Source: an uncultured bacterium (lineage in GTDB: Bacteria > Cyanobacteriota > Vampirovibrionia > Gastranaerophilales > Gastranaerophilaceae). From it: a stretch of 42,398 nucleotides of DNA. Every line of letters begins with the position of its first letter. Position 1 is the stretch's first letter. Position numbers and translations under genes: made by a program. The notes under the pieces were generated by a model. The model ran no database searches, had not been told where the DNA came from, and saw only the letters and a program-made list of their open reading frames with translations. Shown here piece by piece: positions 1 through 42,398 of this stretch. The stretch spans positions 1 through 42,398 of the forward strand of contig CACZSH010000011.1 in the NCBI GenBank assembly GCA_902783785.1. The letters are read 5' to 3'.

Positions 1-1340
1 CACATACTAATGCTAAACCGTTTTTATGAATTTTATCCATATCTAAACCTGTTTCTGATTTAGCGTTTTGCCATTCTGAAATTCTGTGAGGATGGTGGTC
101 GATATAGATTTGTTTTTTACTACCTTCGATATAATCTTTGAATGCGCCTGAAAATCTTGTTGGAGTAGGAACATCCATTGTCATAACTAAGTCATATTGT
201 TTTTTAGCTTTACCTTGTAAAGGATTAGCATCAAATAAGTTTTCAGGATTTTTTAATTCTGCTAAATCTCTTTCAAGAACTTTTTGTTGTTCTTTTGAAG
301 TATCAGTATTAATTGATTTTAACACTTCCAAGTTCTTTTCTAATGTAGCAATTTTTTCAGGGTTGTAAGGACGTTTTACTGCTTCAATACCAGGCATTTT
401 GTCACGGAATAAACCCGGAATTTTATCATCTACTGCACAATCGATTTCTCTATCAGGGAATGCAGCTTTTAAAGCTTCTTTCATTGCTATAACTGAACCT
501 AAAGTATCTCCATCCGGTTTACAGTGACCTAAAATTAAAATTTTCTTATTTTCAGGATTGTTAATTTCGTTTGAAATATTTGTTATAGCATCTTTGATTT
601 CTCTTACTCTGCCTAAACCATTTTCTTTACCTTCAACATCAAAAATTCTTTCTAAAACTTGTTGAGGTGATTTTTCAGGTTGGTAAACCATAACTGCTTT
701 TGAAATTTTTGGATCATCTGAATTTAATAAAGTATTAAATGCATCTGCAGCTTTTTTTGCTTCAGCTTTATCTTCACCAACATATTTTAATGAAGCTCTT
801 AAACCAATTGTAGGAGCACCTTTTGAAGTACCTGCAATTACGTTTGATAATTCAAATCTATAATCAGAAGGTTTTTTACTCATAATAGGCATTATAAATT
901 GAGCCATTTCTTCAGGAACTGAACCAACTGCACCAAATTTAGGATGAGATAATTCTAATGATTTACCACTACGAGTTTTAACTTCTTTTGCTCTTAATAC
1001 GTCGCCTTCTTTCCAGTTGCTGTTAGCTAATTGAACAACAGAATCATCCACAGCTGTTGCAGAAGCACCTTCAGTACCAGCTTGGTGTTTTGATACACCT
1101 CTTACACGGAATTGGATAGCAGGAGCATCTTCATTTGCTTTTGTTTCCATTGGGTTTTGAATTTTACCCATAAACGATACGTGTAAAGCATTTCCTTCAC
1201 GTTTTACGCTAATTGGCGATTGTTTCTTTGATAATTCTACACTGTCTGTTGCATAAGTTAATTTTGGTTGTGCATTACGGACTTTGATTTGTGTTTGTGG
1301 TGCAATAACTGCTGGACTGTTGATTTTGTTAATGTTCATT
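1..1340 (-). CDS. DHH-family phosphoesterase (NrnA-like), 3' end cut by window edge
   Basis: I translated this frame directly; 446 complete codons are present and the C-terminus lies outside the window. The start is ATG at 1340 with an AGGAG-type ribosome site just upstream. Residues about 265-446 carry DHH phosphoesterase motifs: a [12 protein letters not shown] segment (H272, D276, D278), an aspartate in MTMDVP (D389) and the DHH triad IDHHPH (D414-H416). This family (NrnA/RecJ) uses two metals to hydrolyse nano-RNA or phosphoadenosine phosphate. The 113-residue distance between the first two motifs is long and holds a lysine/glutamate-rich, probably coiled-coil insert at about 325-383. Residues 1-260 are not a known NrnA part. 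Residues 105-190 weakly resemble a HIRAN-type layout (a G-D-x-L strand followed by a G-x-V-P-x-x-x-A helix), but that is a guess. There is no signal peptide. The family call is firm; the substrate is unknown. Confidence 0.75.
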
Positions 1341-1506
1341 TAAGACTCCTACCTATATATTTTTATTTATTGTCGTTGTGGATTGTGGATTTATATTAAT
1401 AACTTCAATTACATGAATACACTAAATTGTAACCTACACATGTATCTAAAGGTCTAAACAAATATTTTTTTGATAGGTCATGCACAAAATATTAAGTAAT
1501 TTTAAT

Positions 1507-1521
1507 AAATTGTTACAATTT
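1507..1521. promoter_or_regulatory. Inverted repeat with TTGTTACAA core upstream of the sigma gene
   Basis: A perfect 7+1+7 palindrome (AAATTGT T ACAATTT) lies about 55 bases before the sigma factor start. A longer palindrome with the same TTGTTACAA core is at 15785-15803. It could be a regulator-binding site, but the AT-rich background makes chance possible. Confidence 0.3.
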
Positions 1522-1575
1522 TCATATTTGTGAACGATATGTTAATATACTTATAGAGTAGAGGAGTTATTTATA

Positions 1576-2370
1576 TTGGATATCAAAGCAGAAGATAATT
1601 TTGCACAAATAAACGAATGGCTTATTTCGTACAAACATACTGACTGCAAAAAGCAAAAGAAACAACTTCAAAATTTAATAGTTGTTGCAACTATGCCTTT
1701 GGTAAAAAAAATAGCATGCTCACTTGCAAGACGTTCAACAGACCCTGTTGATGACTTGATTCAAGTTGGTTCATTGGGATTAATAAAAGCTATTGAATTT
1801 TATAATCCCGAAATATCAACTAAATTTAAAACATACGCAAGTTATTTAATTACAGGAGAAATAAGACATTATTTAAGAGACAAAGCCTCTATGATTAAAG
1901 CTCCTAGAGAAATCCAAGAATTAGCATTCAGAATAAATAATTATATAAAACAATTGTCTGAAACATCAGGTGATGAACCATCGACAGAAGAAGTTGCAAA
2001 AGCAATGGATGTTTCGGTTCAAAAAGTTAATATAGCTATTGAAGTTGACCGAAGAAAAAGCACAATATCACTAGACCAAACTTTTAACAGTATTGATGAT
2101 GATAACATGTCGTTAGCAGATAAAATTCCTGCAGGAGATTATCAGGAATTTTTAAATTCTTATGAAGAAAAAATCATGCTTTCAAAAGCTATTGAAAAAT
2201 TACCACCGGAATTAAAATCTGTCATAGAATTAAACTACTATGAAGATTTAAATCAAAGACAAATAGCAGAAAAATTAAATATTTCGCAGATGCAAGTTTC
2301 CAGAAGACTTAAAAAAGCACTTGCAGCAATGTATGAAATAATAACAAGTTCTGATTACGAAAGAAATTAA
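1576..2370 (+). CDS. RNA polymerase sigma factor, group 3 (SigB/SigF/WhiG-like)
   Basis: This 264-residue alternative sigma-70 factor directs RNA polymerase to a subset of promoters. Region 2 lies at about residues 40-112 and includes DDLIQVGSLGLIKAIEFYN and a -10 recognition helix running into KTYASYLITGEIRHYLRD. Region 3 is at about 113-190 and region 4 helix-turn-helix at about 205-260 (YYEDLNQRQIAEKLNISQMQVSRRLKKAL). There is no region 1.1, so it is not the housekeeping factor. The start is TTG at 1576, chosen because GAGGAG at 1561-1566 lies nine bases upstream and no ATG fits. The prepilin peptidase gene starts one base after the stop, so the two are almost certainly co-transcribed. No anti-sigma gene of the SpoIIAB type is adjacent. 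The regulon is unknown; motility or envelope stress would be usual for this class. Confidence 0.9.
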   Translation: MDIKAEDNFAQINEWLISYKHTDCKKQKKQLQNLIVVATMPLVKKIACSLARRSTDPVDDLIQVGSLGLIKAIEFYNPEISTKFKTYASYLITGEIRHYLRDKASMIKAPREIQELAFRINNYIKQLSETSGDEPSTEEVAKAMDVSVQKVNIAIEVDRRKSTISLDQTFNSIDDDNMSLADKIPAGDYQEFLNSYEEKIMLSKAIEKLPPELKSVIELNYYEDLNQRQIAEKLNISQMQVSRRLKKALAAMYEIITSSDYERN

Positions 2371-2371
2371 C

Positions 2372-3292
2372 ATGCCTGAGATTTTAACTTTATACATAGC
2401 ATTTTGGATATTTATTACAGGATTATGTATAGGGAGTTTTTTAAATGTTGTAATTTTGAGAGGATTATCAAACGAATCAATTGTTTTTCCGCCGTCAAAA
2501 TGCCCTAAATGTCAGCACAAATTAAAGTGGTGGCATAATATACCACTGTTATCATATATTTTGTTAAAAGGAAAATGTTATTTTTGTCATGAAAAAATAA
2601 GCCCGCAATATTTTATTGTAGAACTCTCTACCGGTATTTTATTTACAGCTTTATTTTTCAAATTTGGTTTATCTTTAAACTTATTACTAATGTTAATTAT
2701 TTTTTCGTTGTTTATTGTCATGACAGTAACAGATTTAAAAGAAAAAATTATTTTTGATATACATGCTTTCATATTAGCTGGATTTGGAATACTTTATAAT
2801 CTTTTAAACCATAATCTTCTTAATGCAGCTTTAGGCATTTTAGAAGGTATATTAATCATGGAGGTTATAGCTGCTATAGGATATTTATTTGTAAAATCAA
2901 GAGCATTCGGAACAGGAGATACATTTATTGCAGGTGCTCTTGGAGCAATTTTTGGGTGGGCACCATTAATTATAGTATTAGTTTTATCGCTTGTTGTTCA
3001 AGCTTTAATAACATTACCGCTTTATATTTTTAAACTATATAAAGAAAAAAATTTTAAAACGATTATTGCCCTTATTACTTTTTTATTAATCGCTGCAATA
3101 TATAAAATAATAAGCTTAAAAGCAGGCATAAATGTATCAATTTTATATGCAGGAGTAATTGCAGTAGTAATATCAGGACTATATTGCGTAAGACAAATTA
3201 CTCGTAATATAAAATCAAAATCAGATGCAATAATTTTACCATTTGGCCCTGCAATGTTTATTTCTGCAGCAGCATTTATATTTTTAAACTAA
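2372..3292 (+). CDS. pilD: Prepilin leader peptidase / N-methyltransferase (A24 family)
   Basis: This inner-membrane aspartic peptidase cleaves the leader of type IV prepilins or pseudopilins and normally also methylates the new N-terminus. At 306 residues it is somewhat longer than the usual 250-290. The N-terminal part has the family segment GLCIGSFLNVVILR (residues 17-30). A two-CxxC zinc module follows (C44/C47 and C69/C72), as in bifunctional PilD enzymes. The catalytic aspartates are D121 in the VTDLKEKIIFD stretch and D183 in the GTGD motif. About eight hydrophobic segments are visible, including an extra C-terminal pair after residue 220. The gene follows the sigma factor by one base. 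Its 3' end overlaps the convergent anti-sigma gene by nine bases. The window holds no pilin or pilus assembly genes, so the clients lie elsewhere. Confidence 0.88.
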   Translation: MPEILTLYIAFWIFITGLCIGSFLNVVILRGLSNESIVFPPSKCPKCQHKLKWWHNIPLLSYILLKGKCYFCHEKISPQYFIVELSTGILFTALFFKFGLSLNLLLMLIIFSLFIVMTVTDLKEKIIFDIHAFILAGFGILYNLLNHNLLNAALGILEGILIMEVIAAIGYLFVKSRAFGTGDTFIAGALGAIFGWAPLIIVLVLSLVVQALITLPLYIFKLYKEKNFKTIIALITFLLIAAIYKIISLKAGINVSILYAGVIAVVISGLYCVRQITRNIKSKSDAIILPFGPAMFISAAAFIFLN

Positions 3293-3844
3293 CAAATTAG
3301 TTAATAAATAAATTACACCTATAGTAAAAGATGTTAGTAATAATATTAAGATAGAAGCTACTTTTAAACTTGAACTATCTCGTTTTATCTCATCTTCAAT
3401 TACAAGTTTATTTAACACATTTTTAGAATAATCATCTTTTATTTGAGATTCGTATTTTACAAAAGATTTTTTTAAAAGATTTCTTAGTTCATAAATATCT
3501 GAAAGTGATTGGCGAGCATTCAAATTTTTGATAACAAACTTTTTAACTTTTAAACTATCTTCATCAGATAATTCATTATCACTATATGCAGAAAGATTCT
3601 GTACCAAAACATAATCTTCTTCTTGATTAATACTATCAATGTTTATGGTAGCAGATTCAATACCATCAAGATACTCTTTTGCCTGAACAAACTGAAGTTT
3701 TATTTGTAAAAGAGCTTGATATTTTTCACGGCAAACAGGGCAATTTTCAATATGATCTTCAACCGTTTCTTTTATTTGAGAATTAAGTTTATTATTTATG
3801 TAAAAAGATAATAATGAACAGATTTGCGTACAAGACAAATTCAT
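3284..3844 (-). CDS. Membrane-anchored zinc-finger anti-sigma factor
   Basis: This 186-residue protein probably binds and silences the ECF sigma factor encoded directly upstream (stop of the sigma gene and start here are one base apart). The N-terminus carries an anti-sigma zinc motif, H31-x3-C35-x2-C38 (DHIENCPVCREKY), with extra cysteines at C5 and C9. A single hydrophobic helix at about 162-184 anchors it in the membrane with the sigma-binding part in the cytoplasm. Residues about 83-130 read like a second copy of the zf-HC2 fold (LSAYSDNELSDED followed by a helical segment), but the H-x3-C-x2-C ligands are absent. The 3' end overlaps the prepilin peptidase gene by nine bases in convergent orientation. 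The signal it senses cannot be told from the sequence. Confidence 0.8.
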   Translation of the reverse strand: MNLSCTQICSLLSFYINNKLNSQIKETVEDHIENCPVCREKYQALLQIKLQFVQAKEYLDGIESATINIDSINQEEDYVLVQNLSAYSDNELSDEDSLKVKKFVIKNLNARQSLSDIYELRNLLKKSFVKYESQIKDDYSKNVLNKLVIEDEIKRDSSSLKVASILILLLTSFTIGVIYLLTNLLV

Positions 3845-3845
3845 T

Positions 3846-4457
3846 TTACACTCCTTTATTTATATAACTTTTAAGATTTTCTTTCAATTTTAATCTAGCT
3901 CTAGCAATACGGGACTTAACTGTTCCGACATTTGTATTTGTTGACTTTGCTATTTCATCATACGAAAAGCCTTGAAATTCTCTCAATACAATAGGAACTC
4001 TAAAATTCTCAGGTAAATTTAGTATTTCATTTTTAATAATTAATTCAAGTTCACAAGATAAACAATTTTCAAGAGGTTTTGCATGCTTATCAGGAATTTC
4101 TAACGCAGGATTGGTAGTATAATTTTCATCATCAGGAATTTTATCGTAAGAAATGGTGCTGACTTTGGTACATTTTCTTAAATCATCATAAAAAAGATTC
4201 ATAACTATATGATTAAGCCAACTTTTAAATGTTTTTGGTTTCCTTAAATCTGAAATATGATTTGCCATTCTAAATAAAGCCTCTTGTGTTAAATCGGAAA
4301 CCTTTTCAGAATCCTTACAAAGATACATAAAAGTAAGCTGAATATGTTTTTGTTCTCTCTTAATTAGTTCTTCTAAAGCTTTCAAATCATTTTGTTGAGC
4401 AAATTTTATAAGTTGATCCATATTCAATTTTTTGTACATTAACTTACTTAAAGACAT
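3846..4457 (-). CDS. ECF-type RNA polymerase sigma factor
   Basis: A 203-residue extracytoplasmic-function sigma factor. Region 2 lies at about residues 10-90 (SDLTQEALFRMANH and TFKSWLNHIVMNLFYDDLRK). Region 4 is at about 140-195 (LPENFRVPIVLREFQGFSYDEIAKSTNTNVGTVKSRIARARLKLKE, quoted in overlapping pieces: FSYDEIAKSTNTNVGTVKSR is the helix-turn-helix). An upstream in-frame ATG at 4676 would add 73 residues, but that extension is hydrophobic, unlike sigma factors, and would run into the divergent manC. The ATG at 4457 has AGAGGGG five bases upstream and gives the standard ECF length. The anti-sigma gene follows by one base, forming the usual sigma/anti-sigma operon. Such pairs are commonly autoregulated, but I see no clear ECF promoter upstream. 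Confidence 0.9.
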   Translation of the reverse strand: MSLSKLMYKKLNMDQLIKFAQQNDLKALEELIKREQKHIQLTFMYLCKDSEKVSDLTQEALFRMANHISDLRKPKTFKSWLNHIVMNLFYDDLRKCTKVSTISYDKIPDDENYTTNPALEIPDKHAKPLENCLSCELELIIKNEILNLPENFRVPIVLREFQGFSYDEIAKSTNTNVGTVKSRIARARLKLKENLKSYINKGV

Positions 4458-4574
4458 CTTTACCCCTCTAATATAGATTAAAGAATTTTTAAATAAGTTT
4501 GCATACTCTATCAAGCATAAACAACCAGTTAATCTTAAAAAAATAAAAAAAATAATGAAAAATTTAATATTTTT

Positions 4575-4599
4575 TGATATAATAAAAAAAAATGAGGGG
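4575..4599 (+). promoter_or_regulatory. Extended -10 promoter and ribosome site of manC
   Basis: TGATATAAT at 4575-4583 is an extended -10 element (TGn plus TATAAT); no good -35 is visible. Transcription would begin near 4590. GAGGGG at 4594-4599 is a strong Shine-Dalgarno sequence that selects the ATG at 4607 rather than the one at 4592. Confidence 0.65.
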
Positions 4600-4606
4600 T
4601 TTAAGT

Positions 4607-5980
4607 ATGTACGGTATATTATTATGCGGTGGTTGCGGAAGTAGATTATGGCCATTATCAAGAGAATCATTTCCAAAACAATTCTTAAGTATCACAGAAA
4701 ATCAAAAAAGTTTATTGGAAATAAACTATGAAAGACTAAAAAATATTATGCCAGCAGAAAATATTTACGCTGTAACAGGAGAAAAATATATTACAGACGT
4801 AAATAAAAGACTTAAACAATACCTTAAAAACCCTAAAGTATTAGCAGAACCTGTAGCTAGAAATACAGCACCGGCAATTTCAGCAGGTGTCAAATATATA
4901 AAAGAGAGTACAAATTCTGATGATTTAATATTGGTTATGCCTTCCGATCACTACATAAAAGACAATGAAGCTTTTAATAAGGCAATTAAAGAAGGTGAAA
5001 AATTTGCTCAAGAAGGCTATATAGTAACATTTGGAATAAAACCTACATATCCTGAAACTGGTTACGGATATATAAAAGCCAATAATAATGATGTCGAAAA
5101 ATTTGTAGAAAAACCCAATAAAGAAAAAGCTCAAAATTATTTAGAAGAAGGCAACTATTTTTGGAATGGAGGAATATTCTTATTTAAAGCCTCTACTTTA
5201 TTACAAGAATTAAAAAAATATGCACCAGAAATATATATCAATTTGGAAGCATTAGATAATATTACCGAAAAATTTGATAAATCAGTTTTTGAAAAAATGC
5301 CAAAAATCTCAATTGACTACGCAGTTATGGAAAAAACAGATAAAATAAAGCTTGTAAAACTTGACTGCGGATGGACTGACGTAGGTAATTTTAAGACAAT
5401 GTATGAGATAAACCCAAAAGATAAGAACAATAATGTTCTTCGTGGTGAGGCTGAAATAATTGATTGTAAAAATTCTATGATATATTCTACATCAAGACTA
5501 GTAGCAGCTATCGGAATGGAAGACGCAATAATTGTTGAAACTCCTGATGCTATACTCGTAAGTAACAAAAACGATGTACAAAAAGTAAAAGATGTGTATG
5601 ACAACTTAAAAGCAAAACAAGATGAAACAATGGATCACCATAAAACCGTTTTCAGACCTTGGGGATTTTATACAAATATCTGTGAAAATAAAGGCTATTT
5701 GGTCAAAAGAATTTTAGTAAATCCTAAACAAGCTTTATCAATTCAATCTCATAATCACAGAGCAGAGCATTGGACCGTAATCAAAGGTAAAGCAAAAGTT
5801 ATACTGGATAATAATGAACATATTTTAGAAATAGGTCAAAGCATAGATATTCCTCTAAAAGCTATTCATTCACTACAAAATCCATTCGATGATGATTTAG
5901 AAATAATAGAAGTTCAAATGGGAGATATTCTTTTAGAAGAAGATATAATAAGATATTCAGATATATACGGTCGTTGCTAG
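4607..5980 (+). CDS. manC: Mannose-1-phosphate guanylyltransferase / mannose-6-phosphate isomerase
   Basis: This 457-residue bifunctional enzyme makes GDP-mannose from mannose-1-phosphate and GTP, and the C-terminal domain interconverts fructose-6- and mannose-6-phosphate. The nucleotidyltransferase starts with YGILLCGGCGSRLWPLSRES, the family signature loop, and continues to about residue 345, including FVEKPNKEKA and YFWNGGIFLF. The C-terminal cupin domain (about 350-455) contains VFRPWGFY, SIQSHNHRAEHWTVIKGKA and an IEVQMGDILLEEDIIR end, all typical of type II PMI-GMP. An upstream ATG at 4592 was rejected because the ribosome site GAGGGG falls inside that extension. The gene diverges from the ECF sigma operon and converges on the membrane glycosyltransferase with a 12-base gap. 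GDP-mannose probably feeds surface polysaccharide or polyprenyl-phosphate-mannose synthesis. Confidence 0.93.
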   Translation: MYGILLCGGCGSRLWPLSRESFPKQFLSITENQKSLLEINYERLKNIMPAENIYAVTGEKYITDVNKRLKQYLKNPKVLAEPVARNTAPAISAGVKYIKESTNSDDLILVMPSDHYIKDNEAFNKAIKEGEKFAQEGYIVTFGIKPTYPETGYGYIKANNNDVEKFVEKPNKEKAQNYLEEGNYFWNGGIFLFKASTLLQELKKYAPEIYINLEALDNITEKFDKSVFEKMPKISIDYAVMEKTDKIKLVKLDCGWTDVGNFKTMYEINPKDKNNNVLRGEAEIIDCKNSMIYSTSRLVAAIGMEDAIIVETPDAILVSNKNDVQKVKDVYDNLKAKQDETMDHHKTVFRPWGFYTNICENKGYLVKRILVNPKQALSIQSHNHRAEHWTVIKGKAKVILDNNEHILEIGQSIDIPLKAIHSLQNPFDDDLEIIEVQMGDILLEEDIIRYSDIYGRC

Positions 5981-5992
5981 AAGTTTTTAATT

Positions 5993-8170
5993 TTATTTAT
6001 TCATATTTTTATACACGTTAAATGATACTACTTCTTTTGAATTTTTTAGAAGTATATCGTAAGTAGAAATAAAACTAAATCCATTTGCTTCGAGATATTC
6101 ATAATCAACTATACATTCAATAGAAAAAGGATAAGTTTTTAAATCATCTAAATTTTGATAAGTATCATTATCTACACCATTAATAGAGCCATAAAAACAA
6201 TAATAAGGCGCTTTTTTACCTAAGACAATTTTTTTATTTTTGCTATCAATACTATAGTTATTAACAATATTTTTATCTTGAAACATTGTTGCATATTGAG
6301 ATTTTCCATAAAAAATCAAATAATCATAATCTTTCAACTTATAATTTTCAATATTATAAATTAGCCCGTTATCAATATCCAAATTATAAAAATATTTTAA
6401 ACTTGTTGTCATAAAATGATTAGTTGACGAACTAGGAAAATAAAGTATCTTCGAATTTTTAAAATTCTTACTATTCTTAACTTTGAACCAAAATTCACAA
6501 TATGGATCAATAATCTCACCCTTTTTTTTGTACGCATTTGCACACTTGGCTTGTAATCTTATATCTGAAATAGAGTATTTTTCATAAAATATTTTTTTTG
6601 AATAAATCCACCAAGGTCTTGCCCAAAAATGAGAAGAAACTAAAACCATGTAATAAATCATACATAATATATATATAACCTTTAATAAATTATTCTTTTT
6701 AAAATATGAATAAGCAAAAACAGGAGCAATTATAACAATAAACATCGCTAAAAATCTGCAATTAAAATTCATAAAAGAAATAAGGTAAGATAAAGAACAT
6801 AGAAAGATAATAAAAGATAATGATAAAACAGACATAAAAATTACTTTAGAATTTTTAGAAAAGAAAAATTTTACTAAAGAATAAATTATACAAGGGAGTA
6901 TAGCTAAAAACCCTAAAATTCCAAAACTCATATGCGGTTCGAGCAAAGTACCGTTCACAGCGTAATTACTCATAGGTTTGTTATAAACACCTTCAGGTAC
7001 AGAAGAAACATGGAAAAAATTTAAACAGTAAGTTTTTGCTGAGAAAATATATTTTCCAATATATTCACCCCATTTAAAACCGCTAAAATCAAAAAACAAA
7101 AAGATATGTCTTATAAAATTAGCAATCATACCTTTAATGCCATAGAAATTTTTATGAGTAACAATAGAAGATTTTGTTCCCATAATATTTCCAAAATCAA
7201 TAAAATTTAAAATATAGGAATAAGAAGAAAAAATAAGAAAGTTTAAAATAAATAATAAACAAAACTTATAAAAGTTTTTGTAATTTTTATGTTTAAAACT
7301 TATATAAAGCATAACAAACGCAATAGCCGGAATAGCAATAATAGCAGTTGTTTTAGTTCCAACTGCAAGAGCATACGCAAGAGATGAATAATATAAACTT
7401 ATAAAGCATTTTTCTCTAATTGACTGCCAAAACAAAACTAAAGAAGAAAGAATTAAAGATGAAAGAAAAATATCTGTTTCAGTACCTGATATTTGAACAA
7501 TTACAGAAGCCAAAGAAGAAATAACAAAAACAGTCCAGATTTTTTTTCTAAAAGAAAAACCTAAAATTGACATTATTTTAAAAATAGAAACAAGACTTAA
7601 GCAATATCCAAAAAATGAAACAAAACCCAAAAAAGCTTCTTTTTTTAACAACAACAAGATCCAAGAATAAATCAGCTCTGAATTAAAAGGAAAAATCAAA
7701 CATCTTGCATCAGCAACATCAAAATGTGATAACGAGCCGTTTATGATATAAAACATACTTCTTGAAACATGGTAATCAACTGCATCAGCATTTGTAATAG
7801 GCATAACAAAATCTAAAAATAATACACCTAAAATAAAGACAAGAAACGAAAGCCCTAAAATAATAAAGCTCTTATCCAACTTACAAACATTATAATATTT
7901 TCTAAAAAAGACTTTAAAATCATATTTAAAGAAAGGTTTGCATCTTTTTATCCAAAGAATAAATGTTACAATCCACAATAAAAAATTTAAAGCTAATACA
8001 TTTATAATATTAATTGCCGAAAATAAAGATAAAAGTTCAAAAGTTATGACAATTTGTGCAAAAGCAGTTAATAAAAGATACGTAAAATGTTCGTAACTTT
8101 TTTTTGTAAAAATAGAAGCTATGAAATAACTTGAAGAAAATACCAGAAAAAATGAAAATAAAAACAGCAT
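5993..8170 (-). CDS. Large multi-pass membrane glycosyltransferase (GT-C fold, ArnT/PMT-like)
   Basis: About 725 residues, with roughly a dozen hydrophobic helices in the first 530 residues and a soluble C-terminal domain of about 180 residues. The first long extracytoplasmic loop has acidic residues after a membrane segment (VMPITNADAVDYHVSRSMFY), where GT-C enzymes keep their catalytic aspartate. Such enzymes move a sugar from a polyprenyl-phosphate carrier onto lipid, glycan or protein on the outer face of the inner membrane. I chose ATG at 8170 over GTG at 8179 because a weak GGGTGA lies six bases before the ATG; either start is possible. It sits six to fifteen bases downstream of the phosphatase-like gene and is likely co-transcribed with it. 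The donor and acceptor are unknown; family membership is inferred from topology and the loop motif. Confidence 0.65.
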   Translation of the reverse strand: MLFLFSFFLVFSSSYFIASIFTKKSYEHFTYLLLTAFAQIVITFELLSLFSAINIINVLALNFLLWIVTFILWIKRCKPFFKYDFKVFFRKYYNVCKLDKSFIILGLSFLVFILGVLFLDFVMPITNADAVDYHVSRSMFYIINGSLSHFDVADARCLIFPFNSELIYSWILLLLKKEAFLGFVSFFGYCLSLVSIFKIMSILGFSFRKKIWTVFVISSLASVIVQISGTETDIFLSSLILSSLVLFWQSIREKCFISLYYSSLAYALAVGTKTTAIIAIPAIAFVMLYISFKHKNYKNFYKFCLLFILNFLIFSSYSYILNFIDFGNIMGTKSSIVTHKNFYGIKGMIANFIRHIFLFFDFSGFKWGEYIGKYIFSAKTYCLNFFHVSSVPEGVYNKPMSNYAVNGTLLEPHMSFGILGFLAILPCIIYSLVKFFFSKNSKVIFMSVLSLSFIIFLCSLSYLISFMNFNCRFLAMFIVIIAPVFAYSYFKKNNLLKVIYILCMIYYMVLVSSHFWARPWWIYSKKIFYEKYSISDIRLQAKCANAYKKKGEIIDPYCEFWFKVKNSKNFKNSKILYFPSSSTNHFMTTSLKYFYNLDIDNGLIYNIENYKLKDYDYLIFYGKSQYATMFQDKNIVNNYSIDSKNKKIVLGKKAPYYCFYGSINGVDNDTYQNLDDLKTYPFSIECIVDYEYLEANGFSFISTYDILLKNSKEVVSFNVYKNMNK

Positions 8171-8185
8171 CAAAATCACCCAGTT

Positions 8186-8809
8186 TTAATATATAGGTAC
8201 ATAATTTGAATATTTTAAAACAGCCCAATCTTTAAAATAAGAAATTTGACTGGCACTACCAGTTTTAATATAAATATTATATTGCATATCAACCGGAATA
8301 TTTAAAGCAACGCAAATAGCAGCTCTAATAACAATCGGATGAGTAACAACTAATAATCTCTTCCCTAAATTTTCATCAATAATAGACTCCATACAAGCCT
8401 TAATTCTTTCATTAAAATCTTGAATAATTTCTCCATTCTCAGGAGATTCAAGCAAAATTTGACTAGGCAATTTTTCACTTAATTCAGGATATTTTTTCTT
8501 AATCTGTTCAAAAGTCAAACCTTCCCACTCTCCATAATTTCTTGGAAGAAGACTTTCATTTATAATAAAATCATTTTTTAATTCTTCAGCAATAATTTCC
8601 GAACTTTGAACAGTGGATAAAGATGGGCTGGAAATTATTTTATCATATTTAACCCCCCTGTTTTTAATAAAATCAACAATTTTATAAATCTGTTCTTCAC
8701 CACTTTTATTAATTGGAGGATATTGATATCCACTTGACAATTTATGATTTTCTGTAAAAAGAGTTGCTCCGTGTGCTATATAGGTAATTTTACATTTTAT
8801 GTTAAACAT
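8186..8809 (-). CDS. Histidine phosphatase-fold protein with degenerate active site
   Basis: A 207-residue protein of the phosphoglycerate mutase / CobC / SixA superfamily. Family landmarks are clear: an N-terminal strand with the phosphate-accepting histidine, a SSP...Q...II block (residues 60-72), YGEWEGLTFEQIKKKYPEL (92-110) and a second histidine in VVTHPIVIRAA (H157). Several catalytic residues are changed. The RHG motif reads A12-H13-G14, the arginine of SSPLxRAxQTA is S65, and the glutamate before YGEWEG is replaced by proline or arginine (about 89-90). The two histidines remain. It may be weakly active, act on an unusual substrate, or be a binding protein. The start ATG at 8809 has GGAG upstream. 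It is the first gene of a two-gene unit with the membrane glycosyltransferase, hinting at an envelope or sugar-phosphate role. Confidence 0.8.
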   Translation of the reverse strand: MFNIKCKITYIAHGATLFTENHKLSSGYQYPPINKSGEEQIYKIVDFIKNRGVKYDKIISSPSLSTVQSSEIIAEELKNDFIINESLLPRNYGEWEGLTFEQIKKKYPELSEKLPSQILLESPENGEIIQDFNERIKACMESIIDENLGKRLLVVTHPIVIRAAICVALNIPVDMQYNIYIKTGSASQISYFKDWAVLKYSNYVPIY

Positions 8810-8913
8810 ATAATATCTCCGAGTAAAATAATACCATAGAAAAATTAGAAAAATTTAATGTTACTAATTTGTAATAAAATGTTATTTAGTACAAAGAGAT
8901 TTTAATAAAAGAG

Positions 8914-8959
8914 TTGACAATCAAATTTTGTTGATGTTGAATAGATATACAGATATAAT
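8914..8959 (+). promoter_or_regulatory. Two nested promoters of the rpsL-rpsG operon
   Basis: Promoter 1 is TTGACA (8914-8919), a 17-base spacer and TTGAAT (8937-8942). Promoter 2 is TTGATG (8931-8936), a 17-base spacer and TATAAT (8954-8959). The -35 of the second lies within the spacer of the first. Either leaves a leader of about 60-75 bases before the S12 start. The block around TTGACA matches the tRNA-Val promoter region. Confidence 0.6.
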
Positions 8960-9023
8960 AGCTGAAAAATTGTGCTGAATTTACGCTGTTAATAAATAGA
9001 AAATAAATATATAAGGAGAAATT

Positions 9024-9407
9024 ATGCCAACAATTAACCAGTTAGTACGTCAAGAACGTAAGAAATTAACTGACAAAACAAAATCACCGGCGCTAATGTC
9101 ATGTCCTCAAAGAAGAGGAGTATGTACAAGAGTATATACAACAACACCGAAAAAACCGAACTCAGCAATGAGAAAAGTAGCCCGTGTAAGATTAACAAAT
9201 GGATTTGAAGTAACATCATATATTCCTGGAATCGGACACAACTTACAAGAACACAGTGTTGTTTTAATAAGAGGCGGAAGGGTTAAAGACCTACCGGGTG
9301 TAAGATACCACATCATCAGAGGTACATTAGATACAGCAGGTGTTGCAAACAGAAACCAATCAAGATCAAAATATGGCGCAAAACGTGCTAAAAAAGGAGG
9401 TAAATAA
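9024..9407 (+). CDS. rpsL: 30S ribosomal protein S12
   Basis: The 127-residue S12 protein lies at the decoding centre of the 30S subunit. The sequence is highly conserved: [18 protein letters not shown] around residues 40-57 and [17 protein letters not shown] at about 85-101, where streptomycin-resistance positions and the beta-methylthiolated aspartate (in the VKDLPG loop) lie. The end is the typical basic tail ([14 protein letters not shown]). The start ATG has AAGGAGAA seven to eight bases upstream. The gene follows a leader of about 60-75 bases and overlaps rpsG by one base (TAATG), so S7 translation is coupled. Lysine at the KPNSA position is the wild-type, streptomycin-sensitive-looking residue. 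Confidence 0.98.
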
Positions 9408-9877
9408 TGTCAAGAAGATCAAAACCGGCTAAAAGAATTCCTCCTATGGATCCAATCTACAATAGTGTAGATATCTCAAAATTCATTAACAGAATTATGA
9501 GAAGAGGTAAAAAATCTTTAGCAGAAAGAATATTCTATACAACATTAGAAAGAATACAAGAAAGAACTAACGAAAAACCGTTAGAAATATTTGAAAAAGC
9601 ATTAAAAAATGCTACACCTTTACTTGAAGTAAAAGCAAGACGTATTGGTGGTTCAACTTACCAAGTACCTATCGAAGTAAAAGAAGACAGAGGATTTGCT
9701 CTATCATCATCTTGGTTAATTGCAGCTGCTAAAAAACGTTCAGGTAAATCTTTCGTTGATAAATTAACAAACGAATTGATAGATGCTTCAAACGGACAAG
9801 GTCAAGCATGCAAAAAACGTGAAGACACCCACAAAATGGCAGAAGCAAATAAAGCATTTGCTCACTACAGATATTAA
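9407..9877 (+). CDS. rpsG: 30S ribosomal protein S7
   Basis: The 156-residue S7 protein nucleates assembly of the 30S head by binding the 3' major domain of 16S rRNA. Its length is standard. Visible conserved blocks are [29 protein letters not shown] (about residues 26-44), VKARRIGGSTYQVPIEV (about 74-90) and a C-terminal KREDTHKMAEANKAFAHYRY. The ATG overlaps the last base of the S12 stop codon. In many bacteria fusA and tufA follow in the same operon. Here a strong terminator follows within about 25 bases and the next gene is kdsA, so the str operon is shortened. Confidence 0.98.
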   Translation: MSRRSKPAKRIPPMDPIYNSVDISKFINRIMRRGKKSLAERIFYTTLERIQERTNEKPLEIFEKALKNATPLLEVKARRIGGSTYQVPIEVKEDRGFALSSSWLIAAAKKRSGKSFVDKLTNELIDASNGQGQACKKREDTHKMAEANKAFAHYRY

Positions 9878-9900
9878 TTTTAATCGTTTGGTAATATTAA

Positions 9901-9929
9901 AAAAGAGTCCTTAAAAAGGACTCTTTTTT
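9901..9929 (+). terminator. Rho-independent terminator of rpsL-rpsG
   Basis: A stem of about 12 base pairs (AAAAGAGTCCTT with AAGGACTCTTTT) has a three-base AAA loop and ends in a run of T at 9924-9929. It lies 23 bases after the rpsG stop. Confidence 0.92.
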
Positions 9930-9942
9930 AGTTAAAATATAT

Positions 9943-9971
9943 TTGTATTTAAGGTATTTTTTAGGTAAAAT
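9943..9971 (+). promoter_or_regulatory. Promoter of kdsA, probably giving a leaderless mRNA
   Basis: TTGTAT (9943-9948), a 17-base spacer and TAAAAT (9966-9971). The -10 box ends nine bases before the kdsA ATG, so transcription should start about three bases upstream of it. No Shine-Dalgarno sequence is present. Confidence 0.5.
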
Positions 9972-9980
9972 AAAATTATT

Positions 9981-10817
9981 ATGATAGAAGTTAAGAAAAT
10001 AAAATTAAGAGATTTTGAAATAGGCGGAGATAAATTAACAATACTTGCAGGCCCTTGTGCGATTGAAAATTATGAATGCATGGCAGAAGTTGCAGGAACT
10101 TTAAAAGAAGTTTGTAAAAAACTTGATATAAATTACATATTCAAAGCTTCTTATGATAAAGCAAACCGATCAACTATCGACGGTTATAGAGGTTTAGGTA
10201 TAGATAAGGGCTTAGAATATCTTGCAAAAATAAAAAAAGAATTTGATGTACCAATTGTAACTGATGTACATCTTCCGCAAGATGTAGAAAAAGTTGCTCA
10301 AGTTGCAGATATAATACAAATACCCGCATTTTTGTGCAGACAAACTGATTTACTTGTTACTGCCGCAAAAACAGGTAAAATTGTAAACATAAAAAAAGGA
10401 CAGTTTCTTGCACCTCAACAGATGAAAGCTTTGGCACAAAAAGTTACCGATTCCGGAAACGAAAATATTTTATTTACAGAAAGAGGAGTAAGCTTTGGAT
10501 ATAACAATCTTGTAACAGATATGAGAGCAATTCCTCTAATGCAATTAATAGGATACCCTGTTGTAATGGATGCAACACATAGCGTTCAAATGCCAGGAAC
10601 AAACGGATGCGCAACAGGTGGAGACAGAAGATGGGTTCCCGTTTTGGCAAAATCAGCTATCGCAGCAGGAGTTAACGCATTATTTTTTGAAGTTCACCCG
10701 CAACCGGAAAAAGGTTTGTGCGATGCTGATAACATGTTACCGTTAAAGGATGCTGAAAAATTATTCAAAATTTGTAATGATATTTTTAAACTGATAAGAG
10801 AAGAAGAAACTTTATAG
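9981..10817 (+). CDS. kdsA: 3-deoxy-8-phosphooctulonate (Kdo-8-P) synthase
   Basis: This 278-residue cytoplasmic TIM-barrel enzyme condenses phosphoenolpyruvate with arabinose-5-phosphate to Kdo-8-phosphate, the precursor of the inner-core sugar of lipopolysaccharide. Motifs include LAGPCAIEN (residues 22-30), FKASYDKANRS, TDVHLP, GQFLAPQQM, TERGVSFGYNNLV, DATHSVQMPG and FFEVHPQPEKGLCDADNMLP. C26 in the GPCAIE loop is the residue that defines the metal-dependent class (as in Aquifex aeolicus); metal-independent enzymes such as E. coli have asparagine there. H and E/D ligands are present in FFEVHP and CDADN. It appears to have its own promoter after the rpsG terminator and no ribosome site. 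MBL hydrolase and pheS follow at 12 and 19 bases. It is strong evidence for an LPS-bearing cell. Confidence 0.95.
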   Translation: MIEVKKIKLRDFEIGGDKLTILAGPCAIENYECMAEVAGTLKEVCKKLDINYIFKASYDKANRSTIDGYRGLGIDKGLEYLAKIKKEFDVPIVTDVHLPQDVEKVAQVADIIQIPAFLCRQTDLLVTAAKTGKIVNIKKGQFLAPQQMKALAQKVTDSGNENILFTERGVSFGYNNLVTDMRAIPLMQLIGYPVVMDATHSVQMPGTNGCATGGDRRWVPVLAKSAIAAGVNALFFEVHPQPEKGLCDADNMLPLKDAEKLFKICNDIFKLIREEETL

Positions 10818-10829
10818 AGAATAATAACT

Positions 10830-11447
10830 ATGATAATAAAACACTGGCAGGCAGGAATACTTGGAGCAAATAATTACCTGATTGTTAATGAAACAAGAAA
10901 AGAAGCTATTCTTATAGATTGTTCCGAATATACTGAACAACTTGAGCAAGAATTAAGAACTTATAATGCAGAATTAAAATATATTTTATTGACTCATGGA
11001 CATTTTGACCATGTTATGGGAATAAATAAAACAAAAGAAGCTCATCCTAACGCAAAAGTTTTTGCTCATATTGGAGATAAAAATCTTATAGAAGGTATAA
11101 AAGAATTTATGAATAAATATGGAATGATTGAAGATAATATAGAAATTCCTAAAATTGATAATTATGTTCAAGAAGGCAGTATAATAAGCGGAAAAGTAAA
11201 AATTTTACATACACCTGGACATACCAAAGGAAGTGTTTGCTATCTAATAGATGACAATTTGTTTTCAGGTGATACAATATTTTTAGAATCAGTAGGAAGA
11301 ACAGACCTTGAAGGCGGAAGTTTTGAAGAGATAAAATCAAGTATAGAAAATAAAATTTTTACTCTTGATGGAAATATTAAAATCTTCCCTGGCCATGGAC
11401 CATCTACAAACATAAAACACGAAAAAGAAAATAACAGATTTTTATAA
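10830..11447 (+). CDS. Metallo-beta-lactamase-fold hydrolase (glyoxalase II / YcbL-like)
   Basis: A 205-residue single-domain enzyme of the MBL superfamily. The binuclear metal site is intact: LLTHGHFDHVMG (H-x-H-x-D-H, about residues 54-64), HTPGHTKGSVCYL (about 129-141), FSGDTIF (bridging aspartate, about 148-154) and the final histidine in FPGHGP. This pattern is shared with glyoxalase II-like thioester hydrolases and YcbL. The C-terminal substrate domain of true glyoxalase II is missing, so the substrate, perhaps a glutathione or other thiol ester, cannot be named. The gene lies between kdsA and pheS in the same direction with short gaps and is probably read from the kdsA promoter. The start ATG has only a weak GAGAATAA upstream. 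Confidence 0.85.
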   Translation: MIIKHWQAGILGANNYLIVNETRKEAILIDCSEYTEQLEQELRTYNAELKYILLTHGHFDHVMGINKTKEAHPNAKVFAHIGDKNLIEGIKEFMNKYGMIEDNIEIPKIDNYVQEGSIISGKVKILHTPGHTKGSVCYLIDDNLFSGDTIFLESVGRTDLEGGSFEEIKSSIENKIFTLDGNIKIFPGHGPSTNIKHEKENNRFL

Positions 11448-11466
11448 AATAAAATTTGAGGTAACA

Positions 11467-12501
11467 ATGAAAAATCAATTAGAAACTATATTAAAAAACG
11501 CAGAAGCTGACTTAGAAAAATCACAAAATATAAATGATATTGAAGAAATCAAATTAAAATATTTAAGCAGAAAAGGTGAATTAAATTCTATCAAAAAGAA
11601 TTTAAAAGATTTATCTGATGAAGATAAAAGAGTTATTGGAGCTTTTGCAAATGAAATAGCTCAAAAACTTGAATCAGAAGTAAAAAACAAATATGATGAA
11701 TTTTACAAAAAAGAATTAGACGAAAAGTTAAAATGCGAAAAAATAGATGTTACACTACCAGGAAAAAATATTCCAATGGGAAAAATTCATCCTATTACAC
11801 AAACAATAAATGAAATAACAGAAATTTTCCATACATTAGGTTTTACTGTAGCATCTGATAAAAATTCACCAGAAGTTGAAACAGAATACTACCACTTTGA
11901 TGGACTAAACTTCCCGAAAGACCACCCGGCAAGAGATATGCAAGATACATTCTACACAACTCTTGCACCAAACGTTATTTTAAGAGGTCAAACTTCTGGT
12001 GCACAAGTTAGAGTAATGGAAGAAATGAAACCTCCTATCAGAATAATCGCACCTGGAAGAGTTTACAGAAATGAAAACGTAAATTCAAGAAAGAATAACT
12101 TTTTCCACCAAATTGAAGGTTTGTATGTAGATAAGAATGTAAGTTTTAGTGATTTAAAAGGTATTTTAAACGAATTTTTAAGATTATACTTTGGCGCATC
12201 AAGACCTACAAGATTTAGAAGTTCATTCTTTCCATTTACCGAACCGTCTGTAGAAATAGATGTTCAATGTATAATGTGCCAAGGCAAAGGTTGCAGAACT
12301 TGTTCCGGAACAGGTTGGCTAGAAATTTTAGGTGCAGGAATGGTTGATGTGAACGTACTAAAAGGTGTTGGAATAGACCCTGAAGTATATAGCGGATTCG
12401 CATTTGGTATGGGAGTTGAAAGACTTGCTATGTTAAAATACGCAATAGACGATATAAGATTATTCTTTAATAATGACGAAAGATTTTTAAAACAATTTTA
12501 A
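11467..12501 (+). CDS. pheS: Phenylalanyl-tRNA synthetase alpha subunit
   Basis: This 344-residue class II synthetase subunit charges tRNA-Phe as an alpha2-beta2 enzyme with PheT. The N-terminal coiled coil occupies about residues 1-85. Catalytic motifs follow: GKIHPITQT, FHTLGFTVA, FPKDHPARDMQDTFY (motif region that binds phenylalanine), PGRVYRNENVN with the FFHQIEGLYVD block (motif 2), and GFAFGMGVERLAMLKY (motif 3, about residues 314-329). A CxxC pair in IMCQGKGCRTCSGTGW, common in bacterial PheS, is present. It is slightly longer than the E. coli protein. The pheT gene does not follow, so the usual pheST operon is split. The start ATG lies in GAGGTAACAATG, a good ribosome site. Confidence 0.96.
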   Translation: MKNQLETILKNAEADLEKSQNINDIEEIKLKYLSRKGELNSIKKNLKDLSDEDKRVIGAFANEIAQKLESEVKNKYDEFYKKELDEKLKCEKIDVTLPGKNIPMGKIHPITQTINEITEIFHTLGFTVASDKNSPEVETEYYHFDGLNFPKDHPARDMQDTFYTTLAPNVILRGQTSGAQVRVMEEMKPPIRIIAPGRVYRNENVNSRKNNFFHQIEGLYVDKNVSFSDLKGILNEFLRLYFGASRPTRFRSSFFPFTEPSVEIDVQCIMCQGKGCRTCSGTGWLEILGAGMVDVNVLKGVGIDPEVYSGFAFGMGVERLAMLKYAIDDIRLFFNNDERFLKQF

Positions 12502-12523
12502 AAAATTTTGAAAGGAAAAGATT

Positions 12524-12790
12524 ATGGCAAATGAAATCAATAATATTAATAATCAACCAAAAGTTCAACCTAAAAAAGATAATAAAGAAAAAATGACAAT
12601 AGAAGAAGCCGCAAAAATTATTTATGAAGAGAGTATTTTTTCAAAAGGTGAAAAGATTCATAAAGCCATAACTAAAGATATTCCTGAAAAGATTTTAGAA
12701 AAATCACAATCATGGGGTTGGGTTCAAAAATTACAAGAAATTTTTGGAATTGAAACAAAAGAAAATAAACCTGAAACAAAAAATAAGTAA
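12524..12790 (+). CDS. Small charged protein of unknown function
   Basis: I do not recognise this 88-residue protein. It is rich in lysine, glutamate and asparagine, with disordered ends (residues 1-22 and 76-88) and a predicted helical core that includes MTIEEAAKIIYEESIFSKGE and KSQSWGWVQKLQEIFGI. There is no signal peptide or membrane segment, so it is probably cytoplasmic. A GAAAGGAAAAG ribosome site lies seven to ten bases before the ATG, which supports translation. It follows pheS by 22 bases and is likely the last gene of the kdsA operon. The REP palindrome cluster begins 16 bases after its stop codon. Confidence 0.7.
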   Translation: MANEINNINNQPKVQPKKDNKEKMTIEEAAKIIYEESIFSKGEKIHKAITKDIPEKILEKSQSWGWVQKLQEIFGIETKENKPETKNK

Positions 12791-12805
12791 AATATATGAT
12801 GGAAA

Positions 12806-12828
12806 TAGGTTTGGATTTCTACCCTAAC
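12806..12828 (+). repeat. REP-like palindrome, unit 1 (degenerate)
   Basis: A diverged unit reading TAGGTTTGG, then TTTCTACCCTAAC. It has the TAGG head and the arm layout of the better units but several stem mismatches. The following tail (ACAACAAAAC) matches tails of other units. Confidence 0.6.
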
Positions 12829-12855
12829 ACAACAAAACAAAAAAACAAAACGTGT

Positions 12856-12879
12856 GTAGATTGGGTTTTACAACCCAAC
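12856..12879 (+). repeat. REP-like palindrome, unit 2
   Basis: GTAGA head, then TTGGGTT (12861-12867), loop TTAC, AACCCAA (12872-12878), followed by the tail CGCAACTCAACA. The stem is seven perfect base pairs. Confidence 0.85.
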
Positions 12880-12911
12880 GCAACTCAACAAAACGATAAG
12901 ACGAAATTTAG

Positions 12912-12934
12912 GTAGGTTTGGGTTTTACCCCAAC
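12912..12934 (+). repeat. REP-like palindrome, unit 3
   Basis: GTAGG head, then TTTGGG, loop TTTTA, CCCCAAC, with one bulge in the stem. It lies 26 bases before the transposase start and may overlap its promoter. Confidence 0.8.
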
Positions 12935-12960
12935 AAAGTGTTTATTATAAAATATAAATC

Positions 12961-13491
12961 ATGAATTACAAAAGAGTTTTTATTCCTAATAGTTATTTAC
13001 ATTTAATAATTGTTTCCTATAACAGAAAATTTATTTTTATCGAAAACATACAACTTTTAAGAAATTCATTCAAAAACGCACAAAAATACTTTAAGTTTGA
13101 AATTATTGCTATTTGCGTATTACCTGACCATATTCATTTAATTTTGAAACCTGAAAATATAAATGAATATCCGAAAATAATTACATCCGTAAAATATTAT
13201 TTTTCAAGAAATTATAATGTTGGGGTAGAAACCCCAACCTACGGATATGTAAATAAAAAAGAAAAAGGTATATTTCAACGCAGATATTATGAACATACAA
13301 TTTGCTCACAAGAAGAATTGAATACTCATATAAATTATATTCACTATAACCCCGTAAAACATGACTATACAAAATCAGTAAAAGATTGGGAATATTCTTC
13401 GTTTCATAAATTTGTAAAAAACAATTTGTATGATATAAATTGGGGTTCTTCTGAAGATATTAAAAGTTTTGAAGATTTATATTTTGAATAA
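12961..13491 (+). CDS. REP-associated tyrosine transposase (RAYT, IS200-like Y1 HUH family)
   Basis: A 176-residue Y1 transposase-fold nuclease that cuts and joins single-stranded DNA hairpins. The HUH motif is in VLPDHIHLIL (H57, H59). The family block GIFQRRYYEHTI (about 103-114) and NTHINYIHYNPVKH (121-134) carry the candidate catalytic tyrosine (Y126). RAYTs differ from IS200 transposases by being single-copy and flanked by short GTAG-headed palindromes, exactly as here, with units on both sides and no IS ends. Length is within the range of compact RAYTs. Residues 86-95 (NVGVETPTYG) are encoded by a REP palindrome in reverse orientation. No Shine-Dalgarno sequence is visible; TATAAA at 12946-12951 ends nine bases before the ATG. 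It is inserted between the pheS operon and uvrB. It appears intact. Confidence 0.92.
   Translation: MNYKRVFIPNSYLHLIIVSYNRKFIFIENIQLLRNSFKNAQKYFKFEIIAICVLPDHIHLILKPENINEYPKIITSVKYYFSRNYNVGVETPTYGYVNKKEKGIFQRRYYEHTICSQEELNTHINYIHYNPVKHDYTKSVKDWEYSSFHKFVKNNLYDINWGSSEDIKSFEDLYFE
13219..13242 (-). repeat. REP-like palindrome inside the transposase gene (reverse orientation)
   Basis: GTTGGGGT (13219-13226), loop AGAA, ACCCCAAC (13231-13238), then CTAC, which is the GTAG head read on the minus strand. All flanking units face the other way. The eight-pair stem is perfect and the reading frame stays open through it. Confidence 0.88.
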
Positions 13492-13505
13492 TATTGAATA
13501 ACTTT

Positions 13506-13528
13506 GTAGGTTGGGGTTTTACCCCAAC
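13506..13528 (+). repeat. REP-like palindrome, unit 4
   Basis: GTAGG head; GTTGGGGT (13510-13517), loop TTT, ACCCCAAC (13521-13528); tail GCAACTCAATAG. Perfect eight-pair stem, 15 bases after the transposase stop codon. Confidence 0.9.
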
Positions 13529-13558
13529 GCAACTCAATAGACAAAAACCAAAATTTGA

Positions 13559-13582
13559 GTAGGTTGGGTTTTCCAACCCAAC
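13559..13582 (+). repeat. REP-like palindrome, unit 5
   Basis: GTAGG head; GTTGGGTT (13563-13570), loop TTCC, AACCCAAC (13575-13582). Perfect eight-pair stem. It forms a pair with unit 4 across a spacer of 30 bases. Confidence 0.9.
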
Positions 13583-13595
13583 AACATTATAAGTT

Positions 13596-13616
13596 ATGAA
13601 TTATAAAAGGAAGTAG
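13596..13616 (+). other. Six-codon echo of the transposase start (MNYKRK then stop)
   Basis: ATGAATTATAAAAGG here matches the first five codons of the transposase (ATGAATTACAAAAGA at 12961) and encodes the same MNYKR. The frame then ends at a TAG that is part of the GTAGG head of unit 6. The match is short; a deleted second transposase copy is the suggested origin. Confidence 0.4.
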
Positions 13617-13636
13617 GTTGTGGTTTATACCCCAAC
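13613..13636 (+). repeat. REP-like palindrome, unit 6
   Basis: GTAGG head, then GTTGTGGT, loop TTAT, ACCCCAAC with one stem mismatch; tail GCAACAAAACAA, like the tail after unit 1. Confidence 0.85.
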
Positions 13637-13664
13637 GCAACAAAACAAAAAAACCGAAACTTGC

Positions 13665-13688
13665 GTAGGTTGGGTTTTCCAACCCAAC
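13665..13688 (+). repeat. REP-like palindrome, unit 7
   Basis: GTAGG head; GTTGGGTT (13669-13676), loop TTCC, AACCCAAC (13681-13688), identical in stem and loop to unit 5. It ends 15 bases beyond the uvrB stop codon, where such hairpins could also protect the uvrB mRNA 3' end. Confidence 0.9.
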
Positions 13689-13703
13689 TAATCAAACAAG
13701 AAA

Positions 13704-15686
13704 TTAAACCATTTCTCTAAGTTTTTTAAGTTGGTCTCTGATTTGAGCAGCACGTTCAAAATCAAGGATTTTTGCGGCTTTTTTCATATCTTTTTCCAAT
13801 TTATCAATAAGTTTTGGTAAATCTTTTTTCTCAATACCAAGTTCAACCATTTCTTCCGCAACTATGTCTTCGAAGTTTCTATAACTTGCAACCAGAGCAA
13901 GAAGATTATTTTCAATAGGTTTTCTAATTGTTTGCGGAATAATGCCATATTTATCATTATATTCCATTTGCAATTTACGTCTGCGTTCGGTTTCTTCTAT
14001 TGCAGATTTCATAGAATCAGTCATGACATCAGCATACATAATAACTTCACCGCAAGAATTACGAGCCGCACGCCCAATAGTTTGAATTAAACTTGTTTCC
14101 GAACGTAAAAAACCTTCTTTATCAGCATCCATAATTGCAACAAGAGAAACTTCCGGTATATCCAAACCCTCACGAAGAAGATTAACTCCGACAAGTACAT
14201 CAAATTCGCCAAGTCGTAAATCTCTTAAAATCTCAATACGTTCTATTGATTTAATTTCACTATGCAAATATCTTACTTTTATTCCTTCTGACACAAAAAA
14301 GTCCGTCAAATCTTCCGCCATTTTTTTTGTAAGCGTTGTAATCAAAACCCTCTCATCCTTTTCTGCACGTTTTTTTATTTCACTCATTAAATCAACAATT
14401 TGATTTTCAATAGGTCTAACAGAAATTTTAGGGTCAACAAGTCCTGTAGGACGAATAATTTGCTCAACAATCTGAGAAGAAGTTTCACGTTCAAATTCAG
14501 CAGGAGTTGCAGAAATATATATTTTTTGACCAACTTTATCAAAAAATTCGTCATTTTTTAATGGTCTGTTATCCTTTGCACAAGGTAATCTAAAACCATA
14601 TTCAATTAAAGTATCTTTTCTTGAAGCATCACCATGGCTCATTCCTTTTATTTGAGGTAACGTAACATGAGATTCATCAATTACTGTCAAAAAATCTCCT
14701 CTAAAATAATCTAATAAAGTTGCAGGCGGAGAACCCGCAGGTCGACGCTCTATTATTCTTGAATAATTTTCTATCCCTGAACAATATCCCATTTCCTTTA
14801 TCATTTCAATATCATATTTTACTCTTTGTTCAAGTCTTTGTGCCTCAATAAGCTTATTGTTACTTTTTAATGCTGCTAATCTGTTTTGAAGTTCTTGTCT
14901 TATTAAATCCAAAGTTTCTTCAACATTTTCGTCATAAGAAAGATAATGAACCGCAGGATAAATAACAACTTTTTCCGGTATTTCAAGAATTTCACCTGTT
15001 ACACTATCTATTTTTGTAATTTTTTCAACTTCATCACCGAAAAATGAAACTCTTGTAACAGCCTTTTCGTATGAAGGCATAATTTCTACAATATCACCTC
15101 TAGCTCTAAAATTTGCACGCTCTAACACAACATCATTTCTTGTATATTGAACAGAAACAAGATGTTTTAATAAATCGTCTCTTGAAAGTTCATCTCCAAC
15201 AGCTATTTGAATAGCACCTCTAAAATAATTTTCAGGTAACCCCAAGCCATAAATACAACTTACTGAAGCAACAACAATTACGTCATTTCTTTCATATAAA
15301 CTTCTTGTTGTATTATGTCTAAGTCTATCAATTTCATCATTAATACTTGCAGATTTTTCTATGTATGTATCCGTTCTAGGTATATAAGCCTCCGGTTGGT
15401 AATAATCGTAATAAGAAATAAAATACTCAACCGCATTATCAGGAAAAAGTTCTTTAAATTCATTATAAAGTTGAGCGGCAAGAGTTTTATTGTGAGCAAT
15501 AATAAGAGTGGGCTTTTGAACTTGCTCAATCACATTTGCAATCGTAAAAGTTTTACCTGAACCGGTTATACCAAGTAAAGTTTGCGTATCAAACCCCTCT
15601 TTAATACCCTCAACTAATTGTTTAATAGCTTTTGGCTGATCTCCGGACGGTTTATATTTAGAACTAATTTTAAATTCTTTATCCAT
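13704..15686 (-). CDS. uvrB: Excinuclease ABC subunit B
   Basis: The 660-residue damage-verifying helicase-like subunit of UvrABC nucleotide excision repair. It has the Walker A loop [16 protein letters not shown] (about residues 37-52), the beta-hairpin region [12 protein letters not shown], the DEXX-type box [25 protein letters not shown], the helicase C-terminal motifs [14 protein letters not shown] and [19 protein letters not shown], and [13 protein letters not shown] domain that contacts UvrC/UvrA is at about 620-658 ([24 protein letters not shown]). Length is normal and all motifs are intact. The start ATG at 15686 gives the typical N-terminus, but no Shine-Dalgarno sequence is visible; TATAAA on the minus strand (15700-15695) ends eight bases before it. 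No SOS box of a type I recognise is upstream. REP units lie beyond its 3' end. Confidence 0.97.
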
Positions 15687-15784
15687 AAAAACATTTTATA
15701 CCAATAGATAAAAAACAACAAAATTTTCCTAAAACACAGACTAAAACATGATTTCACCTATATTCTACTCAAACAAACTATGTT

Positions 15785-15803
15785 AAATTTTGTTACAAAA
15801 TTT
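15785..15803. promoter_or_regulatory. Perfect 19-base palindrome between uvrB and the RHH gene
   Basis: AAATTTTGT, one T, then ACAAAATTT. It is 99 bases upstream of the uvrB start and 142 bases before the RHH gene. It shares the TTGTTACAA core with the palindrome at 1507-1521. It lacks the T tract expected of a terminator. Confidence 0.35.
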
Positions 15804-15842
15804 ATATATCTGAATACCAGTGTATTTAAGTATTTCAAAAAA

Positions 15843-15854
15843 AAGTATATACTT
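15843..15854. promoter_or_regulatory. Candidate operator of the ribbon-helix-helix regulator
   Basis: AAGTATATACTT is a perfect 12-base palindrome. Nearby AGTAT-type half-sites occur at about 15830 and 15855. The cluster lies 40-60 bases before a TATAAT at 15897-15902 that could serve the RHH gene. Autoregulation is inferred from how RHH proteins usually work. Confidence 0.35.
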
Positions 15855-15944
15855 AGTATGTAAAAAATAGCAAAAAATTTTAAGAAAAAAACTTTATATA
15901 ATTGTAAGGAATTCACATTAGAGGTAATAGGAGCAACACGAATT

Positions 15945-16133
15945 ATGGCTAGAGTATTAGTATCAATGCCCGAAGATTTTTTAAACAGAATCGATGAAGT
16001 AGCAGGAACAGAAAGTCGTTCTCGTTCAGAATTAATTCGTGAAGCTTTGCGAACATATATTCATAAAAGCAATACTCGCAACACTATAGCGGCAGAAAAA
16101 AATGCAAGTATTCTTGAAGCATTGCTTGATTAA
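15945..16133 (+). CDS. Ribbon-helix-helix (CopG/Arc-type) DNA-binding protein
   Basis: A 62-residue regulator. The N-terminal strand ARVLVSMPEDFLNRIDEVA places alternate residues for DNA contact, and SRSRSELIREALRTYI (residues 24-39) forms the two helices with the conserved G-x-x-x-R-S-E turn. The family binds DNA as dimers and usually represses its own promoter; many members are antitoxins. Here no toxin gene follows: a terminator begins 78 bases after the stop, and the next gene is a convergent glycosyltransferase. The 23-residue tail (KSNTRNTIAAEKNASILEAL) is where an antitoxin would hold its toxin, so an unlinked partner is possible. A GAGGTAATAGGAG ribosome site precedes the ATG. The gene resembles NikR-less short CopG regulators rather than metal sensors, since no histidine or cysteine cluster is present. 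Confidence 0.85.
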   Translation: MARVLVSMPEDFLNRIDEVAGTESRSRSELIREALRTYIHKSNTRNTIAAEKNASILEALLD

Positions 16134-16210
16134 AAGTTTTGATAATCTGAATGACACAGATTATATTTGGTAAGGGAATTAGGTAAAATAAATTAAAAAT
16201 GGGTAAGTAA

Positions 16211-16241
16211 AAAAAATCAGCTTGTATAAGCTGATTTTTTT
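16211..16241. terminator. Bidirectional terminator between convergent genes
   Basis: A 13-pair stem (AAAAAATCAGCTT / AAGCTGATTTTTT) with a GTAT loop. T runs follow the stem on both strands, so it can end the RHH transcript and the convergent glycosyltransferase transcript. Its right edge overlaps the glycosyltransferase stop codon at 16240-16242. Confidence 0.9.
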
Positions 16242-17691
16242 ATAATTTAATTTGATATATAAAATTATCATTAAGAATTTTTTTTGTAATAATTTTTTTA
16301 TTTTTTATCCAATCATCAAAATACTTATATTCAGAATCGTTCATATTGTCAGTATCATGAAGTTTAATAAAGAATATGTTCCGACCTTTTGGTAAAGCAT
16401 TTAACATATTAAAAAACTCTCTTTCTGATATATCACCGGATTCTAAAATAATAACATTTCCATTATTAATTTTTAAATTTTTTGTATAGTAGTAAAATGA
16501 TAATGCTGAATAAGAATTAAAAACAATATAATCTTCTTTTTCATTATAATTTTCTTTCAAACATGTAATTATCTCTTTAGTATTACCTCTAATTGAAGAA
16601 TAATTAAAACAAATATCTTTTAAATAATCGAAATTGTAAGAATTTAATGTAATTAGAAGAATTATAAAATACAAATATTTTTTTGAAAGCACTTCTAAAG
16701 GAAACGTTAATATAATTATAATAATAGGAAAGCAATAAAGAGTCAGTCTCTGATAAAACGGATAAAACGTAGTAAAAGCAAATATTATAGATAAACAAAA
16801 TGATAAAATCAATATATTGTTATAATAGCGTTTTGCTTTTATAAAATAAAACCAAGAAACTACCAATAAAATTAAAATTAATAATACAAATTTATTTGGA
16901 TAAAATTCATACAAAATATTTTCTTTTATAATATAAAAAAAAGATTGTAAGTCAGAAATTGTACGTCCTATCCAAATATTACTCCACCCATTAGAAAGCA
17001 TTGATGATCTTGCAGGAATAAGAATAAAAAATAAATATACTCCAAAAGATAAAATATAAGAAAACCCAACAATTATTAACGATTTTAATTTGAATTTTTT
17101 ATAAACTATCTGAGCAATAAACCAAGCCGTAAGTATAAATAATGAAGGTAGAGAAAGCCATGGAAAAACGATAAAAAAGAACGCAATAATAAGAATATGC
17201 TTCTTCTTAAATAAAGATAATTTATCTAATACTAAAAACGCCAACATATACACAAGCATATCAACAATATACGGCTTAACCTCGGCTGAATAATATATAA
17301 TGTAATAATTTATAGCAAATAAAAAATTAGAAACGATAAGAGCAAGACTTTCTTCTTTGAAAAATTTTTTTGAAAACAAATAAAATATAAAAATTGACAA
17401 AACCCCGCATAAAATTGATAAAAATCTATACGCCATTTCCCCCTGACCAAAAATCATTGTAAAAATTTTTACCAAAAACAAAAACAACGGAGGTGCTGAT
17501 TGATTATAAGACAAAGGCTTAAAAAATTCCCAAATAGAATGTTCCTGTACATTCATTACAAGTAAAAGTTCGTCAAACCAAAATGAAATATCAGATAAAT
17601 ACCAATTAAACCTAATAACACAGGCTAAGATAAATATAAAAATTAATAAAGACCAAAAAATAAACTTCTTTTTAGAATAATGATAATCCAT
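16240..17691 (-). CDS. Multi-pass membrane glycosyltransferase (GT39/PMT_2-like)
   Basis: A 483-residue integral membrane protein with about ten to eleven hydrophobic helices up to residue 365 and a soluble tail of about 115 residues. After the first helix the sequence YLSDISFWFDELLLVMNV (about 31-48) carries the D-E pair used as the catalytic acid/base by GT39 and ArnT-type GT-C enzymes. NQSAPPLFLFLVKIFTMIFG (about 63-82) matches the next conserved loop and helix of the family. It would use a polyprenyl-phosphate sugar on the outer face of the inner membrane. The acceptor is unknown. The gene is transcribed alone, divergently from trkA with only 71 bases between starts. Its ATG lacks a ribosome site; TAAAAT preceded by TG lies about six bases upstream, again suggesting a very short leader. 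Confidence 0.75.
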   Translation of the reverse strand: MDYHYSKKKFIFWSLLIFIFILACVIRFNWYLSDISFWFDELLLVMNVQEHSIWEFFKPLSYNQSAPPLFLFLVKIFTMIFGQGEMAYRFLSILCGVLSIFIFYLFSKKFFKEESLALIVSNFLFAINYYIIYYSAEVKPYIVDMLVYMLAFLVLDKLSLFKKKHILIIAFFFIVFPWLSLPSLFILTAWFIAQIVYKKFKLKSLIIVGFSYILSFGVYLFFILIPARSSMLSNGWSNIWIGRTISDLQSFFYIIKENILYEFYPNKFVLLILILLVVSWFYFIKAKRYYNNILILSFCLSIIFAFTTFYPFYQRLTLYCFPIIIIILTFPLEVLSKKYLYFIILLITLNSYNFDYLKDICFNYSSIRGNTKEIITCLKENYNEKEDYIVFNSYSALSFYYYTKNLKINNGNVIILESGDISEREFFNMLNALPKGRNIFFIKLHDTDNMNDSEYKYFDDWIKNKKIITKKILNDNFIYQIKL

Positions 17692-17724
17692 AAGAAAATT
17701 TTAACATAACCAAAATAGATTAAC

Positions 17725-17753
17725 TTGCGAACAAATTATTTTTAGAGTAAATT
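17725..17753 (+). promoter_or_regulatory. Promoter of trkA, probably giving a leaderless mRNA
   Basis: TTGCGA (17725-17730), a 17-base spacer and TAAATT (17748-17753). The -10 box ends nine bases before the trkA ATG, and no Shine-Dalgarno sequence is present. Confidence 0.45.
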
Positions 17754-17762
17754 ATCCATATA

Positions 17763-19106
17763 ATGAAAATAATAATTTACGGAGCAAGTGAAATTGCTAC
17801 TCTTATTGCAAAAGAATTTCACCAAATCCACGAAATAACCATAATTGATAAAGAAGAAAAAAAGACAGAAGACTTAAGCCGTTTAGATATTTGTTTTATA
17901 AACAGTGAAGCTTTGACTATTGATACGTTAAAAAACGCTAATATAAAGTCAGCAGACATATTTATATCAACAACAGCAACAGACGAAATCAACATATTAG
18001 CTTGTCTTACTGTAAAAAGAATGTGTTCTGTAAAAACAATTTGTTTTGTTTCAAAAGAACAATCAAAGACGTCTTTAGGATTAACAAGAGATAGCGAATA
18101 TGCAGGTTCTTTGTTTATTGACCATATTATTTGGCCGGAAGAACTTTTAACAAAAGAAATTTTTCAAATAGTAACTATAGAAAAGGCTCTGGATGCTGAA
18201 AATTTTGCAAACGGCAGAGCAAGATTGTTAGAATATAAACTTGATGCGGAATCTATTCTTGTTGGTAAAAAAGTAAGAGAATGTGATTTTCCTGACGAAT
18301 GTTTAATTGTTGGAATAACAAGAGAAGACAAATTATTTATACCATATGGAGAAACTGTTTTAGAAGAAAATGATAAGATAATATTTATGGGACTTTCTGC
18401 CCAATTATCAATTCTTGCGGCAAGATTTTTCCACGAAAAAAATTACTCAAAATCAATAACAATTATTGGCGGTGGCAATGTTGGATTAATGCTTGCTAAA
18501 AATTTGGAAAAATCAAAAGTCCATATTAAAATTATTGAAAAAAATTTAAAACGTTGTGAACATTTAGCTGAAGTTTTATCCAATACCCTAATAATTAACG
18601 GCGACGGTACGGATTTAGAACTTTTAACGCAAGAAGAAATTCCAAGTTCGGATGCTGTTATAAGCGTAACCAATAATGATGAAAAAAATCTCTTATGCTC
18701 ACTTTTAGCAAAACAACTGGGAGTTAAACGTATTGTTTCAAGAGTTTCAAAAGATGTTAACATACCGCTATTTGATAAAGTTGGAATAGATATAACAGTT
18801 TCTCCAAAGCTTGCAGCACTTCATGAAATTAAAAATACAATATCACAAGAACAAAATATTGATATTTTAGCAACAGTTGAACAAGGTAAGGGTGAAGTTT
18901 TAGAAATAAACATAGAAAATACCTTTTCGGAAATAAAATTAATGGAATTAAAACTTCCAAGACGTGCCATAATCGGAATAATTCACCGTAATAACAGAGT
19001 TATAATTCCAAAAGGAGATACGCTTATAAGAGCTGAAGATAAACTAATAATATTTACAACAAAAGAAAGTGCTCCTGTTTTAAAAGATTATTTTAAGGTT
19101 AAATAG
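17763..19106 (+). CDS. trkA: Trk potassium uptake regulatory protein TrkA
   Basis: A 447-residue peripheral membrane protein that binds NAD(H) or ATP and gates the TrkH channel. It has the full-length duplicated form: RCK_N at about 1-120, RCK_C at about 140-225, a second RCK_N at about 232-350 (ITIIGGGNVGLMLAKNLEK, with the GxGxxG loop) and a second RCK_C at about 370-447. The first Rossmann loop reads IIYGASEIATLIAKEF and lacks two of the usual glycines, so nucleotide may bind mainly in the second half. IKIIEKN is followed by NTLIINGDGTD, a typical ligand-binding stretch. The trkH gene follows two bases after the stop, making a trkA-trkH operon. No ribosome site precedes the ATG. Confidence 0.93.
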   Translation: MKIIIYGASEIATLIAKEFHQIHEITIIDKEEKKTEDLSRLDICFINSEALTIDTLKNANIKSADIFISTTATDEINILACLTVKRMCSVKTICFVSKEQSKTSLGLTRDSEYAGSLFIDHIIWPEELLTKEIFQIVTIEKALDAENFANGRARLLEYKLDAESILVGKKVRECDFPDECLIVGITREDKLFIPYGETVLEENDKIIFMGLSAQLSILAARFFHEKNYSKSITIIGGGNVGLMLAKNLEKSKVHIKIIEKNLKRCEHLAEVLSNTLIINGDGTDLELLTQEEIPSSDAVISVTNNDEKNLLCSLLAKQLGVKRIVSRVSKDVNIPLFDKVGIDITVSPKLAALHEIKNTISQEQNIDILATVEQGKGEVLEINIENTFSEIKLMELKLPRRAIIGIIHRNNRVIIPKGDTLIRAEDKLIIFTTKESAPVLKDYFKVK

Positions 19107-19108
19107 AT

Positions 19109-20563
19109 ATGAGATTATATTATTTGATAGATGCACTTGGAATAGTAATTTTTTCAATCGGAGTAATGACGTTGATTCCTTGTATATCTGCGTTAGTTTA
19201 CCATGATTGGTTTTCACTTATATTGTTTTTAATTTTAGGATTTTTAACAATATTAACAGGTCATTTAATGCATATTCTAACGCCATCGGAAAAAGTTCTT
19301 AACCTAAAAAAAACAGAAGGTTTAGCACTCGTTTTACTATCATGGGTATCATTTTGGCTTATTGCTACAATACCTTTTTTAGCATATGGATTAAACCCAA
19401 TAAATGCTTTTTTCGAAGCAATTTCTGGGATCACTTCTTGCGGAGCAACTATCTTAACTGATTATAACTTTCCAAAAACATTTTTCTTTTACAGAGCCTA
19501 CATTCAATGGTTAGGAGGTATGGGAATAATAATTCTGTTTACAGCAATATTACCACAATTTGCAGTAGCAGGAAGGCAGTTATTTTTTGCGGAAGCTCCG
19601 GGTTCAAGAGAAGAAAATTTAACACCAAGAATAAAACATACAGCGTCCGCTTTATGGAGTATTTATGTAGGACTTACAATTTTACAAATAATTTTACTAA
19701 ATATTTTTGGACTAAATTTATTTGATGCAATTTGTATTTCCCTTGCAACAATATCAGCAGGCGGATTTTCACCTCTTGCAACAAGCGTGGGAGGCTATCA
19801 ATCACAAATTTGCAACTGGATTTGCATTGTCTTTATGTTTATAGCAGGTTGTAACTTTGCTCTAATGTATAAATCAATAGTAAAAAAAGACCCTCTTGTA
19901 ATGGTTAAAAACGAAGAATTCAGATTTTACTTTTTATTTGTAAGTGTAATATGTCTTATACTTGCAGGAACTTTATATTTGAATACACATTCAACCAGCT
20001 TTAGTCTATTTACGGATGCAGTATTTTCAACAATATCCGTAATAACTTCAACCGGACACACTACAACAAACTTTGGATTATGGACTCATCAAGCATTAGC
20101 GTTATTGTTCTGTACAACAATAGTTGGTTCTTGTGCAGGTTCTTGCGGCGGAGGAATTAAAATAGTAAGAGCAATAATTTATTGCAAATTTTTAAAAATG
20201 GAATTAACAAAAATATTACACCCAAACGCTGTTATAAATATAAAATTAGACAATAATGTTGTTGCAAAAGATGACTTAAGACAAGTAATATCTTTTGTAA
20301 CCTTCTATCTTTTGTTTTTTATGGCAAGTTCGTTTGCCGTAACGTTGATTGAAAACAATCTATCCGTTGGTTTAAGCGGAACAGTATCAACATTGGGACT
20401 TGTAGGTGTTGGAGCAGGTTCAATTATAGGGCCTGCTGAAGGATTTAATAATGTACAACCTCTAACAAAGATATTGTTTATGTTTAATATGTTAATCGGA
20501 CGTTTAGAAATAATACCTGTTGTAGTTTTACTAAATAAAGATTTTTGGTCAATATCAAAATAG
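19109..20563 (+). CDS. trkH: Trk potassium uptake channel protein TrkH
   Basis: A 484-residue inner-membrane potassium channel of the SKT superfamily, built from four M1-P-M2 repeats after two extra helices. The four pore loops are visible: [13 protein letters not shown] (about 108-120), [13 protein letters not shown] (about 213-225), [14 protein letters not shown] (about 309-322) and [13 protein letters not shown] (about 428-440), each with the selectivity-filter glycine. The segment [15 protein letters not shown] is a well conserved TrkH/KtrB signature. Length is standard. It is translated immediately after trkA and is followed by yjbQ at ten bases. Together with TrkA it should give potassium uptake coupled to membrane potential and nucleotide state. 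Confidence 0.94.
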
Positions 20564-20573
20564 GAGAAAATAT

Positions 20574-20987
20574 ATGAAATTTCACACAGAATATTTATGG
20601 TTTAACACAGAAAAAATAAGAGATTATATAAATATAACAGATGAAGTTGAAGATATAGTAAGAAAAAGCGGAATACAAGATGGGATGGTGCTTGTTTCGG
20701 CGATGCATATAACCGCTGCAGTTTATGTAAATGATGCTGAAAGCGGTTTAATACAAGATATTGATGCTTGGTTAGAAGAAATTGCTCCGTATAACATAAA
20801 TTATAAACACCACAGAACAGGCGAAACTAACGGCGACAGCCACTTAAAGAGTTTAACTTTAGGACATGAAATTATTGCACCAATAACAAATGGCAGACTT
20901 GATTTCGGCCCATGGCAACAAATCTATTATGCAGAATTTGACGGACAAAGAAGAAAAAGAGTTATTGTAAAAGTTATGGGTGAATAA
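20574..20987 (+). CDS. yjbQ: YjbQ family protein (UPF0047)
   Basis: A 137-residue protein of the widespread YjbQ/UPF0047 family, sometimes annotated as a secondary thiamine-phosphate synthase because of weak activity in vitro; the real role is uncertain. The signature is complete: [21 protein letters not shown] (about 41-61), [21 protein letters not shown] (about 80-100) and [21 protein letters not shown]. The histidines in MHIT, KHH and DSHLK form the probable metal or active site. A strong AGGAGAAAA ribosome site precedes the ATG. It is the third gene after trkA-trkH and may simply ride along in that operon. It converges on the radical SAM gene with an 11-base gap. Confidence 0.93.
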
Positions 20988-20998
20988 ATTTAAAAATT

Positions 20999-22393
20999 TT
21001 ATGAGTTAAATAACAAACTTAATCCGGCTCTGATATAATTTTTTAACTCTGCAAATGAACGAATTTTTGAAAGCATTTTAAAAATATAAGCAGGTCTGAG
21101 ATAAAATTGTTTGACAGCAAGTTTGTGAAGTTCCATAACTCTATCCTTTGAAAGATTATGAGTTCTGACAATCGGATAATAATATGCACCTTTAAATGAA
21201 TAATCCTTATCAAAGAGATTATAATTTTGTACATAATTATAAAATTTAGTGCCCAAAAGAGGAACAGCTGTATAAAAACTTACAAAATCAGGATCTAATT
21301 TTATTGCGAAATCAATAGATTGCTTAATCGTATTTTCATCATCCCATGGTAAACCAATAACAAAATACGCGTATGTTTTCATTTTTGCTTTTTTAAGCAT
21401 TTTAAAACAGTCTCTTATTTCAAAAATATTTATTTTTTTTGTAATCTTATCAAGAATAAACTGTGAACCACTCTCAACACCAACACTAACAAGCCGACAG
21501 CCGGATTTATACATTAAGTCAAGCATCTCTAAATCAATAGTATCCACTCTTGTATTACAAGACCAAACTATTTTCAAATTTTCCTTTATTATTGCATTAC
21601 ATAAATCAATTACCCAGTTTTTATCTTGAGTAAAAATATCAGACCAAAAAATAAAATTATTTATTTTGTAGCGTTTTATACAATCTTTTAATTCTAAAAT
21701 AATATTTTCAGGACTTCTTCGTCTTACAAGAGAGCCTGAAACAGGAGTTGCAAGGCAAAAGAAACAATGGTGCGGACATCCTCTTGAAACTTTAATAACT
21801 GCTTGAGGTTTTCCGTTATCAGGGCGTATATATATATTGTTATCAACTAAATGTCTTGCAGGGAACGGTAGAGCATCTAAATTATCAATAAACGGTCTTT
21901 TACCGGTATATTTTACAGTAAAATTATCTCTATAATAAATACCTAAAATATCGTTATATTCTTTACCTTCTAAAATCTCTTTTAAAGTTTCTTCTGCTTC
22001 ACCAACAATAACAATATCAATATATTTATTATTATACAAAGTATCCTTAGCACACACTAAAAAAGGAGCACCTTTTGCTATGGTAATAACATTTGGGAAT
22101 CTTTTTTTAGCTAATTTTAAAGCTTTTAAATCAGATTCAAAAGTTGGCATAGCAACATTAATAAGAATATAATCCGGTTTAAAACCCTCTAAATCTTTTA
22201 TAAAATCTCCACCTAAAGAATAATCTTTAATTTTAGCTTCAAAATTTAACAATTCAGCAACACCAGCCAAATACATTAAATCTGTAGGTGGTAGCGGAGG
22301 AATGATAAACAAATCTTTAACAGGTTGTTGGCATCTGTCTTCTCTATTCAAAACAGGAGATGGCGGATATACTAAAAAAATTTTTTTCTTCAT
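20999..22393 (-). CDS. B12-binding domain radical SAM protein
   Basis: A 464-residue enzyme of the cobalamin-dependent radical SAM group (B12-binding domain then radical SAM core). Residues about 1-150 form the B12-binding Rossmann-like part, with PPLPPTDLMYLAGVAELL and a short AKIKDYSLGG stretch typical of the group. The iron-sulfur motif C-x3-C-x2-C is in SRGCPHHCFFCLATPVSG (about residues 204-221). Later blocks include FWSDIFTQDKNWV, VSVGVESGSQFILDKI and YAYFVIGLPWDDENTI. Members methylate or rearrange unactivated carbons in lipids, hopanoids, pigments and antibiotics; the substrate here cannot be told. It is a single-gene unit with its own promoter. The family is sure, the reaction is not. 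Confidence 0.88.
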   Translation of the reverse strand: MKKKIFLVYPPSPVLNREDRCQQPVKDLFIIPPLPPTDLMYLAGVAELLNFEAKIKDYSLGGDFIKDLEGFKPDYILINVAMPTFESDLKALKLAKKRFPNVITIAKGAPFLVCAKDTLYNNKYIDIVIVGEAEETLKEILEGKEYNDILGIYYRDNFTVKYTGKRPFIDNLDALPFPARHLVDNNIYIRPDNGKPQAVIKVSRGCPHHCFFCLATPVSGSLVRRRSPENIILELKDCIKRYKINNFIFWSDIFTQDKNWVIDLCNAIIKENLKIVWSCNTRVDTIDLEMLDLMYKSGCRLVSVGVESGSQFILDKITKKINIFEIRDCFKMLKKAKMKTYAYFVIGLPWDDENTIKQSIDFAIKLDPDFVSFYTAVPLLGTKFYNYVQNYNLFDKDYSFKGAYYYPIVRTHNLSKDRVMELHKLAVKQFYLRPAYIFKMLSKIRSFAELKNYIRAGLSLLFNS

Positions 22394-22399
22394 AAACTA

Positions 22400-22428
22400 A
22401 ATCTAACTATAAAATAAAATATGGTCAA
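22400..22428 (-). promoter_or_regulatory. Promoter of the radical SAM gene, probably leaderless
   Basis: On the minus strand TTGACC (22428-22423), a 17-base spacer and TAGATT (22405-22400). The -10 box ends six bases before the ATG at 22393, and no Shine-Dalgarno sequence is present. Confidence 0.5.
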
Positions 22429-22487
22429 GTTATTACTTTTGTGTTACTTTAAAAACATAAGTAACTATTGATAAAAAGGAAATAAAA

Positions 22488-25127
22488 ATGAGTATAGCTG
22501 ATGAATTAGCAACCGTATATGATGCCAAAAGTACAGAAGAAGAAATGTATAAATTTTGGGAAGAAAATCAATTTTTCAAAGCAGATGAAACAAGTGATAA
22601 ACCTCCGTTTTCAATAGTAATACCTCCACCAAATGTAACAGGTGTACTTCATATGGGACACGCACTTGACGGTACATTACAAGATATTCTTACAAGATAC
22701 CACAGAATGAGCGGTTATGAAGCATTATGGTTACCGGGTACCGATCACGCAGGTATTGCTACTCAAGCGGTTGTTGAAAAAAAACTAAGAGCTGAAGGTA
22801 AGACTCGTTTCGATTTAGGCAGAGAAAAATTCCTTGAAGAGACTTGGAATTGGGCAAATGAACATAAATCAGCTATTTTAAATCAATTTAAAAGATTAGG
22901 CGCATCATTTGACAGAACAAGAGAAAGATTTACCTTTGATGAAGGTTGTTCTGCTGCCGTAAAAAAGGTTTTTGTTGATTTGTATAACAAAGGTCTAATT
23001 TACAAAGGTGCATACATAGTAAACTGGTGTCCTAGATGTATGAGTGCTATTTCTGATATAGAAACAGAATACGAAACAGAACAAGGACATTTATGGGAAA
23101 TTTCTTATCCTCTTGTAAATGAACAAGGTGCAATAGTTGTTGCAACAACTAGACCTGAAACAATGTTTGGTGATGTTGCTATTGCAGTTCATCCAAGTGA
23201 TTACAAATATAAAGATTTAATTGGAAAAACAGTTTATATTCCTCTATCTAGAAGAGAAATTCCAATAATTGCAGATGAATACGTTGATAAATCTTTTGGA
23301 ACAGGTGCTGTAAAAATAACTCCGGCACACGATCCTAACGATTATGAAGTAGGTAAGCGCCATAATTTAAAACCTATTTGGGTAATTGATGAAGAAGGTA
23401 AAATGATTGATTGTCCTGAAGTTCCTGAAGATATAAGAGGACTGGAAAGATATGAAGCTCGTAAAAAAACTGTTGATATGCTTTCATACAACAATTCATT
23501 GATAAGAATTACGGAACACGAACACAACGTTGGCAAATGTCAAAGATGTAATACAACAATCGAACCGTTACTTTCTGAACAATGGTTTGTAAAAATGGAA
23601 CCATTGGCAAAAGAAGCCATTGCTGCCGTAAAAGACGGAAGAATAAAATTTATTCCCGAAAGATGGGAGAAAAATTATTTAGGTTGGATGGAAAATATAA
23701 GAGATTGGTGTATTTCAAGACAACTATGGTGGGGACATCAAATTCCTGCATATTATCATAACCAAACAGGGGAAATGGTTGTTGCAGAAGAAAATCCTGA
23801 TCCTGAAAATTACACACAAGATACAGATTGTCTTGATACTTGGTTTTCATCAGGATTGTGGCCATTTTCTACAATGGGTTTTCCTAATACTGAAACAGCC
23901 GATTTCAAAAAATTCTATCCTACAAGTGTTCTTGTAACAGGTTTTGATATTATATTTTTCTGGGTTGCAAGAATGATTACAATGGGATTGGAATTTACTA
24001 AAAAAGCACCATTTTCAACTGTATATATCCATGGTCTTATCAGAGATGAAAAAGGTCAAAAAATGTCTAAATCAAAAGGTAATACAATTGACCCTGTAAG
24101 TATAATTGATAAGTATGGTTGTGATGCTTTGAGATTTACTCTTACATCACTTTGTACATATGGCGGACAAGATATAAAAATTTCTGACGAAAGATTTGAA
24201 TACGGAAGAAATTTTGCAAATAAAATCTGGAACGCTTCAAGATTTGTATTAATGAATCTTGACGGAGTTGATAATAATGAAGTTGATATGAATAATTTAA
24301 CTCTTGCTGACAAATGGATTTTAAACAAATTAAATGAAGTTTCAAAAGAAGTTAATGAAAATATTAAAAATTACAGAATAGGTGAAATAGCTCACGTTTT
24401 ATATGACTTTTTCTGGAATTCATATTGCGATTGGTATGTAGAAATTGCGAAAATTCAATTACAAAATGAAGAACAAAAACTAAACACACAAAGAGTTTTA
24501 AGATATGTTCTTGATATGTCTTTGAGATTATTGCACCCTATAATGCCTCATATAACTGAAAAAATTTGGCAATTAATACCGAAAGAATCAGAATTCAAAG
24601 CAATAATAAAGGCTAAATATCCGGTATATAATGAAAAATTATCATATCCAAAAGAATCTGAAGAAATGGAATTGGTTTTTGAAACAATTAAATCATTGAG
24701 AAACGTAAGACAAGGATTTAATATTTCTCCGTCAGTACCAATAAATATTGAAATTCGTGCAGAAAAAAATGAAAAACCTGTATTTGAAGCAGTAGTTTCA
24801 TACATCAAACGTCTTGCAAGAATAAATGAAATATCTTTTGCAGATATAAATTCTGATGTACCTAAAAAATCGGCAGCATGCGTTGTTTCAAAATCAAGAA
24901 TAATAATTCCTCTTGAGGACTTGATAGACTTAAATGCGGAAATAAAACGTCAAGAAAAGAAACTTGATAAATTGACTGCAGAAAAAATTTCTCTTCTTGG
25001 ACGATTGAATAATGAAAAATTTACATCAAAAGCTCCACAAGAAGTTATCGACCAATCAAAACAAAGAGTTGAAGAAATTACACATCAAGAAGATTCTATT
25101 AAAGAATTGATTGATAATTTAAAATAA
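22488..25127 (+). CDS. valS: Valyl-tRNA synthetase
   Basis: An 879-residue class I synthetase that charges tRNA-Val and edits threonine. The HIGH-type motif is PPPNVTGVLHMGHALDG (H55-H58), and KMSKSKGNTIDP lies near residue 525. The CP1 editing domain at about 190-340 holds ATTRPETMFGDVAIAVHP. WCISRQLWWGHQIPAYY and the anticodon-binding helical region (about 590-740) follow, and residues about 815-875 form the C-terminal coiled coil (IKRQEKKLDKLTAEKISLLG). Length fits bacterial ValRS. A ribosome site AAAAGGAAA lies seven bases before the ATG. Upstream, GTTACTT (22443-22449) and AAGTAAC (22459-22465) form an inverted repeat of unknown role. The hydE gene follows after 18 bases. A tRNA-Val gene lies at the other end of the window. 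Confidence 0.97.
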   Translation: MSIADELATVYDAKSTEEEMYKFWEENQFFKADETSDKPPFSIVIPPPNVTGVLHMGHALDGTLQDILTRYHRMSGYEALWLPGTDHAGIATQAVVEKKLRAEGKTRFDLGREKFLEETWNWANEHKSAILNQFKRLGASFDRTRERFTFDEGCSAAVKKVFVDLYNKGLIYKGAYIVNWCPRCMSAISDIETEYETEQGHLWEISYPLVNEQGAIVVATTRPETMFGDVAIAVHPSDYKYKDLIGKTVYIPLSRREIPIIADEYVDKSFGTGAVKITPAHDPNDYEVGKRHNLKPIWVIDEEGKMIDCPEVPEDIRGLERYEARKKTVDMLSYNNSLIRITEHEHNVGKCQRCNTTIEPLLSEQWFVKMEPLAKEAIAAVKDGRIKFIPERWEKNYLGWMENIRDWCISRQLWWGHQIPAYYHNQTGEMVVAEENPDPENYTQDTDCLDTWFSSGLWPFSTMGFPNTETADFKKFYPTSVLVTGFDIIFFWVARMITMGLEFTKKAPFSTVYIHGLIRDEKGQKMSKSKGNTIDPVSIIDKYGCDALRFTLTSLCTYGGQDIKISDERFEYGRNFANKIWNASRFVLMNLDGVDNNEVDMNNLTLADKWILNKLNEVSKEVNENIKNYRIGEIAHVLYDFFWNSYCDWYVEIAKIQLQNEEQKLNTQRVLRYVLDMSLRLLHPIMPHITEKIWQLIPKESEFKAIIKAKYPVYNEKLSYPKESEEMELVFETIKSLRNVRQGFNISPSVPINIEIRAEKNEKPVFEAVVSYIKRLARINEISFADINSDVPKKSAACVVSKSRIIIPLEDLIDLNAEIKRQEKKLDKLTAEKISLLGRLNNEKFTSKAPQEVIDQSKQRVEEITHQEDSIKELIDNLK

Positions 25128-25145
25128 GGGAAAATCTTTTGAGAA

Positions 25146-26141
25146 ATGAATAATCTGACAAAATCTGAAATAATAGAAATATTAAAAGATGATTCGCAAA
25201 ATGAACAACTTTTTTCTGAAGCTGATAAAATTCGTAAAAAATTTGTAGGAGATGAAGTTCATCTTAGAGGATTAATTGAATTTTCAAATATTTGTAAAAG
25301 AACTTGTAAATACTGTGGTTTAAGAGCAGAAAATAAATCAATTAGCAGATATCGAATTACAGAAGATGATATAGTTTTTTACGCCCAAAAAGCTGCAGAG
25401 TTGGGATATAAAACTATTGTTCTTCAATCAGGAGAAGATGAATTCTATTCAAGAGATATTATATGTAACATTATAAAAAAGATTAAAGAATTAAATGTTG
25501 CATTAACCTTAAGCATTGGAGAAAGAAGTTTTGATGACTTTAAAGCTTTTAAAGATTCCGGAGCAGATAGATATTTAATCAGAATTGAAACAACTGATAA
25601 AGAACTCTATAAAAAAATGCACCCGCATATGGACTTTGCAAACCGCATTAAATGCTTAGAATATATAAAAGAATTAGGTTATGAAGTCGGAACAGGGTGC
25701 TTGGTAGGATTACCCTATCAAACTATTGAATCTTTAGCCAATGACATTTTGTTTTTTAAAGAAATTAATGCAGATATGGTAGGAATAGGACCATTTATTT
25801 CACATCCTGATACACCTTTAAATAATGCAGAAAACGGAAGCTTTATACAAGCCGTAAAAGTTATGGCAATTACAAGAATAATGCTTCCTGATATTAATAT
25901 TCCGGCAACAACAGCAATGGAAACACTAAATCCTAACGGTCGAATTATTGCCTTACAAAGCGGAGCAAATGTAGTTATGCCAAATGTAACATCTACAGAG
26001 TATAGAGCTAAATATGAAATTTACCCAAATAAAATTTGTATAAATGAAAATCCTGTACAATGTAGAAATTGTATAGAAAATAAAATTAAATCTATTGGAA
26101 GAACAATTGCATCTGATTATGGTTTTCACAAAAAATTTTAA
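25146..26141 (+). CDS. hydE: [FeFe] hydrogenase maturation radical SAM enzyme HydE
   Basis: A 331-residue radical SAM enzyme that acts with HydF and HydG to build the diiron H-cluster of [FeFe] hydrogenase. The SAM cluster motif is SNICKRTCKYCGLR (C50, C54, C57). The C-terminal cysteines C298, C306 and C309 keep the x7/x2 spacing of the second iron-sulfur site known from Thermotoga maritima HydE. GLPYQTIESLANDILFF and VGIGPFISHPDTPL are HydE-type blocks that separate it from BioB and PylB. It follows valS by 18 bases and may be read through from it. Neither hydF, hydG nor a hydrogenase gene is in the window. Presence of HydE implies a hydrogen-producing or -using anaerobe. Confidence 0.9.
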   Translation: MNNLTKSEIIEILKDDSQNEQLFSEADKIRKKFVGDEVHLRGLIEFSNICKRTCKYCGLRAENKSISRYRITEDDIVFYAQKAAELGYKTIVLQSGEDEFYSRDIICNIIKKIKELNVALTLSIGERSFDDFKAFKDSGADRYLIRIETTDKELYKKMHPHMDFANRIKCLEYIKELGYEVGTGCLVGLPYQTIESLANDILFFKEINADMVGIGPFISHPDTPLNNAENGSFIQAVKVMAITRIMLPDINIPATTAMETLNPNGRIIALQSGANVVMPNVTSTEYRAKYEIYPNKICINENPVQCRNCIENKIKSIGRTIASDYGFHKKF

Positions 26142-26303
26142 TAAACATATCATTAGATAAAATTTCAACATGTTAAGTTCTTTGTATTACATGCCAGTAT
26201 TGGATTAGAGCAACTTCATAAAACTTAACAATTTGCAAAAAAAAGACAATTTTTTCAATACGAAATACTTTTTATAAGTACGAGAGATTTAAAGAGAGAA
26301 GAA

Positions 26304-27146
26304 ATGACATTACCTATTGGCTTAAACTTTAATAGTATTACATTTGGTCCAAACCAAACAACACGCTCTTTAAATGACGCTTTGTTTTCAAATCCTAGTT
26401 TATTTTCAGGTATAACATTTAACAGTAATCCTACTGTTACTAACCCAACTTTGTCAGCACCTTTATTTCAAGGTTTTAATTTACCATCTCTAAATATGCC
26501 GTTATTCAGCGGTTTTGCAGGTTTAAGCAATTTCTTCTCAACTCCAATGAGCTTTAATTTAGGAGCTTTTGGTAGTAATTTTACATCAAACTACAATTTA
26601 TTCCCAGCTTTCGGACAATCAACTTTTTCTTGCACAGGCACATTTGGTACTAATGTAAGACCTGGTCTTTCATTAACATCAAACAGAGCCAAAAATGCAG
26701 TTCAATTAGCTTTAAGTGAAGTTGGTACTTCAGAAGTAGCACATACAAATAACTCAGCAGGTGTAAATAAATATAGAGGCGGTTCTGCAAACGGAGTTGC
26801 TTGGTGCGCAAGCTTTGTTTCTTGGTGCTACGGACAAGGTCAAAATTCAAATAATAAAAAGACTTTTGGCTATACAGCTTCTTCTCAAGATATAAAAAAT
26901 CAAGCTAAAAAAGCAGGATTTTACTCAGACAAACAATCTGGTTACACTCCTGTTGTAGGTGACATAGCTGTTTGGACATATTCACAAGATAAAGGTCATG
27001 TCGGCATCATTTCTAAAGTATATAACGATGGTTCTTTTGACGTTGTTGAAGGAAACTGTGGTGACAAAGTTCAAAAAGTTCACAGATCTAAAAATACAGA
27101 TAAATTATCTGGCTTTGTAAGAATGAATGAATGGCTTGAAGCTTAA
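26304..27146 (+). CDS. CHAP-domain protein with FG-rich low-complexity N-terminus
   Basis: A 280-residue protein. Residues about 127-275 form a CHAP cysteine peptidase/amidase domain: VAWCASFVSWC holds the catalytic cysteine C168, KGHVGIISKVY the histidine H232, and VVEGNCGDKV the third polar residue (E249 or N251). CHAP enzymes cut peptidoglycan cross-links or amide bonds in cell walls. Residues 1-125 are rich in F, S, N, G, T and L, with repeated short FG-like units (ITFGPN, LFSGF, GAFGSNF, PAFGQSTF, GTFGTNV). No signal peptide or membrane segment is present, so export, if any, would need another route. A GAGAGAAGAA ribosome site precedes the ATG, and the gene ends in a clear terminator, so it is a single-gene unit. 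Substrate and location are uncertain. Confidence 0.82.
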   Translation: MTLPIGLNFNSITFGPNQTTRSLNDALFSNPSLFSGITFNSNPTVTNPTLSAPLFQGFNLPSLNMPLFSGFAGLSNFFSTPMSFNLGAFGSNFTSNYNLFPAFGQSTFSCTGTFGTNVRPGLSLTSNRAKNAVQLALSEVGTSEVAHTNNSAGVNKYRGGSANGVAWCASFVSWCYGQGQNSNNKKTFGYTASSQDIKNQAKKAGFYSDKQSGYTPVVGDIAVWTYSQDKGHVGIISKVYNDGSFDVVEGNCGDKVQKVHRSKNTDKLSGFVRMNEWLEA

Positions 27147-27190
27147 TTTTTTTCAGTGTGAAATGGTAAGGGAAAAGTAAAGGTGTGTTA

Positions 27191-27216
27191 GGATTGATTA
27201 AAATCAATCCTTTTTT
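27191..27216 (+). terminator. Rho-independent terminator after the CHAP gene
   Basis: GGATTGATT (27191-27199) pairs with AATCAATCC (27202-27210) across a very short loop, followed by TTTTTT at 27211-27216. Confidence 0.85.
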
Positions 27217-27237
27217 ATTAATAAAAAAACAATTATA

Positions 27238-27246
27238 TGTTATAAT
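27238..27246 (+). promoter_or_regulatory. Extended -10 promoter of the YcxB-like gene, probably leaderless
   Basis: TGTTATAAT is an extended -10 element; TTAATA at 27218-27223 is a fair -35 at 17 bases. The -10 box ends seven bases before the ATG at 27254, with no Shine-Dalgarno sequence. Confidence 0.5.
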
Positions 27247-27253
27247 ATAAAAC

Positions 27254-27769
27254 ATGACAGATTCACTTTCAGTTTCATTTAAATATACAAGAGAAGATAT
27301 CCTAAATGTAGTTATAGAATCTTTAGGTTTTGATATTAAAAGATGTTGGAGCATTCTTATTTTAATGTTATTGGCTATAATAGCAAGTATATATTGCATT
27401 TTGATTAAATTATATATTTTTGCAGGATTACTCATATTTATAGCACTATTATTTGTACCGGTATATATTGTAATTGCATATCTAAATTTAGCGTCAGCCT
27501 TAAAAATTTTAACAGATTGTGTATACACAATAGAAGACAATCAATTAATAGCCGGAAGTAACCTAGGTTTTCAATATTTCAACTTAAAAGACATAGATAA
27601 AGTTGTGCTAACAAAACCTATTATTTTTATATATGTATCTAAAAAAAATGCATATTTTATTCCAATACGAGCTTTTAATTCACCTGAAAAAGCTAATAAA
27701 TTTATAACCGAATTGCAATATGGAATAGAAGTTGCAAAAAAAGAAGAAAGAGAAATTCAAAACCTTTAG
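27254..27769 (+). CDS. YcxB-like two-helix membrane protein
   Basis: A 171-residue protein with a short cytoplasmic start, two adjacent membrane helices at about residues 34-80 (CWSILILMLLAIIASIYCIL and LYIFAGLLIFIALLFVPVYI) and a soluble C-terminal domain with the YcxB pattern: a VYTIEDNQLIAGSNLGFQYF strand pair, then LKDIDKVVLTKPIIFIYVSK and FIPIRAFNSPEKANKFITEL. The family resembles bacterial PH-like domains and has no established function. Its ATG lacks a ribosome site and lies seven bases after a TATAAT box. It converges on the carbonic anhydrase gene with a four-base overlap (27766-27769). Confidence 0.72.
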   Translation: MTDSLSVSFKYTREDILNVVIESLGFDIKRCWSILILMLLAIIASIYCILIKLYIFAGLLIFIALLFVPVYIVIAYLNLASALKILTDCVYTIEDNQLIAGSNLGFQYFNLKDIDKVVLTKPIIFIYVSKKNAYFIPIRAFNSPEKANKFITELQYGIEVAKKEEREIQNL

Positions 27770-28365
27770 AAAATTTCTACTTCACTTGTTTTTAAATTGT
27801 AATTTGCCTTTACAACCATAATTTCGCCGGAGTCAACCTTTTTAGAAATATAAGCATCTTTTACTAATAAATCTTTTGCTTGATATTCGACATTTTGTCT
27901 TATAGCTTCTTTATGAAAATCATCTTCTTCTAAATTTTCATTAACTTTTTCAATGGCAGGATATATCTCCATAAGTATAGACTTTAAATTAGGAGAAATT
28001 GTATCAAGAGTTTTTGATTTATATGTTTCAACTGCAGAATGAACAGCCCCGCAATTATCATGGCCTAAAATCATAATTAATTTTACACCAAGATGAACAA
28101 CTGCATATTCAATACTACCCATAACTTCTTGAGATAATACGTGCCCAGCTGTTCTTATTACAAATATATCACCAAGACCTGCATCAAAAATAATTTCTAA
28201 AGGTACTCTTGAATCCGAACAAGACAAAACTACAGCAAAAGGAGTTTGCTTTGAAACAAGCGAATCCTTCGTTTCTTGACTTCTATTCGGATGAATAGAA
28301 GCATTATTAACAAATCTCTTATTACCATCTACCAATCTTTGTAGAGCTTCTTTAGCATCAATCAT
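27766..28365 (-). CDS. Beta-class carbonic anhydrase
   Basis: A 199-residue zinc enzyme that interconverts CO2 and bicarbonate. All active-site residues are present: C49, D51 and R53 in VLSCSDSRVP, and H102 and C105 in GHDNCGAVHSAVE. The GDIFVIRTAGH segment (residues 65-75) is typical of beta carbonic anhydrases. There is no signal peptide, so it is cytoplasmic. It follows the GT2 glycosyltransferase by 12 bases in the same direction, with an AAGGAGAA ribosome site, and is probably co-transcribed. Its 3' end overlaps the convergent YcxB-like gene by four bases. A likely job is supplying bicarbonate to carboxylases in a fermenting cell. Confidence 0.95.
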   Translation of the reverse strand: MIDAKEALQRLVDGNKRFVNNASIHPNRSQETKDSLVSKQTPFAVVLSCSDSRVPLEIIFDAGLGDIFVIRTAGHVLSQEVMGSIEYAVVHLGVKLIMILGHDNCGAVHSAVETYKSKTLDTISPNLKSILMEIYPAIEKVNENLEEDDFHKEAIRQNVEYQAKDLLVKDAYISKKVDSGEIMVVKANYNLKTSEVEIF

Positions 28366-28377
28366 ATTTTCTCCTTA

Positions 28378-29064
28378 TTAATCCATAAATTTAAATTTTA
28401 TAAGAGCCAATATTGCAGCAAAACCGTCTTTCCAGCTTATTTTTTTACCTTCTTCAAATCCTCTTGCTTCATAAGAAATCGGTATTTCTTTTAATTTTGC
28501 ACCTTGTTTAAGAATTTTTGCCGTAATTTCAGGTTCAAAATCAAATCTGTCAGATTTAATATTTAAAGGCTTAACATATTCAGCCTTAAAAACTTTATAA
28601 CAAGTTTCCATATCTGTTAATTTTGCACCATATAAGATATTGGTTATGATTGTCAACATTTTATTACCTAAAAAATGAGTGAGCATAAAGTTTTTAGATT
28701 TATCAATATTTAAAAATCTTGATCCGTAAACAACGTCAGCTTCATTATCCAAAACAGCTTTAACAAGAGGTAATAAATCTTGAGGATTATATTCTAAATC
28801 AGCATCTTGAATAGTAATAATATCTCCTGAAGCCTCCTTAAAACCGGTTCTTAATGCGGCACCTTTTCCCTTATTTTTATCATGATACAAAACTTTATAA
28901 TTCAAATTTTTATAAAGCTCTTTTGTACCATCAGTAGAATAATCATCAATTAGTATAATTTCCTTTTCTAATCCATAAAATTCTATACTTTCAACCTTTT
29001 CCAAAATTTTATACAAGGTATTAACTTCATTAAATACAGGTATCAAAATTGTAATTTTTTGCAT
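28378..29064 (-). CDS. GT2 glycosyltransferase, polyprenyl-phosphate mannose/glucose synthase-like
   Basis: A 228-residue GT-A enzyme resembling the catalytic domain of dolichyl-phosphate mannose synthase. Key parts are TILIPVFNEVNTLYKIL (residues 4-20), IILIDDYSTDGTKELY with the nucleotide-binding aspartates, GKGAALRTGFKEASGD, and the metal-binding DAD in ITIQDADLEYNPQDL (about 84-98). MLTIITNILYGAKLTDMETCYKVF and EPEITAKILKQG continue the family pattern. It has no C-terminal membrane helices, so it would work at the membrane surface. A GDP-mannose donor would link it to ManC, and its product could feed the two GT-C-like proteins, but donor specificity cannot be read. AAGGAAA precedes the ATG. 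It diverges from the HD-GYP operon. Confidence 0.88.
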   Translation of the reverse strand: MQKITILIPVFNEVNTLYKILEKVESIEFYGLEKEIILIDDYSTDGTKELYKNLNYKVLYHDKNKGKGAALRTGFKEASGDIITIQDADLEYNPQDLLPLVKAVLDNEADVVYGSRFLNIDKSKNFMLTHFLGNKMLTIITNILYGAKLTDMETCYKVFKAEYVKPLNIKSDRFDFEPEITAKILKQGAKLKEIPISYEARGFEEGKKISWKDGFAAILALIKFKFMD

Positions 29065-29080
29065 AAGTTTCCTTAATTCT

Positions 29081-29109
29081 TTGAAATATTAATAAAACTA
29101 TTGTACAAT
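29081..29109 (+). promoter_or_regulatory. Promoter of the HD-GYP operon
   Basis: TTGAAA (29081-29086), a 17-base spacer and TACAAT (29104-29109). The -10 lies in a perfect 12-base palindrome, TATTGTACAATA (29099-29110), which places another TACAAT on the opposite strand toward the GT2 gene. Confidence 0.65.
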
Positions 29110-29134
29110 AAAAACGAGAAGAGGATATGATTTT

Positions 29135-30865
29135 ATGGTTTACGTACTTGAAAATAGAGAAATAATAAGCGCAAAAGCATTATTACAAAATGCTTTTAAA
29201 GAAATAGAACAACAAAATTATAATCAGGCAGAAGTGCTTACTAAAGAAGCACAAGATATTTTTAAGACAGAAAATTCTAATGAGAATATTTCAATATGTC
29301 TTTCTATGTTAGGATTTTTAAAATACCTAAAAAACAAGGATAATTACCAAAAAAGTTTAAACTTCTTAAATGACGGTTTATATATAGCAAACTACAATAA
29401 TTATCATCCTGCTCAACTTGTATATGAATTATTTTCAGGAATAATAAATTTAAGAGAAAATAACGTTGATCTTGCAGAGCTTCAATTAACAAAAGCAAAA
29501 TATTATGCAGTAAAAGAAGATGAATTCGGACTAATAGATTATGTTATTAAAAATCTTGATGAAATTGCAAAATTAAAACATCAAGAGCCAAGTAATAAAA
29601 GAGATCCGCTTAACGCTCTTGTGAAAATTGGGCAATCTGTAGCCGCAGAAACAGATATTGATAAATTGATAAAAGTTATAGCCGAAGCAGTAAAAGAAGC
29701 TATAAATGCTGACAGATGTACGGTATTTTTATATGATAAAGAACACGATGAACTTTGGAGCAAAGTTGCATTAGGCCTAGACAGTTCAGAATTAAGATTT
29801 CCTGCAGGAAAAGGTCTTGCCGGTCATACTGTAAAAACTGGTGAAAGCATAAACATTAAAGACGCCTATAATGATGAAAGATTTAACAAAGAAATAGATA
29901 AAAAAACAGGATATAATACAAAAACTATACTTTGTATGCCTATCAAAAATTTAAATCAAGAAATTATAGGTGCTTTTCAAGTTTTGAATAAAGTTGGGGG
30001 TTATTTTACACCTGAAGACGAAGACTTACTTGTAGCAATAGGTTCATCAGCAGGTATTGCACTAGAAAATGCGCAACTTTTTGAAAAACAAAAGAAAATG
30101 TTAGAAGAACAAAAAATCGTATTTGATAGTTTTATTGAAACACTTGCGGCCTCTATTGATGCTCGTGACAAGATTACAGCCGGTCATTCTACCAGAGTAA
30201 AATATTATTCTTCTATGATAGCTAAAGCATTCAACCTTGATGATAAAATGGTTGAAATTATTGAAAAAGCAGCAACATTGCATGACATCGGAAAAATTGG
30301 TATTAAAGATTCTGTTCTTCAAAAAGAAGGTAAATTAACAGACGAAGAATACAAACATATTCAAGAACACGTTGCAATTACGCATAATATTCTAGAAAAG
30401 ATTCATATGTCAGATGACTTTAAACTAATAGCAGAAATTGCATGTGCTCACCACGAAAAATTTGATGGTACAGGTTATTACAGATATTTATCAAGAGATG
30501 ATATTCCTTTTGGAGGAAGAATTCTTGCCGTAGCAGATGTTTTTGATGCTATAACATCAAAAAGACACTATCGTGATAAAATGCCTATTCACAATGTTAT
30601 CAATATCCTTATAAAAGATAGTGACAAGCATTTTGATAAATCTGTTGTTGATATGTTTTTATCACTTCGAACAAACCAAGTTATTAAGGTATTTTTAACA
30701 GAAAATAAATTAACAATAAAACCTGAAGATGATGAATTTTTATCACACTTTACGCTAAGAGATTTATATAATTTATTAGAAAAAGATGCCGACACATTAA
30801 CAGATGAAGAAAATAAATTTATTAATATGTTTAATAAATATTATTTAGGACAACTTGATGATTAA
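29135..30865 (+). CDS. GAF and HD-GYP domain protein (probable cyclic-di-GMP phosphodiesterase)
   Basis: A 576-residue cytoplasmic protein with three parts: a helical TPR-like region (about 1-150), a GAF sensor domain (about 165-315, with FPAGKGLAGHTVKTGESINI) and an HD-GYP domain (about 330-515). The HD motif is LHDIGKIGIKD (H383, D384) and the second metal block is HHEKFDGTGYYRYL (H439, H440, D444). The proline of the GYP signature is tyrosine (Y449). HD-GYP enzymes degrade cyclic di-GMP to GMP; the sister cGAMP-specific group is another option. Residues 520-576 are an extra acidic tail. GAGG lies ten bases before the ATG. It opens an apparent operon with a TPR protein and two response regulators, suggesting a signalling module. 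Confidence 0.9.
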   Translation: MVYVLENREIISAKALLQNAFKEIEQQNYNQAEVLTKEAQDIFKTENSNENISICLSMLGFLKYLKNKDNYQKSLNFLNDGLYIANYNNYHPAQLVYELFSGIINLRENNVDLAELQLTKAKYYAVKEDEFGLIDYVIKNLDEIAKLKHQEPSNKRDPLNALVKIGQSVAAETDIDKLIKVIAEAVKEAINADRCTVFLYDKEHDELWSKVALGLDSSELRFPAGKGLAGHTVKTGESINIKDAYNDERFNKEIDKKTGYNTKTILCMPIKNLNQEIIGAFQVLNKVGGYFTPEDEDLLVAIGSSAGIALENAQLFEKQKKMLEEQKIVFDSFIETLAASIDARDKITAGHSTRVKYYSSMIAKAFNLDDKMVEIIEKAATLHDIGKIGIKDSVLQKEGKLTDEEYKHIQEHVAITHNILEKIHMSDDFKLIAEIACAHHEKFDGTGYYRYLSRDDIPFGGRILAVADVFDAITSKRHYRDKMPIHNVINILIKDSDKHFDKSVVDMFLSLRTNQVIKVFLTENKLTIKPEDDEFLSHFTLRDLYNLLEKDADTLTDEENKFINMFNKYYLGQLDD

Positions 30866-32309
30866 AAAGATTCTTATATTATTTTTAATATGTTTACTAA
30901 ATATATCTGTTGCTTTTGCTTTAGATGAGCAGAGAAAGTATCAATCGCTTGAAGATTTTAACAAGGCTTTTGAAAAATTTAAAAACAGTAATGTAAGTAT
31001 AGCTTATGTTGATTTTGAAAACATTGTAAATAACAGTCCTAATGATAATGATTATATAAATATTGTATTATCAGGAAAGTTAAGTGACATTGGATTTTAT
31101 AATTTAGCAGATAAAGCAAGATCAAAAATTAAAGATAAAGAACTTTCTCAAATTCCACTAAAAAATATTGATATAATATTTCATCACAATAAAAATTTTG
31201 ATATAGATGATGAAATATATCTTGGAGAAAGTTTTGCAGATATAACATACAATAACATGAGTAACGAAGTTGCAACTGAATTAACCTCAAACACAGCTTT
31301 GCTTGAAAAATATGACTATGCACTCTATTTAACATCATTGGCTTGGTACAAGAATAACAACTTGGCAATGGCTGAAAAATACATTGTTGAAGCTACTACC
31401 AAAAATCCTCAAAATGTTTTATATAAGTACTTACAAGCAAAAATACTTGCCGATAAGGGATATAAAGATAAAGCCTTAAAAATTGCAGAAAGCATAAAAA
31501 AAGATGTTATATTGACGGATTATTATGATAAAAAATATAAAGAAATAGAAGAATACATTCTATATAAAACTTCAAAAGATGAAACAACAAAAAATTATCA
31601 TTTGGCAAATTATTATTACTATAGAGAAGATTATCTGCGCTCGTTAAAATTTATGCCTCAGATTAATACAAAGAATAAAAAAGAAGCTTCAAAAATACAT
31701 GTGTTAATGAGTAAAAATTATGTGGCATTAAAAGATTATAAAAATGCTTTGCAAAATGCACAAAAAGCGCATAAACTGGATAAAAAAAATGTAGATGCAT
31801 TAATAATTTTGGGAGACATCGAATTTCAAACAGAAAACTACAAAAACGCCTTAAAACATTATAAAATAGCGATGAATTATGAAAAATCGGATTATAAGGC
31901 AAGCATAAAAGTTGCTCAGAGTTATCTAAAACTTGATAAAGCAATAAAAGCCCAATCAATCTTACAAAATATATTAAAAAATAACAGTTGTAATTGCTAT
32001 ATGGCATATTACTTAGAGGCATTATTAGATAAAGGTAAGAGCCAAAGCTATTTAAAAAAAGCCTTAGGATTAAATAGTGAATTCATAGATGGCTGGCTTG
32101 AATTGGCAAAATATGAAATAGAAAATTCAAATTATAAAGAAGCTCAAATTTATCTTAACAATGCTTATAATCTTGACCAAACTTATTACAAATATTATTA
32201 TTATCAAGGATTGTTATATAAGAATAAAAAAGATATAGATAAAGCAAACTATAATTTTCAAAAAAGCAAAACATTAAATTCAAAATATATCGCAGTAAAG
32301 AAAGATTAA
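30858..32309 (+). CDS. Exported tetratricopeptide-repeat protein
   Basis: A 483-residue protein with a signal peptide (IKKILILFLICLLNISVAFA, cleaved after about residue 21) and many TPR-like helix pairs from about residue 25 to the end. The clearest run is at about 265-480, for example NYVALKDYKNALQNAQKAHK and AQIYLNNAYNLDQTYYKYYY. TPRs serve as protein-binding scaffolds; here it would act in the periplasm or at the outer membrane. I chose ATG at 30858 over TTG at 30855; AGGA lies seven bases upstream. The start overlaps the end of the HD-GYP gene by eight bases, so translation is coupled. The response regulator gene follows after three bases. No enzymatic motif is visible. Confidence 0.85.
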   Translation: MIKKILILFLICLLNISVAFALDEQRKYQSLEDFNKAFEKFKNSNVSIAYVDFENIVNNSPNDNDYINIVLSGKLSDIGFYNLADKARSKIKDKELSQIPLKNIDIIFHHNKNFDIDDEIYLGESFADITYNNMSNEVATELTSNTALLEKYDYALYLTSLAWYKNNNLAMAEKYIVEATTKNPQNVLYKYLQAKILADKGYKDKALKIAESIKKDVILTDYYDKKYKEIEEYILYKTSKDETTKNYHLANYYYYREDYLRSLKFMPQINTKNKKEASKIHVLMSKNYVALKDYKNALQNAQKAHKLDKKNVDALIILGDIEFQTENYKNALKHYKIAMNYEKSDYKASIKVAQSYLKLDKAIKAQSILQNILKNNSCNCYMAYYLEALLDKGKSQSYLKKALGLNSEFIDGWLELAKYEIENSNYKEAQIYLNNAYNLDQTYYKYYYYQGLLYKNKKDIDKANYNFQKSKTLNSKYIAVKKD

Positions 32310-32312
32310 AAT

Positions 32313-32978
32313 ATGAGTAGTATAGAAAAGAAAAATATGTTAATAGTAGAAGATCACGAACTTACAAGATTTGGTCTTAAAACAAATTTTGAAGGAATAG
32401 ATATTATTGACAAAATATTTGAAGCAGAAGATGCAGAAAAAGCATTAAAGCAATTTAAAGAAAATAAAATAGATATAATAATAATGGATGTGGGTTTACC
32501 TCAAGTAGATGGAATAGAAGCAACAAGAAGAATAAGATTGATAGATTCGGAAGTAAAGATTATAATGCTTACGTCACATAATGATGAACAAGCTGTTCTA
32601 AACAGTTTAAAAGCTGGTGCAAATGCGTATTGTTCAAAAGAAATAAACTTAAAAACTCTTGAAAGCGTTGTTCGTTCCGTACTTGATGGCGCTGCATGGT
32701 TTGATCCGAGTATTGCACACATTGTTCTTAGAGCTGCATCTATTCAACAGCAAGAAAGCGGAGATAATGCAAACAAAATTGATGAATTTAACTTAACACC
32801 AAGAGAATTACAAATTTTAAAACTTATCGCAAAAGGCAACAGTAACATAGAAATAGCCAAGGAATGCTCAATAAGCATTAATACGATAAAAGCTCACGTT
32901 GCAAGCATTCTTCAAAAGCTTGAAGTTGAAGACAGACTACAAGCTGCCCTAAAAGCTATAAAGTACCAAATAGTATAA
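32313..32978 (+). CDS. Response regulator, REC plus LuxR-type helix-turn-helix (NarL/FixJ family)
   Basis: A 221-residue transcription regulator. The receiver domain (about 8-125) has the acidic pair E13/D14, phospho-acceptor D59 in IIIMDVGLPQVDG, T87 and K109, so it can be phosphorylated. The LuxR-type helix-turn-helix at about 155-215 reads LTPRELQILKLIAKGNSNIE and ends in IKAHVASILQKLEV. No histidine kinase is in the window, so the partner kinase is unlinked or phosphate comes from another source. It lies three bases after the TPR gene and 13 before a second regulator. A cyclic di-GMP or envelope-linked target is suggested only by context. Confidence 0.93.
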   Translation: MSSIEKKNMLIVEDHELTRFGLKTNFEGIDIIDKIFEAEDAEKALKQFKENKIDIIIMDVGLPQVDGIEATRRIRLIDSEVKIIMLTSHNDEQAVLNSLKAGANAYCSKEINLKTLESVVRSVLDGAAWFDPSIAHIVLRAASIQQQESGDNANKIDEFNLTPRELQILKLIAKGNSNIEIAKECSISINTIKAHVASILQKLEVEDRLQAALKAIKYQIV

Positions 32979-32991
32979 ACAAGGAACCTAA

Positions 32992-33609
32992 ATGACGGCT
33001 CTCGGTAAAATATTAATTATTGACGATAATCCAAAGATTTTAGAAGACGCTCTTCCGTTATATGATTATGAAACAAGAACGGCAACAGACGGATTAAAAG
33101 CCATGGAAATTTTATCTCAAAATACAAATTTTGACATTATTTTACTTGATGTAATGATGCCAAATATGAGCGGTTGGGATGTTTTAAAAGAAATACGACA
33201 AAACGATAAAACAAAAGATATACCTATTATAATGATTACGGCAATTAATGATGAAACAAAAATAGTAAAAGGTTTAAAGGCCGGAGCAGATGATTATATA
33301 GTAAAACCTTTTGTACTTCCAAATTTGCTTGCAAGAATAGAAGCAGTATTAAGACGCTGTAAAAATACTAAAAATGAAAATATACAAATTTCTACAAATA
33401 ACGCAAAAGCTATGAATAGTGAATTAACACCAAAAGAATCTTCTATAGTTGAATTTTTAGTAAAAGGTCTTGACAATAAGGAAATTGCCGCTAAACTAAA
33501 TATTACAGAACTTACAGTAAAAACACATTTACGAAACATTTATAAAAAATTAAATGTAAAAAATAGAACTCAATTAGTATTAATGGTCATGCAATTAAAT
33601 TCAAAATAA
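32992..33609 (+). CDS. Response regulator, second tandem REC-LuxR protein
   Basis: A 205-residue regulator with receiver residues D11/D12, phospho-acceptor D53 (ILLDVMMPNMSGWDVL), T83 and K105, followed by a KPF that is more typical of OmpR-type receivers. The C-terminal LuxR-type helix-turn-helix occupies about 140-200 (LTPKESSIVEFLVKGLDNKE, then LTVKTHLRNIYKKLNV). It differs clearly from the preceding regulator, so it is not a recent duplicate. The linker between domains is short and charged. AAGGAACC lies three to eight bases before the ATG. Its position in the HD-GYP/TPR operon suggests that both regulators serve one pathway. Confidence 0.92.
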   Translation: MTALGKILIIDDNPKILEDALPLYDYETRTATDGLKAMEILSQNTNFDIILLDVMMPNMSGWDVLKEIRQNDKTKDIPIIMITAINDETKIVKGLKAGADDYIVKPFVLPNLLARIEAVLRRCKNTKNENIQISTNNAKAMNSELTPKESSIVEFLVKGLDNKEIAAKLNITELTVKTHLRNIYKKLNVKNRTQLVLMVMQLNSK

Positions 33610-33639
33610 AAGAAAATTTATAATATAAGGAGACAAATT

Positions 33640-34173
33640 ATGAGTGAATACACAAAAGACGAATTAGTAAATTTAGTACAAACAAATCCTGAAGCTTTTA
33701 ACGAATGGATAAAAGATAAAGAAGATGTAGACTTAAGTGAAGTAGATTTTTCGAATTTAATGTTGACAAATGTAAGTTTTGCAAATGCTGATTTAAATTC
33801 TTCTTCATTTGCTGATGCACAATTAACAGAAGTTACTTTTACAAATTGTGATTTAACGTCTGTTGATTTTACAAGAACAAATCTTGTAGAGTGTGATTTT
33901 TCAGAAAGTATATTACCCGGAGCAGACTTCAGCTATGCCGTTGTAAGTTACTGTAATTTTACGGAAGCTGATATGACAGGCTGTGTTTTCCAAGAATCCG
34001 ATTTAACAAATTCAGATTTTTCTACTTCTGATAATCTCACAGCTTGCCGTTTTGATGAAGAAACAATTTGGCCGGATCAAGATAAACTACCAGAGGATTT
34101 TGATACTAGTTACAGCAACGATTTATCTTCTTTAAAAGATGATGAAGATACTCCTGCACAATCTGATTATTAA
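33640..34173 (+). CDS. Pentapeptide-repeat protein
   Basis: A 177-residue protein. Residues about 30-135 consist of consecutive A(D/N)LXX-type pentapeptides, such as VDLSEVDFSNLMLTNVSFAN and ADFSYAVVSYCNFTEADMTG, which fold into a right-handed beta-helix (about five coils). Flanks are a short helical N-terminus (KDELVNLVQTNPEAFNEWIK) and a very acidic, probably disordered tail (about 150-177). Some pentapeptide proteins mimic DNA and protect gyrase; others have unknown scaffolding roles, and nothing here decides. There is no signal peptide. A strong AAGGAGA site precedes the ATG. It lies between the response regulators and rsmE. Confidence 0.9.
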   Translation: MSEYTKDELVNLVQTNPEAFNEWIKDKEDVDLSEVDFSNLMLTNVSFANADLNSSSFADAQLTEVTFTNCDLTSVDFTRTNLVECDFSESILPGADFSYAVVSYCNFTEADMTGCVFQESDLTNSDFSTSDNLTACRFDEETIWPDQDKLPEDFDTSYSNDLSSLKDDEDTPAQSDY

Positions 34174-34177
34174 TAAA

Positions 34178-34912
34178 ATGCCACAGTTTTTAATTAATTC
34201 AAATAGTATAAAAAACAATATGATTATAATTGATGATAAAGATAATTATAATCATATTGTTAAATCTTTACGTGCAAAAATCAGTGAAAAATTGCTTTTA
34301 ATTGATGAAAACGAAATTCAATATGAAACAGAAGTTATTGAAATTAGTAAAACCCAATTAACCGCGAATGTAAAAAATACATATAAATCAAAAAGAAAAT
34401 TAAACTATGATTTATATGTAGCAATAAGTCCTTTAAACAGTTCATCTATAAATACTATATTTGAAAAGCTGACAGAACTTGGAGTAAGAGGATTTTATCC
34501 TATTTATACAGATAATTGTGCAGTAAAAAAAGATGTTATAATAAAAAAAATTGATAAGTGGCAAAAAATTTGTTATGAAGCTTTTAAACAATGTGAAAGA
34601 GCGGATATTCCAAAATGTTTTGAACTTACTACAATAGATGATATTATTGAAAAAGATTTTAACCATATATTATGCTTTACAGAACGAGAAGCAAAATTCG
34701 ATTTTAAAACTTTTTTAAAAAACAATAAATTTAAACAAAAAGATAAAATCCTTGTTATAATTGGACCTGAAGGGGGATTTTCAAAACAAGAATTTGAAAA
34801 TTTTAAAGAAAAAAATCTAAATACAATATCTTTAGGCGAACTTATACTAAAAGCAGACACCGCTTGTATTACAGCTGTTGGTAATATTATTTATGAAAAC
34901 TCAGATATTTGA
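34178..34912 (+). CDS. rsmE: 16S rRNA (uracil-1498-N3)-methyltransferase
   Basis: A 244-residue SPOUT methyltransferase that uses SAM to make m3U1498 in 16S rRNA. The N-terminal PUA-like domain spans about 1-70 (MPQFLINSNSIKNN start, DNYNHIVKSLRAKISEKLLL). The trefoil knot at about 190-240 has LVIIGPEGGFSKQEFENFKE and the SLGELILKADTACITAVGNI block, where most homologues have LRTETA. The frame stays open upstream to 34139, but the ATG at 34178 gives the typical N-terminus and does not overlap the pentapeptide gene. It begins four bases after that gene's stop with no clear ribosome site, so translational coupling is likely. The cca-type gene overlaps its end. Confidence 0.92.
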   Translation: MPQFLINSNSIKNNMIIIDDKDNYNHIVKSLRAKISEKLLLIDENEIQYETEVIEISKTQLTANVKNTYKSKRKLNYDLYVAISPLNSSSINTIFEKLTELGVRGFYPIYTDNCAVKKDVIIKKIDKWQKICYEAFKQCERADIPKCFELTTIDDIIEKDFNHILCFTEREAKFDFKTFLKNNKFKQKDKILVIIGPEGGFSKQEFENFKEKNLNTISLGELILKADTACITAVGNIIYENSDI

Positions 34913-36308
34913 CAAAATTAAAGATGATTTAATAATAAAAGAAATTATAAAATATTCTCCAAATATTGAAGTATACTGCGTTGGAGGCATTATACGAGAT
35001 TTATTTTTAAATAGAGAAAATTTTGATAAAGATTTAATTGTAAAAGGGATAGATGCAAAAGATTATGCGTTAAATCTTTCAGAAAAACTTGATGCAACAT
35101 TTATTCCGCTTGATGAAACAAATAATATTTATCGTTTAGTTTTAAAAGATAAAAAGAATTTTATAGACATAACAAATGTTCTCAACAATTCTATTGAAGA
35201 TGATTTAAAACGCAGAGATTTTACAATAAATTCTATTGCTATTAATTTAAAAACTTTTGAAATAACGGATATAAATTACGGATTAAAAGATTTAAAAAAT
35301 AAAAAAATAAGAATGATTGAGGAAAAGAATTTTAAAGAAGACCCTTTAAGATTATTGAGGGCTTATAGATTTCAAGCTGTAACAGATTTTGACATAGATA
35401 GCAAAACAGAACATACAATAAAAAAATATGAAGATTTAATTGATAAACCTGCAAAAGAAAGAATTAATTATGAATTAATGAAACTGTTTAATGGTGAATA
35501 TACTGTAAAAGCTCTTTTAAATATGGAAAAAACTGGAATTTTATATAAAATTTTACCAATTTATCTTGACGTAAAAAAGGTTCCGCCAAACACTCATCAC
35601 CATTTAGATTTGATTCATCACTTGATAGAAACCGTAAATCAAATACAAAATTTTTATAAAATATCAAAACCTGAAATCAAAAACCATCTGGATACAACTG
35701 ACTTCGGTGGATTTTCAAGACTCTCTCACTTGAAACTTGCAGGTTTTATGCATGATATAGGTAAATATTCCTGCTGGACAATTGAAGAAGATACAGGCAG
35801 ACATAGATTTATAAAACATGACGATATTGGAGCAAAAATGGCGGTACCAATATTAAAAAACCTAAAATTTTCTAAAAAACAAATCGAATATATTACTAAA
35901 ATGATAAAACACCACATCTATCCATCGCACGTTATCTCAAGTGAAGTCGTTACAGATAAAATAAAAATGCGATATATACGAAAAATGGAAGATGATGTAA
36001 TTGATAATATAATTCTTGCAATGTCAGATAGATTATCAGCCAGAGGAAAAGCTGTAACAGACGAAATGGTTAAAAATAATATAACGGGCTTAACAAATCT
36101 TTTAAACTTTTATCTTGATGTAAAAGATACTCTTGAACCATTACCAAAGCTTTTAACAGGTAACGAAATTATGGAAATTTTACATATAAAGCCATCAAAA
36201 GAATTAGGCAACATAATAGCTATGATTGAAGAAGCACAACTTAACGGTGAGATAAATACAAAAGAAGACGCATTGAATTTTATAAACGAAATCAAGCAGA
36301 AAGTGTAA
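34893..36308 (+). CDS. cca: tRNA nucleotidyltransferase (CCA-adding / poly(A) polymerase family) with HD domain
   Basis: A 471-residue class II nucleotidyltransferase. The head motif is VYCVGGIIRDLFLN (G31, G32, R35) followed by catalytic D45 and D47 in FDKDLIVKG. DDLKRRDFTINSIAIN (about 104-119), DPLRLLRAYRFQA and the neck-domain KPAKERINYEL stretch match CCA-adding enzymes. An HD domain (about 275-380) has GFMHDIGKYSCW and TKMIKHHIYPSHV. It may add CCA to tRNAs or only part of it; some bacteria split the job between two enzymes. The tRNA-Val in this window encodes its CCA, so repair is a likely use. I placed the start at ATG 34893, not TTG 34878; it overlaps rsmE by 20 bases. Its 3' end overlaps the convergent helicase gene by 17 bases. 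Confidence 0.9.
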   Translation: MKTQIFDKIKDDLIIKEIIKYSPNIEVYCVGGIIRDLFLNRENFDKDLIVKGIDAKDYALNLSEKLDATFIPLDETNNIYRLVLKDKKNFIDITNVLNNSIEDDLKRRDFTINSIAINLKTFEITDINYGLKDLKNKKIRMIEEKNFKEDPLRLLRAYRFQAVTDFDIDSKTEHTIKKYEDLIDKPAKERINYELMKLFNGEYTVKALLNMEKTGILYKILPIYLDVKKVPPNTHHHLDLIHHLIETVNQIQNFYKISKPEIKNHLDTTDFGGFSRLSHLKLAGFMHDIGKYSCWTIEEDTGRHRFIKHDDIGAKMAVPILKNLKFSKKQIEYITKMIKHHIYPSHVISSEVVTDKIKMRYIRKMEDDVIDNIILAMSDRLSARGKAVTDEMVKNNITGLTNLLNFYLDVKDTLEPLPKLLTGNEIMEILHIKPSKELGNIIAMIEEAQLNGEINTKEDALNFINEIKQKV

Positions 36309-39273
36309 ATATTTCGTAAATTTCTTCGTCTGAAAGTTCTGTAATAATCTTTTCACCTTCGTAAACGGCCAAATCAGCAAGTTCTTTTTTAGATTTTAAC
36401 ATTTCATCAATTTTTTCTTCAAAAGTTCCAAGAGTAATCATTCTATGAACGAGTACATTTTTATCTTGACCTATTCTATAAGTTCTATCGGTTGCTTGCT
36501 CTTCGACTGCAGGATTCCACCATAAATCGTAATGAATTACATTTGTTGCACTTGTTAAGTTCAAACCTGTACCACCTGCTTTTAAAGATAATATCATAAC
36601 TGAAGTATCTTTATCTGTTTGGAATTGTTCGATTATTTGTTCTCTTTGATTAACATTTAATGAGCCATGGAAGAATAGTGGTGTTGTGTTACATTCTTCT
36701 TCTATAACCTTAGATAAAATATCTCCCATCTCTTTATATTGAGTAAAAATAAGAGTCTTTTCACCATGTTCAATAATAGAATTAACAATATCAATACATT
36801 TTTCCATTTTACCAGACAAATCTTTACCCATTTCACCGGCTTTTAAGAATTGATATGGATGGTTACAAATTTGTTTTAAAGCGGTAATAAGTTTAAAGAT
36901 ATTGCCTCGTCTGTTAACACCTGTAAAACCACTGATTTTTTCCATCATTTCATTCAAGGTCTTTTCATATAGTACAGCTTGCGATTTTGATAAGTAACAG
37001 TATTCGTTTAATACCATCTTTTCCGGTAAATCTGTAATAACATGTTTATCCGTTTTCAATCTTCTTAACACGAAAGGAGATACTGAAAGTTTAAGTTTAG
37101 ACGCTCTTGTTGTTTCTTTAAATCTTTCAATAGGAATAGCATAACTCTTTTGGAATTCTTTTAAAGTTCCTAAATATCCAGGATTTATAAAATCAAAGAT
37201 AGACCACAATTCTGTTAATCTATTTTCAACAGGGGTACCTGTCATTGCAATTTTTGTTGAAGATTTTAAAGACTTAATAGCAACAGTTTGTGCAGTATCA
37301 GGATTTTTAATATTTTGAGCCTCATCTACAATAAGCATTGCCCATTCTTGTTTTTTTAATTCTTCAATATCAATACGCATAATTGCATAAGTTGTCATAA
37401 TTATGTCAAAATTTGTATCCAGTTTTCGTTCTCCGCCATGATATGTCGTTGCTCTTAGGCTTGGTGCAAACATTTGTAATTCTTTCATCCAATTACCCAT
37501 TAATGTCGTAGGACACACTACTAAAACAGGCTTATCTAGTTTATTTTCTTCTTTCAATTTTAAGATTAAACTTATTACCTGAATAGTTTTACCTAAACCC
37601 ATATCATCAGCCATACAACAGCCAAAGCCTTTTGAAACATTTGTCCATAACCATTTTAAACCAGTTTGTTGATATGGTCTTAATTCTCCGTTCAATTCTT
37701 TTGGTGGAGTTACTTCTATTGGTTTTGTAAAATCTTTTAGAATATTTGCAAACGCTTCATCATAGTCAAATTCATATTGACCTAACTGACCTGACATTGA
37801 AGCATGAATTAATTCTAATCTCGACATTTTTGCAGGATTTGCTTTTGCTATTTGTTCAAGATATTTTTTACTTTCATCTTTATCTATTAAAACATAATTA
37901 TCTTTGTATTTTATAAGCCCATCAGATTTTTCTACAAGTTCAGTAAATTCTTCAAGAGAAATTTTATCATTACCGATAACAATCTCATATTTAAAATCAA
38001 GAATATCAGATAATGATATTTTTGAAGAATTTGTTGTATTGAACAAATCAGCCAAATCTTTTGAACGTTCTGTCTTAACTTTTGCATTGATAGATGCACG
38101 AGGAATGATTATATTAACTAATTCTTCAGGTAAAATAACTTCAATTTGAGCTTTTTGAAGATAATACGCTGTTTGAGTAATTATTTTATATACACCTTTT
38201 AAATCAAGAGTGAGAGATAATTTTTCTTCATCTTCAAATAAGGTTTCGAGTTCAGGCATATATCTGTTTGCATAGTTTAATTGTTTTTCAACAATTTTTG
38301 CAATATCAGAAGAATTTGCATCAAAGACAGTATCTTTTACATACAAATCATCCAACAACACTGATTCATCTGTTTTTCTATTTTTTATGTGTATTTTTAA
38401 TTCAAAATTATCATCATCCATTTTCGAAATTTTAAAGAATGGAATAACATCATATTTTCCTAAATATAATTCATCAAACCATTGAGCAAAGTTTTCTGCC
38501 AAATTTTGACCTTTTAACATATTTTTTTGTTCAAGGTCTTTTAAAAGATAATGACCGGATTTTACATCTTTAAATCTATAGGCTTTAATTGCTAAAAATT
38601 TATATAAAACATAATTTAAGTAATTATGAATAAAATCAGACACAAAATTTTTAGGTCTTTCGCCTTTAATGAATAGATCCTCAGGCATATTTTCTTCTAA
38701 AATATTAATAACTCTGGCAAGTTGTTTATTTGAAATAATAGGTTCATAAACAATTCGGAACATATTTTTAGCTTTATTAACTTTAACTGTAGGAATAAAA
38801 TACAGACGTTCAATCATTTTCATAACAAATTGAGTTAATCTGTTAAAGTAAATAAAACTTCTTGAAACTGCATCAAAATCAATAACCGACCCAAATCCTC
38901 CAAAATAATCCAACACTAAATCTAAAGGCATAATATATCCGACTTTATCTCCCACTATTTTCGAAGAAAATCTAAACATTGAACCTTTAGATTTTAAATA
39001 AAATTGAAAATTATTTGTAGGCGTTACAAAGAATTGAAGATTACCATTTTCATTCATAAGGTAAAAATCTGTATTTCTCACCGGTTGATTAGGAGATAAA
39101 AATACATCTTTAAATTCATCTTCAACTATTTGATAAATCATACTCAAAGTATAACGAAAATCTTTGTTTTTAAATCCATCAGGATTTTCGCTCAAATTGT
39201 AGAATAATTCATCAACGTTATTTTTCTTAAAAGATAATTCTATATCCAATTGTGGCGATTCTAATACAGACAT
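36292..39273 (-). CDS. SNF2-family DEAD/DEAH-type ATPase (bacterial Swi2/Snf2 protein)
   Basis: A 993-residue protein with an N-terminal bacterial SNF2-associated region (about 1-510) and a complete two-lobe ATPase core (about 525-985). Motif I is ADDMGLGKTIQVISLIL (near residue 553). Motif II is LIVDEAQNIKNPDTAQ (near 647), giving DEAQ rather than DEAH. Motif III is AMTGTPVENRLTELWSIFDF, and the C-terminal lobe has LIFTQYKEMGDIL, SLKAGGTGLNLTSA and TDRTYRIGQDKNV. Such proteins move along double-stranded DNA or remodel protein-DNA complexes, including RNA polymerase (as RapA does). No zinc-finger SWIM motif is visible at the N-terminus. AGGGGA lies five bases before the ATG. It follows gpmI by 20 bases. 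Exact role unknown. Confidence 0.92.
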   Translation of the reverse strand: MSVLESPQLDIELSFKKNNVDELFYNLSENPDGFKNKDFRYTLSMIYQIVEDEFKDVFLSPNQPVRNTDFYLMNENGNLQFFVTPTNNFQFYLKSKGSMFRFSSKIVGDKVGYIMPLDLVLDYFGGFGSVIDFDAVSRSFIYFNRLTQFVMKMIERLYFIPTVKVNKAKNMFRIVYEPIISNKQLARVINILEENMPEDLFIKGERPKNFVSDFIHNYLNYVLYKFLAIKAYRFKDVKSGHYLLKDLEQKNMLKGQNLAENFAQWFDELYLGKYDVIPFFKISKMDDDNFELKIHIKNRKTDESVLLDDLYVKDTVFDANSSDIAKIVEKQLNYANRYMPELETLFEDEEKLSLTLDLKGVYKIITQTAYYLQKAQIEVILPEELVNIIIPRASINAKVKTERSKDLADLFNTTNSSKISLSDILDFKYEIVIGNDKISLEEFTELVEKSDGLIKYKDNYVLIDKDESKKYLEQIAKANPAKMSRLELIHASMSGQLGQYEFDYDEAFANILKDFTKPIEVTPPKELNGELRPYQQTGLKWLWTNVSKGFGCCMADDMGLGKTIQVISLILKLKEENKLDKPVLVVCPTTLMGNWMKELQMFAPSLRATTYHGGERKLDTNFDIIMTTYAIMRIDIEELKKQEWAMLIVDEAQNIKNPDTAQTVAIKSLKSSTKIAMTGTPVENRLTELWSIFDFINPGYLGTLKEFQKSYAIPIERFKETTRASKLKLSVSPFVLRRLKTDKHVITDLPEKMVLNEYCYLSKSQAVLYEKTLNEMMEKISGFTGVNRRGNIFKLITALKQICNHPYQFLKAGEMGKDLSGKMEKCIDIVNSIIEHGEKTLIFTQYKEMGDILSKVIEEECNTTPLFFHGSLNVNQREQIIEQFQTDKDTSVMILSLKAGGTGLNLTSATNVIHYDLWWNPAVEEQATDRTYRIGQDKNVLVHRMITLGTFEEKIDEMLKSKKELADLAVYEGEKIITELSDEEIYEIFTLSA

Positions 39274-39293
39274 CTAATCCCCTTTTCCTATAT

Positions 39294-40826
39294 TTATTCT
39301 TCTATCATAGATCCACAAGACATTTCTTTCGGAATATCTATATCCATTAATTGTAGCACAGTTGGTGCAACATTACAAAGAGCGCCGTCAGCACGTAATT
39401 TATATTTTTTATCAGCATTTATAAGTACAAACGGAACAACGTTAGTTGTATGAGCTGTGTGTGGTTTTTTAGTTTCATGATTTACCATTGTTTCAGCATT
39501 ACCGTGATCAGCAGTTAAAATCATTGTAATACCGTATTGCTTACATTTTTCTGCAATTTTACCAACACATTCATCTACGACTTCACAAGCTTTTGTAGCC
39601 GCTTCAACAACGCCTGTATGTCCGACCATATCAGGATTAGCAAAGTTTACTAAAATAAATCCGTATTTATCGTCTGCTATTGCACTTAATACATTTTCAC
39701 AAACCTCATACGCACTCATTTCCGGCTGCATATCATAAGTTGCGACTTTTGGTGACGGAACAAGAACTCTTGTTTCATGTTCGTTTGGTTCTTCTAACCC
39801 GCCGTTAAAGAAAAATGTTACGTGTGCATATTTTTCTGTTTCTGCTGTTCTGAATTGGTTTATTCCGTTTGCTTCAAGAACATCACCCAAAATATTTTCC
39901 ATCTTTGTTTTTTCAAACGCAACAGGGAAAGTAAATGTTTCATCATACTTTGTAAAAGTTACGTAGTAAAGATTTTTTCTTACAATTTTTCTGTTAAATC
40001 CATCAAAATCTTCAAAATTTATAGCTTTTGATATTTCTCGTGCTCTATCAGGACGATAATTAAAGAATATAATTGCATCGTTGTCGTGGATTCTTGTTTC
40101 TTCACCACCACAAACAATAGGTTTAACAAATTCGTCAGTAACATCTTCTTCATAAGATTTTTTAACACCTTCTATTGCAGAATCAGCTTTGTTACCTTCA
40201 CCTAAAAGTAAACAATTATAACCTTCTTCAACTCTTTCCCAACGATTATCTCTATCCATAATCCAATAACGGCCAATTACAGATGCAATTTTCGGAAGAT
40301 TGTATTTTTTTAATTCATCTTCAACAACTTGCAAATATGTACAAGCACTGGCAGGAGGTGTATCACGACCGTCTAAAAAGGCATGAACATAAACTTTTTC
40401 CAAACCGTTATCTGCTGCCATTTTTATTAATGCTAAAAGGTGTTCTAACGAAGAATGAACGCCGCCTGTTGAAACAAGCCCGTAAAGATGTAATGCAGAA
40501 TTATTTTTCTTAACGTGTTCTACGGCATTCATAAATTTTTCATTTTTAAAAAACGAACCGTCTTTTATTGCATTATTAATCTTACTCAAATCTTGATAAA
40601 CAATTCTTCCTGCACCCAAATTCAAATGTCCGACTTCACTGTTACCCATTTGTCCTGCAGGAAGTCCAACATATTCTCCATCAGCATGAATTGTTGTAAA
40701 AATTTCTTCTTTTTCTAATCTTTGAACATTTTGTTCTTTAGACAATTTTACGGCATTTGTTTCATCATCTTTATTATCAATGCCCCAGCCATCCATTATG
40801 CATAGCAAAACTCGTTTATTATTCAT
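39294..40826 (-). CDS. gpmI: 2,3-bisphosphoglycerate-independent phosphoglycerate mutase
   Basis: A 510-residue two-domain, metal-dependent glycolytic enzyme that interconverts 3- and 2-phosphoglycerate. The phosphatase-like domain starts with VLLCIMDGWGID (D12), and the phosphoserine nucleophile S63 sits in PAGQMGNSEVGHLNLGAG. HAFLDGRDTPPASA and ASVIGRYWIMDRDNRWERV (about 185-203) are in the transferase domain, and VNFANPDMVGHTG and ILTADHGNAETM carry C-terminal metal ligands. All ligands expected for two Mn2+ ions are visible. Length is typical (about 510). A GGTGAGGAT ribosome site precedes the ATG. It lies between mtaB and the SNF2 gene, 97 and 20 bases apart. Confidence 0.97.
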   Translation of the reverse strand: MNNKRVLLCIMDGWGIDNKDDETNAVKLSKEQNVQRLEKEEIFTTIHADGEYVGLPAGQMGNSEVGHLNLGAGRIVYQDLSKINNAIKDGSFFKNEKFMNAVEHVKKNNSALHLYGLVSTGGVHSSLEHLLALIKMAADNGLEKVYVHAFLDGRDTPPASACTYLQVVEDELKKYNLPKIASVIGRYWIMDRDNRWERVEEGYNCLLLGEGNKADSAIEGVKKSYEEDVTDEFVKPIVCGGEETRIHDNDAIIFFNYRPDRAREISKAINFEDFDGFNRKIVRKNLYYVTFTKYDETFTFPVAFEKTKMENILGDVLEANGINQFRTAETEKYAHVTFFFNGGLEEPNEHETRVLVPSPKVATYDMQPEMSAYEVCENVLSAIADDKYGFILVNFANPDMVGHTGVVEAATKACEVVDECVGKIAEKCKQYGITMILTADHGNAETMVNHETKKPHTAHTTNVVPFVLINADKKYKLRADGALCNVAPTVLQLMDIDIPKEMSCGSMIEE

Positions 40827-40923
40827 ATCCTCACCTTTTCTTACAAAATTTCATCTTTTAAATATCTAGAATATTTTAACAAAGACATAAACTGTTTTCA
40901 AGGACATATATTTTCAACGATTA

Positions 40924-42210
40924 TTATACAATTTCACCTATTAACGTATCATTCTGTAATTCTGTTATTTTAACATTTTGGATAGTATTTAAAAGCGCAG
41001 TATCAGAATTATCTTTAATAACTATTTTAAGATAATTTTCGCTTACACCTTTTAAAAATCCTGTATTTTTATCAAGATGTTTCTCTATTAAAACAGAATG
41101 AACTGTGTTTATATTTTTGTTTAAGAATTTTTTAAATTTAATATTAGAAATTTGTTTAATAATGTTTGCTCTGTATTCTTTTATTTCTTCAGAAATATGA
41201 TTTTCCATTTTTTCTGCAATAGTACCTTTTCTTATAGAATATGGGAATGTATGAATTTGAGTTAACCCAGATTTTCTTAAATTTTCAACAGTTGTTGTAA
41301 AATCATCATCTGATTCACCGACAAAACCAGCAATAATATCACTACCTAAAAAAGGAAGTTTAAATTTAGAATTTATTTGCTCAATTTGTTCTAAATAATG
41401 TTCAACAGTATAAAATCTGTTCATACGCTTCAATGTGTCATTACACGCAGATTGTAATGATAAATGAAAATGAGGACAGAATTTTTTTGAAGAAGCTAAG
41501 AAATCAAGAATGTCATCATTAATTTCTAAAGGATTAATTGAACCCATTCTAATCCTTTCAATAGGAGAATTTTCTTCTAAAAACTTTAATAAATCAAAAA
41601 AAGTTTCACCAATATCTTTACCCCATTGTCCAATATGAATACCGGTAAGAACAATTTCTTTAAAATTGTGAGAAGAGAGAGTATTTATTTGGTTTAGAAT
41701 AAAATCTTTAGATGCACTTCTACTCTTACCTCTTGCAAAAGGAATAATACAATAAGAACATCTGTTATCGCAACCATCTTGAACTTTAACACAAGCTCTT
41801 GTTTTTGAAGTATCAAAAAGTAATGTATCATTAAATTTGTCTTGAAGCATAATATTCCCAACAGCAAAGTTAGTGTTAGAAAGTAAAAATTTTGCAATAT
41901 TGAGTTTTTCATCATTACCTATAACAAAATCAATGAACTCATTATTTAAAAGATTTTCTTTTTCAACCTGAGCAATGCAGCCGGTTAAGACGGTTATAAT
42001 ATTTGGGTTAAGATGTTTTGCATTACGTAAAATATAAAAAGCTTTATTATCAGTTTTTTGAGTAACAGTACAAGAATTAAGAATAAAATAATCGGCATCA
42101 AAAATATCCTCTGTTTGACAAAAATTATTAACCAAAAGAGATTGAGATATTAAAGTACCCTCATATTGATTAGATTTGCAACCCATAGATTTTAGAATAA
42201 ATTTTTTCAT
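40924..42210 (-). CDS. mtaB: tRNA t6A37 methylthiotransferase
   Basis: A 428-residue radical SAM methylthiotransferase that converts t6A37 to ms2t6A in tRNAs reading ANN codons. The N-terminal MTTase domain holds the auxiliary cluster cysteines C11 (MGCKSNQYEG), C47 (LNSCTVTQKTDNKA) and C78 (LTGCIAQVE). The SAM cluster is C147, C151 and C154 in DGCDNRCSYCIIPFARGKSR. QVDRS-type later blocks read LSLQSACNDTLKRMNRFYTV and DIIAGFVGESDDDF. A TRAM-like C-terminal domain occupies about 365-428. The MGCKSNQYEG start is typical of MtaB and separates it from MiaB and RimO. No ribosome site precedes the ATG; TATAAT on the minus strand (42222-42217) ends six bases before it, suggesting a leaderless mRNA. 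Confidence 0.95.
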   Translation of the reverse strand: MKKFILKSMGCKSNQYEGTLISQSLLVNNFCQTEDIFDADYFILNSCTVTQKTDNKAFYILRNAKHLNPNIITVLTGCIAQVEKENLLNNEFIDFVIGNDEKLNIAKFLLSNTNFAVGNIMLQDKFNDTLLFDTSKTRACVKVQDGCDNRCSYCIIPFARGKSRSASKDFILNQINTLSSHNFKEIVLTGIHIGQWGKDIGETFFDLLKFLEENSPIERIRMGSINPLEINDDILDFLASSKKFCPHFHLSLQSACNDTLKRMNRFYTVEHYLEQIEQINSKFKLPFLGSDIIAGFVGESDDDFTTTVENLRKSGLTQIHTFPYSIRKGTIAEKMENHISEEIKEYRANIIKQISNIKFKKFLNKNINTVHSVLIEKHLDKNTGFLKGVSENYLKIVIKDNSDTALLNTIQNVKITELQNDTLIGEIV

Positions 42211-42261
42211 AAATAGATTATAAATAAAAAAAAGAGTATTTAAAATATTTTAAAATTATAG

Positions 42262-42290
42262 TTGACAATAAAATTTTTTTTAGATATATT
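42262..42290 (+). promoter_or_regulatory. Promoter of the tRNA-Val gene
   Basis: TTGACA (42262-42267), a 17-base spacer and TATATT (42285-42290). Transcription would start near 42297, about 19 bases before the tRNA. A GTTGACAAT(A/C)AAATTTT block is shared with the rpsL promoter. Confidence 0.75.
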
Positions 42291-42315
42291 GGGTATACGA
42301 ACTGAATGTTTGTGT

Positions 42316-42391
42316 GGGCGTTTAGCTCAGTTGGTAGAGCGCTTCCCTTACAAGGAAGATGTCGGGAGTTCGAGCCTCTCAACGCCCACCA
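42316..42391 (+). tRNA. tRNA-Val, anticodon UAC
   Basis: A complete cloverleaf of 76 bases including an encoded CCA (42389-42391). The acceptor stem GGGCGTT pairs perfectly with AACGCCC. The D arm contains AGCTCAGTTGGTAGAGC. The anticodon stem is CTTCC/GGAAG with loop CTTACAA, giving anticodon UAC, which reads GUA and GUG valine codons. The T arm has stem GGGAG/CTCTC and loop TTCGAGC. The discriminator base is A. It has a good promoter just upstream; the window ends seven bases after the gene, so a terminator or further tRNAs cannot be seen. Confidence 0.98.
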
Positions 42392-42398
42392 TTAAAAA

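Follow-up and report, generated by a model that had tools for sequence, protein, structure and literature searches.

The RAYT gene of the window (the whole stretch of DNA analysed, 42,398 nt) carries a perfect REP unit inside its own coding sequence, inverted relative to the REP units that flank the gene. This internal copy of inverted orientation, and not the direct array around the gene, is the unusual part of the locus. RAYTs with flanking REPs are known as REPtrons (PMC3733652) and, taken as a whole, the locus is probably best explained as a mobile REPtron that carries its own REP arm, matched to the upstream copy, and that is prone to self-inactivation.

The RAYT gene and the REP units

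The contig that makes up the window (C11) belongs to a 1.78 Mb genome of 97% completeness. The RAYT locus has on one side an 88-aa gene that follows pheS and on the other the 3′ end of uvrB, and the closest relatives of the RAYT were found in Candidatus Gastranaerophilales (Melainabacteria) from rumen and gut. The features of the locus are:

12791..13703, no strand: 913-bp block containing all of the REPs and the RAYT gene, missing from the same-genus genome G252
12805..12828, + strand: REP U1, degenerate, ATAG head (covariance model match, poor folding)
12856..12879, + strand: REP U2, GGG stem subtype (covariance model, folding)
12912..12934, + strand: REP U3, ~50 nt 5′ of the start codon (covariance model)
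12961..13491, + strand: RAYT/TnpA_REP gene, 176 aa (NF047646, PF01797, AlphaFold model, fold match to 4er8)
13219..13242, − strand: embedded REP U8, GTAGGTTGGGGTTTCTACCCCAAC on the minus strand, the best covariance match in the genome
13506..13528, + strand: REP U4, GGGG stem, TTT loop (covariance model, folding)
13559..13582, + strand: REP U5, GGG stem, TTCC loop (covariance model, folding)
13613..13636, + strand: REP U6, GGGG type, one stem mismatch (covariance model, folding)
13665..13688, + strand: REP U7, GGG stem, TTCC loop (covariance model, folding)

An earlier note, made from the sequence by itself, had reported an intact HUH/Y1 transposase here, and this was borne out: the 176-aa protein (12961–13491, + strand) scored 128.9 bits against the NCBIfam REP_Tyr_transpos model (NF047646), above the cut-off of 80, and PF01797 was also matched. 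The HUH motif is H57-I58-H59 and the Tyr motif is YIHYNP, with Y126. As a Y1 HUH transposase with a Y---NP motif and with GTAG-headed REP hairpins on its flanks, the protein is a RAYT. Assigned by motifs, using DHLH, YIHYNP and an HUH–Tyr distance of about 58–67 residues as the criteria, it is subclass 2.2-like (E. coli type), having DHIH, YIHYNP and a distance of 66; it deviates in the I of the HUH motif and in an F that replaces the W before Q106. Membership of subclass 2.4 was rejected, as NH[IFV]H and YIxNNP are absent and DHIH and YIHYNP are found instead, although the protein does have one trait of that subclass, an in-frame REP between the HUH and Tyr motifs (residues 87–94). A RAYT tree also placed it apart, with full support, from 2.4-like cyanobacterial proteins, represented by only two references assigned by motif.

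Seven REP units flank the gene, three on its left and four on its right, every one in the + orientation, and two subtypes alternate around the RAYT (A-B-A / A-B-A-B). The units and the alternation agree with the earlier note; the steps are ~53 nt and the period is ~107 nt. The 107-nt period was not recovered by Tandem Repeats Finder, probably because the copies are too diverged. Other parts of the description applied to some of the units only. The head of U1 is ATAG and not GTAG, and the GCAAC tail thought to be conserved is present only in U2, U4 and U6, with ACAAC in U1 and no such tail in U3, U5 or U7. The perfect units outside the gene are U4, U5 and U7. When folded as single-stranded DNA, U2, U4, U5 and U7 gave good hairpins (−6.0 to −8.1 kcal/mol), U3 and U6 gave weak hairpins with one stem mismatch each (−3.4 and −3.2 kcal/mol), and U1 folded no better than shuffled sequences. 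The direct orientation had been singled out as distinctive. It was rejected as a hallmark, as direct tandem REP arrays were found in relatives too (L142, L110 and G150:C23) and the conserved pair is inverted. The direct + strand array around the window RAYT probably reflects local amplification of REPs.

A genome-wide REP family had been predicted, but only eight copies were found, all at the RAYT locus. The earlier note had named such a lack of further copies among the results that would refute it. A covariance model, built from the eight units themselves and thus favouring their scores, gave exactly eight matches (E 4e-7 to 3e-5) and, beyond them, no match with an E-value below 2.8, and a search with the 24-mer pattern, allowing 3 mismatches, detected no copies beyond these eight in the 1.78 Mb genome. 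Eight strong matches inside 0.9 kb, with none elsewhere in 1.78 Mb, are far beyond chance. Relatives do carry this kind of hairpin in dispersed form, at none to 276 copies per genome, and the window units are therefore REPs and not a local accident. The locus is a RAYT with cognate REPs, hence a REPtron. Dispersed cognate REPs, the usual RAYT trait, were seen in several relatives and not in the window genome. However, since RAYT genes have been reported in species without GTAG repeats (PMC3733652), dispersal is usual but not required for a RAYT. The inverted pair formed by U3 and U8 belongs to the transposase gene and is not dispersed as a REPIN would be. Overall, the observation made in the earlier note was partly confirmed and its interpretation partly supported.

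The 276 REP-like copies are in G048, yet this genome has no RAYT match with the window query, and its sole Pfam Y1 match looks like an IS200 transposase. G186 and G114 (L139, L140 and L141) contain dispersed, REPIN-like inverted REP pairs ~163 nt apart, which have a similar spacer with TGCAC motifs and sometimes two different REP types at their ends. No transposase sequence was seen by eye in these dispersed 163-bp pairs.

The embedded REP and its upstream partner

U8, which the earlier note had missed, is a perfect unit with a stem of −8.4 kcal/mol. Read in frame, it supplies RAYT residues 87–94 (VGVETPTY), between the HUH and Tyr motifs. A chance hairpin in the coding sequence was rejected, as the 24-mer is perfect, is kept in relatives and shows synonymous constraint, with synonymous codon conservation of 0.89/0.90 inside the REP versus 0.68/0.65 elsewhere. 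The internal REPs of relatives are always in the same loop and always antisense. Their frame is constant in types T1 to T4 (VGVETPTY, VGQVCPTY, VGLVNPTY and VGLVKPTY), and for the T1 and T2 REPs other orientations and frames are also open for reading, yet unused. A fifth type is present in L083, and L106 has a longer and quite different internal REP (GGHADALPTL) that matches the REP upstream of the L106 gene. In L015 and L110, several REP units in frame enlarge the RAYT loop; L015 has four of them in tandem.

The AlphaFold model of the RAYT (pTM 0.81) is of low confidence only at the ends and in the REP-encoded loop, where pLDDT falls below 50 at residues 92–96, within the loop carrying the REP-encoded peptide. 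The best PDB match of the model is the E. coli TnpA_REP–REP complex 4er8 (TM 0.78/0.83). The distance of this loop from the catalytic residues explains why the insert is tolerated.

About 70 RAYT loci of the order were collected, and two architectures were seen among them. Both have a REP(+) ~50 nt before the start codon. In one, a REP(−) is located 5–50 nt after the stop codon and in the other, which includes the window, the REP(−) is inside the gene. The upstream and internal REPs were of the same stem-loop type in 34 of the 36 loci having both (T1 13, T2 13, T3 5, T4 2 and T7 1), a count that excludes the window, whose U3 has diverged too far to fit the type patterns, and for which the type of the L106 internal REP was assigned by hand. 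In one exception, L064, the internal REP has decayed, and the match to the upstream REP is a new one, inverted and downstream; the other, L110, contains a number of inserted REPs. The heads of the two copies are alike in 29 of 33 loci, counted from the type table. Both copies have a GTCG head in six loci (L014, L065, L066, L067, L069 and L082) and a GTAA head in L055 and L063.

As the loci are related, they provide only one or two phylogenetically independent contrasts, and the type matching therefore has limited statistical weight. The best tree has three changes in the presence of the embedded REP, but a single origin gave an AU p of 0.51 and repeated independent origins were dropped. A single ancient insertion is thus compatible with the data, and inheritance could explain part of the matching.

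Mobility and breakage of RAYT units

In G252, which belongs to the same genus, uvrB adjoins the 88-aa gene, stop codon against stop codon, with AAAGAATAA followed directly by TTAAACC, and the whole 913-bp block (12791–13703) is therefore extra in the window genome. Gain is the simpler reading because loss would need to be exact, and the block was probably gained by the window genome since its split from G252. The empty site in G252 showed no target-site duplication.

Blocks of ~600–630 bp recur in pairs of loci of different genomes at 86–95% identity but with unrelated flanks, which indicates that the RAYT gene moves. In G122, there are two copies that are 99.7% identical and differ in their right flanks. 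The left edge of the shared blocks is the head of the upstream REP, and U3 occupies the position of this conserved left end. The right edge, from the comparison of G031 with G248, is 44 nt past the stop codon, at ...TGTTAATTTACA. A conserved sequence of ~44 nt 3′ of the stop codon, ending near TTTACA and without a REP, is found in L009, L010, L011, L058, L059 and L062. The mobile unit may be recognised at its right end by way of this sequence; inspection of alignment A3 by eye for a right-end hairpin did not establish one. The window copy is without the conserved right end and has a + REP closely after the stop codon, as do L055, L072, L076, L077 and L084. Given the missing right end and the stem mismatch in U3, the window copy may be inactive.

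Most partial RAYT genes of the window lineage end at the internal REP. Residues 80–100 hold 12 of their 15 internal edges, a tally based on partial tblastn matches of at least 58% identity that were judged to be off contig ends, and set against a crude uniform expectation. As tblastn edges gravitate to variable loops anyway, more weight belongs to the junctions read directly, about ten in number, from half-genes chosen with a bias toward breaks close to the internal REP. The 5′ half L124 ends inside the hairpin, and L126, L127, L128, L129, L130, L133 and L134 are 3′ halves beginning in or beside the hairpin. In L130 and L133 the initial REP has a head at both ends (a fused double-foot REP), as expected if the DNA from the upstream to the internal REP had been deleted. 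Double-foot REPs can arise via central deletion of an inverted pair, according to Quentin et al. (PMC6006769).

L125 (G169:C5) consists of the 5′ half of a T2-type RAYT and the 3′ half of a T1-type RAYT, ~1 kb apart and both broken at the internal REP. In L135 (G040:C7), a double-foot REP that belongs to another type (GTAGGTCAGGCATTGCCTGACCTAC) breaks a flanked-type RAYT just past the loop.

Interpretation and known systems

Under the favoured explanation, the locus is a mobile RAYT unit (REPtron) that entered the space between two convergent genes. Judging from homology and fold, what the RAYT recognises and cuts is most likely its cognate REP, folded as a single-strand hairpin and with GTAG as the guide; REP cutting has been measured with the E. 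coli RAYT and with others (PMC8266576). The partner REP, which is downstream and inverted in other RAYTs, would here be located inside the coding sequence, in a flexible loop, and the gene would thus carry one arm of its own REP pair. The matched types suggest that the upstream (+) and internal (−) copies are kept alike by shared enzyme recognition and/or recombination. The inverted pair encloses the first half of the gene, and processing or recombination there would split it, making the element prone to self-inactivation, as the fragment junctions also suggest. We infer that the RAYT brings this breakage about, as opposed to general recombination or deletion of the hairpin. A further step, put forward tentatively and somewhat doubtful, is that the embedded REP is a working substrate and that the transposase cuts its own gene. 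Enzyme and target would then be locked together, any change of specificity would have to reach internal and external REPs jointly, and the element would be self-limiting, since its gene would be split by its own action into half-genes and REPIN-like pieces.

The internal REP might instead be a harmless passenger, the result of an old in-frame landing with a tolerated peptide, and its likeness to the flanking copies a product of shared ancestry or neutral gene conversion. This appears unlikely. A single origin is compatible with the tree, the loop is flexible and peripheral in the model, in-frame REPs sit in other genes of other species (PMC3733652) and the internal copies of L062, L064 and L075 have decayed, but synonymous codons are far more conserved within the REP than elsewhere, changes of type (T1/T2) and of head appear in both copies, and the orientation is always antisense. 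It is quite improbable that the pair acts at the RNA level, with the upstream and internal REPs pairing in the mRNA over ~25 bp around the start codon and curbing transposase synthesis. Long-range pairing is predicted, with z of −5.5 for L009 and −3.5 for the window, and IS200-type transposases have RNA-level control (PMC3733652), but perfect inverted repeats yield such a fold automatically and each REP can fold alone too. An RNA-level role is also possible within the main explanation, which it would not exclude.

A different question is whether the window locus is a dead relic, its RAYT and REPs being inactive remnants. The genome is without dispersed REP copies, the right end is missing, and U1, U3 and U6 are degenerate. 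We regard this as a rather unlikely account, as the ORF is intact with both catalytic motifs present, the internal REP and U4, U5 and U7 are perfect, and the block is missing from G252 and so was probably gained since the split.

A mobile REPtron with its own REP arm bears on how RAYTs and REPs stay matched and on whether RAYTs are domesticated or mobile. The RAYTs examined here act as mobile units whose left and right ends and empty site can be defined. They also provide dozens of natural enzyme–substrate pairs in which the substrate is written within the enzyme's own gene, and the natural heads (GTAG, GTCG and GTAA), with at least five stem-loop types, make recognition rules readable from sequence.

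Embedded REPs are known as a kind. In the sections of Quentin et al. (2018, PMC6006769) drawn on here, in-frame REPs in RAYT genes, between HUH and Tyr, are called unique to subclass 2.4, which resembles the window locus in this respect as well as in its flanking REPs and loop position. That subclass has NH[IFV]H and YIxNNP, whereas the window RAYT has the 2.2-like DHIH and YIHYNP. Within those sections we found no description of matching between internal and flanking types or of breakage at the internal REP and, in the literature drawn on, which includes that source in part, none of embedded REPs outside 2.4 or of such matching and breakage elsewhere.

The E. coli REPtron (4er8; Corneloup et al. 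2021, PMC8266576) belongs to the same RAYT family by sequence and fold, and also has GTAG-headed hairpins beside the gene. However, 4er8 is without the loop insert that the window RAYT has, and E. coli REPs have a bulged stem whereas the REPs here have perfect stems and 3–4 nt loops. The upstream and internal copies form an inverted pair like that of REPINs or REP dimers (Bertels and Rainey 2011, PMC3116915), except that one arm of the window pair is transposase coding sequence. Rickettsia palindromic elements and other intragenic REPs (Di Nocera et al. 2013, PMC3733652) are likewise palindromic repeats in frame, but those repeats are found in unrelated host genes, while here the repeat is in the gene of the enzyme presumed to act on it.
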